A stretch of 64,000 nucleotides of DNA, taken from assembly GCA_949358305.1 (NCBI GenBank), contig OX442314.1, forward strand, positions 57,669,369 to 57,733,368, written 5' to 3'. Position numbers and translations under genes: made by a program. The stretch comes from Strigamia acuminata (lineage: Eukaryota > Arthropoda > Chilopoda > Geophilomorpha > Linotaeniidae). Position 1 is the stretch's first letter; each line of letters begins with the position of its first letter. The notes under the pieces are model-generated. The model saw only the letters and a program-made list of their open reading frames with translations, was not told the DNA's origin and ran no database searches. Below are positions 1-64,000 of the stretch, one piece after another.

Positions 1-348
1 CTGATTGGCGAGTGGCGAAAGAAGTCGAATGACCATGACGGAACTTGTCCACCGGCGGTGTTTCCACCAGATTCTGACGATGTTTTTGGTGGTGTTGGGG
101 CATCCAACGAGAAGTGGAGACAACGAAATGTCCCAATTAACACCATCCAGGAGCAAGACGAGGATTTCGCCTTATTCCAAGTGGTGGGGACGAGAGTGCG
201 CCCACCGCGCCTTATTGTGCAGGTGGTTTTAAATTCTTTAAACCTGGTTGTCCCTTGCCTTACATGGGTTGAAGTTGTTTTTGTTGGTGTTGATTTGCAC
301 TATACGTGCCTATTCCGAGTGAATCACCACGTTCTTCCATACATATAG
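1..348 (+). CDS. Partial ORF open from window edge, unrecognised
   Basis: Frame 1 is open from the first base to a TAG at about 346, so the true start lies upstream of the window. The translation has a short acidic segment (PPDSDDVFGGVG) followed by a mixed polar stretch and ends in a hydrophobic tail. I recognise no domain. Around 217-222 the sequence GTGCAGGTGG could be a splice acceptor or donor, so the terminal part after it may be intron. It could be the end of a transposon ORF, because the 1.6 kb that follows is non-coding in the manner of a long LTR, but no LTR boundary, PBS or partner repeat was found in the window. Confidence 0.3.
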   Translation: MIGEWRKKSNDHDGTCPPAVFPPDSDDVFGGVGASNEKWRQRNVPINTIQEQDEDFALFQVVGTRVRPPRLIVQVVLNSLNLVVPCLTWVEVVFVGVDLHYTCLFRVNHHVLPYI

Positions 349-1940
349 TCGACAAAATTTGGTTTGTTTGTGACGTGTTACCATTGTCTATTCTTGTTGT
401 GTCTCGCTGAGGAGTCCTGCCTTCGATAAGGGACTCTTGCTTTCTGCTCTCTTTTCTAGTGGACCCGAGTACAAAGCTTGGCATCTTTTTTTTGGGGGTT
501 TCCGACGCTCGGATGTCGGCGTGCAGAAGCCGATCCGGAGGTCAGCGAGGCGGTCGACGCCCGACGTTCTCGTTCTCCCTTCCTCTTTCGCTGTCTCTCG
601 CTCTTTCGGAGACGTTGGTCTCTCTGCGATCTGTCGTTCTGGAAGTCGGTCTAAGACTTCCGACTGCTTTCCGGTCTTTTCTGCTAAAGTGGATTGCAGC
701 GGTCAAGCCCTAGCGCTTTCGTCTTAAGTGGCTCCCCTCTCACACGAGGTTGCCAGGCAACCTGCCTCCTCTCCTCTCCTTACTGGTGTCGGTTCGGTCA
801 AGCCGGTTCCGACTTGGGGTAGGCCAAGCGTTCTCTTTGGTGGCCTCTTGTTCAGGACACTGGGATTTAGCTGGACACCCCTGCTATTTCTCCTCTTTCT
901 AGACAGCGAGGTTAATCTTTGCGAGCGCGGTCGCCGCGACAGTTTGGCTCCTGTGCATGGTCAGTTCTTGACCAGCACCTCTCTGCTTCTGTGAGATCTA
1001 CTCTCTCTTGCTGTGTGAACTCAATCGTCGCTTGAGTCTTGTGGTCGGCTGCTTGCCGACCCCCGCCCGCATGGCCTTATCAAACTGTGCAAACCCTGGC
1101 TACTCTTGCAGGGCCCCCGTACGCCCCTGCTCCAGTGGGGCTCATACTTCTTCGTGGCTCGTTGAGCCTAGCGTGATAGTGCGGGTAAGCTGTACCCGTC
1201 TCTCCTCTCTTGTTTCTTGTCGATAGGCGTTCACGCGCCCGTCGCGACGCGACTCTCTCTTCTGTTCTGTGGGCCTCTCGCCCCTGGTTCCCGTCAGCCC
1301 ACTCAAGAGCCCTGGCGCTCGTTTTCTGTCCCGGCAATGCGTGGCGAACCAGTGTGGGCGCCCTTCTTGTCGCTTTACAGTAATACACGATTGCCTGTTC
1401 TCCTGTGAGGTTAAGCCGGAAAACACTGAATTCTCTCTTCTCTTTCTACTTGGTATCGTTGCCACGTGCTGTGTTCGCATCTTCCCTTGCGTTGCAAGCG
1501 TCCCGACGGTGATACCTCGGATCAAATGTACTTTTTCTGGTCTTTGCCCATTATCTACAGCTTCAAAGCTCGTAGACGTGTGACGTCTCTTCCCTTTATC
1601 AAGTCCAATCTGTCCCCTTTTCTTTGGGCCTCTATGAGTGCCGTTTGCAGCCACATCCGCGAGTCGTTGGCCGACACTTGACCTCACGTGTCCCGCGTGG
1701 ACTCTCTTCATAGCCACGATAAAAATAGAAATTTTACCTTTCCCCAACGACGACTCGAGGTATTGCTTCACTAAATGAACCTTGTCGACTGGGGCTCCTT
1801 CCCTTTGCACGTCTCTCCTTCTCCGGTTGGAAGTCACCTATCAACACTTGGGCGGCGCTGGAGGAAGGTGGGCGAAAACATTGAACGATTGAAATACTAG
1901 ATATTAACTATTCCCTTTTTCTTTCTCTCTCTTCTTACGT
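349..1940. other. Pyrimidine-rich non-coding block, nothing recognised
   Basis: This stretch is rich in C and T on the plus strand, with many CTCTC and TCTTT runs. Overlapping short ORFs in several frames resemble no known protein. It contains a small hairpin near 747-771 (GAGGTTGCC facing GGCAACCTG). A purine-rich minus strand explains the long Arg/Thr-rich minus-strand ORF at 1142-1837. The block could be a long LTR or untranslated region of an element whose other end is outside the window. Confidence 0.4.
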
Positions 1941-2009
1941 GCATGATGCTGAAATACAACTCAGAAACAGCTGTTGTCTCCGACCGTTTTCCTGGACGGT
2001 CAGCAGGCA

Positions 2010-2375
2010 ATGGCGGCCTGGACCATCGTCGATCGAGAAGGAGTACATCTTCCTCAAGCCCTGTACCAAGTGTGGACCGGGTGGACTCCAGCACCTGCCT
2101 TGTTACGCTTCGAGTTAGCCCGAGAGATGGAGAATCCAGAACTGCAATTCTACAATCTGCGTTCCCTGGCCTTCCGTTATCGAGACCTTGGAATCCACAC
2201 GACGCAGTTATGCACGATCCCGGAGTTCCAGGAATCGATGGAAACTGAGGTTAGCCTCCCGAAGGTCACTGAGACTGTTCCCCTGAAGGCTGCAGTGCCG
2301 ACGTATACATGGTCCCCCCATAGCCGGTATTCCCCAAAAAGCGCCGACACGCAAACCGGCCTAAGTTGGTTCTGA
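2010..2375 (+). CDS. Hypothetical ORF before aquaporin fragment
   Basis: The reading frame is open from about 1974; the first ATG is at 2010 and the stop at 2373-2375, giving about 121 residues. The product has an aliphatic and aromatic N-terminal half (AAWTIVDREGVHLPQALYQV) and a Pro/Thr-rich end. No domain is recognised. It follows the pyrimidine-rich block and ends about 75 bp before the aquaporin-like exons in the same orientation. It could be a 5' exon of a gene, a gag-like ORF or chance. Confidence 0.3.
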   Translation: MAAWTIVDREGVHLPQALYQVWTGWTPAPALLRFELAREMENPELQFYNLRSLAFRYRDLGIHTTQLCTIPEFQESMETEVSLPKVTETVPLKAAVPTYTWSPHSRYSPKSADTQTGLSWF

Positions 2376-2449
2376 AGCGTCCCTCAAGGGGACCGCGGAC
2401 TCCTACTTTGCCGACCCGTCGCCTCCCACGGTGAACTTTGCCGCTCCCC

Positions 2450-2890
2450 CAACGTATGTCGGACATATCAGCGTTTTTTGCGGTTTCGTTTGTATTATTT
2501 ATCAATGTGCCGGAGCCATTATGGCCGTAAGGATTATTATAAAATTTCATTACCGACGCGCGTGGTAAAACGTTTGGGCCATCAGAAGTCACAGATGGTG
2601 TAAATCCGATCGTAGTGCTAGTCATAGAAGCAGGAATGACGTTTGTACTCATCTTCTTTGGTTATGGCGTGACAGACAGAAATGCTCCAATGGCGAATAA
2701 ACTCCTATTTGGAGCAGTTATCGTATTGTCACAAATAGTAGCTGTAAGTTTATTTTTATTCGGGTTTTTTTTCTTTTTCTTTTTTTTTTTTTATTATTAT
2801 TTTTGGTAGATACCATTCACTAGTGGCTCGCTGAACCCAACAAGATCTCTAGGGCCAGCTGCTGTAATAGGAGAGTGGAAACATCATTTG
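2450..2890 (+). pseudogene. Aquaporin (MIP family) gene fragment
   Basis: Three segments read as aquaporin. Around 2451-2540 there is GHIS followed by YQCAGAIMAV, the pattern that follows the first half-helix and forms TM3. From 2543 to 2743 a second frame gives a loop and EAGMTFVLIFFGYGV (TM4/TM5 region). An exon at 2810-2890 gives FTSGSLNPTRSLGPA, the second NPA box with NPA changed to NPT. Exons 2 and 3 are separated by a clean phase-0 intron (2744-2809, GTAAGT to TAG) and the last exon ends at a GT donor. The first two segments are out of frame with each other, the first NPA box is absent, and no TM6 exon follows before the hAT remnant. It is therefore a broken or captured gene piece, not a working water channel. 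The family assignment rests on the second NPA-like box and flanking residues. Confidence 0.65.
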
Positions 2891-2994
2891 GTATGTTATT
2901 TATGTATGTTTTTAAGGTCTTATACTACGTCCGTGCCAGTATATAAGATTGTGGTTTAAACGCCATAAACCACAATCGATTCGACCTTCCAGAT

Positions 2995-3075
2995 GGCTGC
3001 CCAAAACTACCAAAGCTTAATTTTCGAAGCAGAGAAGTACACCAAAGAGGAATGGTTGGAATGGGGATATGATGA
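2995..3075 (+). repeat. Short segment shared with 9919-9990
   Basis: The bases encoding EKYTKEEWLEWGYDD here recur at about 9928-9975 as EKYTKEDFLEWGYDG, with near identity over about 50 bp. At 9928 the segment continues a BEL/Pao-like reading frame; here it abuts the 5' end of the hAT transposase remnant. This is most likely a duplicated transposon fragment. Confidence 0.5.
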
Positions 3076-4466
3076 CTGCAGATTTACGGACTGCAAATAA
3101 CAAAAGCTATTTGGGTGTCACGGCTCATTGGCTCGACGATTCGTTTGAGCGAAAATCTGTGGGAATCGCATGTGCGAGAATGGAGGGCTCGCATACTTAC
3201 AATGTGATCGCCGACAAGCTTATTGAGATTTTTGAGAAATTTAATATTTTAGCCAAAATTACGCACACCATTACGGACAATGGTAGTAATTTTGTCAAAG
3301 CATTTAATGAATTTCAAATTGAATTTGGGGAGAAGAATGTAGGAACTTTTTTCCGAATACCAAATTTCCAGCGAAGTCGACGAGTTTGACTTGGATGCTG
3401 CATTAACAGCAGATAACTCCATCGAAACACGACATTTTTTTGCCTCCTCATTTGCGATGCGCCGCCCATACCATGAACTTGATAGCTACAACTGACGCAA
3501 AGAAGGCTGAATCCGCATCTACAACATATCGTCGACTTCACACTGGCGCTATGCAGAAGTGTGCCAGCCTCTGGAACCGTTACTCCAGAAGTACCGTTGG
3601 AGCCGATGCAATTCGTAATTACACACAGTTAGCATTACTTGTGCCTGTAAACACGCGGTGGAATTCGTGGTACTGTGCAGTGAAGAGAATACTCGAGATT
3701 CCTATCGCGGCGGTCGATAAAATTTTCTCAAAGTTAAAGTTGGTCGCACACACGACATCGGAACGAGAGTTTTTATCAGAATACCTACAAGTAATGGGTC
3801 ATGTCGTTAAAGCCCTCGACTCACTCCAGAGTGAGAAAGAATGTTTCCTAGAAATTTTGCTGCCAACAGTTCAGACTTTGTCAATTCGATTGGAACGTAT
3901 ACGACCAGATTTAATCCACGCGCAACCACTGGTGAATACTGTTTTAGAAAGCATAGAAAAGAGATTTGAGCGGTATTATTCTCAGAAGGACTTTATTTTG
4001 GCGTCTGCAACTATTCCTTATCTAAAACTTTACTGGATCACTACGAGAGTAAAACAAGAAAGTACTAAGAAATTGTTAATTACAGAGGTGGCGAAACTTA
4101 TGGCAGAGAAAGAAAACCTAGTAGCTCGTCAGGAAGCGGTAGTTCATGCACCAGGTACGGGTGGCAGTGGCAAATTTGAAATGTTTCCGTTGAATGTTAA
4201 GCGCAATCAAGGAGTGGATGAATTAAAAAGTCGTGCATCGGAAATTGTTGATGCGTACGTGTCTGACAATAATGAAAACATTAGTTCGCTGAATCAATTT
4301 CCCTTCATTAAACAATTGTTCATGCGGTTACAATACCTCGCTGACGTCGAGTGCACCGGTGGAACGATTGCTTAGTCGAGGGAAAATCATTTTAACCGCA
4401 CACAGGAACAAATTATCTGATGATCTATTTTGTGGTGCTTTATACATACTCATAAGTGAGTTATGA
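3069..4466 (+). pseudogene. hAT-superfamily transposase, frameshifted copy
   Basis: The reading frame encodes a hAT transposase core. It starts with NNKSYLGVTAHW and TITDNGSNFVKAF, typical of the first catalytic Asp regions. LRCAAHTMNLIA follows, then VNTRWNSWY. The C-terminal hAT dimerisation block SSAPVERLLSRGKI appears at about 4345-4390. The frame changes twice: near 3360-3440, and near 4325-4345 where the dimerisation block lies in another frame from the preceding residues. The last frame ends at TGA 4464-4466. The N-terminal BED finger and part of the catalytic region are missing or unrecognisable. The copy is dead. Terminal inverted repeats were not identified. Confidence 0.8.
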
Positions 4467-5033
4467 TCAATGTGGTCAATGGTTTCGTTGCATTTGTATA
4501 AATTTAAAAATTGAAGTAGCAAAAGATGAAAAGTTTAATTATGTTTGTAGTTAGAGTTGGTTAAGATTTGTAAGTTGACTGCTTATAATCGCTAAAAGCT
4601 GAAAGCAGGGCTTTAGAAATCTTAATTTTAAATATTATTTAATTTGTTATTACGGTATATTTTAACATTACTGTATGTTGTATTTGTAGTTATTTGAAGT
4701 ATTGCCTTTTGTAGTTTTATTGCATGTCTAGTTTTAAGCTTTTTATTAATAAACTCAACTCTTTGAGTCAGTACATTGACGTGATGAGTGAGCTTCAAAC
4801 AAAAGCTGACTTAAAATTTACTGTGAAGTAATATTTAAAAAAAAAATTTTTTTTAATATAAATTATTTCCTATTTTATTTATGCAGTACTGCATAAGAAA
4901 TGGAACCAGAAATAAATGGATACTGCGTTGCCGGTGACAGCCAAATGGTGCGATTTTTGAAATCCACATTTAAGTCTTGTGGTAATGACAATTCAGTATT
5001 GGGTAACAGTGAAACATGAGGTGAGTGTTTATT
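4467..5033. other. AT-rich stretch, no gene seen
   Basis: This region holds A and T runs (for example around 4830-4860) and no ORF resembling a known protein. It probably includes the 3' untranslated end of the hAT copy. Confidence 0.5.
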
Positions 5034-5895
5034 CTAAATGATACTTGAAATTGCTGCATCCAAGGTGGTCACGAAGTCTTGGGTAAAACGCGGATTCGCG
5101 ACTCGAGTCCGTCTTGAGGTTCGGAGCGCGGCGTCCATTTTTCTCGCTTTTGCCACATGTGAGGGAGGCGGTGTGACGTCACTGGGCTGTTCTGATGACT
5201 CCGAACTCGGACTTAGAGAATTTTCAACGTCTTGCATCCAATTCGGGGTCTCATGATTGGAATTTGTTCCGTGGGTTTGTGCTTCTTTCCATATCTCAAT
5301 CGGATATTCTGGTAAGTATGGTTTCAAATCTTTAATGTTTATCGAATCTTCAATTAGTCCATTTTCTAATTTTTCTAATTTGTAGGCATTTCCACCGAGG
5401 AGTTTGACGATTTTTAATGGCCCATCACAGAGTTCCGCCATTTTCGCTGAGAATTGACGATCTGCGTTGGACAGGTGATGAGTTTTTCGCCAGACTAGGT
5501 CACCTAAGGCAAACGTGCCAATCCTGAATTTCTTATTATGACGTTTGCAGTGTTTTTCATAGTTGAGTTGAATCTTTTCAAACATTACTTTCTGGGCTAG
5601 CCTTATAGTATTTTGGATAGACTTGATGTATTTTTCGGGGTCATTGACATCCAAGGTGGGGTAACAATTCTTCCCGTGTTTAGCAGCATTGGGGTGTTTC
5701 CTGTCGATTCCGAGAGTCCAGTTCGAGAGGCAAAGGCAAAGTCATTTAACAATTCATGCCAATTTTTGTGGATATCGGTAAATATGGCGACCATTGTTTT
5801 CAAGACCCGATTAACTCGTTCGGTCGGATTGGCCGACGGGTTGTATGTACTTGTGTAGGCTGTTTTAATACCTAACTTTTCACAGAATTTTCTGT
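5034..5895 (-). pseudogene. Ty3/gypsy integrase C-terminal remnant
   Basis: On the minus strand, from about 5895 down, the sequence reads through the integrase motif NPTERVNRVLKTM, which carries the catalytic Glu. It continues with WHELLNDFAFA, the post-catalytic helices, then FALGDLVWRKTH and DGPLKIVKLLGG, the GPY/F-like C-terminal module, and an acidic Ser-rich tail ending at 5034. A frame change near 5600-5655 separates the catalytic part from the C-terminal part. Everything upstream (protease, RT, RNase H and the first two integrase Asp residues) is missing, so this is a 3' truncated pol fragment of a gypsy element other than A, B and D. Confidence 0.75.
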
Positions 5896-7230
5896 AGATT
5901 ATAGATGCAAAAAGTATGAAAACACGACTGACCCTCGGGGGTATGCCCTGGACGACAGGAGCCTGCCTCTGTTTTTGATTGGCAAGATGTTACCCTCTGC
6001 TGTCGACACTAATGTGGCCGAGACCCGCAAAAACTTGACACGCCTGTTGACCATCGGAGAAGAAGCGAACGAGGAGAGAGACACCGAAACCAGAACTCGA
6101 CTCGACTGAGCTGATAAGCAAATCCAATTATTATCTGATTCCTTGACTTCATCTCTTAGCCACGTTCACCGACTAGAGGCTGCCATCAGAAGTGGGCAGA
6201 AAGAGGAGCCACCAACCCCCCTATGAAGATATTGCGATCCCCGACGATTTAACTTTGCCCGTATTTTCCGACGTTACGACTCTGGATGCTTCCGAACAAC
6301 TCCACCGCGCTCGCACTATAGTGCCCCCGTTGGCCGGCTTCCTGCACGAGGTGGGCAGGGCCATCTTCTACACAACCCGAAGGTAAGAAGGATATCGACA
6401 ATTAATTGGCAAACTACAGCGAGGACAGCTACTTATCATCCGAGAAGAGTCCCTTCACCCTTTTTACCATATCCGGTGTGATATTTGGGATGCAGCGTGG
6501 GAGAGAGAATATGTCGTAAACAAGAAAATGACCAAAATATGGATGACACACGTGCCCAGTGCATACGCACTGGATCCTTCCTGAGCGTTACATTGCTTCC
6601 TTCAATAAGATGCAATTGGCTAGGGGGCTCACCCCATTTTTATCCGGAGACGCCGAGCGCCCGGAGAACATCTTACAGCTGGAGGAAAACACTATAATGG
6701 TAAAGGATTTGTGTTTCCGCACTCCAGCCGTAACGCTGTCCTCAGATCCAAGCCAGGTTTCGGAAACAGCCAACATCTCGGCCATTGGTCACAAGCAGCC
6801 CCTTTCAGGCAGCCCTGAAGGAGCTGTGAGCTGCATAAGAGAGATTTCCGACCCCACTCCTGAGCCACGAGTCATGGATTGAGTTAGACTAAAGAAAGGA
6901 AGAAGGGAATTAGAACCTTCCGACCCTAGGAGTAGGTACATTGTTGTTTGGTGTGTTTAGCTTTAAGGAATCCTTGATTTTATGATATCGTAAGCAAATG
7001 TAATTTTTTTTAACAATCTCGACGCTTCAGTTAAGCGGATGTTAATTAAGCATATGCAACCTTTTAATGTAATGGGCGACTCTTAATTTTTTGTTTTATT
7101 TCAACCTTGGGCGTTGATATCTTACACCAATTTTTTTTTTTTTTTTTTTTAGTAAAAATGTACAAGTTTCTGTATCATTCCTTTTGTTTCACCATTAATT
7201 CGTTCCTCAACGTTTAGTTATCGCCTTTAG
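5896..7230. other. Unassigned region with small ORFs
   Basis: No recognisable protein. The plus strand has several moderately long open stretches, at about 5911-6107, 6192-6386, 6420-6575 and 6559-6882. They could be pieces of one frame-shifted coding region: the reading RGQLLIIREESLHPFYHIRC near 6420 and the ORF from 6559 (107 residues, ending PEPRVMD) are protein-like in composition. They match no family I can name. After 6885 the sequence is AT-rich and ends with a T run at 7131-7151. Confidence 0.3.
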
Positions 7231-7279
7231 AATAATTAATCCCTCTGCTAAAAAGGATTAGGAATTGCTGGTCAAACAA

Positions 7280-7560
7280 CAGATTTCATGCAAAGTCAAG
7301 GATCTTGTGGAAAAAGGAAAAGAAAATCATCTGGCCTCACCTGCTCGAATTGTACAACAAACATACAACTTCAGAACTTTGGTTAGTGCCCAAACTAACT
7401 GTTCATCATACACACTTAAACAGTTTCTCACAAATGAAAATGAAATATGCTGCGCAAGTATTAAGTGCCACGACAGCTGAAGCCCTTAAGCTCTTAGTTG
7501 GTGGAAAAGCCTTTCATTGAAATTATGAACACACAAATGATGTACAAAAGGTACCTTCAG
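7280..7560 (+). pseudogene. P-element/THAP9-like transposase fragment
   Basis: The frame from about 7305 to 7520 reads WPHLLELYNKHTTSELWLVPKL, then a His-rich link, then MKMKYAAQVLSATTAEALKLL. This is the conserved segment of P-element transposases in which a tryptophan helix is followed by the PKLT...H block and the KxAAQVLS motif. Only this module is present, with no THAP finger and no GTP-binding or catalytic remainder. A second fragment of the same module lies at 54852-55058. Dead copy. Confidence 0.65.
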
Positions 7561-7594
7561 TGAAAGTAGACTGAATTACGACCAGTGCTCCTAC

Positions 7595-8560
7595 GTTTGA
7601 TGAAGTAATAGATAAGTATCCACGATTTCTGGATAGAGGGCTTGTAAGTAATTACACTCATTTCAATTTGTCCACTCAACTAAATTTAGTTTTTACATCC
7701 ATAGAAATATCACAGTGTATACGGAACCGTGGGTATGAACAGGGAAAAACTTATTATATTGATGCCACTTTTAAGACTTATCCAAAACACTTCCATCAGT
7801 TCTGCACAATCCATCTCAACCATAAGATATGTAATTAACATTTCACATTTCTTTTCTCTCAATTATAATGTATTTTTTATAGACCTTTCCAGTTTTCTAT
7901 GCACCCATGCCAGCTAAGACCAAAAATAGCTGTTAGGTTGTTCCAGTTTATACAAGTGGTCCTCCTTGGCTATTTACCTAATCTAATTAGTGATTTTGAG
8001 AGTGAGATACTCAGTATAGTCAATCCGGAGCTACCAGTGTCCCAACACAAAGGATGTTGGTTCCACTATTGCAAAGTAAATACAACGGATTTGTTTTTAT
8101 GAAGGTTCAGTTTTTACAAATTACTTTATTTCACCAGGCTTTGAGAATGCACATGCACAAGCAAGTCCATCTTAGTGGATTGATTGCTGGCAACAATCAA
8201 TGTGCAACGATAGTTAAAATGTTAAAATTGAGGATGGCATTGGCATTGCTTCCCCAAGATGAAATTGCTAATGGACTGGATGAAATTAAAGTTAGAAGAC
8301 CGCCTATGATATTTGATTGTTTTGATTACAGTATTTTATTTTCTACACAGACTGCATTTGCACTATTCAACAACAAATGGATGACTTCTTCCAGTATTTC
8401 ACCAATTACTGGAATAACCAAATTGGACCGGCCCGGATCAGTGTCTACAAACAAAAAGACAAGACCAACAATCTGCAGGAAAATTTTCATCGCACATTCA
8501 ACGGACATGGCTCCTCCAAGCATGCCGTATTGGACATTTGTTTGTAAGCATACTGTTTCA
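7595..8560 (+). pseudogene. MULE (Mutator-like) transposase remnant
   Basis: Scattered frames carry successive MULE transposase motifs in the right order. These are TYYIDATFKTYPKHFHQFCTIH (first catalytic Asp region, about 7750-7820), FPVFYAPM (about 7889), FESEILSIVNPEL followed by GCWFHYCK (about 7995-8075), ALRMHMHKQVHLSGL (about 8139), LALLPQDEI, then DDFFQYFTNYWN (about 8378) and KTNNLQENFHRTFN (about 8465). Frames change several times, partly at possible short introns, so this is a decayed multi-exon copy. Confidence 0.65.
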
Positions 8561-8640
8561 TTGTATTCTTTTAAATATTTGCTGCAGTCTTTTTATTCCA
8601 CAGCCAAAATACAAAAAATCAACGTAGCCAAAAACATTGA

Positions 8641-9262
8641 CCTGGAGTCATTGCGGACGTGGCGAATAAATTGTCGGGCGGCGAAACATATTTGAACCTC
8701 GACATGAACCACGCCTACAACCAACTAGAGCTGGACGACAAGAGCAAGGACATTTGCACCATAAATACACACAGTGGGCTCTTTCGCGTTAATCGATTAT
8801 TTTATGGCATATCCACAGCTCCAGCTCTTTTCCAGCGCACAATGGACGGTTTGTTGGCTGATGTGGGGAACACCCAGCCCTACATCGACTACTCGGCTGT
8901 CACCGGGCCGACCAACGAAATGCACCTTCGGAATCTCGACAGCCTCCTTGCTGCATTCGATGAAAACAGACTCACACTGAATGAAACAAAATGCAAATTT
9001 TTGCAACCATCGGTCGAATTTTTGAGTTTGAAAATTTCGAAACAGGCAATTTCGCCAATTAATTCCAAATTGGCGCCCCTTCGTAATTCCTCACGCTTGA
9101 CAGACTTCACGTCGTTGAAGTCGTTCATAGGCCTTGTCAACTATTTGGCCGTTTCGTTGCTAATTTATCAACTATTCTTGAGCCCCTTTATAGTCTCACC
9201 CGTGATGGCGACAAATGGACGTGGGAGGAGCAGCACGAAGCGGCATGGCAAAACATAGGGCC
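8641..9262 (+). pseudogene. Ty3/gypsy reverse transcriptase remnant
   Basis: The ORF encodes RT palm segments: LNLDMNHAYNQLEL, then the LFRVNRLFYGISTAPALFQRTM block, then TGPTNEMHLRNLD and the KCKFLQPSVEFL segment. The active-site YxDD appears as YIDY, so the second catalytic Asp is lost. Near 9143 a single-base shift moves the continuation (FGRFVANLSTILEPLY through WTWEEQHEAAW) into another frame. The fragment starts directly behind a stop at 8638 and ends at about 9262, so protease, RNase H and integrase are absent. It resembles the gypsy clade in which the residues before the active site are PAxFQRTM. Confidence 0.8.
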
Positions 9263-9714
9263 TCATATACGCCACAAAATTAGGGTTTCTCAAAAACGCA
9301 CTTTTTGAAAAACCGATATTTCGGTATTCAATGTTCAAAAAAACAAGAATATAACTGTAAAGAAAACAATCTGACTTCGTAACAATGGAATAAATTGATA
9401 TATCGCGAATGATTAAATATATGATAATAATATGAGCCGGGAACCAAAGTGTTCATCTTTTATCAAATCAATAATATTTATTAGATAATCATCAGCATTG
9501 TTAAAGCGCGTTGGTTGAAGCAGGCTAGCAGTGGCAGTGATGTTCTCAGGTGGAGAAAAAACTAGCGTACTTGCGCGTCATTTTGGAAATGCAAGTAAAA
9601 CCAAAAACTAGAGTGGGCACGTTCTGCGGATCTACCATGGATTCAGATTGAGATCTACCTGGAGATGCAATAACTTTTAGGCTAAAGAAAACCGAATCAT
9701 ATTGGCGGCAAGGA
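9263..9714. other. No gene seen
   Basis: AT-rich, no recognisable coding or repeat feature apart from a small palindrome, CCGATATTTCGG, near 9312. Confidence 0.4.
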
Positions 9715-10044
9715 TTGGAGGACAAAAAAAATGCCGACTTCGGACAGTTCGAAGACAATAACACTCACGTCAACCTAACTCAGTCACATATCAAATCCGA
9801 ACCTACCTTCGACGCAGAAAATTACAGCAGCTGGATTAGAATAGTCAGAATTGCAGCGTGGATTCTGCGTTTTGTACGTAACGCAAAAAAACAACGGTCA
9901 TTCGTCGGACCATTGAAAACAGAAGAAGAGAAGTACACCAAAGAGGACTTTTTGGAATGGGGATATGATGGCATAGATGATTTCAAACGAAAAAATCCGC
10001 CCACGGAGCCGTGCCGGAGGTCAACGATCCAATGGTGTGGCTGA
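9715..10044 (+). pseudogene. BEL/Pao-type pol fragment
   Basis: The ORF contains YSSWIRIVRIAAWILRFVRN followed by GPLKTEEEKYTKEDFLEW. In BEL/Pao polyproteins the linker between RNase H and integrase has the form FSSWxRLxRVTAWVLRFxxN, followed after a basic patch by LTxxEL. The match is to that linker only. Neither an integrase zinc finger nor an RT follows, so this is a small remnant. The second half repeats the segment at 2995-3075. Confidence 0.55.
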
Positions 10045-10384
10045 CACCAGCGGAGTTTGGCGGTTGGGGTGTCGATGACGAGCGTCGGAGAGAGACCGAA
10101 TGAACCAACACAGCACTCGTGGCAGAAAACCAAGCGAGATTAGAAGCAGCAATGGCGGCAAACCTGGTTAAATACGACATTTCTTAAATGGGTGCATTAA
10201 ATATCGAAGCATAAAATTACATCAATGACCTTTGATGACATAATAAAACCTTTAAACTGTAAGAAAATAATTCAATTAGATGCAGGGATTTTACAACGAA
10301 AATGAAGCAAATGTACCGGTATTCCATTTTCTACATTACAGAATCACTTTTTAAAAGCGATTATATCACCACGATGGACCTGTC

Positions 10385-10697
10385 AAAGGAATAGACAGAA
10401 CGAATTGAGACCTGTGCACCCGCTAAATACCAATCGAATCGCAAACTAACAATTAAATTGAATTAAATGTTACATCGGATAAATGCTCCAGTCATTTAAT
10501 AGAATGCTGACTAACAGAACCAATATTCTCTCTACAATGTTCCGTGTGATAAATGCCACACTCATTTATAGAATGCAGACTAACAGAACCACATTGTACA
10601 CACTGGTTCGTGTGAATTATAAACCAGCACAGAAATATCAAACACCAGAGCTCTCATTTAGTACCAACCGGAACGAGTCCAGTGGTCCAGGGGCAAC
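10385..10697 (+). repeat. Hairpin-rich dispersed repeat, copy 1 (truncated)
   Basis: First of five copies of a repeat. It has a lead-in (ACCTGTGCACCCGCTAAATA), then hairpin units of the form ATAAATGCCACACTC...GAATGCAGACTAAC, a TGGTT...AACCA hairpin, the motif CAGAGCTCTC, then GGAACGAGTCCAGTGG and CCAGGGGCAAC. This copy stops at about 10697, where the inverted A-family leader begins, and so lacks the terminal stem partner. Confidence 0.7.
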
Positions 10698-11628
10698 TCC
10701 CAACCACTCAGTTTTTTAGGCTAAGCTAGAAAAGAATAGAAGACCGTTGGAAAGTGTGGCCAATGTAAGTCCCGGCTTGCCAGTACCCAGGCAAGCTGGA
10801 CATGCACAGCCACCAATTTTGTCAAGTTAGGGTCCAAAATCAGCGATTAGCGGCCGTTTCGCCTGCTGATTCCCTATCACAACCATGACCAAAGAAATTT
10901 CCCCCTTTTTGATCGAAAAATTTCATTCAATGTTGAGTTATCAACTCAACCAGAAAATAGAAAAAAAAATCGCAAAGAGTTCAAGATCCAGGACGGGCCC
11001 ACAATTGTGAGTGTTTGGACGGTCGCCACGTGGTCGGGGGAGAGCCACGAGGCGCTGGACACAACACACACGATAGAATTCACTCCGAAATACACAAGAG
11101 ACACAAGTTTAGTTTAAGGTAAGCTTTATTGATGTCTAGGGGTATGATGTGGTGTCTCCCAGTGCATTTCCCAATGCGACGGCTGCGAACAGCCGTCCCT
11201 AACAAGACCGCGTGGCACGGCGGCCAATGGCCGCCATGACACACGTGGTCGGAATACCGTTTAGCCATGTCGCCGCTACGTTCACGGAGAACGCAGGACG
11301 GACATGGGGAACGTGGACTATCAAGTCCCGGCGGGCGACAGAGTCGCTACGCCAACTGGATTCGTCATTGCCGCCAGCGTGGAAGAGCGATCGTGGAAGC
11401 GACCGTTCGCCATGCTGGAAGTTAGAGAACTCTCTTGGGCCTCTGCGGGGCCCACCACTTCCGAAAGGGGCACTTCCGGTTCCCAATTGGCCGGGCCAAC
11501 GACCATCAGCTCCACCTGGTGCGGGGGTCCGCAACAGGTGCGCGCGAGAAACACACGAGGTGCGCGAGAGCCGTGGAAGCGCCGTGTGTTGCAGGCAAGT
11601 GAGCGGACTGAGCGGGCAGCCGGTCACA
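10698..11628 (-). mobile_element. Truncated A-family Ty3/gypsy 5' end (LTR plus leader)
   Basis: Reverse complement of the 5' end of element A: LTR at 11006-11628, primer-binding site next to it, and about 300 bp of leader ending at 10698. The leader matches A through the segment ending CTGAGTGGTTGGGA at 14752. The rest of the element is missing. The sequence is clearly more diverged from A than the two A LTRs are from each other. No partner LTR was found in this orientation nearby. Confidence 0.85.
11006..11628 (-). repeat. A-family LTR, minus orientation
   Basis: 623 bp running from the TGTGAGTG end (11006) to the CCGGTCACA end (11628), the reverse complement of an LTR with TG...CA ends. 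It keeps the hairpin upstream of the poly(A) region, at 11178-11197, as GACGGCTG facing CAGCCGTC; read on the element strand the loop is TTCG. Confidence 0.85.
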
Positions 11629-13204
11629 ACATGACTGTATTGGACAAGTTGCACATTGACCTGGGTATTTTCCTTTTAAAACTTATAGTATTCCCTTTAA
11701 GAACAGCAGTATGTTCTTGATTTCATCTTTTATCATACTGCTACTGGTTAGCGAGTTCATATGACCACTGAAAAAACCTGATATCTGGTTTATCAAGGCC
11801 TGAAAATTTCACCCATATGTGCCACAGAACCGCCACTCAATTTTTCACCTGTTTGCACATCATCATCAACTTCCAGTCATGCCAATTGCTTCTCCTACAT
11901 CTAAATTAAGTTATTTTAATGCAAAAATGTGACAAAGTACATTAACACATCTAGAACATTGTTTTTCATATGATGATCAAATGCTCAATTTTTATTTTTC
12001 TCTGCCACTGGTGCTTTGTAATTGTAAGACACATAAAAATAGTACAAGACGTGCCCAAAAGCTGTATTATATCTGACATTTTACCTGCTACTAGCCTAGC
12101 ACATGTTACCAGGGCACAAATGTCATTTAGTTCTGATCAATGTGCAACTTGTCCAAAACAGTCATGTTTCAGCGCTCACAACAGCCTTTTTTGGAGACAT
12201 TTTACTGACAAAATATCTATAATTGAAAGATTTTATGCTATTCTTACTAGCAAGATCATATTTACATAAAACTATTTTGTGAATGTAAATATTTTTACAT
12301 TAAAATACAGAGTATGAAGATATTTGTACCATGTGCAAGCTGGTATGAGAATATATGAATCAAATGTTACTTTGAAATATGCTTCTATTTTTATTAATTC
12401 AAGCCCGATTGCCATGAAATTTTGTTTATACTTTCTTCAGATGTATCTATTTAACTGCTTAAAATTTCAAGATTTGATTAAAACTAGATTTAATTTGAGG
12501 TTGATCCGAATATTTTACTTTTATCAGTTTCACAGGAGTATGAGGATATATGGATTTGACTAGTAGTACCAACCGGAACGAGTCCAGTGGCAAACCAATC
12601 ACAGTGATGGAATTAGACGTATAGTGCGAGAATTGTGTTGTTAAATAGACCCGAATATTAATTGTGTTGGATTAATATCGGTAAATCGTGTTTAATACTT
12701 TGGGAAATTTAATTAAATTGTGTCCTTTTGTTTGCTCATAAATTGAATAGAAAAGCAATTTATTTTTTCCTTTTGTTTGACCCACTCGCTATACGCAGCT
12801 CGTTGCTCGCAATTCGGAATTAAATTTCAAATTGAGATGTAGTCGCACGAGCTCTTTGCATTTATGACAAAAAAACGAAACAAACTTGAGACAAGCCGAC
12901 TTCAACTGATCTGCCGTGTTTTGCATAATTGACTCGTTACAAATTACAGTAAATGCTGCGTAGTATTTTTTTGGACGCATTTAAACAGATTCTAATTTAT
13001 TTAATACACTTGTATGGAAAATGAAAAGAATTTAAATGTGCACCGTCGCACTTAATGATTCATGATTAAATTGTTCATCGTATTAGTTGATTGAAATGCC
13101 CTAGAGATTCATTTCTATAAGGCGTATGACTTTTGCAGTATTTTGTCAATAAATAAGTAATTGAATTGACTGGCCCGCAGCAATAGTTGAGTTATTTGAT
13201 GACG
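11629..13204. other. AT-rich interval, no gene seen
   Basis: Only short ORFs of AT-driven composition. A 27-30 bp piece of the dispersed hairpin repeat (AGTACCAACCGGAACGAGTC...) lies at about 12564-12593 without the rest of the repeat. Confidence 0.45.
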
Positions 13205-13665
13205 ATGCACATACTATACAAGTGCAGTGTACAAGGATTCGCTTCCAGACGAACAGAACCACATTGTACGCATTGGTATGATAAATGCTACACTCATTTC
13301 TGAAATGCAGATTAACAGAACCATATTGACTCATTGGTTCGTATGAAATATAAACCACCACAGAAATTTCAAACACTAGAGGTCTCATCTAGTACCGACA
13401 GAACGAAGTGAAACCTGTAGACCAGCTAAATACCAGTGTACTCGCAAACTACCAATTAAAGTGAATTAAATGTTACATCGGATAAATGCCACATTCATTT
13501 ATAGAATGCAGACTAACAGAACCACATTGCACTCACTGGTTCGTGTGAATTGTAAACCAGCACAGAAATATCAAACAACAGACCTCTCATCTAGTACCGA
13601 CCGGAACGAGTCCAGTGGTCCAGGGGCAACCACGAGGAGGTAGAGAGTTGGATTTGCTGCCCCCA
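13205..13665 (+). repeat. Hairpin-rich dispersed repeat, copy 2 (tandem units)
   Basis: Longer copy with two successive hairpin units joined by the CCAGCTAAATACCAGTGTAC lead-in, then the CAGACCTCTC box, GGAACGAGTCCAGTGG and a terminal stem. GGGGCA (13623-13628) faces TGCCCC (13658-13663) around a constant core, AGGAGGTAGAGAGTTGGATT. It sits about 130 bp upstream of element A. Confidence 0.75.
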
Positions 13666-13795
13666 TTTCAAACTTTGGAAATAAAACCATAAAAAGATCA
13701 GTAAATTTACTGTTGGTTGAATGGATGCGGGATATTTGATCGCTGTCGATGAATTGTAGCAATCGTTCACGTGATCCGCGTGAAAATGGCTACAC

Positions 13796-13799
13796 GAGC
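13796..13799. other. Target-site duplication of element A, left (GAGC)
   Basis: GAGC directly precedes the TG of the 5' LTR and is repeated directly after the CA of the 3' LTR at 37594-37597. Confidence 0.9.
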
Positions 13800-14434
13800 T
13801 GTGACCGGCTGCCCGATCAGTCCGTTCACTTACCTGCAACACACGGCGCTTCCACGACTCTCGCGCACCTCGTGTGTTTCTCGCGCGCACCTGACGCGGT
13901 CCCCCGCGCCAGGTGGAGCTGATGGTCGTTGGCTCCGCCAATTGGGAACCGGAAGTGCCCTTCCGGAAGTGGTCGGCCCCGCAGAAGGCCCGCAGAAGGC
14001 CCAGAGAGTTCTCTTGCAACCAGCGTGGTGAACGGTCGCTTCCACGATCGTCCTCCAACACTGGCGAATATGACGAATCCGATTGGCATGGCGACTCTGT
14101 CGCCCTCCGGGACTTAATAGTCCGTGTTCCCCGCGCCTGTCCTGCGTTCTCCGTGAACGCAGCGGCGACGCGGCCGAAACAGTATTCAGACCACGCGTGT
14201 CATTCGGCCAATGGCCGCCGTGCCACGCGGTCTTGTTAGGGATGGCTGTTCTTCAGCCATCGCATTGGGAAATGCACTGTAGAGACACCACATCATACCC
14301 CTAGACATAATAAAGCTTACCTTAAACTAAACTTGTGTCTCTTGTGTATTTCGGAAGTGTAATTTATCGTGTGTGTTGTGTCCAGCGTCCCGTGGCTCTC
14401 CCCCGACCACGTGGCGTCCGTCCAAACACTCACA
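13800..14434 (+). repeat. Element A 5' LTR
   Basis: 635 bp, begins TGTGACCGG and ends CACTCACA. It differs from the 3' LTR by three substitutions and an extra 11-bp duplication near 13987 (CGCAGAAGGCC). It contains AATAAA at about 14309 and a hairpin at 14241-14261 (GATGGCTG facing CAGCCATC). Confidence 0.93.
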
Positions 14435-14436
14435 AT

Positions 14437-14454
14437 TGGGGGCCCGTCCAGGAT
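14437..14454 (+). other. Element A primer-binding site
   Basis: TGGGGGCCCGTCCAGGAT begins two bases after the LTR end. Its start, TGGGGG, and the following residues resemble the complement of a tRNA-Pro 3' end of the type used by many retroelements. Elements B and D have related sites. The exact primer tRNA is inferred. Confidence 0.75.
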
Positions 14455-16856
14455 TGTTGAACTCTCTCGCGAAATTTTTTTTTCTATTCACTGATTGTGT
14501 TATACACAGTATTGTTTAGAAAAAGAGCTTTTCTTTTCAACAGAGGGGGAAATTTCTTGAACATGGTTGTGATAGGGAATCAGCAGGCGAAAACGGCCGC
14601 AAATCGCTGATTTTGGACCCTAACTTGACAAAATTTGTGGCTGTGCATGTCCAGCTTGCCTGGGTAATGGCAAGCAGGGACTTACATTGGCCACACTGTC
14701 CAACGGTCTTCTATTCTTTTCTAGCTCAGCCTAAAAAACTGAGTGGTTGGGAGAGGAATAAAATTCCAAACCTTCTTTATTATTTTTATTTCTTGGTGCG
14801 CAGCCCAAGTAAAATAGTGGAACAGTCTGCAGCGGTTTGAACCCGATTCGAGGAGGAGGCGCGCTGGCGGCCACCAGCAAACCAAAATCCCACGGGGGAA
14901 AGACTGGCATAATCCAATTACCACGCTGCAATACCCAGTTCCATTATGGGCCGGGCGAGGAGTCTGTGTGAACTGAGCTTTGGGTGACACCAATTTCTTT
15001 GGATGGACTTTTAGTCGGCGTCAAACCAGGTTGCTATTACAGGGAAGTTGGCCCATGTAAACATTCACTTGCAGTGAATGGGGTTTATTAAAAATTTGAT
15101 CTGGATAGCAGCGAGGTGCTAGCAAGCATTGGATAACTGGCAGAGAAGTTGCTGTGGCGATTCATCAGCTGTGAATCGTCCGTGGCTGCTCGAGGTGCTC
15201 GATACCAGGTTCACATGGATCATTATCCTACCCTGTCCCGTGTACTGGTCAGAAGCAGTTGCAAGTTGATATATACAACCCATGAACTGTGGAAATTGGG
15301 ACGCGGACAGCAGGGCGAGCTGCCGGAGGTACGGGGATACCAATGGTGCAGAGCTCAAACGGTACAGAGAGTTCGTTAGGGCGTAGGAACGATATCTGTG
15401 CGTTCAGGTAGCTACCAGCTTTGAAAAAAGACTGGGAATCTAGCCTGTAACTTTATTTTCCTGAATTATATTCATCTTTTGATTTCCAGAGCTGTTTCAG
15501 CTTGTACGAGGACTGTGCTTGAACCACAGTTTTGGGCAATCTTGACAGTTTTTGGGAGTTTATTATTTATTAACACCTTTTTTGTTTTTTCTCTTCAATT
15601 TTTTACTTCCCTATCTATGATTTTCATGGTTCTCTGGGACACCACACCTGACAGTAGGATGCATGGTCACTTTGGGATTATTAGGTTTTCCTGACGGTTG
15701 ATACATGTTTATCCGCATGACCGGGCGGTATACAGCACCAAATGGAGGGTGATATGGCTTCGAGATGGCAGCTGAAGGGTGGGACCCAATAGCAACTAGG
15801 AACAGGAGGTGCATTGCCTTCCTCACTTTTTAAGTGCATCTAATTGTTCCACAAAAACAACCACTTCATTGGGATGTGCAGATATCCCAGTGTGGGCACG
15901 TTTCTGTCGAGAAGGCAGCCTCGTGCAAACTGAGGTGAAGGTTTCCGTAAAAGGTACGAGCGGGCGCAGTTGCGCTGATCTCTTGGGGCAGAAGGAGAGA
16001 TTAACAACATCCCCGTGCACATCTGCAACTTCTGCTAAAAGAAATGGTAATTTTTTGAGTGTATTTTTTCTTATATAAAAAACCACCCAGTATTTTATTT
16101 ATTCCTTTTTTTCTATTTTTCTTGTCTTTCTTCCTTTGATTACCGTTGCTGTGCGACAAGAATCAATTTTTGTGACTGCGCACTTGTGCGATTAACTTTT
16201 ATTGTTGCTTGCGACGATAAAAAACTCTGTTTGAAAAGATTCGAAGTTCTATGGACACGATTTCGTGCTTTTATTGGCACAAAAGTCATGTTTTCATGGA
16301 ATCAGACCATTTTGATCTGGTTCAGAACTTCTAGTTCCAAACAAAGGTCACTATTGCTTTTCGAAATGTTGTTTTTTCTGCAGAAATGTGGAAATTTAGA
16401 TATTTATTGGTCAAAATCTTTATTTTCTTCATAAAATTCCAAGATGGCGGCCCGAAAACAATAGAAAAACATGTGGAGATTACAGAATTTTCGAGTAAAA
16501 CCGGAATTGAGATATTCTCAAAACTGTTGGGAATTCTGGGAAATTAATTCTGTGAATAAATTTCGATTTTCTACCAATTGGACACAAGGGGGGGGAGTGA
16601 CATCACTAATCCCTCTCTCCAGAATGGCTACTTTAGCCCGAACTACTGCTCTCTTATTGGGTTTGAGTTAATCTATCTCATCCATTTTGTTTGCTGCGGT
16701 CCTGCTCTTGGGCACATTCAGTCAATGCCATACACAAGGACAGGTAAGACCACGTGGAATTCACCAGCAAGTAGTCTTTCCACACAAGCAACCGAAGCAA
16801 ACACGGCAAATTCAGACAATTCGCCTCTCGATTCTTCAGACGACGAAACAATCAAC
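14455..16856 (+). other. Element A long 5' leader
   Basis: About 2.4 kb between the primer-binding site and the likely gag start. It has no convincing ORF. The first 300 bp are shared with the inverted copy at 10698-11005. Near 16624-16739 a short frame encodes a hydrophobic, signal-peptide-like stretch (FAAVLLLGTFSQC) ending at a GT donor-like site. It contains a stop and may be fortuitous, or may be an exon inserted in the leader. Confidence 0.5.
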
Positions 16857-18389
16857 ATGTCTCACAACAAACAAAAGACGTTAGATCAGGCCATGCTTGA
16901 AACTACGTGCCACGTTTTTGATTTGAAAGTTGAAGAAATGACGTCTTATGCGGTTTGGGAAGCTACTCTTTTAGATGTGGCCAACCATATTGTAGAAACG
17001 CAAGATAAAGCTGATGTTGCAATGCAACAATTAGATAGAACTCGTGCAGAATTAAACACAGCGCAAACAAAGATTGAGGAAATCAATGATCAACTCCTTC
17101 GCGCAAGGAATTCATTACGGGAAATGGATTCGGTTAAATTAACCAACAACAGTTTAATGAACTTATTAGCTCAACAAAAAGCTGTTGTGGACGGAGTAGT
17201 AGCTGCGGGCCAAGCAAACGCGGCGGCCCGAGCTTTGCTACCAAATCCACCGGCGGTTGTCACCACAGCAAATTCTGCTATAAATTCGACGACTGTCAGC
17301 GGTACTACACCATTGCTTACAACGGGTAATCCGTTACTTTTAGCATGGGGTGACAAATACACCCGCAAGACTGACCAACCCATGCCTCCGTCTAGACCTA
17401 TAGACGAGGTAGAGTTGAGTAAGAGGGTGAAGTCGATTGGATTAGAAGCCTTTTCCGGCGACAAAACAAAATCAAAGGCTTTCATGATTGATTTAAAACG
17501 GTCTCTAAGATTTGCAGAACCATATATCAACCAGGTACTAGCCGAACACTTGTTCAAGTTTTTCAGAGGCGACGCAGCCACATGGTTCTCGTCTCATGAG
17601 AAAACTGACTGGGAAAGCTTCGAACACGAATTCATAATTCATTTTCGACCCAGCGACACGTTGCTACTGGCAGAAATTGCCAAAATGCAGCAGCTGTCCC
17701 ACGAGTCTGCCACTCAGGTGGTATTACGACTAGAAAAGCTGTATTCTCAGCTAATGAATCCGGTTCACGAGAGTCAACAGCTCCAAAAGGTGCTGTCGAT
17801 CTTACGACCAGCCGCGAAAACCATGGCAATAACTGCATTAGATGCAGATAATTCCTGGGCGGCTCTGAAAAGAGCTTGTATTGCCACAGAAGCATCTACT
17901 TTGAACGTGGAAACTGTGGCAAATGCAGCAATAATCGAGGCACAAAAGACAGAATCTGTCGCACAAACCTCGAAACTTATTTCAAACTCTCAGCAAATGG
18001 TAGCAATATCAAATGCTGCTGGTGTTGAAAAAACAAAGTTTGTCCCTTATGGATTAAGAAATCCAAGCAATCGGACATTATTTCCAACACCAAAAAACGC
18101 TGCAAATTCAGCAACAAAAGGTGCTGAAAATACAGAAAAAGCACTAGTCCCGAGCAACAAACTTAAGGATTATGCAACTAGACCTCGCAATGGTGGTTGT
18201 TGGGGCTGTGGAGGTGGACACTTTGAGAAGGATTGCCCTCACAAAGTCGAAGCAGCCAAGGCAGCGATTGAATCCATGGCTTCCGCCCAACAGAGCCTCA
18301 TGCAGGCCATGCTAGCTGCCAGTGAATTTGGCGCTTGGCCACCAATGACGGGAAACGAGGAGGAGCAGTCGCCAGAGACAACCGAGTAA
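16857..18389 (+). CDS. gag: Element A Gag
   Basis: The frame is open from 16578, but the first plausible initiator with a good following sequence is the ATG at 16857 (MSHNKQKTLDQAM), giving 510 residues; another in-frame ATG occurs near 16727. The protein has an N-terminal coiled-coil-like region (about residues 40-110), then a retrotransposon Gag domain (FSGDKTKSKAFMIDLKRSL through WESFEHEFIIHF). Near residue 448 is a nucleocapsid knuckle of the form CX2CX3HX4C, one residue shorter between Cys2 and His than the usual CX2CX4HX4C. It assembles the virus-like particle and binds genomic RNA. The stop at 18387 lies behind a slippery site that leads into pol. Confidence 0.9.
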   Translation: MSHNKQKTLDQAMLETTCHVFDLKVEEMTSYAVWEATLLDVANHIVETQDKADVAMQQLDRTRAELNTAQTKIEEINDQLLRARNSLREMDSVKLTNNSLMNLLAQQKAVVDGVVAAGQANAAARALLPNPPAVVTTANSAINSTTVSGTTPLLTTGNPLLLAWGDKYTRKTDQPMPPSRPIDEVELSKRVKSIGLEAFSGDKTKSKAFMIDLKRSLRFAEPYINQVLAEHLFKFFRGDAATWFSSHEKTDWESFEHEFIIHFRPSDTLLLAEIAKMQQLSHESATQVVLRLEKLYSQLMNPVHESQQLQKVLSILRPAAKTMAITALDADNSWAALKRACIATEASTLNVETVANAAIIEAQKTESVAQTSKLISNSQQMVAISNAAGVEKTKFVPYGLRNPSNRTLFPTPKNAANSATKGAENTEKALVPSNKLKDYATRPRNGGCWGCGGGHFEKDCPHKVEAAKAAIESMASAQQSLMQAMLAASEFGAWPPMTGNEEEQSPETTE

Positions 18390-18400
18390 CTGACGACTGC
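18350..18400 (+). promoter_or_regulatory. Element A -1 frameshift signal
   Basis: The heptamer G_GGA_AAC at 18350-18356 is in the gag zero frame, the canonical X_XXY_YYZ form. After an 8-nt spacer a perfect 7-bp stem follows (GCAGTCG 18365-18371 facing CGACTGC 18394-18400) that spans the gag stop codon. The pol frame is exactly -1 relative to gag. Confidence 0.8.
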
Positions 18401-19530
18401 GCTTTTACCATTATTTTGGTTCCAACAATAGAAGATATGGAAGACTCTTTATTTGATGTTTCATCACCCAAAGAGCCAGACCCGCGTATTGTTTTCTCTA
18501 CGAAACCGGAAATTGATCACGTAAACGTTGCACTGAAATCTGGAAGAAGTATTACTCCACTACCTTACATCAAAGCAACATTGAATGGACTAAAGGTCAC
18601 TGCTCTGATGGACACTGGGGCAACCCATAGATACATCAGTGGTGGTATGCTTAAAAAGCTAGATCTTCTACGTTTTATGACTCCATTTTTAACAAACAGA
18701 GTTGTATACACTGGGGACAGACCTACACGTCCAATTGGGACCATCACAATGCCACTTAAGTGGCAAGGTGGCGAACTCCCTGTAACATTTACTGTTCTTC
18801 CATCAGCTTCAGAATTCATCCTGTTAGGCTGCTCTTGGATAATGGAAAATAGGATTGTTATCAATCTAGCACAGAGGGAATATTTCCACCTTGATTTCCC
18901 GCATGAAACGTTTCCTTTCGACGACCCACCATCGCCGGAAGAAATGGGAAATGCAATAATGGATAAATGGGATGCATTGGTTACAGAATCAAAAAATCCC
19001 TCTGTCTCCTCAGCCGAATTAAGTGAGAGACTTTTAGCTCGAAGCAATTTGTCAGCAAAACAGAGATTTCAAATCTCACAACTTGTGAATAAACACAGAC
19101 ATGTGTTTAGTGACAAAGCTGGTTGCCACCCCACGTTGGAACATCCAATTCCAACTGGAGATGCACCTCCATTTAAATGCAAAGATAGACCAATGAATCC
19201 CAAAAAAGCTGAGATTTATCGGGAATTGGTTGCCGAATTGCTTAGAGATGGTTGGGCTGAACCTTGCGAAGGAAGTTACAAGAACCCTCCAGTTATTGTG
19301 GCTAAAAAAGATGGCGGTTACCGCCTTTGTATTGATTTTCGTTGGCTGAATAAAATCACAATTAAGGACGTCTACCAGATGCCCTCAATTTCCATGATTT
19401 TGGCCTGTTTAGGTGGAAAAAAGCTCTTTTCTACTTTGGATTTGACTAAAGGTTATTACCAAATAAAGTTGAAGCCAAGTGATAAAAGGAAGACTGCTTT
19501 CTCCACTTCTGATGGGACGTACCAGTTCAC

Positions 19531-19534
19531 CCGT
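19531..19534. other. Target-site duplication of element B, left (CCGT)
   Basis: CCGT precedes the TG of the B 5' LTR and recurs at 32489-32492 directly after the 3' LTR. Confidence 0.92.
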
Positions 19535-20673
19535 TGTGGTGACCTCAAATATTCCTATTTGAGTGCGCACCATATTTCCAAATTGTCTTATAAACATATT
19601 CAACAAGCTTATATGTTTTGTTTCAAGGTAAATTGAAATAAAACATACATTAATAAAATATAAAACAAGACACAATATTACCCAAATAATATTGTGTTTT
19701 GCAGCAAGTTTTGGCCCAGCAACAGCGTCAACCAATCGCGCTGCAGCGTGCATTGCTTTGATGATGCTGCTAGGCGTGTGCCTGGGCGGAGCATCCCTTC
19801 CCCTCGCGCGTGCCCGGCTCGATTGTTGCACACGACCCGAAGGCGGCCGTGTGTGATCTTCATGCAACTCGTCATCTGCGCAGCTTTTCTGAGCAGATTT
19901 AGAAGTGAGCCAAACGGTTTTGGCCCACTCTTCCCGCACTCTTGATTCCACCTCCAAACTGTTCACAACCGTGTCAAACTTCTGCCAAAACTGCAAAGTG
20001 TGATCTGTGATTCTTGGACGAATTGAGTTTCATCGCTGGTCTGTACCCACTGTACGGAATAGCAACTTTCTAGCTTGAATTACTACACGTAATTTAAGCC
20101 ATTTCTGTGTGTGAATTGACATTGAGCTTGCTCTGTCGATTTGTAGTTCTTTGTGTCGAGCTTGCTCCACAAAGAAATCTGTGTGAAACTAACATCGAGT
20201 TTACTCTGTTAGTTTGAAGGCTTTGTGTTGAGTTTAACTCCACAAAGCGAATTGTGTTAAGACGGATTGTTACGTCGAGCTTGCTCCGTAATAATCAAAC
20301 CGCTGTGTGCAAGACGTATTCTCGTGTCGAGCTTGCTCCGCGAGGATTTTAGAATATTTTAGCAACGTATTTTAGCGTCGAGTTTACTCCGCTAAAATCC
20401 CGCGCTCACACGACGCCATCGACGCCATCTTGGAGCCAACGGTCAACTGTGAGTGTAGATATTGAAGAAGAAGCCAGATCGACCCCAAACATTTTGAATA
20501 ATACCTCCTTTGTATTTTGAACAATTAAAGCTATCTAATTTTTCCTTTACTCTGTGTAAAATTATTCCCCTAGACAAACATTTGGCCACAGAGTAGAAGT
20601 CCTGTACGGCATCTCTACGACGATTGCTTGTTAAATTTACCTAATTTAATAAGTAAAAACCCGGATCGCCGCA
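19535..20673 (+). repeat. Element B 5' LTR
   Basis: Begins TGTGGTGACC, ends GATCGCCGCA, 1139 bp, equal in length to the 3' LTR. The first 450 bp carry an antisense ORF of about 190 codons, present in both LTRs. The second half carries a seven-hairpin array (20114-20398). Confidence 0.95.
20114..20398 (+). repeat. Seven-hairpin RNA array in element B LTR
   Basis: Seven consecutive inverted repeats: 20114-20141, 20147-20176, 20186-20215, 20220-20248, 20265-20296, 20318-20347 and 20369-20398. Each has an 8 to 10 bp stem of its own sequence (for example TTCTTTGTG/CACAAAGAA, AAACTAACA/TGTTAGTTT, GATTGTTACG/CGTAATAATC, ATTTTAGCG/CGCTAAAAT). Each is capped by nearly the same 12 to 13 nt: TC or TT, then GAG, then CTTG, TTTA or TTTAA, then CTC. 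Stems change by compensation while the apex stays, which is what an RNA-protein recognition site looks like. The copy in the 3' LTR is at 31929-32213. Confidence 0.88.
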
Positions 20674-20675
20674 CT

Positions 20676-20693
20676 TGGGGGCCCAGCCGGGAT
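20676..20693 (+). other. Element B primer-binding site
   Basis: TGGGGGCCCAGCCGGGAT starts two bases after the LTR. It is of the same TGGGGG type as in A and D, differing in the middle. The primer tRNA is not certain. Confidence 0.75.
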
Positions 20694-20765
20694 AGTTTTG
20701 ATTGTTAAAACCCGATTTTTGCGAAAAAATCCTTTATTTCCATTGTTCTTTTTCAATTTGACAAA

Positions 20766-23660
20766 ATGGCGACGCCAATGCAAATTGTAAAACGACAGCG
20801 AGGTCGACCAAGCACTCAGAAACGAGCAGCGACGGTTTTGCCGGCTCTCGAGCCTGAAATGCTTACAGAGAAAATTATTTCTGAAGAAATAACACCAGTT
20901 CCAGATCCGAAACAACTTAAGGATGCTGAAAATGAAGTTGCTAGAGCATTAAGCGCTTCAAGTGCGAGTTCTAACGACCAAGAACTCCCGCCACTTCCAC
21001 TGGAGGAAGTGGAAAATACGTTACGTGAAATGGAAAGTGAATCGTCTCACGAATCACCTCCTCGCATGACCATGTTGGATGCTTTGAGAAATCAAGCACG
21101 CCAAGATGGCGCCCAAATAACGGACGACATGACGGTGGAAGAGATTCATCGCGCCATGATACGACTTCACACTGATCGTGCCGTTTCAAATTTACAATTT
21201 GAAATGGAACGAAAAGAAGCTGAGCTTCAACAACAAAAAGCGGAGGTTGAACTCCAACATATGGAACTCAATCGACAAAATGAGGAATTTCTAGCCCAAA
21301 AAGCTAGAGAATACCGATTAAAAGGTGAAGTGGAAGATCTTTCTAAAATGAACACTAGAAATGAACTTTCAATTCGCTCACACCAAGAGGCGCGAAGACA
21401 GCTCGAGCTTACCAAAAGTAAGCTGGAGCAGAAAAATAAAGAATTGATTGATTTGGCAGACCACTACCAACGCAATCATAATCAACTAGTGAGATATGCT
21501 GTTGAATTAGACACACGTGCTAAAACACAGCGTACTCGCGAAAGCAAAATAGCTAAGCGTGAAGACGAGATTTTTCACTCGCTGGATCAACCCAGTACGA
21601 GCGGACAAGTCAAGTCTAGCAACCCTGCTAAGCGATTACAACCAGAAGAATCGCAAAGTCAAATAAATGAGAATGAAATTCTCCGAGCTGATTTGTTGCG
21701 CGCTCAAGAAGAGCTTGCAGAAATGAAAGATCGTTTGCAAGCAAGGAATTATACTGACCAATTGGTGCAACCAGAAATGGCTGCGCCAACTGTCCCTATT
21801 TTGACTCCCGAAACAATAACAATTTCCGTTGTTTCAGAGTTAAGTAGCCAATCTGGATTATCGAGTGATGACGACCAACGTTCGCGTCGCCGCCATCGCT
21901 CAAAAAGAAAACGTCCTTCAGATTCCGAGGAACGGAGAGCTGATCGCAATCCGCTCCCAGGTAATCGAAATCCTATTTTTCACAACAGTGACCGACTGCT
22001 GGGGATGGTAGACGATCGAAATAGGGGGCATGAAACAGGTATTCACGTTGCTCGAACGATACCACTGACTCAACAACAAGATTCGTCGAAAAGAAGTCGA
22101 CGAGAAATGAATCCAGCACGCGAACCACCCGACGGACATGAAAGCCCGCCAGGTGGGGGTCAGTATAGAAGAAATCCACCAGATGGAGGAAATCCAGATG
22201 GACATGGAGATGGACCACCTGGAGGTGGACGTCGACCGCCAGACGATGACGGCGACCCACCCGACCCACCTGAAACGCCACATTTCAACACGCCTTCGAA
22301 TTCACAATCTGATTCAAGGTCGGATTCTGATGCGAATGCGCAACAAGAACGCGATAATCGACATCGATCTCATCGACGTCGACATCGAGGCCACTCTTCA
22401 CGGCGTAATACACATTATTACACTGCTGAAGAAATTGATCGATTATTAGCTGATCGTCGATCTTCCGATCGATCTGACGCTACTGCCGATAATGCTGACA
22501 TTGCACTACGACAGAAAATTGCTCAATATACTGCCAACAACTGGACTCACGATCTAGTTGATGAAAGAACTATTAGATGGGATCACATCAAACCCGCTTT
22601 ATTCGATGGAGAATGGGAAGCTGGATCCACTCTTTTAGATGAAGTTTTACGAATTTCAAGGTTGAATGGCATTGCATGTCACACTGCTTTGAAAAGAGTA
22701 GTACCAAAAGCTCTTATAGATCGAGCTGAGAAATGGTTTTATTCTAAACAATTTCAAAACTGGAACCACTTTGTAGAAGAATTCATGACTGAGTATGGAG
22801 AGTCAAGTGAAGACTTATTACAAATGTGGGATAATCTTTCTCAAAATAAAGGCGAAAGTCTTCGCTCTTATTTAAGAAGGACTGAGGATTTATTGGTCAC
22901 TCTCCCTTATACGATGGGAGACGCAGCCATTGATCGTCAATTCCGTCGTGGATTGACAGATTACTCAAAAAATGTTCTACTTTCTGTACGAGCACCTTAT
23001 CCGGGTGGTTTCGCTGAATTAGCCAAATTTATGCGAGCTAATCAGATAAGGATTGACGAAAATTATAAAGCTTATCTACCAGCTGATGAAAAAGTTGCGT
23101 ACGCTAAGCGACAGCAACGGAGAAAGGAGTTGGCAAAAGACACACGTTTTGCTAACACCCCTCTTTTGCAACCCCCAAAACGAGGAGATTTTTTGGCAGA
23201 GACTGCTAAGGAATCTAGAAAGGGATCGGATGGGAAAAATCCACATCCAACCCCTAAAGCTCACTTAGCCGAAGTGACAGATATGGAAGCTGCTTCTGAA
23301 CCAGAGAAATCTGACTCGGAACCAGAAAGCGAGGCTGCAGCTGCTTTATTAGCCCGTAATAACGCAGTAGCTCGAAAATTTGGACCAAAGATGGCGCCTA
23401 AAAACGTTACTTTTGGTTCACCAAAGACAGACGCGCTCAGTAGATCGAAGTCGCCGACCCCGAAAAAGGACGAAGCCAAACGCTCAAGCTCGCCTTCGCC
23501 AAAAGTCGCAAAATCACCTGCTACTGACCCGTGTAACATTTGCAAAAAATTAGGACATTGGGCTAAAGAATGTCCTGATAGGAAAACGAGCAAAGACAAG
23601 ATTATTGAGGAGTTCGAAAAATCGATGAAATCAATCGGCGAACTTCTAAAAAACTTGTAA
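20766..23660 (+). CDS. gag: Element B Gag
   Basis: 964 residues from ATG 20766, long for a Ty3/gypsy Gag. Residues about 140-260 are heptad-like and Glu/Gln/Lys rich (coiled coil). A Pro/Gly/Asp-rich, low-complexity region follows at about 440-510 and an Arg/His/Ser-rich patch at about 520-560. The Gag core with FDGEWEAGSTLLDEV and NWNHFVEEFMTEYGE spans about 600-750. A zinc knuckle CX2CX4HX4C (CNICKKLGHWAKEC) is at about 923, and the protein ends KSIGELLKNL. The core is homologous to Gag of element D. The TAA at 23658 lies four bases after a slippery heptamer, so most ribosomes make Gag and a minority Gag-Pol. Confidence 0.93.
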   Translation: MATPMQIVKRQRGRPSTQKRAATVLPALEPEMLTEKIISEEITPVPDPKQLKDAENEVARALSASSASSNDQELPPLPLEEVENTLREMESESSHESPPRMTMLDALRNQARQDGAQITDDMTVEEIHRAMIRLHTDRAVSNLQFEMERKEAELQQQKAEVELQHMELNRQNEEFLAQKAREYRLKGEVEDLSKMNTRNELSIRSHQEARRQLELTKSKLEQKNKELIDLADHYQRNHNQLVRYAVELDTRAKTQRTRESKIAKREDEIFHSLDQPSTSGQVKSSNPAKRLQPEESQSQINENEILRADLLRAQEELAEMKDRLQARNYTDQLVQPEMAAPTVPILTPETITISVVSELSSQSGLSSDDDQRSRRRHRSKRKRPSDSEERRADRNPLPGNRNPIFHNSDRLLGMVDDRNRGHETGIHVARTIPLTQQQDSSKRSRREMNPAREPPDGHESPPGGGQYRRNPPDGGNPDGHGDGPPGGGRRPPDDDGDPPDPPETPHFNTPSNSQSDSRSDSDANAQQERDNRHRSHRRRHRGHSSRRNTHYYTAEEIDRLLADRRSSDRSDATADNADIALRQKIAQYTANNWTHDLVDERTIRWDHIKPALFDGEWEAGSTLLDEVLRISRLNGIACHTALKRVVPKALIDRAEKWFYSKQFQNWNHFVEEFMTEYGESSEDLLQMWDNLSQNKGESLRSYLRRTEDLLVTLPYTMGDAAIDRQFRRGLTDYSKNVLLSVRAPYPGGFAELAKFMRANQIRIDENYKAYLPADEKVAYAKRQQRRKELAKDTRFANTPLLQPPKRGDFLAETAKESRKGSDGKNPHPTPKAHLAEVTDMEAASEPEKSDSEPESEAAAALLARNNAVARKFGPKMAPKNVTFGSPKTDALSRSKSPTPKKDEAKRSSSPSPKVAKSPATDPCNICKKLGHWAKECPDRKTSKDKIIEEFEKSMKSIGELLKNL

Positions 23661-23689
23661 GCGCGCATCCCGACGGTCTAGTGGATGCG
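23648..23689 (+). promoter_or_regulatory. Element B -1 frameshift signal with possible pseudoknot
   Basis: A_AAA_AAC at 23648-23654 is in the gag frame. A 9-nt spacer containing the gag stop is followed by a perfect 7-bp stem, CGCATCC (23664-23670) with GGATGCG (23683-23689). Loop bases CGGT (23674-23677) can pair with ACCG (23696-23699), which would make an H-type pseudoknot. Pol is in the -1 frame and open from 23609. Confidence 0.85.
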
Positions 23690-26600
23690 ACGCCTACCGC
23701 CTCGGAAAATGAACTAACACCATCTCAAATTTTAGATGATTTTTTAAATACTCAGATTAAATTAGAATTAGAAAATAATTTAATATTTCCAAAAATTGAT
23801 GTTTCCAATTTAAGGCTTGTGCTGCAAAATGAGAACATCACTGAAGAATTTTTTAAAGAAAAAGTTCAACAAATAAAAATTGATTGGGAATCTAAAATAA
23901 AAGATGCTGTTACTTTACTTGATGAAAAAACTAGGCCAACACCTGAAATCATTGAAAGGTCAGATAAAATTGATTTACCTGGTCTTGATGAATGTATTGA
24001 AAAATTAATGGCTGCAACGCTAGTCACTAATGATTTATTGGACGAATTACCATTAGATCCGCCGATAGAAATTAAGCCACCGCGACGTTTTAAGTGCAAG
24101 TACGCGGACATACCAAACAGCAATGATTTGCCGACGATTCGATTGCAGACGGCAAACGGTATGATAACAGGGATGTTAGACTCTGGAGCTAATCGAAGCT
24201 TCATGGCCTACTCCGTAGTAATTTCGCTGAAACTGGAAGATGAAATTCGACCAATTGGACCGGATGTGAGAGTTACGACTGCTTCTGAAGATGTAGTCCC
24301 TGAAGGAACTCTCCTACTTTCTTTTGCGTGGACACACGGGATGTTAAGTCATCCATTCATAATTTTAAGAAATAAATATCCTATTATTTTATTAGGATGT
24401 GATTTCATGAATCGACTCAATATTCAACCAAATCCTAAGACCATGTCTTGGAATTTTGTCAAGTCTTTGAAAGAAGATTTACCTTTTGTTCCTCAAGCGA
24501 TTCTTGATCGTTATCAAGAGTTCCTTGATCCACCCGAAGAAATCATGAGACGCGACTTTATTAAAGCAAATCACATGAAAGCTGGCTCTGCCACTGCGTG
24601 TCAAGCTAAAGTTGCAAATGAAGAAAATATAGTACAAAGACTTGTTAGCGACGCTAATTTGTCAATGGAAAATAATTTAATGCTTGAAAAAGTATTAAAG
24701 AAACATGAAAAGATTTTATCACGCCGACCAGGTAGAACACACCTCGTTAGGCATGAAATTAAACTGGACACTAAAGTTCCTATTAGAGTTCCGTTTAAAA
24801 GTGTAAATCCACAAAAACGTGAAATTATCCGTCAAATCTGTCAAGACATGTTGGATAATGGATACGTTGAACAAGCCACTGGAGACTATGGAATGCGAAT
24901 AGTTCTAGTGATGCGTCCGGATTGTGATCCGAGACTCTGCATTGATTTTAGACCACTCAATGCACATACATTATACGACCCTCCTCAAATGCCGAGCATT
25001 GAGGAAATCTTGCGAGAACTCGGAAGATTTGAATGGGTCACAACGATAGATTTGTCAAAAGGCTATTGGCAGATAGAGGTTCATCCGAACGACCGTGCTA
25101 AAACTGCGTTTTGGAGCCCTTTGGGTCGACTACAATTTCGAGTCATGCCCTTTGGTCTCGTAAATGCGCCGTCAACTTTCCAAAAGTTGATAGAAAAGAT
25201 TTTGGGGGACGCCTATCGAAAATTCGCATGGGCATACCTCGATGATATAATTATTATATCAAAAAATTTTGAAGAACACATGATTCATCTGGAAGAAATT
25301 CTGAGTAAACTTGAAAATGCAAATCTTCATGTTCATCCAGAAAAATCAAAATTTGGCAGAAAAGAATTAACTTTTCTTGGTTACAAGTTAAGTGTTCAAG
25401 GAGTTAGTGTCGACCCTAAAAAAGTCGCCGCCATTAAAGAAATGCCAGCTCCTTCAAATTTAAAAGAGTTGCAAAGATTTTTGGGAATGGTGAACTTTTT
25501 TCACAGATTACTCAAGAATCTAGCAGTCATGACGGAACCTCTACGTCCTTTACTCAAAAAGGATGTGGAATTTATTTGGTCAGAAATTCATCAAGAAGCT
25601 TTTGATCAAATAAAAGATGCTCTAACGAATGCAGAAACAATGGCCATGCCCGATTTGACAGAACCATTTATTGTGCATACCGACGCCAGCAGAAAAGGAC
25701 TAGGCGCCGCTCTTATGCAAATGAGGGAAATCGATGATCAAAATATCGAAGTGCCTTGTGTTTATGCCAGCAGAAGTTTACAACCTGCTGAAATAAATTA
25801 CAGCGCCACAGAATTAGAATGCCTTGCGGTAATCTGGGCATTACGTAAATTTCGACATTATTTGGAATTTACCACATTTATAGTAAGGACTGACCATCAA
25901 GCATTAAAATGGTTGATGCAGTTAGACGAACCTGCCGGAAGGTTAGCACGTTGGCAAATGGAGCTGATGCGCTACTCTTTCGAAATACAATATATTAAAG
26001 GTCCACTAAATGTTTTAGCGGATGCTTTATCCAGATCACCGATTGACAAACCGGAAAATCCTGAAGATGATGGAGATAATGACGAATTATTATCTTACTG
26101 TCCATCACCTCAACGAAATTGGAAAATGGGAAAGTTTCATGAGCTTCCTGTCTCCACGCTGGAGGAAAAGGAAGATCATGAATTCGTCAACTATTGGACT
26201 AAAATCTATGACCCCTCTGAGGAATCAGATGACGTCATAAGAGCGCAAATTTCAAGGAAATTCCAAGTTCCTTCGTCAAATGTTTTAATAAAAGCATTTG
26301 TCGCCAAAATTGTAGAACGTCTTGATTGTGAACCTCCCACAAGGGAAGACATAATTAAGGCACAGAAAGAAGATAAAGTGTGCCAATTGATGCGTAATTT
26401 TTTAAATTGTAATCAATTTCCGCCTGACGTCACAACGCGACTCCAGAGGAAACAATATAGAAAACACGCAACCACCTTCTTAATTGAAGACGACTTATTA
26501 ATGCAATTTCATCCCACAATGTCTGATGAATTGGGGGAGGATGGGAGAGCACTCAAAGTTTTTGTACCTCAGACATTGAAGTATAAAATTATTTGGCTGA

Positions 26601-28129
26601 TGCATGGCCACCCACTTTCTGGCCACCCAGGAATTGCAAGGACTCTTTATCGAGCACGCCGAATTTATACCTGGAAAGGCATGAAATCGGACATTACGAG
26701 ATTCATTCGACATTGCGAGCGTTGTCAAGCTTGCAAGCCTCGAACGAAAGGACAAATTGAAGCAGCGCAAATGGGTCCTTACAGCCCATTTGACTGCCTA
26801 AGTGTTGATTTGACCGGCCCGAAACCTCGGACGCGCAAAAACAACACACATATTTTAGTCATACTTGACGTGGCAACTCATTGGCCAGAATTATATCCAA
26901 TGTGTAACCCCACTGCTGGAAAAGTAGCAAATTGCATTTATCACCTTTCCATGAGCATGGGATTCCCTCGTAAAATTATTTCTGACAACGGCCCGCAATT
27001 TCGTGCCCAAGTCTTTAAAAAATTTTGTGAAAAGTTCAAGATGGTTCCAACACCAACTTCAACGTATCACCCACAAGCTAACCCGGTTGAAAGGGTTAAC
27101 CGTGACATCAAATATTTGGTTGCAATTTATTCATCTGTTCATTCCAAATGGGACGAATATTTGCGTGAATTTGCATTTAGTTTGAGAACTACGGTGACGA
27201 GAGGAAGAGACTTCTCTCCCGCATTTCTTAACTTTTTTCGCGAACTCAGAGTACCTTGGGATCCAAGAATACCTGAAGGAATTTTGGTCGTAGATCCAAA
27301 AAACCCACATTTATACGTGCAAAAATTAGAAACCGTTATCGCCGAAACATATCAGCACATGATGTCACACGTGTTAGATTTGCGTAGACGAGTAAATCTT
27401 AAAAAAGAAGGTGAGAAGTTCTCCAATTTTAAATTAAACGATTTAGTTTGGAGAGATTCTCATGTTTTGTCGAGCGCTGCCCGCGGCATTGCAGCTGGCA
27501 TCGCTGATAAAAGAACAGGACCATATGTAATAACCAAAGTATTACAGGGAGGATCCGTAGAATTGAGAAAGCTAGAAAATAACGAAATATTTCCAGCTAT
27601 CCATTCATCTGAATTAACTCCGTATTTCCCGAGTTTCGACCAGGAAGTATGGTTAGAAGGCGAAGAAGTCGGTCAAAAGACTGAAAATATAATTAATACG
27701 TTAGATGACGATGAATTAAAGAAAATACCTGTCGATAATTCATCCAAACCACAAATGGAGTCAGACCTCGTGAATAACGACGTTGAACTTCGTGACAGTT
27801 TCAAAAAGCTTGAAATTGCTAAAAAATTAAATAAAAAGGTGTTTTTAGAAAAGAAACAAAAAACATCTGAAATAAAAGACTCATCTGACTCAGTCTCCGA
27901 TGACAATGAAGACGGCGATTTAAATACAATAAATCCCTCGCCGACAAAGAGATATAATCTTCGGACTCGTAAACCGAGAGGAAAAAACAACATGTGTCTT
28001 CTCCCCTCGCTAACCTCGAGATCCAGGGATCAGCCGTATGACGTAAGGAGCAATTCCTCAAGCCATACTCAAACCAATCAAACAATAAGATTGGATGACG
28101 TCACTAACAGCGACGTTACCCAAACGTAA
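23681..28129 (+). CDS. pol: Element B Pol (protease, RT, RNase H, integrase)
   Basis: The frame is open from 23609 and is entered by -1 frameshifting at 23654; the region from 23681 encodes 1482 residues. Protease: catalytic DSGA at about 167. RT: CIDFRPLNAHT near 424, the MPFGLVNAPSTFQK block near 490, and active site YLDD at about 519. RNase H: HTDASRKGLGAAL near 665 and TDHQALKW near 745. Integrase: zinc finger HGHPLSGHPG...CERCQAC at about 975-1015, then the catalytic triad in SVDLTGP (about 1044), SDNGPQF (about 1103) and NPVERVNR (about 1137), and the GPYVITK module near 1280. The C-terminal 200 residues are charged and disordered-looking. No stop or frameshift is seen. Confidence 0.95.
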   Translation: MDATPTASENELTPSQILDDFLNTQIKLELENNLIFPKIDVSNLRLVLQNENITEEFFKEKVQQIKIDWESKIKDAVTLLDEKTRPTPEIIERSDKIDLPGLDECIEKLMAATLVTNDLLDELPLDPPIEIKPPRRFKCKYADIPNSNDLPTIRLQTANGMITGMLDSGANRSFMAYSVVISLKLEDEIRPIGPDVRVTTASEDVVPEGTLLLSFAWTHGMLSHPFIILRNKYPIILLGCDFMNRLNIQPNPKTMSWNFVKSLKEDLPFVPQAILDRYQEFLDPPEEIMRRDFIKANHMKAGSATACQAKVANEENIVQRLVSDANLSMENNLMLEKVLKKHEKILSRRPGRTHLVRHEIKLDTKVPIRVPFKSVNPQKREIIRQICQDMLDNGYVEQATGDYGMRIVLVMRPDCDPRLCIDFRPLNAHTLYDPPQMPSIEEILRELGRFEWVTTIDLSKGYWQIEVHPNDRAKTAFWSPLGRLQFRVMPFGLVNAPSTFQKLIEKILGDAYRKFAWAYLDDIIIISKNFEEHMIHLEEILSKLENANLHVHPEKSKFGRKELTFLGYKLSVQGVSVDPKKVAAIKEMPAPSNLKELQRFLGMVNFFHRLLKNLAVMTEPLRPLLKKDVEFIWSEIHQEAFDQIKDALTNAETMAMPDLTEPFIVHTDASRKGLGAALMQMREIDDQNIEVPCVYASRSLQPAEINYSATELECLAVIWALRKFRHYLEFTTFIVRTDHQALKWLMQLDEPAGRLARWQMELMRYSFEIQYIKGPLNVLADALSRSPIDKPENPEDDGDNDELLSYCPSPQRNWKMGKFHELPVSTLEEKEDHEFVNYWTKIYDPSEESDDVIRAQISRKFQVPSSNVLIKAFVAKIVERLDCEPPTREDIIKAQKEDKVCQLMRNFLNCNQFPPDVTTRLQRKQYRKHATTFLIEDDLLMQFHPTMSDELGEDGRALKVFVPQTLKYKIIWLMHGHPLSGHPGIARTLYRARRIYTWKGMKSDITRFIRHCERCQACKPRTKGQIEAAQMGPYSPFDCLSVDLTGPKPRTRKNNTHILVILDVATHWPELYPMCNPTAGKVANCIYHLSMSMGFPRKIISDNGPQFRAQVFKKFCEKFKMVPTPTSTYHPQANPVERVNRDIKYLVAIYSSVHSKWDEYLREFAFSLRTTVTRGRDFSPAFLNFFRELRVPWDPRIPEGILVVDPKNPHLYVQKLETVIAETYQHMMSHVLDLRRRVNLKKEGEKFSNFKLNDLVWRDSHVLSSAARGIAAGIADKRTGPYVITKVLQGGSVELRKLENNEIFPAIHSSELTPYFPSFDQEVWLEGEEVGQKTENIINTLDDDELKKIPVDNSSKPQMESDLVNNDVELRDSFKKLEIAKKLNKKVFLEKKQKTSEIKDSSDSVSDDNEDGDLNTINPSPTKRYNLRTRKPRGKNNMCLLPSLTSRSRDQPYDVRSNSSSHTQTNQTIRLDDVTNSDVTQT

Positions 28130-28337
28130 CTTCCGGTATTTGAACTGATCACTTCGCGTCTGAGTTCACTTCGATCTCACACGTGTGCTAAGTGCTCATC
28201 TCCGAAAAACCAAAAGCGAAACAACTGGATAAATTCTCCCGAATCTTCAATTGTAAGTAGTTTTTTCTTTGGAATTTTCCAAAGAAAAACTAATAAATTA
28301 ATTTTCGTTTTTCTTTCCATTTGGATTAGTCGTTCAA

Positions 28338-31172
28338 ATGGAAGGAGAGGAACCGAAAGAAGGAAGCGAAGCCGGCGCCAACAGCCTCGAATTAGAAACA
28401 AATTCGACGCTGCTTGGTTCCGCAAACACTTCGAATACATCCGTGGATGTCACCGAAGAGTCCGCCGAAGCGTCCGCCGAAGCTCAAGCCGCTCTGGCCG
28501 ACGCTGCTGCCCGTTTGCCAGTCACGCCGCCCCGACCACAACTTCGAGGAGGCCTATTCGCCGATCCAAACGGCGAAACTCGTGCACAGAGACACGACCG
28601 GGTAAATAATTTAAAATAAAATTACCTTTCAGTCATGAAAAGTAATTAAAAGTGCATTTTCACTCAGAAAACGCGAAAAGTTCGTTGGTAACGCCTTCGC
28701 AAGAAGGCGCCGCCATTATTATCATCAGATGGCGCTGTGTCTCGTTTTTGAGGCGTTGCTACGGTAACGCTCCAACATTGAAACATAGCCGTCGGAAACA
28801 ACGTTTTTCACGATTTTTCAAATATTTTGAAAAATTTAATGAATCTAAACTGTCGAATGAAATCTCACCCGTGATTTTATTCACTGAAAATTCGGAAATA
28901 ATTATTTTACACGAAAAAATGGATTTTAATTATTTCTTCGAATATTTTACAGATCATCCAGCTTCGGGAAACACATCTCGAACTGCATCCCGATGTTCCA
29001 ACCGCTCCTGGTGTCTGGCGACACGCATTGCCGCCAGAAATCATAAAGTCGAAAGGACGACTGACGTTTTGGGCGGCCCGACACAAATTCTCCAAGGCCT
29101 TAAACAAGCGATGGGGAACGAAGTTTCGGATCGCCTATTTAATCGATGGATTCGGTCATCGCGACGCCCTCGAGTGGGCAATGAAGCGCGATACCTTCGG
29201 ACCACTGCGAAACGTGTTGCTCGACTTCGCCTTCACAGTGATCAATCAAGAAACGCGAGACCATCGCCGTTACTTCAACGCTCCTGCGTGGGAGCGTCGA
29301 CAGATTTTGGAGGATATTTTCCAACGCTTGGACCAAACCAAAGCCGAGGTTGTACGCCTCTACAACGAATCTTTCCGTGTAACAACGGACGGAAAGAAAC
29401 GTTGGGTGCCGACATGCCAATCGGAGATGCATCAACTAGCCATGGGCGGATGTTTCCATGCTGATTTCGTGCCAAACCCGTATCCAGAGCCTGAGCCCCG
29501 GGTACAGGTCGCTTCCACCATCCACGTGGTGCCACCGCGCTCCACGTCGAGGTCACGATCTTCGAGGTCGCCCTACAGTGGCCGTCGTTCCTCCCCAACA
29601 CAGTCGTCGGGGGAAGGCGCCATTGGAGGGTTACCTCCACTCCAGAAGGCTCGTCATCGCTCACATCACCGACGCGAGCCGACGCCGCCAAAAAGACATT
29701 CGAAGTCCGTGTCGAGACCCACATCCCGAAGCCGACCTCGAGTACAATCGCGCCAATCTTCCACGAGGAGTTCACTCTCGTCGCGTGAAGAAAGGTCCAA
29801 CGCTTCACAGCTTGGCGCTTCCTCCTCCGGCCGGATTGACTGGTCGGACGAGATAGCGAAGGAAGACCAACGCATCGCCGCATTGCAAGCCGGTCAAGGA
29901 GACGTCAACACCTCTTTGCCGTTTGCTTGCCGTCCAGTTACCAGCGACATGCGACCAGACCCATCGGTGCCCGTGCCACAAGTGACATCGGTCATCCGTT
30001 TTGAGGGATACGTCTCTCACGAACCATTTCCCGCACAGGAGTGCGCTGATCTCTGGAGGCGATTCTCATCGTTTCCCGAGACAGCCCAAGCGATGTACCT
30101 CGCGCATCTGGACGAATACCAACTCGCTCAGATCCGCGAAGGTGAGAAGGAATGGCAATGGCTTGCGCGAGAGCTTGCGTCGTGCAAGTCCGACAAGCAA
30201 CTGCAACGGACGCTGCAGAAAATGAACAGGAAATTGTCGGAGGGACTGCTTCGAATCCTGTTCCAAGGAGTCTTTCCCGACCCACAGATTGCTCTGGCGG
30301 CCGCCACTCGATTGTGGACCGTGCCGTTAGGGCTTCCACGAGCCTTGCTGGACGACTGGGAGTCAGTTCGCCCCGATCCTCCAACGATGCTCGCCGAATT
30401 GACGCAACAAGCCGAGGCGACTGGCGAAACTCCGGCTGGATCCGCCATTCGACTACGGCAGGAATGGGCTGCGCTGAAGCAGCGACGCGCAGCAGAACGA
30501 GCTACCGCCCGTCCCGCTGGCGCACCACCGTCATCCGCAGCTCCACTCCACGCTGCCATCACGGCAACGTCGAGTGTTTCCCGTGCAACCGAGGCACCGA
30601 GTTGCAACATCTCGTCTCCAATGGAGTGGCTCGACAGCGACGATCGCGAGTTCGTCGTGCCTGTGGCCTGCGGTGCCAGACCAAAGACGCGCACCCCGGC
30701 TTTGCGCAGATCCAGATCCCTCTCGATCTGCAAGAAGTCGCCGCCACCGCCGCCTCCTCCAAAGGATTCGCCGCCAAGAGATAGGGGATCAAATATGGCC
30801 ACCCACCTCACCGCCTATCAACGTTTGCGCTCATTATACGCCTTTTGCTACATAACGAGCGCAACGAAAACAATTCTCCAGAACAGCGAGGATTTATGCA
30901 ACCGAGTCCTCGCGTGGCTGGAAAACCACATCAAGGAACAGCAGCCGTGGATCCTACATCAACGCCTGGTGTTCGCTCGAATTACGCCTCAAGACCCGCA
31001 GGAGTATTTCGAGATGGGTTTTGGACGAAGGGATGGTGTGGACCGCATCAAGCAAGTGTGGCTCCACATCAACCCTGGCTTCCGGTCAGGACCAAACGCC
31101 GGCCGACCTTTGTGCACCGTCACGGAGCACAAAGATCCAAACGATCATTCGACGGACATGTTGCCGAAATAA
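28338..31172 (+). CDS. Element B ORF3, spliced accessory protein, not envelope
   Basis: Two exons fit one frame: 28338-28601 (acidic, Ser/Glu/Ala rich, 88 codons) and 28953-31172. The intron, 28602-28952, starts GTAAAT, ends TTTTACAG and is phase 0; joining gives about 827 residues. Exon 2 opens with a folded, aromatic-rich region (LTFWAARHKFSKALNKRWG, then RDALEWAMKRDTFG). It continues with an Arg/Ser-rich tract at about 280-370, an all-helical central region, a poly-Pro stretch near 682 and a C-terminal folded segment. There is no signal peptide, furin site or transmembrane segment, so it is not an env. The basic RS tract suggests nuclear or RNA binding, which is inference. It lies between pol and the polypurine tract. 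Confidence 0.75.
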
Positions 31173-31335
31173 TTAGGGAACACGCCCGTTCATTAAAAAT
31201 AATTCCTTTTTTATTTTTTTTTATATTGTAATAAAAAAGAATAAATATATATCCTGTTCCATTTTACTTTGAAACCTTGTGTATTTATTCCTATACTTAC
31301 CTGTCTCTTTTTGGAAAAGAATAAGATTCTTTCTT

Positions 31336-31349
31336 AAAAGGGGGGGAAG
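31336..31349 (+). other. Element B polypurine tract
   Basis: AAAAGGGGGGGAAG directly precedes the TG of the 3' LTR, where plus-strand DNA synthesis is primed in LTR elements. Confidence 0.9.
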
Positions 31350-32488
31350 TGTGGTGACCTCAAATATTCCTATTTGAGTGCGCACCATATTTCCAAATTG
31401 TCTTATAAACATATTCAACAAGCTTATATGTTTTGTTTCAAGGTAAATTGAAATAAAACATACATTAATAAAATATAAAATAAGACACAATATTACCCAA
31501 ATAATATTGTGTTTTGCAGCAAGTTTTGGCCCAGCAACAGCGTCAACCAATCGCGCTGCAGCGTGCATTGCTTTGATGATGCTGCTAGGCGTGTGCCTGG
31601 GCGGAGCATCCCTTCCCCTCGCGCGTGCCCGGCTCGATTGTTGCACACGACCCGAAGGCGGCCGTGTGTGATCTTCATGCAACTCGTCATCTGCGCAGCT
31701 TTTCTGAGCAGATTTAGAAGTGAGCCAAACGGTTTTGGCCCACTCTTCCCGCACTCTTGATTCCACCTCCAAACTGTTCACAACCGTGTCAAACTTCTGC
31801 CAAAACTGCAAAGTGTGATCTGTGATTCTTGGACGAATTGAGTTTCATCGCTGGTCTGTACCCACTGTACGGAATAGCAACTTTCTAGCTTGAATTACTA
31901 CACGTAATTTAAGCCATTTCTGTGTGTGAATTGACATTGAGCTTGCTCTGTCGATTTGTAGTTCTTTGTGTCGAGCTTGCTCCACAAAGAAATCTGTGTG
32001 AAACTAACATCGAGTTTACTCTGTTAGTTTGAAGGCTTTGTGTTGAGTTTAACTCCACAAAGCGAATTGTGTTAAGACGGATTGTTACGTCGAGCTTGCT
32101 CCGTAATAATCAAACCGCTGTGTGCAAGACGTATTCTCGTGTCAAGCTTGCTCCGCGAGGATTTTAGAATATTTTAGCAACGTATTTTAGCGTCGAGTTT
32201 ACTCCGCTAAAATCCCGCGCTCACACGACGCCATCGACGCCATCTTGGAGCCAACGGTCAACTGTGAGTGTAGATATTGAAGAAGAAGCCAGATCGACCC
32301 CAAACATTTTGAATAATACCTCCTTTGTATTTTGAACAATTAAAGCTATCTAATTTTTCCTTTACTCTGTGTAAAATCATTCCCCTAGACAAACATTTGG
32401 CCACAGAGTAGAAGTCCTGTACGGCATCTCTACGACGATTGCTTGTTAAATTTACCTAATTTAATAAGTAAAAACCCGGATCGCCGCA
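31350..32488 (+). repeat. Element B 3' LTR
   Basis: 1139 bp. Differences from the 5' LTR that I can see: C to T in the AATATAAAACAAG stretch, G to A in the apex of hairpin 6 (GAG to AAG, which breaks one apical pair), and T to C near 32378. The hairpin array is at 31929-32213. Confidence 0.95.
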
Positions 32489-32492
32489 CCGT
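32489..32492. other. Target-site duplication of element B, right (CCGT)
   Basis: Second copy of CCGT. Its last three bases are the Arg codon of A pol that precedes the ATG at 32493. Confidence 0.92.
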
Positions 32493-35081
32493 ATGCCTTT
32501 CGGTCTGTGCAATGCACCCAGTGCGTTCCAAAGAATGATGGACCAAGTGCTTGGAAAAGCTCAACACAAGTGGGCTCTCGCATATCTTGATGATATCATC
32601 ATTTTCAGCGACTCATTTGAAGAACATCTTCAACATCTTGATGACATTTTGTCAAAATTAGATGCAAACAAGCTAACAGCTAGTCCATCAAAGTCATTTC
32701 TCTGCCCAGAGGAATTGAATTTTCTTGGATTCACAATGTCAAATGGGAATTATAGCCCAAACAATGACAAAGTGGAAGCTATCATAGATTATCCGACTCC
32801 TTCCAGTGTAAAGCAGCTACAACGCTTTATTGGAATGGTGGGTTTCTATGCCGCTTTGATTCCAAAACTGAGTATCACTCAAAAACCATTTTTTGCCCTC
32901 TTAAAAAAGGACGTCAAATGGCAGTGGTCCGAAGAATGCAATACTGCGTTCGAGTATTTGAAGAATCAACTTGCTGTAGGAATTATGCTGCCTCTGCCTG
33001 ATTTTGCACGCAACTTTACCATCCACACGGATGCAAGTGGCGGCGGGCTCGGAGCTGTCCTGATGCAACTTGATGACCATGGTGCTTTAAGACCAGTGGC
33101 TTATGCCAGCAGAACTCTGCAAGGTGCTGAAAACAACTACAGCACCACTGATTTGGAATGTTTAGCTGTGGTTTGGGCCGTTGATAAGTTCAAACCATAC
33201 ATTGAATATTCTGAATTCCAGGTTGAGACAGACCATCATGCTTTGAGATTTCTCATGACGATGGAAAATCCAGCTGGCAGACTGGCTAGGTGGGCAATGA
33301 AATTGCAAAACGAAAATTTCACTATCAAGTACAGAAAAGGCACCGACAATCAAGTCGCAGATGCCCTGTCTAGAGTCTCCCTTGATAACGGCAATCCATT
33401 AGAAGGCAAAGCGACATTAGAAGAGGTTATGGAGCCTGTTGCTCTGGCTTATCTCTCCAATGAAATTGACGACTCTATGAGTTTTGAAAACATTATTTCA
33501 CAGCAACGTGCTGACAAACATCTTTCCAAATTAATCGAATGGTTAGAATTGGGTGATGACCAACCTCGTCCAGAACTCCCTAAGTTCTTGGAGGACAAAC
33601 AGTACGACTGCACACTCACGAGAAAAGGAATGCTTATCATTTATGCACCTTTTAAAACTGATTTCTTTGTAGAAGAAGAAGATTTGGGGACTGGATTTAA
33701 AATCTTTATCCCACCATCCCTTCAATTGACAGCACTTCAACTAATTCATGATCATCCAATGGCTGGACATGGAGGAATTGAGGTGACTTTAGAACGATTG
33801 AAGAGAGTTTACTTTTGGCCTGGTATGCAAAAAGATGTAAAACATCACGTAGCTAGCTGCGACCGCTGCCAGCGTTGTAAACCAATCCAAAGAAAGCCAA
33901 AAGGACTAATGATCCCAACTTCCCCAAAGATTGGTCGGTTTGAAAAGATAGGAATTGATTTAATAGGTCCACTTCCTAGAACATCAAATAGAAACAGATT
34001 CATTTTAGTCATAGTAGATTATGCCACAGGCTGGATGGAAGCCACACCGCTAAGATCTTCAAAAATGGTTGTAATCGCACCAATTTTGAAACGATTCTTT
34101 AGCAATCACGGGTGCCCTCGCTTCATGTTGAGCGACAATGGCCCTCAGTTCATTTCTGACGTTTATCAGACTCTGTGTGATGATGCGGGGGTTGTTCCAC
34201 TAAAAACGACGCCTTATCATCCTCAGACAAACCTCACTGAACGTGTTAACAGAAATATTAAGATCATGCTTAGGATTTTTACTTTTGAGCACGATCATTG
34301 GGACAGATGCATTGATCAAATTAATTTTGCATTGCACTCTGCACCAAATGTGTCTACCGGTTTTACACCAGCAATGCTGACGTATGGCAAGGAAATACGA
34401 CCTTTTTGGGACAATCGAGATGTGTCTTACGACACCCCATTCGACCCAGAAAGACCTTTTGACGCTGCCAGAATGCTAGTCGCTAGACACCAAACTCTGA
34501 TTGCTGCAGCTCTTAAAAATAAGAGTCTGGCCCAAGCAAAACAGAAAGGATATTACGACCGACACCGCAGTGACGAGACATTCGAGGTTGGAGATTTAGT
34601 TCTGCTAAAAACTCATCCCCTGTCCAATGCTGCTAATCGGTATGCTGCATCCCTCGAAGATCGCTTTGAAGGACCATATGTAATTACCAAAGTTTACAAT
34701 TCAAATGTATATGTTTTAGCTAAACCAATAACTTTACAAGTTAAAGGCTCTTACAATATTGTACAATTGAGAAGGTTCATTCCTTCGGAAGAAAAAGCTC
34801 AGTGGCCTATTCAAGACAAGGATGATGAAGAAGTTCCTGAGAACCAACCTGCAAATACTGGAGCAGCAACAATCTTGCCACAACCAGTACGACCAGTGGA
34901 TACGGATATCGCAATCAAATTGCCAACACCCGTAAAACCTTGGAGAAATCCAAAGAAGAACAGGAATTTGCCCCTGCCAAACATGGATTTGCAAAAACCC
35001 ACGGCAGCATGGCCAAAACCGAATTTGAATTCAAAAAGACCTCAAAGGAATCACACAATACCAATACGATATCGTGATTGA
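32493..35081 (+). pseudogene. pol: Element A Pol, second part (RT, RNase H, integrase)
   Basis: 862 residues continuing the RT of A from MPFGLCNAPSAFQRMM. The RT active site is YLDD at about residue 30. RNase H has HTDASGGGLGAVL near 177 and TDHHALRFL. The integrase zinc finger is HDHPMAGHGG...CDRCQRC at about 418-460, followed by the catalytic residues in GIDLIGP (487), LSDNGPQF (547) and LTERVNRN (581). The C-terminal GPYVITK module is near 727 and a Pro-rich tail ends the protein. The ATG at 32493 is an internal methionine, not a start. The reading frame is continuous with 18335-19534 if the B insertion is set aside. Confidence 0.95.
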
Positions 35082-35285
35082 CCACTAGGGGGAACACCTT
35101 CGAATTCAAAAATCTGTTCGACCAATCACGAAACGATTACATAGCATCTGCGGCCCTTGTGCGACGCACCCAAAACGTTTTTTTATAATACTTAACAAAG
35201 AAATCTGCACGAATTCATCATTCTCGCAGCGACAGGCAACTAGCAAGTTACTTTCCATTCTTTCTCGATTTCAAAACTATTCGAA

Positions 35286-36449
35286 ATGGATAAATATCCA
35301 AAAGGAACCCGCACGAAATGTCCAGTATGCTTAGGAAAGAGATTCACGCGACACGAAAATTGCGCTTTTACGCAATGTGGGAATTGCCTGGGGAAAGGCC
35401 ACGTGGACGAAAACCATCAACTGGAACGCTTTTTCGAAATCAACATGACCGTCCCCGGGGTGCCGATCTCAGACAAAAAACAAGAGATTAGTTGGATGCA
35501 CATACGTACACGCGCCGAACGAGACGCAGCTGAGAAGGCATTTTATGCCAAATCGGTCGCGTCAACTTCCACCAGACCGAACCCGAAGACTGTCCGATCG
35601 TCGAAAGAATTAACGACAAAGACGTCAACGAAAAAAATCGCTCAATCATCGGAGAAAACGACCAACATGAACCAAATGTCTCGTAAATCGACAAAGAGTT
35701 CGAAGCCGTTTGTGAAAAAGATGACTGAACCGAAGGAATCGAATGGCAATAATTTGCCAAAAGCTGCGCCCGCCAAAACGGCGACTGCAGCCAGATCTGA
35801 AATCTCCCCAGCTCTCGTAAAAATAAGAGAGACGCTTCGTGCCCAAAATCCAACCTGGTCGAAAGACAAGGTGGTGACGATAGCGAAAGAGAAGCTAAAG
35901 TGGCAGAAAGTTGCGGATTATAAATTGGAACGAAGACTTCGCGCCGCTCTTGCCGCAGTTGAACGACCCGCGTGCTCGAACTCATCGGAAAAATCGCCGA
36001 CGGAATTAGAATCGACCTGGAAATTGAAATTTCCTACAACTTCACTGCCACACACAATCACGTCGGGTGAAGTAATCGAAATGACAGAATCTGTCGAAAC
36101 CCCGGCGGTCGTGATGCCACCACTTTTCGGCGAACGACCGACAAACTTGACTTTCCAAGTGAGTCCGATTAATGACTCCAAGGAGGTCGCCGTCGAGGAT
36201 ATGACTAATACGCTCAGCGCCATGGAAATCGAGCCGTCCGAACCAGCTCAGCCGATGATCGAGGAACCGCGAACGTCTCCTCCGCCCCTTCCGCCGCAAA
36301 CGAAAACGGAAAAGAAAACCAGATCCGCCGCAAAGAAGGAAAAGAAAGTTCGACGAAACTTGGCGAAAGAACTGCCACACGTCGAAGAAGACAAACGCGA
36401 GGACGACGAAGATTTACCGCCAACACCCGGAAAATCGCTGGAATCGTAA
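35286..36449 (+). CDS. Element A ORF3, zinc-ribbon-like basic protein
   Basis: 387 residues from ATG 35286, about 200 bp after the pol stop. The N-terminus has paired Cys/His: CPVCLGKRF, then C, then CGNCLGKGHVDENH. The second part resembles a CX2CX4H nucleic-acid finger. The remainder is Lys/Ser/Thr-rich and low complexity, with one helical, more conserved-looking block at about 175-230 (ALVKIRETLRAQNPTWSKDK), and an acidic C-terminus. There is no transmembrane segment or signal peptide, so it is not envelope. It occupies the same place as the ORF3 of B but shows no obvious sequence similarity. Probably a nucleic-acid-binding accessory protein; function unknown. Confidence 0.75.
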   Translation: MDKYPKGTRTKCPVCLGKRFTRHENCAFTQCGNCLGKGHVDENHQLERFFEINMTVPGVPISDKKQEISWMHIRTRAERDAAEKAFYAKSVASTSTRPNPKTVRSSKELTTKTSTKKIAQSSEKTTNMNQMSRKSTKSSKPFVKKMTEPKESNGNNLPKAAPAKTATAARSEISPALVKIRETLRAQNPTWSKDKVVTIAKEKLKWQKVADYKLERRLRAALAAVERPACSNSSEKSPTELESTWKLKFPTTSLPHTITSGEVIEMTESVETPAVVMPPLFGERPTNLTFQVSPINDSKEVAVEDMTNTLSAMEIEPSEPAQPMIEEPRTSPPPLPPQTKTEKKTRSAAKKEKKVRRNLAKELPHVEEDKREDDEDLPPTPGKSLES

Positions 36450-36957
36450 AAGTTCGAAGAAGAATTGGCCAGGTTTTGTTCGAAAAAACCTTTATAGTGC
36501 CAGAAATCGATTGTTGTTTACATTTTTTAAGTGTTTTTTCAATCTTAAATAGCATTTAGTAGTAATAGTCCTAACTTTTATTAGGATCTAAGTATTTAAA
36601 AGTATTTTTACTTACCATTTAATATTAAAATTGCTTAAATAATTACAAAAATCGTTAAAATTTAAAAATTCAAGTGTTTTATTCATGTTACAAGTGTTGT
36701 ACAAATTTATTTTTCATAGTATCAAATTGTAGTATTCTCTTCATCCTGGGGGTAAGTGTGCGTTGTTTTTATCGGTGTTATTTCCCATTGTTACCCACTG
36801 GTGATCCGCGCTCTAGCTGTATCAGCTCATCCGCATTAAGGTCATCTGTTTATCTGTAAAAAAGAAAAGTAATGATTAGTTTATAATTAGAAATTAACTT
36901 TCAAACAACCACTTCCGTGATTGTGTTGAGGTACCCCTCTCAGTACTTACCTTTTTT
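36450..36957 (+). other. Element A 3' untranslated region
   Basis: AT-rich, no ORF of note, leads into the polypurine tract. Confidence 0.6.
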
Positions 36958-36969
36958 AGGGGGGGAAGA
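36958..36969 (+). other. Element A polypurine tract
   Basis: AGGGGGGGAAGA directly before the TG of the 3' LTR. Confidence 0.88.
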
Positions 36970-37593
36970 TGTGACCGGCTGCCCGATCAGTCCGTTCACT
37001 TACCTGCAACACACGGCGCTTCCACGGCTCTCGCGCACCTCGTGTGTTTCTCGCGCGCACCTGACGCGGTCCCCCGCGCCAGGTGGAGCTGATGGTCGTT
37101 GGCTCCGCCAATTGGGAACCGGAAGTGCCCTTCCGGAAGTGGTCGGCCCCGCAGAAGGCCCAGAGAGTTCTCTTGCAACCAGCGTGGTGAACGGTCGCTT
37201 CCACGATCGTCCTCCAACACTGGCGAATATGACGAATCCGATTGGCATGGCGACTCTGTCGCCCTCCGGGACTTGATAGTCCGTGTTCCCCGCGCCTGTC
37301 CTGCGTTCTCCGTGAACGCAGCGGCGACGCGGCCGAAACAGTATTCAGACCACGCGTGTCATTCGGCCAATGGCCGCCGTGCCACGCGGTCTTGTTAGGG
37401 ATGGCTGTTCTTCAGCCATCGCATTGGGAAATGCACTGTAGAGACACCACATCATACCCCTAGACATAATAAAGCTTACCTTAAACTAAACTTGTGTCTC
37501 TTGTGTATTTCGGAAGTGTAATTTATCGTGTGTGTTGTGTCCAGCGGCCCGTGGCTCTCCCCCGACCACGTGGCGTCCGTCCAAACACTCACA
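36970..37593 (+). repeat. Element A 3' LTR
   Basis: 624 bp, TGTGACCGG to CACTCACA. It lacks the 11-bp duplication of the 5' LTR. The hairpin is at 37400-37420 and AATAAA at about 37468. Confidence 0.93.
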
Positions 37594-37597
37594 GAGC
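37594..37597. other. Target-site duplication of element A, right (GAGC)
   Basis: GAGC directly after the 3' LTR, matching 13796-13799. Confidence 0.9.
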
Positions 37598-38239
37598 AAT
37601 CTAGGACAGGAAATAACATTTTAACATCACTACGAACATAAAATTCCAAACAAAAGAATGAAGATAAATGGCAGAAACTTACGACTATAGAATAAAATAA
37701 AATAAAACATATAGGGGGGTTCAACCAGATATTTCTCGTGATGAGCGCGAACAGCGAAAACGATTAAAGACTGGTCTTGCAAACTGCAGACAGCTTCGAT
37801 CCCACCAAAGAATTTCTTGCCGAAAAACACTGAATTAAATAAAAATAAATAAGAAAAAACAAAGATGATCAAATTTTACGGGAGATACCGAGATGTGTAT
37901 TCATGGACCAAAAATTAAGAAAATAGCACTAAAATTGGAGTAAAGGTTCGGTGGGAACGACTCAAATTCAAATTAACACACACAACACGATAAAAACAAC
38001 TCGTGCTTACACATCTGAGGAAATTATACGTACGATTCATGAGTGATTTTTCCGACCGAAATTTTCGCATCCCATCCAGTCCTTTGTCTGTTTCGTGGCT
38101 ACGGGGTTTACGGACGTGAATCATGGACATCGTTCTCGACAGAACGAATCTTTACACTTTACCACATCTACGTATGGTAGCCTAGAAGGATCATTCCTCC
38201 GGTAGAGTAATACCTTGTTTGCACCAGAATGTTTGGGCT
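37598..38239. other. No gene seen
   Basis: AT-rich flanking DNA of element A with short ORFs only. Confidence 0.4.
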
Positions 38240-38511
38240 AGCCTAACATTTAAATCTAGTTTTGGATAATTTAGCCTACACAATTAATAAATGCATTTGC
38301 ACCAAGAATCAAAAATCCACAAATCTAGGCTAGCGTGCAGCCAAGAGACAATCAACTGACCATACTACGCACAGAATTGTGGAAGTGACATTGGCAGTTA
38401 TCTAGTTCACACAACTGGATTAAAATATCTAGTTTAAAAAATTTTAAACTAGATAATTTTGGGCTAGATGCGTTTGCACTAAGAACTAGAACTAGATTTA
38501 AATGTTAGGCT
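38240..38511. mobile_element. Foldback MITE-like element
   Basis: A perfect 22-bp inverted repeat (AGCCTAACATTTAAATCTAG plus TT at 38240-38261, complement at 38490-38511) encloses about 230 bp. Inside lies a palindrome near 38429-38456 (TCTAGTTTAAA facing TTTAAACTAGA). There is no ORF. Target duplications are not clear. It lies just upstream of the THAP finger remnant. Confidence 0.6.
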
Positions 38512-38535
38512 GAAACGAGAACTAAGGCTTCGATC

Positions 38536-41290
38536 AAACAGAGAACAGCATCCGCAGACGCTGTCAAAACTGAATGCCGTGTACCTGAGTGTGCCTTTTT
38601 TATTTGATTCATCCGTTTCATCTGAAAATCCATTTTGGAAGAAATCAAGAATCGATTGCAACAAGAAAACGGCGAAGTAGCCAGTAGATAAGCCGGAATA
38701 AGTTCTTACAAACCAATCCAGATGAGAATTGCTTTATTGATGGGAAAACTTGTCAAACCATCTTAATATGATATGCATCAGTTGAAAACGTTTGCGGATT
38801 CCCAAAATGGGATTCATGAACGATGTGAACGCCAGACTTATTCAGCAAGTCTAGTTACACATCAACCCAGGCATCCGAGTAGTTTATGAAATGAGAAAGT
38901 AATATTCCACAGAAAGATTTTAAGTTATCTCTCCGTTCTAAAGTGTGCCACCTACATTTTCAGGATAAAATCATTGTAAAAAGTGACAAGTTTATAATTA
39001 ATGAAAAGGAATTGGAGCTAAAAAAAAGACAGATGGAAGCTAACAAATGATACCCCCCCCCCCCAATTCCTGAAATTTTCCCTAATTTACCAAAATACTT
39101 AACTAAAACAAGTGCTACAAGGAGTCTCCTAAAAAAAGAATGCCTTTGCCAACTAAGAAGAGGTCTGCAGAACATCAAGCATCTTCATGTGCAGTTCATC
39201 CAGCAGTTGAATTTGAAAGCAATGAATCTCAAAGTGCACAAGTAAATCCACAACTTAATGTGAAAGTGAATGTATTAGCACTTAAAAAGAAGCATTTGGA
39301 AAAAAAGATAAAATTTCTAGGAATTCAAAAAAAGCGACTGCTGAAACATGCAATCCAGCTCTTACTAACATGACATCTTGTGATGCAGACATTCCTGAGG
39401 AAGTAAAGCTATGGATGGCCGTTTGCCACCTCCGGCGGGAGGGGAAGCGATAGGTGGCGCTGATTTAAGTATCACTAAATCCATGTTACGAAACTTAAAA
39501 ACTTAAAAATCGACAGCGATAAGTGGAATTTTTAGGATGTAAATTCTTATTTTAATTTTCTTATTTTACAGGAAGATAGGCAACCTAATTATGATTGGCC
39601 AGCTGTTCGTAAACCGCGCGACATAGAAGCTTGGAATGATAAAGTTATTGATTATTCATCTGCCTGTTCAGGTTTTATGTGTTATAGCTAGGTATTGCCA
39701 TCACACTGCTAATATATTTATTTTTAGGCATCACAATTCACTGGGAGAAATATCAAGCAGAATCACGGGAGAAATATGGTCAGATTACGGCAAACCAGTT
39801 TAGAAGGCGTGCAGTGGCTTTGCTGAATAAAGCAAAAGTTTCCAGGAAATCTGAAATTTGATTGTCTCGGCACGTCTCACAGCATCGTCACTGCAGATGG
39901 AGACTACGGTTGTGACAAGATAAACTCTCGTAGGACTGCTAAATAAATATTTGATTTAAAAAATGTATTTTAATGTACCGGTATCTAGTTTTCACAATAC
40001 ATATAATAAATGTCCAGTTTGTCAGGAAACCAGCAAAAGCTGTGTTAAGATAGTTTTGGGCTCATATCTTGAGGCTGTCCAAACATGCCCAAATTACCAC
40101 TCAAGAACTTGGTCATCTCAACCACTGATTATAAATCTCTGCCACATGGCAATCTTACTATTGCTGCAAGCATTCTTCTTTCGGGGTCAATGCGAGTGAA
40201 AGCAATGAACTTCCAGGCATTCCAGAGTAAACAAAGTCAATAATATTTCTTATAACTATGCTTATTTTTGGTTATCAAAATTCATATAACTTGCTTTTCA
40301 TACCGTACTTTCAATGCAATTCAGAAGCATTACTTAGTTCCAGCAATCCATCAAGTTTGGGTCAAAACTCAAGAGGCAATTATTGCTGCTGTTGCAGGAA
40401 AAGAACTAAGCTTACATTTAGCTGGTGATGCACTATGTGATAGCCCTGGTCATTATGCTAAATATGGTTCTTACACGCTCATGGATGTGAAAAATCCACA
40501 AATTGTGTCTATGCAGTTTGTGCAAGTAAGCAATCACTGTGAAAACAAAATTATATAATAATTCAAATTTCTGATTAGTGCAATGAGGTGACAAGTTCAA
40601 ACGCAATGGAATTAAAAGCATTAAAAAGAGGGATCAAACATCTGCATGAAAATAAAGTAGGAATTAAGAGTTTAACAACTGATCGCCATGTTAGTGTAAA
40701 AAAGTTTTTGCGCGAAAATTATAAAGAGATCACACACTACTTTGACGTACGGCATGTGGCAAAAGGTAAATTTGGTTTAAAAAAATTACTTATTACTTTT
40801 AACTTGATTAAATTTTTAGGAGTAACTAAAAAAAATAAAGCAAAGTGGAAGGCATCAGCATGCAAACAGTTGTTGGATTGGTCGCATTCCATTTCCAATC
40901 ACATTTATTGGTGTGCAGCATCCAGTCGTGGAAATAGCACACTAGTTCAGAAGAAATGGAATTCAATTCTCAACCACATTTGTAATCAACACGAGGGTCA
41001 TGGTGTATTGTTTACAAAATGTGAACATGGACCTTTAGATAAGGACCGTGAATGGCTTCAAAAGGATAAAAAAAATTCCTGTTTACATTTCTGTATGTCA
41101 TAATCTGTACTTTTCCAGGATCAAAGCTTTACAAAGAATTAGAAGTAATTCTAAAAAACAAAATTTTATTACATGATGTTGGGCATCTCTCACCCTTGGG
41201 ACAAACCTCACAGCTGGAATCTTTCCACAAGATTGTATGTTTTTTTGCACCAAAATCACAAAACTACTTTTATAAGTAAATGGAAACAAG
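38536..41290 (+). pseudogene. THAP-domain transposase remnant, Kolobok-like
   Basis: Pieces in order are as follows. A THAP start, CRVPEC (about 38574), is broken by a stop. The THAP C-terminal part KVCHLHFQD is at about 38942. IFPNLP-like residues follow near 39070 and a coiled segment at 39140-39373. A Cys-pair region CPVCQETSKSC...RTWSSQP lies at 39963-40130. The catalytic core runs from 40268: FNAIQKHYLVPAIHQVW, GDALCDSPGHYAKYGSYTLM, NAMELKALKRG, LTTDRHVSVKKF, THYFDVRHVAKG and NHIYWCAAS. A last block, PLGQTSQLESFHKI, is at about 41190. These motifs characterise a THAP-containing DDE transposase family that I place with Kolobok. Frames change and short introns (for example after FVQ at 40527) separate the pieces. 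The copy is dead. Confidence 0.65.
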
Positions 41291-41299
41291 GTAATTTCT

Positions 41300-41880
41300 A
41301 AAAATTATAACATTCCACCATGTTAAAATTTTTTTATAGTTTAGATTGATACTTGCAGCACTTTATTTTAATGAAAATGCAAGTAGAGATCAAGGGGTTT
41401 CAGGAATCGGTGAAAAGCAATGATCAGTCTCCTACCCAAAACATAAGAAAGGTGATGCAGTATTAAAACATTTGAGAACTATCGGTCGGATTTTAAGGAT
41501 GTTTACATGAATACAACAATTGAGAGACACTCGCTTCCGGCCGATTACGAGCTGAAAATCACGCTTGTGGTGGTGGATAAGTTTTCGAGCAAGACGGTCC
41601 AGTAATGGTTGGTTAGGAACGTTTGGAGCGGAACGAGCAGTTTGGAATTGCCGCAGCATTAACGTTAACGCACCGGGGCGAATACGGAACCGCGCGGATG
41701 GGCTTCGCGCGTAAGAGAAACCAATGTGTTTATTATCATTTCATTATTTCTTTGTTTTATTCTTAAATTCAACGCGGAATAGGGACAACGCGGAATAGGG
41801 AGTTTTTTGACGAGTAATGGGGACGCGCGGATCGGGCCCCCGTTGATTAGGTCCTGGCCGCTTGTTCACATGGTAAACCT
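41300..41880. other. No gene seen
   Basis: Spacer between the THAP transposase remnant and the inverted LTR. Only short ORFs. Confidence 0.4.
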
Positions 41881-43615
41881 TGTGAGTGTTCGGACGGACG
41901 CCACGTGGTCAGGGGAGGGCCACGAGGCGCTGGACGCAACACACACGATTAAAACAACACACGAAATACACAAGAGACCAGTGTTGGGCACGGTACAGTA
42001 CCGGTAACGGCGGTACAGTAACGCCGGTACCGTTACTGTACCGGAGGCCTGTACCGCGTTACTTTTTCAGGATAGGGCGGGTAGCGGTACCCGTACCGCG
42101 TTACTTTCTGTGGAAAGAGCAAGTACCGGGTACCGGTACCGCGGTACATTTGGCGCCATGCAGTACCGGTACTCGGGAAAACGCGAGAAAACACGAGATT
42201 CTCGTGTTTTCTCCCGTTTTCCACTTTTTACACAATAGTGCTAAACTATAAAATGAAATAAAAATTAAAAAATATTTGTACATTTAGTTGTTTGTAACTG
42301 TTTAGTTGTTTGATGTTGGTCGTTTTTCTATTTCGACCAGTCCTCCATCATGAATTCATGATTTGCACAATCGAATCGACGTGTATCAAGTATCGTTTAT
42401 TTATTTAATTCGAAATGTGTTTAAAGCTACTAAGGCCAGGCCAGGCCAGTGTGTTCGGCCACGGCCACGAACAGCACGTTTTTGAATCGTTCTCGCTCCT
42501 CCGACGATACCGTTATGTAAAAAAGACAATATTAATATTCGACGATTAATTCATTTTAAATTTATTAATTATTACCTTGTACTGTACACATTTCAGATAA
42601 AAGCGGTTTAGAACATCCAATAACCGCTGAAAAATGGCAAATATATATATAAAACACCAAAATTTCGAACGATATTGAAGAATTAGAAAAGTAATAAAAT
42701 TAAAACTTAAAAAAAAACAATTGAAGGAGTCCCGGTGTATTGATAGGCCTAAGCCTCGCTCCAATTGTAGCCATGGAGATGATTGTTATTGTTTAATAAT
42801 AAAAAGAAGCGTAAGATACACTTTTTAACTTTATTATCGTGGAAAACGGGAGAAAACACGAAAATCTCGTGTTTTCTCGCGTTTTCTCGAGTAACGCGAG
42901 ATGTACCGCAAAATCCCGGTACCGGTACTGTACCGGGACCCTGCGGTACTTTTTTAGGACGCAGCAAGTACCGCGTACCGGTACCGCGTTACTTTTGGTG
43001 GGCGCAGAAAGTACCGGTACCGGTACCGCGGTACATTTTTCCCGTTGGCGCAAGTAACGATACCGGTACCGCGGTACGTGTTGGAAGTAACGTGCCCAAC
43101 ACTGCAAGAGACACAATATAGTTTAGTTATGGTTTTATTGGATTGTCTAGGGGTATGATGTACGTGTCCCAATAGTGTATTTCCCTAAGTGCGGCGGTTC
43201 CTTCGAACCGCCCCTAATCAGACAGCGTGGCACGACGGCCATCGGCCGCCATGACACGCGCGGTCGGTATTCGCTTTTGGGCCACGCCGCCGAAGTTACG
43301 GATAACGTCCGGCGGACGTGGCGCAACTGGACGCTCAGGTCCCGGCGGGCGACAGCGTCGCCACGCCGATGGTTTTAGTTATCTCAGTCGCCAGTTCGGA
43401 GGTGACCGCAACGCGACCGTTCACCTTGCTGGCAGTTCAACAACTCGGTTGTCCCTACGGGGACCAACCACTTCCAGAAGGGGCGACTTCCGGGGCCCAA
43501 TCACGCTTGACCAAAGGCCCGCAGCTCCACCTGGTTGCGGGGGACCGCAACAGGCTGCGCGAGAGACGAGAGGCGCCGGAGCTGCGCCAAGTGCATTGTC
43601 GTTGCAGTGAGTGAC
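41881..43615 (-). repeat. Divergent A-family LTR interrupted by a hAT element
   Basis: On the minus strand this is an LTR related to A: the TGTGAGTG end is at 41881, followed by the CCACGTGGTC box. After the inserted element (41979-43104) the LTR continues with GTCTAGGGGTATGATG, the poly(A)-side hairpin at 43193-43212 and the GC-rich body up to about 43612. The outer end does not show a clear CCGGTCACA, so the exact boundary is uncertain. No leader or primer-binding site adjoins 41881, so this is a solo or truncated LTR. Confidence 0.75.
41979..43104. mobile_element. Non-autonomous hAT foldback element
   Basis: 1126 bp with terminal inverted repeats CAGTGTTGGGCACG and CGTGCCCAACACTG and a perfect 8-bp target duplication, CAAGAGAC (41971-41978 and 43105-43112), the hallmark of hAT. 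Both arms are packed with overlapping GGTACC, CGGTAC and GTACCG motifs. They also carry an inner palindrome of GAGAAAACACGAGA type at about 42187-42216 and 42850-42880. No transposase ORF is present, so it must be mobilised in trans. Confidence 0.9.
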
Positions 43616-43749
43616 TAGTGTTCCTATTGGAGCAATGGTCAACTCATTGTTTCTACTGAGCATATATTCCAGTGCAAACCGGAAATAGCTCGCTCTTGTT
43701 TTTGTTTCTGATTTGTGATATTTACTTGAGCCCTTTTCTACGCTTCGCT

Positions 43750-44330
43750 TCATGCCAACATTCCGTTGCGGGAGTACTTTGATTAAATTCAGTACTCGAA
43801 CCCCTTTCCTGTTGAGACTTTAGATTCATTTCTACTGTTGGATTGATGGAACACATTGATTAAATTCTGTGTTGGTTGCACTTGGGGCAACAAAATGGAC
43901 AGGGTCTATTGAGAGATATTAGGTTCACCTCTAGTATTGGAATGATGGAGCACATTGATTAAATTCTGTGCTGATTGCACTTAGGGCCAATGAATTGACA
44001 GGGTCTTTTCTAATCAGTTATTTTTACAGTTTTCCAGATTTGACTATTAGATTATTAGTAATCTAATAAATCAAATCCCAACTTTCATGACCGGATTTAT
44101 TCGTAAATCCAACTTGAATTATAAGTCCTTTTGATGAGTCTTAGAACCAAGGCCAAATACACTTGTGACTTATTTTTATAAGTTACAAGTTGATACTTAC
44201 ACGGATCCAGAAGTTGATTGCTTTATGTGATAAGTTGGAAACCAATTTATCCGTACGCAATTATTTATTTAAAGTCTAACTTTGTGCAATTTACGTCTAG
44301 CACACAGCGGTTTGATTATTAGGTACTATA
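43750..44330 (+). repeat. Second hairpin-array region, possible LTR remnant
   Basis: Three hairpins have an invariant 12-nt apex, TTGATTAAATTC, and different complementary stems: GAGTACT/AGTACTC (43772-43797), AACACA/TGTGTT (43850-43873) and AGCACA/TGTGCT (43949-43972). The second and third are part of a roughly 100-bp tandem duplication that ends each time in GACAGGGTC. Further hairpins follow, including ATTAGATTA/TAATCTAAT near 44046 and a 13-bp stem near 44160. The layout copies that of the element B LTR array. Confidence 0.7.
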
Positions 44331-44645
44331 GACATAGAAGAAGAAAGTTCTAAAGAACCATTAGAATTGACAGGATATATTTGCTAGATGAGATTTTTAA
44401 TTTTATGTTATCGGTCCTAGCAGTCGCTGTCTGCTTAACCAAGTTAGCACAGTGGCAAAGTGTGACTTTATCTCATCAAATTGACAGATTCAGTCAAGCC
44501 AACCATCTAATACGACCCACCAAAGCTCATCAGAATTACTCCATCTGTTAAGATTGGGACAGCAGGCTGACAAATTTGGTGTGCAATTAGAGATACCATT
44601 GAGTACTTTCACTTGAGACTCAACCACTCCTGACCGAAGCAATTT

Positions 44646-45017
44646 GTGAAGCGTGCCATCCAACTTCTTGGCGTTGCGGCACCAGATCCACAACCACAAT
44701 TTTTCAGCTGTTCTGAACTTTTCTATAAATGTGCAAAAGATCAAGCCACAAAACAAATACACGACCATACAATGCACCACGGAAGGAAGACCTCGTTGCC
44801 CTTCTTTGATATGTTAGGGTCACAGACAATCTACAATTATGCGATTTCAATTCAGAGTTTCTTTTATTTTGTGGATGCAAACCCCACATTTGCAGTCACA
44901 ATGAGTGAAGCCTCTCCAAACCCCTTTTCAGAACCATGCTTGCAAGAAGTCTTGCAGCACAGCATCCCAGCTACCCCTTATCAGGTGTTTATATCAACCC
45001 ATTCTGCCCTTCATTAA
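44646..45017 (+). CDS. Hypothetical ORF, unrecognised
   Basis: The frame is open for 123 codons (CSELFYKCAKDQATKQIHDH, later SFFYFVDANPTFAV). Composition is protein-like but I recognise no family. Surrounding DNA from 44490 to 45560 contains further short open segments that may be pieces of the same decayed gene, for example 44905-45180 and 45554-45745. Confidence 0.25.
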   Translation: MKRAIQLLGVAAPDPQPQFFSCSELFYKCAKDQATKQIHDHTMHHGRKTSLPFFDMLGSQTIYNYAISIQSFFYFVDANPTFAVTMSEASPNPFSEPCLQEVLQHSIPATPYQVFISTHSALH

Positions 45018-45692
45018 TTATTCTCGTCACAAGTTGCGTCCAAGACAGGATTATGCTAATGCCCACTCAGCAAAAAGTCAAGCAGTATCAGTGATGCCTT
45101 TTGCAGTAAAACCTTCTGCAGTGAAAATAAGAATAGAGAAATTAGTCTTAAGAAAAAACATGAATATTATTATCAGGTAAGCACACATATTTAATTTTAG
45201 AATCAGTATTTCAATTTCTTTTCTATGTATGCAGGTACTTAGGACGAATGGCAGCAACTCACAGACAATGGTGAGATTTTTGCATCTACACTGGAACAGA
45301 ATTATTCTTGCCAAAACTAAGTGATGCTCAGCATTACTTGTAGAAAATTCTGATCAACTAATTGACTTAGTCTTCAAAGAGTATTTTATATTTTATATTA
45401 GAAAATAAATGGAATATTTTTTTCCCTAATTTTAGGTTGTTGTGGCAGTAGTCACACCTTTGATGGCACAAGTTTCTGAAATGGTTGAAGCTGGAGGGGT
45501 AGACAGTTATCTGCAAAGCTCCTGAACATTCACAACCATTTCGAAAAGAAATAATGCTTACGGGCACTAGGTGCAACGCTGTTTACAGCTGGAAAAATTC
45601 AAGCTACTCTCTTCTCCCCCATCATTCCACTCCCTCCTTCCCCAAGGGGTCAGTCTACCTCGCAACGAGGGGTGGCCAGGGGCTAGAGAGCA

Positions 45693-45983
45693 GTGTGTGG
45701 AGTGACGTGGGTGACAAAGCTACCTTGCTTATCAAGTGGAGATGAGTCGGACCCTATTAAATCTTCTGTCAAGGAAAGAAACCAAGCAAAATCCAAACAA
45801 AACACACAACATCCAATAAGTAATAAGCTTATGTCTAAAACAAATAAAAATCAATTTCCTTTTCAGAATGAACAAACAACTGGAAAACAGTTTAATAGGA
45901 AACCACAAAATATATTAGAGAAAACTGAAATAATAAATTTAGAAAATTTATTTTCAAAAATTTGTAAAGTTTTAAATTTATAA
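45693..45983 (+). CDS. Hypothetical Lys/Asn/Gln-rich ORF
   Basis: 96 residues beginning in a segment that reads LPCLSSGDESD and continuing with a highly polar stretch (KERNQAKSKQNTQH) to IINLENLFSKICKVLNL. The DNA for the first segment (about 36 bp, CTACCTTGCTTATCAAGTGG core) recurs at 45998-46034, just after this ORF. This suggests a local duplication or two exons of repetitive origin. No family recognised. Confidence 0.25.
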   Translation: MCGVTWVTKLPCLSSGDESDPIKSSVKERNQAKSKQNTQHPISNKLMSKTNKNQFPFQNEQTTGKQFNRKPQNILEKTEIINLENLFSKICKVLNL

Positions 45984-46249
45984 CTTTTCCGGGATGTCAG
46001 CTACCTTGCTTATCAAGTGGAGAGGAGTCGGATGAGCTAGAGTACAATGCCACGAAGTCAGTTAAGAAAAGTGAAATCGGGGGTGTGCATTCAAATCGAT
46101 TTTGTGGCTTTTGCAGAATATCCAAATATTACTTTACCTTGATAAGTTAAGTTAGTTTTTGTTAGAAATTTTGTTAGAATTTTGTTCCAATCTTTACACC
46201 ATTTCACTCTCAGGCTAATCTTCTGTTCGAACCTTTAGCTTTTTCAAAA

Positions 46250-46869
46250 ATGTCTAATGTGCAGTGGAATTTGATCCTGATTGACCTAATCGAGATCATT
46301 GACATTTCTTCAGGCGATGAGGCCATCGAGGTGGTTGAAGGGCAGCAGTCGGACTCAAGACTCCGATGATGGGACAATGGTTGTTATACAACCAATAAGA
46401 AAGCGTCCTCGAGATAGTTTCAGACACGAATGCACATGGTAAATAACTAATTTGTAAGGTATATGAGATTGTAGTTTAAATTTCATTTTTAATTAACAGT
46501 TCAAAGGAATTGATCCTTATACATTTGTTTTAAATGGTTATCCGCATCTGTCGTATGTGGATCTACTCACGCTTTTGCGTGCCCGTTTTTGTGCCATTCA
46601 GGCAAGAGTGGTGGTGGGAAGAGAGTTGGATGCGATCATCCAGCGCTTGGTGGACGACAACCAGGCGCGTGATGTCGTGATAGCAAATGATCCTGTTGCA
46701 AAGGATTTCTGCCGGAGACTACCTAGACCATGTGCAGCATTTTGTAGCGTTGTCGCTATTGTGCCGAAGTTTAGTTACGCGACCCTATCCTCCAATGGAT
46801 GGAGATGACCAGATGGAGCTGGGACATATGATCCCAAATGCAGTTCGGTTATTACCAATGCAATTATAA
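46250..46869 (+). pseudogene. GYPH-motif small protein, copy 1 (decayed)
   Basis: Related to the gene at 49977-50528. ATG 46250 begins an acidic segment (WNLILIDLIEIIDISSGDEA) that breaks by a one-base shift near 46350; the other frame continues DSDDGTMVVIQPI. A likely intron (46439-46499, GTAAAT to ACAG) leads to FVLNGYPHLSYVDLLTLLRA. After 46700 another frame carries the shared C-terminus PPMDGDDQ, with stop at 46867-46869. The 100 bp upstream of the ATG (TTAGTTTTTGTTAGA, then ATTTTGTTAGAATTTT) also match copy 2, so the promoter was duplicated with the gene. Confidence 0.6.
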
Positions 46870-47167
46870 TTTAAATAAATGAATAAATATTAAAACTAAA
46901 ATCTTATACTCGTATCCTTACAACATGATCTTGTCTTATCGTATTCTCTCACTGTGTGAGTGTAGTTTTTAAATTGATAAGGTTAGATTTAATAATTTGA
47001 CTTTTTTTCAGAGTTTTGCTTATGAAGTTAAGATTAAATTGTCCATTTAAACATTTAGCTTACAGATTTGACATTTTGAGATCGATTATAGAAAGAAATT
47101 TCTGCAAAATGTTAAGACATTATGTGTGATTCCTTTAAACAGCTAGTATTGGCCTGACAGGGAATCG

Positions 47168-47509
47168 CTAAAAACAACCATGCCTTCTTATTTCTGGTCT
47201 GCTTTTGAAGACCAGGTGTCTGTAATAATCGATTGGTGAGATTTTTATCAATAGGCCAAGTAACAACATGGTGCTCTTATACACACCATAACACTGTAAA
47301 ATAATCCACAACAGGTCAAGAATGCAAAAATGACCCGGACGCAGTGCCAACACAAAAAAGGTCACACCAAAAATATGGATTATCAAATATCTGCGGCTAA
47401 GCACAACAGGTATCTCGAATTTTTCAATCACAGCAGACGCCCCATTCAGAAGGATTAAGGAAACCAAGAGTGTGAAAACACACTTGATTTGTAGTTTAAG
47501 TTTAGGCAT
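47168..47509 (-). CDS. Hypothetical hydrophobic ORF
   Basis: 113 residues with two or three membrane-like segments (CVFTLLVSLILLNGASAV, IHIFGVTFFVLAL). It lies in AT-rich DNA, which produces hydrophobic codons by chance, and no family is recognised. A fragment of a multipass chemoreceptor-like protein is conceivable but unsupported. Confidence 0.2.
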   Translation of the reverse strand: MPKLKLQIKCVFTLLVSLILLNGASAVIEKFEIPVVLSRRYLIIHIFGVTFFVLALRPGHFCILDLLWIILQCYGVYKSTMLLLGLLIKISPIDYYRHLVFKSRPEIRRHGCF

Positions 47510-47639
47510 GTTTAATTAAACTCAATTTTGGTTTAAATAATTTTTGTGGGAATTATTGAATGTATTATTCACGTGTACGTTTATTTCTGACTAGTACGTA
47601 AATTCTTCCAGAAATAAAATGAGGTTCTTCTAGCATCAT

Positions 47640-48050
47640 GAGTGTTGGAAATAGCAAATTCGAATGAACCATTAAAAATATAGAAAACCAAATACGAAAA
47701 AGTATTTTTCTCAACATTTCTCGTAAGAAATAGTCAGCAAAAATAAAGTTCCAGCACAAATATGTAAAATCTTCAAAAAATGTAAACGCTACATTCATGT
47801 AGGAATGCAGTCTTACAATACGGTCATGTAAATGCCACAATCATGGAGGAATGTGGGCTAACAATACAATGAGAATTGTAAATGCCACATTCCTTCTCGA
47901 ATGCGGGCTTACAATACAACTATGGTAGGTGATGTGTCAGAAATTTTCAAATGACCAGAGCTCTCTTCTGGTTTCACCGAGACAAGTCATGTGCTCAGTT
48001 TATCCAGGGGTGACCACGTGGAGGTAGAGAGTTGGATTTTACACCCCCGC
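47640..48050 (+). repeat. Hairpin-rich dispersed repeat, copy 3
   Basis: Subfamily with an extra 5' part (GTGTTGGAAATAGC, then AATAAAGTTCCAGCACAAA). Three hairpin units follow: TGCTACATTCATGTAGGAATGCA, then one with TGTGGGC, then GTAAATGCCACATTC...GAATGCGGGCTTAC. After these come CAGAGCTCTC and a terminal stem, GGGGTG (48007-48012) facing CACCCC (48042-48047). The same subfamily is at 55370-55795. Confidence 0.75.
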
Positions 48051-49065
48051 AAACAAATCTATTCATGGCTTTGAACAGTTATATCCACCGTCTTTTGTAA
48101 GAATGTGAAGTTGGACATGCTCCTTACGAGACCTAGAAATATCAGATTTGTTTATTTCAATTTTTCAGTTTTCAGAAAAAAGTAAAAACTAGAATTTTCT
48201 TTCCCGAAATTAAAATGCTAAAAATTCAATACATACCAATTTTGTTTTTCTATTCGATGTGGTTGGCGTAAAAGATCAATTTCAAGAAGATTCGCATTTT
48301 CACTTTCAGGAAGAACTGTGACGAGATCAAGTCCGGTGATGGATGACGCTTGCCATCGGACTTGGTGGCCCTCCAGATTTAGTAAAACACGGCAGCCGAA
48401 CCGCGTGTTGAAAACAGATCACAGAATTGAAATAACTAAATTCTAAACCAATTCAGTTAGATTAAATTCCCAACTGGTTCATGCCATAACTCCTAATTAT
48501 GCATGAACATGGATACTTCTTCTAGAATTGTTGTAACTGAAGATTAGCCATTACTCGATCGAAATGGTTACACAAGTTGTGGCGGTGCAGAGAAGCCAAC
48601 CGTATGCCTCGGATCCCATTAACTACCATTACACTCCTTTTAGAACCAAATACCGGAACCAAGATGACAATCAACCGATTTAGACGACATCTTTCATCGT
48701 CTGGGTTTGGAAAGCCATTTATCCTTGATCCCAGATGGAAGAAACAAAATGATACTCCAGTACTATTTTAGCCATTACGTAATATATAGTTTAATTCATA
48801 TTAATTGGCCCTTTGTCGGCATAGTTATTGTTTAATATTCTCAACCTATTAATAAATGTTATATGATTTGATAATTCCACTAACTAATTTATTTTACCTA
48901 AACTCACAAGTTCACTCGCCCAATCTATCTCGCGCGTCAAAGCGTCATAGTCACATGTTCATTTTATTTTCTAATTTTAGAGCATTTTTACGACTAAATT
49001 TCGTCCGTTTCCACAATTCAAGCAACATCAAAACGGGTTATTTACGCGATTTCAAGAAAAAAATA

Positions 49066-49849
49066 ATGAAAACTAGCGACAAATTTAAAGAAATTGGATA
49101 CCACGAGGTGTTTTCCACGAATTTATTTACATCCCAATGTCCCACCACTAAAAAACGATTTTTTTCTCGTTTTGAGGACGTCCACAAGTATTATTTAGCA
49201 TTTAAAGAGTCGCTACAGCAGGAAATTGAACGAAGATTGCTAAACGACAGGACCATCGAAGACCTAACGAACTTCGAAATGGTTGAAAATAGATGTCCGC
49301 CGCGCACCCTTTCCCTAACCAACAGCGTCAACTCCAAAACGCAAACTTACAGCGAATTGGGCATCAATATTCCCAAGGAAATTCAAACAAAATTCGAAGC
49401 CAAAGACCCAGTGTCAAACAAACAATGTATTTGCAGGAATTTTGGCGCCAAATTCGAAATGAATTCTTTCATCAAATCTGCATTCGAGTTCCCGTGCAAT
49501 CAAAGTGTCAATCTCGCCAAGCGATTTTCCCGCATCCTAGGGTAAATAATTGCATTGCAAAAAATTTTTTTTATGAAATTAATTAATTTTGTCAGAATTC
49601 TCATCGTTCATCTGCGCTATTGGATCGTAGAAAAGAATTCGTCCGAAATTAACGTGCTTGAAAAGCTAAATTTGAAGCGTTTTTGCACGGATAGTGTTTC
49701 GGACAGGTGCGAATATCAACTACAAGGAGTGATTGAACACTTGGTGAGTATTGTTCTTTTCTGGTCAGCTTAGCTTTTGTGGTTAGATTTGTTAATTTCA
49801 TTAGGAAGTGTTACCAGATCTTTGTGGATCAGCCACTAAGTCTTTGTGA
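49066..49849 (+). CDS. Three-exon gene of unknown function
   Basis: Exons 49066-49541, 49596-49743 and 49805-49849 join in frame with short GT-AG introns of 54 and 61 bp. The frame is open upstream to 48856, but ATG 49066 (MKTSDKFKEIGYHEVF) is the better start; the product is then about 222 residues. It is basic, with a Cys-containing middle (NKQCICRNFGAKFEM) and a C-terminal block LRYWIVEKNSSEINVLEKLN. No family recognised. Clean splice phases argue for a real, conserved coding gene. It lies directly upstream of the GYPH gene in the same orientation. Confidence 0.5.
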
Positions 49850-49976
49850 GAGAATATTTAAATACTATTTCAGCTTTTTTTTATAAGATAAGTTAGTTTT
49901 TGTTAGACATTTTGTTAGAATTTTTTTCCAATCTATCAACCATTTCTTCTTTTCCTTCTTCCTTTAGCTAAAAAAA

Positions 49977-50528
49977 ATGTCGTGGAATTTAATTCCAATT
50001 GACCTCGTAGAGGTTATTGATATTACCTCCGATGAGGAAGCCGTCGAGGTCATTCAAGTGCCATCAGACGATGAGGCCATCGTGGCCGCTGAAGTTCCGT
50101 CGGAGTCGGACTCTGACGATGACGATGAGCCTATGGTTATTATACAACCAATTAACGAGGTTCCCTTCCGAGGCTTTCCGCCTGAAGTCGATCCAGAACA
50201 ATTCGTTTTGAACGGATACCCACATTTAAGTTATGTGGACCTCTGTATGCTTTTGCGAGCCCGCTTTTGTGCCATCCAGGCCAGAGCGGTGAGGGCGGGA
50301 TTGGATGACATAGTTCAGCGCTTCGTCAATAACGATCCGGCGCTTGACTTAATTATGGAGCAGAGAGACTTTATGTAAGGACGTATTGCATTAGATCATT
50401 ATTTGCAATTAACAATTATGTGTCGCAGACAAGTGACGAGATCCCATCCTCCGATGGATGGAGATGATCAGTTGATTTTGAGACATATTATCCCTAATGT
50501 ATTGCTTTTGCCAATTCCATTGCCTTAA
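49977..50528 (+). CDS. GYPH-motif acidic small protein, copy 2 (intact)
   Basis: Exon 1 49977-50374, intron 50375-50428 (GTAAGG to CGCAG), exon 2 50429-50528, stop TAA at 50526; about 165 residues. The N-terminus is very acidic (SDEEAVEVIQVPSDDEA, then SESDSDDDDE). A core follows, FVLNGYPHLSYVDLCMLLRA, then helices, then PPMDGDDQ and a hydrophobic tail (IPNVLLLPIPLP). Copy 1 at 46250 and the start of the transposase-linked ORF at 51106 share the F-L-N/D-GYPH core. No known family is recognised. The acidic start could be a transcription-activation or protein-contact region; this is a guess. Confidence 0.55.
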
Positions 50529-51105
50529 ATTGTTATTGTATTAAATAATAAATAAATATTTCATAAAAACTAAAAAATATCTCATTGTATTGCAATTATC
50601 GTATTCTAAAGCTGTTTTGCAGTGTGGTTTTTTGACCCCTTCCTCCTGTGGATAGACATTGGATTAGGCCAGGATTAATGATCCTTAATGTCCTTATGTA
50701 TTGGTGTTTTATAGTTATCTGAGTAGTTTTTATATTGTTAAGGTTAGACTCTTCTATATTTAAAAGTTTGACATCTTTTTTTTCAGTTGTGTCCGTGTTA
50801 GCAGATCTTAAGCTACGGTAAGTATACTTAGTAAGTATACTTTTTGGTTTTGTGTTTGTTTTTATTGAAAGTGTTTGTTTTTGAATAAACTTTTTGGTTT
50901 GGTTTTGTTTTGTTTTGGTTTTATAATAAAAACACTAAATAACGTCATGCCAGGACAAAAGCGCAAGCGTGGAGGGTGTTGCCTTGGATGGCGATATTGT
51001 TTCAATTCGTCATCGACGGTTTGAGAAGGGCGAGCTATTGTCGGACGAGGCATATGACTCGTCCAAGAGTGTCTCTAAGTAGATGAAGCAACAATCAATG
51101 AAGAA

Positions 51106-53961
51106 TTGGATGCATACTTCTGCTTCGAAGACTGTGCCACCAACATTGAAGTCTGTGACACCATCGATTTCTCAGTCATCCTCCATCCATCATCTTCCCG
51201 ACCGACTTCACCAGTTGAACCAGTTAAACCAGCGACCGTCAATCAACAATCAACAACTCCAGTCAAGTCTACACCTGCTAAGCCTGAAGGAAAGATTGTG
51301 GAAGCAAGTACGAAACATTTCCTATTGGATGGCTATCCACATATCACGTATCCTCATGCCGTTAATCTGTCCCGTGCCCGTCACCATGCCCAGGAAGCTC
51401 TGGCCTTTCGAGTTTATGGCATCCAAATAATAAATTTCTGCAATTGGGTTTATCCACATTGTGAGTATCACAATGCTAATCCTCATCCGCAAGCAGTCAG
51501 GAGCCGTGAAGATCACACCCAGATGCTTACTGAGCTTGATTGGACTTATATTAGATTTCATAATACCATTGCGTCGTCACAACTCTGTTGGTCACGAGTC
51601 CCTGCCCCGCACTTGATTAGCCATTTCTTATTACTTTGGCAATCTGTTTTCAACGTTCCAGATTATGCCATTGAAGTTCTTTTGAGATTTATATTGGCCA
51701 GTATTGCTTTCACTACTAATTTAACTGTTCCTTTGACTTCTTACAGACAAATTGTGAATTCTATATCGCCACAACTGAGTTTCACCAAATATGTAGTTTG
51801 CCTGAATTGTTTTTTCATTTACAAGAACCAAAATCTTACTGAAAAAATAGAAGGAACAATTTGTAGCAAAAAGTGCAGCAATGTGCTATTTCCACATCAT
51901 CCACATGCCACTAGACGAAAGTGTAATAAGACGTTGATGAAAACAATGAAAACGCATAACGGTAAGCAGAAATTTGTGGCTTCTAAAACCTTTTGTTACA
52001 GGTCATTACAAACAACACTTCAAGAATTTCTGCTTCGACCAAATTTTCTGAATCGCTGCAATTCATGGACTCAACGGGATATTGATGAAGACTACATTGC
52101 AGATGTGTACGATGGGGAATTGTAGAAAGAATTCATTTCAAATGGGCATTTCAAAAACAATTCTGACATTGGCGTTATGATCAACGTTGATTGGTTTCAG
52201 CCATTCAAATTTGTGAATTACAGCATCGGAAGCGATATATCTTGTAATTTTAAATTTGCCTCGAGAAGAAAGATTCCTTGCAGAGAATGTAATCCTAGTA
52301 GTAATTCCTCATTTTCGCAAAGAACCACCATTGAATACATTTTTAAAGCCATTGGTTGAAGAACTTCTTGAAGGATGTACCAATGGATTTCAATTTAAAA
52401 TTCACAATCAAGTTAATGCAACTGTAAGTGCATTTTTTAGAATATATTTACGTTTCCTAATAATCAAAATTCATTCTCTCTTTTTAGAATATTAAAGTTT
52501 GGCTCATGTGTGTTGCGTGTGATCTTCCAGCAGGTCGTAAAACTTGTGGCTTTTTAAGTCACTCGGCACGTCTAGATTGCAGTAAATGCCTCAAGGTTTT
52601 TCCAGGTTCGAAAGTGCGTGGATTCCATGTACCTCAGGTTATAAATAATTTTGTTTTTTAAATTAGGATCAATTGGAGCAAAAGATTACTCTGGTTTTGA
52701 TAGAAATTCCTGGAAGAAACGAAAAATGGAAGATCATAAAAAAAAAATCAGACATATACAAGCTGACGGTACAACTTTAACAACGAAAAAGAAACAGAAT
52801 ATCTGATTCCATATTTTGATTCCAGTGTTGCTGGATTTGCCCTACATTGATATAATTCGTTATCATGTCATTGACCCAATGCATTGTCGCTTTTTAGGAA
52901 TTTCCAAGAAAATGATACACGAATGGATCAAGTCAGAGAAATTGACAAAAAAAGACTGAAGAAATGCAAAATATGCTGGATGATTTTGTTGTTCCTTCTT
53001 CTGTGGGCAGAATACCTCATAAACTATGAAATAATTTTAGTTCATTTACAGCTGATCAATGAAGAATATGGACCATAGTATTTTCTAATGTTTTACTTTA
53101 TAAACGTTTGCCAAAACAAGACATGGAATGCTGGAGAATCTTCGTTTTGGCTTGCTCAAAATTGTGCAAGAAAGTTCTTTCCAAGCAAGAAATTATACGC
53201 ATTGACAACTTGTTTTTAAGATTTTGTCGCAAGTGTGAATCGCTGTACGGAAAAACATTTATAACACCAAATATGCACATGCTGTGTCACTTGTGTGAGT
53301 GCATTGTAGACTATGGACCAATTTACTCATTTTGGTTGTTTAGTTTTGAAAGGTAAATATATTATGTAATAGTATCAAGTGATTTTTTTACTTATAAATA
53401 ATTTTATTTTTCAGGTATAACGGAATGCTCGGTTCACAAAAAACAAACAAAAGAGATGTGGAAGTGCAGTTTATGAAAAAGTTCCTGCAGACTGTTTACG
53501 TCAAGGATGAAGAAGACCAACTCCAAGATTTAGATGAAAACTTTGATGGGATTTTTAAAGATCTGAAGAAGGGCACACATCAGAGAGGCACCCTATCATC
53601 GATTCCAATTAAGCTATATTATAAAGTTATGTTTTCATTCATATCCAATTGTTGACAATGATTGGTCTGTCGACTTAACATCCTCTACAATAGCAAAAAA
53701 AGAAAATTATACATTTTCAGAATCAGACTTAATCAGCTAAAGAATGTTCATCATTTCATTTATAATCAACTTGCAACTCTCTTTATTTCTCCATCTGCAA
53801 AGCAACATATCTTAGGACATGGACAAAATATATTTGGTACTCATAAATCAAAAAGTGACCAATCATCGTACATTCTCGCCAATTGGTCTGCGTCTGATGA
53901 CAACATTGAAATTATTTCTGATAAATTACGACCCGGGAAACTCAGACATCTTGATTCTTGA
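51106..53961 (+). pseudogene. EnSpm/CACTA (TNP2-type) transposase, decayed multi-exon
   Basis: The first exon (51106-52125; an ATG is not essential here because the frame is open from 51079) starts with acidic and Pro-rich residues. It carries FLLDGYPHITY, then a TNP2 front half: CLNCFFIYKNQN, CSKKCSN, FCYRSLQTTLQEFLLRPNF and DEDYIADVYDG. A TAG replaces the expected Trp at 52123. Then follow VDWFQPFKFVNYS, a frame change near 52235, LNLPREERFLAENVILV, an intron at 52424-52487, CDLPAGRKTCGFLSHSARL, a second intron ending near 52667 and DYSGFDRNSW. Later blocks are IIRYHVIDPMHCRFLG, ITPNMHMLCHLCECIVDYGP, FWLFSFERYNGMLGSQKTN and LRPGKLRH. The order and spacing match animal EnSpm transposases. 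Inactivated. Confidence 0.8.
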
Positions 53962-54264
53962 TACATAAGCAAACGAATCTGACTCTGATCACTTTGTTGA
54001 AATCTCTTAATGAGGCTGAAATAGGCCAAAACAAAGAAATGTTAACTCAAATACTTTTAACAACAAGCCGAGGTGGACGACAGTTATTCAATACCCCAAA
54101 GGAAGAGGAAATGCATTGCCTACAGAAAAGAAAGAAGACTTAATTAATAGAGCTGGAAACAACCATCCGAAATGATGTAGAGGCGAAAAAATCATTTGTA
54201 AGCTTTTTCCTGTACATTCTTTGATTACTAGTAATTAATTCATTGTTATTTGGACTATTTATAG

Positions 54265-54632
54265 ACATCTACTTGTAAGTTGGTCGAATGTGGAGGATCC
54301 ACAATAGAAGACAGCATATTTCGAATGCTTAGAAAAATCAGCAATGATAAAGTTTATTCCCTTTACAACTGGATGGGAATGAATAGGAATAAGAACTGTC
54401 CAAAGAAATCGTCTTTTCCTAAGGATTATCCGACCATCTGTGAAGTCATTAAAGGTAACCAATTAAAGTGTTAAATTATGCAAATTAAAATATAATTTAT
54501 TTTTAATTTTTTATAGTCACTATAAAGTAGACTACAGTGGGTAATAATTGTACTGATGCGGAGTTCAAAACTAAAATGAAAAAATTCCTGGACGGTGCAG
54601 GCGATAGAAAAACCAAGTCTAACAAGAAGTAA
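54265..54632 (+). pseudogene. DUF4806-like ORF following EnSpm transposase
   Basis: Exon 54265-54454 (LVECGGSTIEDSIFRMLRKI, then YNWMGMNRN) and exon 54517-54632 (DAEFKTKMKKFLDGAGDR, stop at 54630) around a 62-bp intron (GTAACC to TATAG). The pattern of a Gly-Gly loop, a helix with RMLRKI, a NW-G motif and a final KxWLxxAxxR-like helix is that of DUF4806, a domain often found in proteins next to EnSpm-type transposases. An in-frame TAG (54529-54531) soon after the splice breaks it. Confidence 0.55.
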
Positions 54633-54851
54633 CAATAAATATACCTATTTGCCTATTTATATATGTACAGTAAACATAATTAACATTTTTTCTTAATCCA
54701 AATTTTAGATCAGCTCTCGGAAGATGATGTTCCACATGGACCACGCGAATAAATACATGTTTTTATTGTTAATAAAATCATTTTAATAAAAAATTTAACA
54801 ATCAGTCTTTTTTTCAAATCCAATGTCTAGAACAGGGTAAACTAGCCACTA

Positions 54852-55060
54852 TTGACAGATAAGCATAAGATTTTGCCTGCTGTCAGCTCAATAAAATTAG
54901 CTGCACAAGTGTTAAGTCATACAATCGCAGCTAGAATTTTTGCAGCAACATATAAACAAATAAATCACAATCCGTTTGCATTATGGGCAATAGCTAGGCT
55001 TAAATTCAATATTACATCAGAATTCTTAGACAGAGACAAGAGAATAAAGTGTCTATAAGA
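54852..55060 (+). pseudogene. P-element/THAP9-like fragment
   Basis: The ORF reads SSIKLAAQVLSHTIAARIFAA, the KxAAQVLSH motif of P-type transposases, then ATYKQINHNPFALWAIARL. Only this module remains. It is the same module as at 7305-7520 but from a different copy. Confidence 0.6.
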
Positions 55061-55369
55061 CAGCCAGCATGGATCTGTTAAGTTAAACGCAGTCTACAAA
55101 TTTGTATCAATATAAAAGATGAGAGTAAGGCAGTTTCCAATGCATAGAAATGATTGGTCACTTGATAATATTTCAAGTTTTATCACATTTTCTCTTCTTG
55201 ATCAGAATTTGCTAAAAAGTACGTATCAATCTTTATGATTATAAGAACATATTTATCAATGTTTCAATTGTTATGAACGAACTTCAACAAAATCGAAATC
55301 AATTGAGTGAATGACAACAATAATTTTGATAGCGAGTCATTTGTTAAGCGAAAACAAATTAAAAGGTGT

Positions 55370-55797
55370 TGGAAATAGCGAATTCGAATCCGTGTGCACC
55401 ATTCATTAAAGAATACTTTATAGTATTTATAGTAAGAACAATATTTTTCAACATTTATCGGAAAAAAAGAATTATTCTAGATTAAATTTATGCAACCTTT
55501 TCATAAAAAATAGGCGACAAAAATAAAGTTCCAGCACAAACACTTAGAAACATCAAAAAATGTAAATGCTACATTCATGTAGGAATGCAGTCTTACAATA
55601 CAATCACGTAAATGCCACAATCATAGAAGAATGTGGGCTAACAAAACAATGAGAATTGTAAATGCCACATTCCTTCTCGAATGCAGGCTTACAATACAAC
55701 TCAATGACGTAACAGAAATTTTCAAATGACCAGAGCTCTCTTCTGGTTTCACTGAGACAAGTCATGTGCTCAGTTTATCCAGGGGTGACCACGTGGA
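55370..55797 (+). repeat. Hairpin-rich dispersed repeat, copy 4 (truncated)
   Basis: Same subfamily as 47640-48050, with the TGTTGGAAATAGCG start, AAAGTTCCAGCACAAACACT, three hairpin units and CAGAGCTCTC. It ends at about 55797 within GGGGTGACCACGTGGAG, so it lacks the 3' half of the terminal stem. Confidence 0.75.
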
Positions 55798-56054
55798 GAC
55801 TGGCCAGGACATTTAACCGAATTTCATGTGAAAATGGCAATTATGTGACAAAAGACGACGGCTCATGTGGAAGATTAATTACCGGTAAACACAGTAGCAA
55901 GAAAAAAATCTAATTTTCAAACTTTGCGAATATTTAAATATGGTATATATCCATATCTAATATTTATCACCTCAAAAAATATTCCTGTTGGTGAGGAAAG
56001 TTCTTACAACTTAATTAATTGATGTTTAATTAATTAAATGCTAACTGTTTAGAT

Positions 56055-56300
56055 ATGGACACCATGTTAAAATTGCTCCATGCTGCATTCATAGAATGGA
56101 ATACAGTCTTACAACAGCAATATCATGCATTTGGTAAACGCTACACCCATAAACTAGAATGCAGGCTAACAATACCAAAGAATAAAATTCAAATTCAAAT
56201 CACTAGACCAGAGCTCTCATTCAGCACCACTGGAATAATAACTGACCAGTGGCCCAGGGGCAACCACGAGGAGGTAGAGAGTTGGATTTCCTGCCCCCAA
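56055..56300 (+). repeat. Hairpin-rich dispersed repeat, copy 5
   Basis: Diverged hairpin units (TGCTGCATTCATAGAATGGA and a second, GAATGCAGGCTAAC), CAGAGCTCTC, a perfect CCACTGG/CCAGTGG stem, and the terminal stem GGGGCA (56257-56262) with TGCCCC (56292-56297). Confidence 0.75.
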
Positions 56301-56379
56301 TTCACACAATAAAATATCTTCGTGAAATCTGCAATGAAACGAATGAAATTATCAAATTACGCCCACGAGGCTGACTAGA

Positions 56380-56965
56380 AATTACACAATGGCGGCGGCA
56401 ACGCCCTGGAAAATTGAACAAATAAAATAATAAAATTGTGTCCACACAACTCCTTGATTGAACACCTACCTATGTGAAAAGCTTGAAGTTAAATCAATGA
56501 ATAAATACCGAGTGGCGATGATTAACTAGAAAACGAAGGCTTCGAAAAACGTGTGCCAACTGACGGACAATGGCGGAGGCAACGGCCTCGTAAATTCAAC
56601 AAAGAAAAATCAAAATCGTGTCCATACAACTTCTTGATTGCACACCTACCAACGTGAAAAGCTTGAAATTAAATCAGTTTGAAGAAATTAATTTGAATAA
56701 ATACCCAGTGACGACGATGATAAACTAGAAAATGAAGACTTCGAAGAATGCGTGCCAACTGACGGAAGGAAGAACATCCTCGACGATAATGGCGACGGAA
56801 TCGGCCTGGCAAATTGAGCGAAGAAAAATCAAAATTGTGTCCACACAACTCCTTGAGTGTACACCTACCTGTAAAGCTTGAAACTAAATAAATTAATTTG
56901 AATAAATACCCAGTAATGACGATAAACTAGAAAACGAAGGCTTCGAAGAACGCGTGCTAACTGCC
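56380..56965. repeat. Tandem repeat, about 190-225 bp units
   Basis: Three degenerate head-to-tail units, each containing AATGGCG-type, GTGTCCACACAACTCCTTGA-type, AAAGCTTGAA and AAACTAGAAAACGAAGGCTT-type blocks. The AATGGCG blocks fall at about 56389, 56569 and 56788. No coding content. Unit length varies because of internal indels. Confidence 0.75.
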
Positions 56966-56970
56966 TCGAT

Positions 56971-57249
56971 GTGTTGGTTCGAGCGTCCTCTAGGAAAAAC
57001 TGCGTCAACGTTGTCGCGGTCAAAGACTGCCTGACGGATTTGTTAAGAATCGCTCCGACCGAACTGAAAATTCATTTTTGTAGTCGGGTTTTGGAAGATA
57101 ACTTCTCATTATTTTTTGGCGGCTTGGAAATTTGCGCACAGGATTTGCGAAACATCAGACTATTGTTGCACGACGCCTGGAATAAGCGAAGAGTGTTGTC
57201 CAGGTGTGTTTCTAAAAACATGGCCGGCGATATAGCGACTTCGAATTGA
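56971..57249 (+). CDS. Hypothetical ORF cut by element D
   Basis: 92 residues (NCVNVVAVKDCLTDLLRIAP, then FCSRVLEDNFSLFFGGLEIC) of regular, helical composition. The stop is about 55 bp before the LTR of element D, and the DNA between is also codon-like. It could be part of a host gene interrupted by D. No family recognised. Confidence 0.25.
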   Translation: MLVRASSRKNCVNVVAVKDCLTDLLRIAPTELKIHFCSRVLEDNFSLFFGGLEICAQDLRNIRLLLHDAWNKRRVLSRCVSKNMAGDIATSN

Positions 57250-57304
57250 ATTGGGATTTGTTGGAGGTCGTGGCAAAAGTGTGCATCGCTTCTGAACGAG
57301 AGAT

Positions 57305-57916
57305 TGTGGTGACCACGAAGTCACAAAAATGTTTTAATTAATCTTAACCTAATAAATAGTGATTTTAATATTCATAATGATATATTGTCAGATTATTGCG
57401 GGAAAACTAGCTATACTAGTTTTACCGTTTCTGCGGGACTGACGTAACAACGTCATACATTTGCATAATTCTCCGGATTTATGCAAATACGTCATTTCCG
57501 GTCCAGCCAGTATTTAAACCTGTGTCCGACCGGAAACCACTACTTTATAGATACCAGAGCAACATTAGCATCACCACCTCACCGTCAGGCCGTTTTTACC
57601 GGATTGATAGAGGATCGATGCCCGTTGCCAATTACATCTATAAATCAGAAGTCACAGATATTATCGTAGCAATACTACGATTGTAATATCTCCCGAAGCG
57701 AAGCGTTTGCGAACACGTGTTTCGCCAGACGCCATTACCCTAGACAACAGTAGAAGCCACGTGTAAGACTGCCGTGCAGCAACAAATCGTATCCGCCAGC
57801 AAGGATCCGAGACCACATTGTTAAGTATCATTATTGTATTATTACAAGTGTGAAATAAAGGGTGTTATTAGTAAGATATTGTGTTGAGTTTATTTACCGG
57901 AATCAAGGTTACGACA
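57305..57916 (+). repeat. Element D 5' LTR
   Basis: 612 bp from TGTGGTGACC to TTACGACA, inferred from the primer-binding site that follows and the TG/CA ends; no second LTR is available to confirm. It contains hairpins AAAACTAG/CTAGTTTT (near 57401) and TGACG/CGTCA, and AATAAA near 57855. Confidence 0.7.
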
Positions 57917-57918
57917 CG

Positions 57919-57936
57919 TGGGGGTCTGTCCGGGAT
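57919..57936 (+). other. Element D primer-binding site
   Basis: TGGGGGTCTGTCCGGGAT two bases after the LTR end, third member of the TGGGGG type seen in A and B. Confidence 0.75.
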
Positions 57937-58002
57937 AGTTTTGAACATTCAAACTATTTTAAACAAACGTATCTTACGGTTTGACATTTGCAAACTATCG
58001 AA

Positions 58003-59834
58003 ATGACGAAAAGCGGGAAAAATCGAAACCCTTCAACCGCAAGCGCCCGAAGAAAAGCCATGGAATCCGCCAAGGCAAGGGCCGAAGCATTAGCTAGTCC
58101 AGCGTTAGACAAGCAGCCACCGGAGCCGACGAAGGAAAAGACGACTGGAAAAACACCAGTCAACGAGAACCACGCGGAAAAACCACCCGAGAAAGTACCG
58201 ACCGATAAAACGCCGGCTAGTAAAGTACCCGCTAGCAAAAACCCAACGAATAAAACGCCAATAAACCAGCGAATCGAAGGAGAAGTCGAAGAAGAGGAAG
58301 AAGAAGAATCCGAACAAAGTCAGAACGGGTATAACCTATTCGACAATCAGGATAATCGCCAGAGTAATCGTGTCACGATCACACACGGTTATAATTCGAA
58401 GAAATCCCAGATCGATAGTTGTAAAGAAGCGTACGAACTCGCTCGACTGGAGGGAATCCCTTACGATGAAGAAGGGGACCCGCTAGCACAGATGAACATG
58501 ATCATTCGTCTTGCCAAAGAGCGAGCGGAAAAACGAGCCCTTAGAAGGGGTCGAAAAAGCGTAAAACGTCAAAAAACGAATAACCAAACGACGGACTCCT
58601 ACGATTCCACCCGAACATCCGACGCCGACGACGAAAGCGAGGCCGATTCCCTCAACTCGAAAGGAATCAACGTTCAAGGATGGGATAGTATAGTGAACGA
58701 GCCAGTCGAAATCCAGAACGAATTTCTGGAAGCCTTCCAACAGGACCGTCGAAATAATAAGGGTCAACAGTCGTGGGCAATCGCCCAATCCTTCGCTACG
58801 AGGGCTGGCCACACCAGTCAAACACCAAAGGATCCTAACGCAGAGATGATTAGACTGATAAATCAGCGAAACCACCTCAGAAACCAGCAAGGACGGAACA
58901 GGTTGGCAATGCCAAGCCTCGAGGATATCCAGACGGTACAAGCCAATGTCGACGCCGCGAATGAGGCGGAGAGAATGAAAACACAAGCCGCCAACGAAGC
59001 CGACCGAGAAGCCGCAAGACAAAAAGCACAACTTTACAGCGGGAGAAAGTCGACCATTTTGATCGGACAGAAGAACGGGGTCCTAACTGGAACAGCCATA
59101 AACGGAATTTTCCCCCCCGGAACACAACTGACCGAGTCGCAGCTAAACTCGACAACACCGACCTTGACCGACCCGAACTCGACCAACGATAATTTCCAAC
59201 GATTTGCGCCACAAAATGGAGCTACGTCCCCGAACTGTGGGAATCAATACCAAGCCGATCCCATAATGGAAGCTAGATTAAGAGCACTCGAGGAACGAGC
59301 ACGCGCCGACTCCCAGGTCAACCAAAATCGAAATCTGAGAAATCGCCCAAGACAAAACGAGAGCCTTCTTCGAAAATATTCCGCCGATCAATGGGCCTTA
59401 GAACAAAAGGACCGAAACATAAAATGGTCACAGTTGCGACTGATGAGATTCGACGGAACCTGGAGGGCCGGCAATAAATTCTTAGACGAAGTGGCACTCA
59501 CCATTTCACGACTCGGAGCCGAACCCGACGAGATGGTGGCAAAAGGGCTACCCGAAATATTAGTAGGGGAAGCCAGAGCCTGGTATGTGGAAGCAAAATT
59601 AAAAACTTGGGAACAGTTTGTCGTCGCTTTCAACAGTCAGTACGGCGAGACACAAAAAGAAATTAGACAGAGAGTCAGTCTCATGCTACAAGCCTCAGGA
59701 GAAGAGTTACGAGCCTATTTCCGACGAGCGAAAAGTTTGTTCAATGAGTTGGATACGCCACTCGACGAATATGCGCAAAACGTGATTTTCGAAAAGGGGT
59801 TAAACGACACCTCGAAGAAAGTACTGAGAGATAT
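58003..59834 (+). CDS. gag: Element D Gag, truncated by gap
   Basis: ATG 58003 (MTKSGKNRNPSTAS) begins a frame that stays open into the gap at 59835, giving 610 codons so far. The N-terminal third is Lys/Pro/Thr-rich and low complexity with an acidic run (EEEEEESEQ). A polar Asn/Gln/Arg-rich middle follows. The Gag core comes at about 460-610: FDGTWRAGNKFLDEV, AWYVEAKLKTWEQFVVAFNSQYGE, ELRAYFRRAKSLF and IFEKGL. The zinc knuckle and frameshift site would lie in or beyond the gap. Similarity to the element B core shows common descent. Confidence 0.88.
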
Positions 59835-60034
59835 NNNNNNNNNNNNNNNNNNNNNNNNNNNNNNNNNNNNNNNNNNNNNNNNNNNNNNNNNNNNNNNNNN
59901 NNNNNNNNNNNNNNNNNNNNNNNNNNNNNNNNNNNNNNNNNNNNNNNNNNNNNNNNNNNNNNNNNNNNNNNNNNNNNNNNNNNNNNNNNNNNNNNNNNNN
60001 NNNNNNNNNNNNNNNNNNNNNNNNNNNNNNNNNN
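59835..60034. other. Assembly gap (200 N)
   Basis: Unsequenced or unresolved bases of a round length, so true size is unknown. Sequences on either side may not be adjacent in the genome. Confidence 0.99.
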
Positions 60035-60760
60035 AATTACCGTAGATGGACCCATCGGAACGCAAACGCAAAGATTTGTTCTGTCCAGAGTAAACATATC
60101 CTGTTTTTCATTTGTGAACCCCGTAGCCACACCGAGACAAAGCGAAGTCGTTCGTTCTTATTTCTGACGATGCGGTGGCGATGATTTTACCTGAATTTGG
60201 ACATGAAATCTGGTTGTCTCAAGGAATTTGTAATATTTTACCGCAATTTCACAGCTTTTTGACATTTTTATTGAAACTCATTTTTGTTTTTTTTTGTAGT
60301 GTCGCCGAGCGTGTTAGGATTTTGCGTGATGTTGCCGAGTGAGTTTAGGCCTAGAAATCGAGGTAATGAAATGGTTAAACTATCGAATACAAATACTCCT
60401 GCTCTATGAAATTTATTTACTTAAAATAAAAAAATTTTTTTTTTTAAATGTTGGCTTTATTTTTCGTATTTAAACATTTTTAAATTTTTAATCAACTTAA
60501 TTTTAGCAATGGTTAAAATTTAAATCGAGTTTTCCAGGCTTAGGGCTTATTTTTGTACACGATTGATTTGCCCGTGTTACTTTTCAGTTTGGATTCCTTT
60601 CTATTGAGATATTCTGTGTCATCACATGCTTGTAGCGCCACCTGGCGCCTACGGTCATTTTATGCAAATAAAAATTGTACACGGGAACTTCCGTTTTGAC
60701 CATCACCACGCGTAGCTACTCAATCCTTTCGCTCTTACACAATCTCAAAGAATCTCGTCA
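60035..60760 (+). other. Region before copia, includes its 5' LTR
   Basis: No gene is seen. The LTR of the copia element must end at 60760 (CTCGTCA before the primer-binding site), but its start cannot be fixed without the other LTR; a TGTTAGGATTTT at about 60313 is one candidate. The region from 60400 to 60500 is an AT-rich run. Confidence 0.5.
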
Positions 60761-60775
60761 GGTTATGGGTCCAGG
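60761..60775 (+). other. Copia primer-binding site (half tRNA-iMet type)
   Basis: GGTTATGGGTCCAGG follows directly after the LTR CA. It closely resembles the site of Drosophila copia, which pairs with the anticodon-stem part of initiator tRNA-Met (half-tRNA priming). Confidence 0.7.
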
Positions 60776-60916
60776 GATGCTGTAAACTGTGCAAAATCAT
60801 CTGTTTTGAACTTTGTAGCCAGGTTTGATCTGAGGAAATTCAGAATTTGAACAATCAAATTAATTGCGGAAATATTCGTGTTTGCCACGCGGTAATCATT
60901 TTTTTGTGGACTAAAA

Positions 60917-63900
60917 ATGGCGGAATCGACTAACAATGGGCACCACTCAACGCACCTGAATCAAATCAAAAAGTTGGAGGGAATTTCAAACTTCAACAAC
61001 TGGAAGTTTGCAATGGAGATGCAGCTAGTGAGAGAAGGGCTGTGGGAGTATGTGACTGAAACCAAGGATGATAAAAATAAAAGTCGCCTTGCATTGGCAA
61101 CCATCGCGCTGGGCGTACGAGAACACATCTACCAAGAAGTGAGACGTTTCACAACGGCAAAAGGAGCGTGGGACAACCTGGTAAAGCTCTACCAAGACAA
61201 GAGTTTGGGAAGCCAGGTATCGCTCCTAACGGACTTAATAAACGTGAAATATGGCGACTGCAAGGACATGTCGGAATATATTGGCAAAAAGGTCACAATT
61301 GGCCAACAGCTAAACGATATGGACTATAAAGTTGATGACAAAATGATGGCAGCAATGCTGTTAGCCACACTTCCAGACGACTTCAAGCCAATGATAATGG
61401 CGATTGAAAACTGCGGCTCGGATATTACGGTCGAATATGTGAAGGTGAGGTTGCTGCAAGAAGCGCAAAAACGTGAAAAAGACGTGACTAGTGCAGCTCT
61501 CAGTTCTAGCGTTGGAAACGAACGTTTTAAGCGCCGGGAAGGAAACGATAACTCTTATCAAATCAAGTGCCATAGGTGTCACAAGCTTGGGCAGAAACGA
61601 GCGGACTGTCGTGTAAAAATATCGAAAAATTCGGAGAAAAGTGCGGAAAAAAATGCGGAAAAACCTGCCAACAAGTCGTATATTGCAACGGTCGTCTCAG
61701 TATCGGCGATGGTAACGAGATCATCACGTACAGACTGGATCATGGACTCTGGAGCGTCACGACACATGTCGTCGCAACGTGAGCAGTTTGGAAATTTAAA
61801 AAACGTGCCTAAAATTGTGGTTAACACTGCAAATGGTGGAATACTCTACGGAGAACACACAGGGACTGTTGAATTGACTGTATTGTTAAATGGAAAACCA
61901 GAAATGGTGGAATTCCGAGAAGTGTATTTTGTGCCTGGATTGGATGAAAATTTATTGTCAATTCGACAACTTGAAAAAAATGGCGCAGACATTCGATTTC
62001 GTAGAGGACGATGCGAGATAAGAAAGAATGGTGATTTAATGCTGGCCACCTCGTGTGACCATGACGAGTTGTATCGATTGGACATTGTTGCGGCGGGCAA
62101 GAGCGGACGAGCCTTGAAATGTGCAACCTCTTCGCGCGACGTGGACAATGAAATTTGGCACCGACGACTCGGACACCTGAGTAATGGTGGAATGAAAACT
62201 TTGCGCAACTTGGTCAACGGTTTTAATGTCTCAAATAAAGAACCGGACTCGATCAAAATTTGTGAGACCTGTTTGAAAGGTAAACAACATCGAATGCCTT
62301 TTCCGAAAAATAAAACTACTCGATCGGATGAAAAATTGGACCTTGTGCACTCTGACGTGTGCGGACCAATGACGAATGCAACAATGGGCGGTGCGAGATA
62401 TTTCTTAACGTTTATTGATGATCACTCGAGAAAGACATTTGTTTATTTGTTGAAACACAAAAATGAAGTTTTTGGAAAATTTAAAGAATTCAAGGTGCTC
62501 GTGGAGAAACAAACAGGGCAAAACATCAAGCGTTTTCGAACCGATAATGGCAAGGAATACGTCGGAAACGAATTTAAAGATTATATGGCACAAAATGGAA
62601 TTGTGCACGAATTGACGGTGCCATACACGCCGGAACAAAATGGCGTCTCGGAAAGAACGAACAGGACGCTGGTGGAAAAGGCGAGATCAATGCTGAGGGA
62701 CGCGTCGCTAGGCAACCAGTACTGGGGAGAAGCCATCGTAACAGCAACGTATTTAAAAAATCGGTCGCCAACAGCAGCAGTTCGAGACATGACTCCAGAG
62801 GAAGTTTGGAGTGGTGAAATACCCAACATTGGTTTTTTGCGCACCTTCGGATGTATTGCGCATTCTCACATTCCAAAAGAAAAACGCCGGAAATGGGGCG
62901 TGAAAAGTGAAAAATTGACTTTAATGGGATATTGCGAGACAACAAAGGGGTACCGACTGATTAATACCACCACTCAGAAAATAACGATATCACGTGACGT
63001 TGTGTTTGATGAAAGCACAAGCACCGGAAATAATACGAACTCTGACCAAATGAATGACTCTTTCTATGTTTTTGCAGAAACGATTAGACATGATGGCGAA
63101 ATTTTGGCGCCTGTAAGCGGAAATGACAATACTGCGCACGACGGCGAGGAAACAATTGAACTCGCTGCCCCCGATCAACACTGCAACAATACACAAGCAG
63201 TGGATGCGATCGAAAATGATCAAATTGATGTAACTGGCGCAAATGACGTTTTTGAATCCGAGGACGAGGACGACGGTGCTGTAGCAGACGAGCCTGCACC
63301 ACAGCAGTTGCGACGCAACCCACCACGAAACTGCGGACCTCCGAGGCGCCTGGCGGAACATTATGCGCTCTACACAGCGATGGAGCAGGCCGGGGACGAT
63401 CCAGATTCATACAGCGAAGCTATGCAACGCCCCGACTCAGAAGAGTGGAAACAGGCGGTAAAGGAGGAACTGGACTCGATGGACAAATGCAAGACGTGGG
63501 AACTTGCTGACCTGCCACCAGGAAGAAAATCGATTTCCTGTCGTTGGGTCTTTAGAGTCAAATGAACGGCAGATGAAACTGTGGAGCGGTACAAAGCCCG
63601 CTTAGTAGCACATGGCTGCTCCCAGATCAACGGTATAGACTATGACGAAACGTTCTCACCAGTGGTCAAATATACAACTTTGCGGTTGCTTTTGGCGATG
63701 GCAGCCGCAAACGGGTGGGAAATAGACCAAATGGATGCAGTGACGGCTTTTCTTCACGGCGAATTAAAGGAAGAAATCTACATGCAACAACCGGAGGGAC
63801 TTGACAAACAGCCTGGAAAAATAAAATACTGTGGCTTGAAAAAGGCAATATATGGACTGAAACAGGCCGGGCGTGCCTGGTACGAGCTCCTCGACCGGGG

Positions 63901-64000
63901 CTTGTTGGACATCGGTTTGGTTCGCTGTGATTTCGACAGTTGTGTTTACATTGTGCGTGAAGAAAAAGGGATTGTCATTGTTGCAGTCTACGTTGACGAC
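60917..64000 (+). pseudogene. gag-pol: Ty1/copia Gag-Pol, one internal stop, runs off window
   Basis: A single frame from ATG 60917. Gag with FNNWKFAMEMQLVREGLW covers about 1-210. The zinc knuckle at about 217-230 reads CHRCHKLGQKRADC, with Gln in place of the zinc-binding His. Protease: MDSGASRHMS, about 275. Integrase: zinc region WHRRLGHLSNGG...CETCLKGKQ (about 413-455), then HSDVCGPM (478), FRTDNGKEY (539) and PEQNGVSERTNR (570). RT begins near 855 with EEWKQAVKEELDSM and WVFRVK. A TGA at 63563-63565 interrupts the same frame, which then continues ERYKARLVAHGCSQ, DAVTAFLHGELKEE and IYGLKQAGRAWYE to the catalytic YVDD at the window end. The order protease-integrase-RT is Ty1/copia. Confidence 0.93.

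What the first reader, a model, noticed from the sequence alone, without database searches (positions are those of the whole stretch)
20114..20398. Seven tandem covarying hairpins with one constant apex in the element B LTR
Seven adjacent inverted repeats have different 8-10 bp stems that pair perfectly or with G-U wobbles, yet all carry nearly the same cap: TC or TT bulge, GAG, tetra- or pentaloop (CTTG, TTTA, TTTAA), CTC. Constant apex on compensating stems is the signature of a repeated RNA-protein recognition site, similar in logic to phage coat-protein or retroviral packaging hairpins. G(CTTG)C is a known stable tetraloop. Present in both LTRs (31929-32213). I know of no described LTR with such an array. 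Its job (packaging, export, translation or Gag/ORF3 binding) is inference.
Basis: partly seen in the sequence, partly recalled or inferred. Interest (0 to 1): 0.9.

Follow-up and report, generated by a model that had tools for sequence, protein, structure and literature searches.

The report
Covarying hairpin array in retrotransposon leader
LTR retrotransposons in what is probably an arthropod genome carry, in the leader of their RNA, a row of small hairpins whose stems change in step while the tip stays the same, which looks like a repeated docking site for an RNA-binding protein and makes the poorly known RNA recognition of such elements testable.

Summary
The array is real and behaves as an RNA element. 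Seven hairpins at 20114-20398 (again at 31929-32213, one cap mutated) have 8-10 bp stems of different sequence under one apex: purine, 2-nt bulge U-Y, G-A-G, 4-5 nt loop, C-U-C. In 39 distinct genomic rows (H4-H7), 99.3% of 1403 stem cells pair, against 39-51% in slid registers. The leader holding the array has no ATG for 891 nt (12.6 expected; CAT at expectation), so the array sits in a scanned 5' leader and probably also in the 3' UTR. Other LTR families carry the design on other stems, one with a second apex subtype. Five- and seven-hairpin arrays occur; seven may be a recombinant. The first bulge U and a purine below it hold in 66 of 66 hairpins while the second bulge base and the loop vary: the letters an arginine sandwich motif (TAR, 7SK) needs. 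Gag and ORF3 both have arginine-rich stretches. Best reading: a multivalent site for an element-encoded arginine-rich protein, most likely Gag, for genome selection and translation control. The partner is untested.

The parts
19535..20673 (+). 5' LTR of element B (TSD CCGT 19531-19534 and 32489-32492)
   Evidence: (1140 bp at 99.7% identity to the 3' LTR), boundaries and TSD read
31350..32488 (+). 3' LTR of element B
20114..20141 (+). Hairpin H1: AATTGACA-TT-GAG-CTTG-CTC-TGTCGATT
20147..20176 (+). Hairpin H2: TTCTTTGTG-TC-GAG-CTTG-CTC-CACAAAGAA
20186..20215 (+). Hairpin H3: AAACTAACA-TC-GAG-TTTA-CTC-TGTTAGTTT
20220..20248 (+). Hairpin H4: GCTTTGTG-TT-GAG-TTTAA-CTC-CACAAAGC
20265..20296 (+). 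Hairpin H5: GATTGTTACG-TC-GAG-CTTG-CTC-CGTAATAATC (one G.U)
20318..20347 (+). Hairpin H6: ATTCTCGTG-TC-GAG-CTTG-CTC-CGCGAGGAT (two G.U)
20369..20398 (+). Hairpin H7: ATTTTAGCG-TC-GAG-TTTA-CTC-CGCTAAAAT
31929..32213 (+). Second copy of the array in the 3' LTR; H6 cap has one G-to-A change
19863..20765 (+). ATG-free leader that ends at the gag start codon 20766 and holds the array
   Evidence: ATG at 19862 then none until 20766; in 19875-20765 0 ATG, shuffled mean 12.6, 0 of 1000 shuffles at 0
20524..20529 (+). ATTAAA, polyA-signal-like, downstream of the array
   Evidence: read; AATAAA at a like place in L092
20766..23660 (+). Gag ORF (Retrotrans_gag, CCHC knuckle; arginine-rich stretch at residues 372-396)
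23681..28129 (+). Pol ORF (RT, RNase H, integrase; Ty3/gypsy domain order)
28338..31172 (+). ORF3, probably spliced (exon 1 28338-28601, GT..AG intron, exon 2 from 28953), arginine/serine-rich, no Pfam match
   Evidence: splice sites read by eye

Best explanation
A cis-acting RNA array in what is probably the repeated (R) part of the LTR of a Ty3/gypsy-type element, so that it lies in the 5' leader and in the 3' UTR of the full-length RNA. Shown by sequence: stems are kept by compensation, the apex is constant, and the leader is depleted of upstream ATG on the sense strand only, as expected if ribosomes scan through it. Inferred: each apex (purine, U-Y bulge, G-C, A-U, G-C) is an arginine-sandwich-like pocket; several pockets in a row give a multivalent site for an arginine-rich protein made by the element itself, most likely Gag. 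When enough protein is bound, scanning is blocked and the RNA is taken from translation into the particle, so the array both marks the genome and switches its use. Rough step confidence: RNA element under selection 0.95; in the scanned leader 0.9; protein-binding site 0.75; element-encoded arginine-rich partner 0.5; genome selection or translation switch by Gag 0.4.
For: Pairing in 99.3% of 1403 cells against 39-51% in slid registers and 97.3% after shuffling within columns (0 of 500 shuffles reach it); 38 cells with both sides changed against 13.4 shuffled, 0 of 500. On a tree from the LTR upstream of the array, 43 of 51 pair-state changes keep a standard pair, 6 of them Watson-Crick to Watson-Crick on both sides. 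Cap columns: first bulge T 155 of 155, second bulge C 100 / T 55; diversity GAG 0.025, CTC 0.008, stems 0.081, spacers 0.137. With the bulge left free in the search, 66 of 66 hairpins with at least 8 of 9 pairs have T first and a purine below it. ATG-free leader in the window; 72 loci examined, median ATG-free run 722 nt against 186 for CAT. Same design in other LTR families with other stems (- output cut -, 67). Arginine-rich stretches in Gag of B (12 R/K in 25), in Gag of L092 (10 in 25) and in ORF3 of B (9 in 25). Definition of the arginine sandwich motif from passages of PMC6189040.
Against: No RNA, protein-binding or probing data. The number of pairs with a change on both sides (3) and of further pair types (21) does not exceed the shuffles (257/500 and 500/500 reach it); the same holds for the set of 18 hairpins (9 pairs, 224/500; 24 further types, 121/500). 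The slid control favours any structure derived from one of the rows. The H4 G-C to U-A change may be a swap of whole hairpins (H2 type for H4 type), not point compensation. LTR recombination inflates event counts. The G.U over A.C excess (18 against 4 types) is weaker once the spacer mutation spectrum is allowed for (expected G.U share 0.62; p 0.037). Loop diversity (0.083) is hardly higher than that of stems. Stable hairpins in a scanned leader would by themselves slow translation. Arginine-rich stretches are common in Gag and in disordered proteins. Stems of the two other LTR families hold a recurrent C.A mismatch. Some loci lack the long ATG-free run (L009, L023, L061, L064, L067).
Confidence: 0.45

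Rival explanations
1. ORF3 is a Tat-, Rev- or Rex-like regulator: an arginine-rich protein made from a spliced RNA that binds the array in nascent or unspliced RNA and raises elongation or export of full-length RNA.
For: Array in the probable R region near the RNA's 5' end, as TAR is (recalled); apex matches the arginine sandwich letters; ORF3 has an apparent GT..AG intron and an arginine/serine-rich part, and L092, an element without detectable pol, keeps gag and an ORF3 relative (39% over 231 aa).
Against: The part of ORF3 that aligns between families (306-532 of exon 2) is not the most arginine-rich part; no Pfam match and no useful PDB match; the single-sequence model is poor (pLDDT 43).
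Confidence: 0.22
2. A host RNA-binding protein binds the array (RNA localisation, stability, translation or defence), and the element exploits or tolerates it.
For: The apex is kept across families whose Gag and ORF3 differ strongly (33% and 39% identity), which a host partner would explain.
Against: Of 20 places fetched from the start of the list (100 of 891 matches listed), 18 belong to these LTR families (13 B-type, 4 second family, 1 third), L023 shares only a 52-bp H7-like stretch, and L022 is probably chance; the cap does not look like a widespread host mRNA element.
Confidence: 0.2
3. The hairpins serve reverse transcription: pausing or strand transfer through the R region, or dimerisation, with no specific protein.
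For: The array lies in the presumed R region, which is copied at strand transfer.
Against: Does not explain an invariant first bulge base and purine (66 of 66) with free change of stems; the loops are short and vary, which fits kissing poorly (inference).
Confidence: 0.07
4. Perfect stems come from a mutational process: template switching in reverse transcription repairs imperfect palindromes.
For: Inverted repeats are common in these LTRs (and reading).
Against: Such repair would be expected to remove the 2-nt bulge and the G.U pairs too; both persist (118 G.U cells; bulge T-first in 155 of 155 cells). G.U states shared by two or more rows: 10; A.C: 0.
Confidence: 0.03
5. The array acts as DNA: binding sites of a dimeric factor or an insulator, as the repeated sites in the gypsy leader.
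For: GAGY-N2-RCTC is a DNA palindrome, and repeated sites in an LTR-element leader have a precedent (recalled).
Against: Compensation in stems of unrelated sequence, one-sided bulge and G.U tolerance point to + strand RNA; the strand-specific loss of ATG shows that the region is read as RNA.
Confidence: 0.03

Closest known systems
Arginine sandwich motifs of HIV TAR and cellular 7SK stem-loop 1
   Same: A Watson-Crick pair, a pyrimidine bulge whose first U can form a triple with an A-U pair two steps above it; TAR U23 with A27-U38, 7SK U40 with A43-U66 (passages of PMC6189040). TAR lies in R (recalled).
   Different: Here several separate hairpins, each with one pocket and a 4-5 nt loop; no known Tat or HEXIM partner; three-dimensional structure not tested.
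Retroviral and Ty1/Ty3 genome packaging regions
   Same: Structured 5' leader between R and gag with Gag contact in retroviruses (recalled); Ty3 RNA packaging depended on UTRs or POL sequences (passage of PMC4974528).
   Different: My searches showed no packaging region described as a tandem array of one repeated apex on unrelated stems; PMC4974528 (passages) says Ty3 RNA structure remains uncharacterised and packaging sequences are not precisely defined.
RNA phage coat-protein operator hairpins (MS2 type)
   Same: Bulged hairpin as protein site, translation repression linked to packaging (recalled).
   Different: Different bulge and loop, tandem array, leader position in an LTR element.
Structured export elements in retroviral LTRs (HTLV RxRE, HERV-K RcRE)
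   Same: RNA structure inside LTR sequence read by an element-encoded arginine-rich protein (recalled).
   Different: Those are single branched structures (recalled), not repeats of one small hairpin; not compared here.
gypsy su(Hw) site array
   Same: Repeated sites in the leader of a Ty3/gypsy element (recalled).
   Different: That is duplex DNA bound by a zinc-finger protein (recalled); here RNA pairing is conserved.

Membership tests
Ty3/gypsy-type (Metaviridae) LTR element | gag plus pol with RT, RNase H, integrase in that order between LTRs | tested here: met
   Retrotrans_gag, CCHC, RVT_1, RNase H, H2C2 and rve in order; LTRs
Errantivirus-type element | envelope as third ORF | tested here: inconclusive
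   no Pfam match at E 5 and no useful PDB match for ORF3 exon 2; arginine/serine-rich with long low-confidence parts; membrane segments not tested
Arginine sandwich motif | pyrimidine bulge base placed for a triple with the stem pair two steps above; Watson-Crick pair just before the bulge | tested here: met
   secondary structure and letters only: first bulge base T 66 of 66, pair below 45 G-C, 20 A-U, 1 G.U; GAG/CTC was set by the search. In the orthologous rows, where it was not set, T 155 of 155 and GAG/CTC nearly invariant
Arginine sandwich motif | triple formed and arginine stacked in the pocket | not testable with these tools
   needs NMR or crystals
TAR element | bound by a Tat-type protein that recruits an elongation factor | not testable with these tools
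   no binding data; no family match for ORF3
Retroviral-type packaging signal | located in the RNA leader between the transcript start and gag | tested here: met
   indirect: ATG-free leader containing the array
Retroviral-type packaging signal | needed for genome packaging and bound by Gag | not testable with these tools
   experiment needed
Any Rfam family | match above a family's gathering score | tested here: not met
   0 matches in the window; 4 matches up to E 10 on 20060-20440, best E 1.1 on the minus strand, all far below gathering

The most novel reading that the evidence does not exclude
A lineage of Ty3/gypsy elements in a probable arthropod evolved a modular array of TAR-like arginine-sandwich hairpins in its leader, bound by its own arginine-rich Gag or ORF3, so that hairpin number, changed by recombination in units of two, tunes genome selection and the switch from translation to packaging; a new class of retroelement control element.
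Probability: 0.3. Interest if true: 0.9.

Novelty: new variant of a known kind. Interest (0 to 1): 0.76.

Why it matters
[quoted passage not shown] Here evolution has marked the RNA, the base pairs and the likely contact letters in many copies (891 cap matches), with natural variants of hairpin number, so the question can be tested with short oligonucleotides and purified Gag or ORF3. If the pocket is an arginine sandwich, it would show the TAR/7SK solution in a retrotransposon, as a repeated array.

Tried and rejected
Rfam search: nothing. ORF3 exon 2 by Pfam at E 5 and by PDB sequence: nothing useful; its structure by AlphaFold without alignment: pLDDT 43, so no fold search was made. The pair of second-family matches on C6 12.9 kb apart gave a stretch without B-like coding sequence, so it is not taken as an element. 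L093, chosen as a possible third-family element, held no relative of gag, pol or ORF3. In some searches the ORF3 exon 1 query was in the wrong frame, so only exon 2 was tested there. The covariance model R1 could not be run on this genome. Literature: searches gave no paper; one search gave three unrelated ones; some searches gave listings in which no listed title or abstract start describes such an array; two searches were for TAR and the arginine sandwich. Subscription literature is not covered. Shuffle measures that did not favour the structure are told in the Against line. L022, a cap place outside these LTRs, was set aside as probable chance. L035 and L037 were dropped from the tree count for lack of the upstream LTR part. 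One search collapsed 53 rows to 39 distinct. Alignment A1 used 18 of the 31 distinct hairpins, chosen by hand for diversity; later counts use all hairpins in the fetched loci that meet the stated pattern. One search left out L029 (same place as L015), L089-L091, L093, loci under 2000 bases and loci without enough caps; copies of one element are not independent there. In a check with any three-pair apical helix, 31 of 50 two-base-bulge hairpins had a T-first bulge with GAG/CTC, the rest one or two of a kind.

Full report
What is there. Element B is a 12.95 kb Ty3/gypsy-type element with 1139 bp LTRs (19535-20673, 31350-32488; 99.7% identical), a CCGT target duplication, gag (964 aa, Retrotrans_gag and one CCHC knuckle), pol (1482 aa, RT-RNase H-integrase) and a third reading frame. 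It sits inside the RT of another Ty3-type element. The genome is an unnamed 237.5 Mb assembly with 54 Chitin_bind_4 matches, so an arthropod is likely.

The seven hairpins are at the stated coordinates with the stated caps. In the 3' LTR the H6 cap has one G-to-A change. The fold is far more stable than shuffles (z -4.36, 0 of 100). Local folding gives mean stem pair probabilities of 0.50 to 0.96. The global minimum does not show all seven.

It is not a one-off. The cap pattern with its bulge and closing bases occurs 891 times in the genome against 18 for the reversed control; the bare core GAGYTTRCTC has a smaller excess, 2588 against 1975. Of 28 loci L001-L028, 21 match the B LTR by BLAST; L013, L014, L017 and L027 belong to a second LTR family, L021 to a third (an LTR by resemblance), L023 carries one H7-like hairpin in a 52-bp stretch shared with B copies, and L022 looks like chance. 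A first DNA search scored 40 of 268 candidates, all 40 matching; a search with a diverged copy scored 40 of 276.

Hairpin number varies. Of the B-type loci counted, 9 have seven caps (L001-L008, L020), 31 have five, 7 have four, 2 have three and L009 two, by a strict cap pattern. These loci are not a random sample: 26 of 40 matches span the whole query, as the seven-hairpin type would, and 14 only its later part. Five-hairpin arrays read H1 or H3, then H2 or H4, then H5, H6, H7: L016, L018, L019 and L025 begin H3-H4; L040, L041, L043, L044, L047, L048 and L049 have an H2-type second hairpin; others have H1-H4. The window subtype, H1 to H7, is what an unequal exchange between an H1-H2 type and an H3-H4 type would make (inference). 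Both alternatives at each place form complete stems.

Covariation at the same place. In 39 distinct rows (of 53) for H4-H7, 99.3% of 1403 cells pair, against 39-51% when the partner is slid by 1-3 columns and 97.3% after shuffling within columns; 38 cells have both sides changed against 13.4 in shuffles, 0 of 500. Three pairs carry both-side changes: 20374/20393 (A-U 20, G-C 18, other 1), 20377/20390 (G-C 25, A-U 14) and 20220/20248 (G-C 33, U-A 5, U-G 1). The last may be a swap of whole hairpins. Against the reading, the number of such pairs and of further pair types does not exceed the shuffles (257/500 and 500/500), and the slid control favours any structure taken from one of the rows. On a tree from the LTR upstream of the array (37 of 39 rows), 43 of 51 changes keep a standard pair, 3 give A.C and 5 other mismatches; a tree from the downstream part gives 58 of 66, 3 and 5. 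LTR recombination makes these event counts upper bounds.

Which strand. In the same rows 118 cells are G.U, 4 A.C, 6 other; by type 18 against 4. The spacers' own spectrum already predicts a G.U share of 0.62, so the excess is moderate (p 0.037), but states found in two or more rows are 10 G.U and 0 A.C, and transversion types in stems are 9 against 23 expected.

Which letters are held. First bulge base: T in 155 of 155 cells. Second: C 100, T 55. Diversity: GAG 0.025, CTC 0.008, loop 0.083, stem 0.081, spacer 0.137. With the bulge left open in the search, 66 distinct hairpins with at least 8 of 9 pairs have bulges TC 34, TT 31, TA 1, and a purine below the bulge in all 66; loops begin and end with C..G or U..A in 64 of 66, the others being TTTG and CTTA (my tally of its loop list). 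Selected by cap alone in the fetched loci, 72 of 92 distinct hairpins have at least 7 of 9 standard pairs.

Where it is in the RNA. From 19875 to 20765, the base before the gag ATG, there is no ATG in 891 nt; dinucleotide shuffles give 12.6 on average and none of 1000 reaches zero, while CAT, the same word on the other strand, is at its expectation, 10 against 10.5. In 72 loci of several families the median ATG-free run around the array is 722 nt against 186 for CAT; L009, L023, L061, L064 and L067 have short runs, and copies of one element are not independent. The simplest cause is selection on a leader that ribosomes scan from upstream of the array. An ATTAAA at 20524 downstream of the array, and AATAAA at a like place in L092, suggest that the array is also in the 3' UTR. 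Start and end sites are not mapped.

Relatives. The L092 element (second LTR family) has a Gag relative (33% over 392 aa) and an ORF3 relative (39% over 231 aa), no detectable pol, and an ATG-free run of 1044 nt up to the gag ATG. Its LTR has the B-type cap on another stem and a second apex subtype, CACCTGCGAGCTTTACTCCGGA and variants, on stems such as ACAGTGAAC/GTTCACTGT and ATTCGTAAGC/GCTTACGAAT, and in related loci ATCTGTAAAC/GTTTACAGAT. In 24 distinct hairpins of this subtype, the first nine pairs are 196 Watson-Crick, 7 G.U, 3 A.C, 10 other of 216. The third family (L021, L059-L062) has GAGTCCCG/CGGAACTC-type stems with a recurrent C.A mismatch.

What it probably does. In the arginine sandwich motif of TAR and 7SK, a bulge pyrimidine forms a triple with a stem pair and an arginine stacks between it and the nucleotide of the pair just before the bulge; in TAR U23 meets A27-U38, and in 7SK a U-U bulge has U40 on A43-U66 (passages of PMC6189040). 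The B apex has the same secondary structure, and the positions held fixed include those the motif needs. Gag of B has RSRRRHRSKRKRPSDSEERRADRNP at 372-396, Gag of L092 an arginine-rich stretch at 527-551, and ORF3 an arginine/serine-rich part. I therefore favour a multivalent site for an element-encoded arginine-rich protein, Gag first, ORF3 second. Because the leader is scanned, binding would also repress translation. This part is inference.

Novelty. Searches of the open library listed no description of such an array; I saw listings, plus passages of PMC6189040 and PMC4974528. Packaging and response hairpins are a known kind; a tandem array of one apex on unrelated covarying stems in an LTR leader is, as far as I could search, a new variant.

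Noticed in passing
28338-31172: ORF3 seems spliced (exon 1 28338-28601, intron to 28952) and arginine/serine-rich, with another short GT..AG intron-like stretch just upstream (28253-28329); no envelope match by Pfam.
   Followed up: partly
L092 (G000:C13:725600-733400): A related element keeps gag and ORF3 but no detectable pol, with LTR matches about 7.5 kb apart; possibly a non-autonomous family that depends on pol in trans.
   Followed up: partly
L092:165-345: Three further LTR inverted repeats share an ATCC loop on different stems (read by eye), perhaps a second class of constant-apex hairpins upstream of the array.
   Followed up: no
20073-20099: A further inverted repeat GCTTGAATTAC/GTAATTTAAGC with a 5-nt loop lies just upstream of H1.
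   Followed up: no
19531-19534 and 32489-32492: Element B is nested in the RT of another Ty3-type element, with a 4-bp target duplication CCGT.
   Followed up: partly
20675-20695: Candidate primer-binding site after the LTR (TTGGGGGCCCAGCCGGGAT; TTGAGGGCCCGGCCGGGAT in L092) is G+C rich; the tRNA was not identified.
   Followed up: no
L021, L059-L062 and L013, L017, L079, L087: Stems of the third and second LTR families share a recurrent C.A mismatch at the fourth or fifth pair below the bulge, which may be a real part of those subtypes.
   Followed up: no
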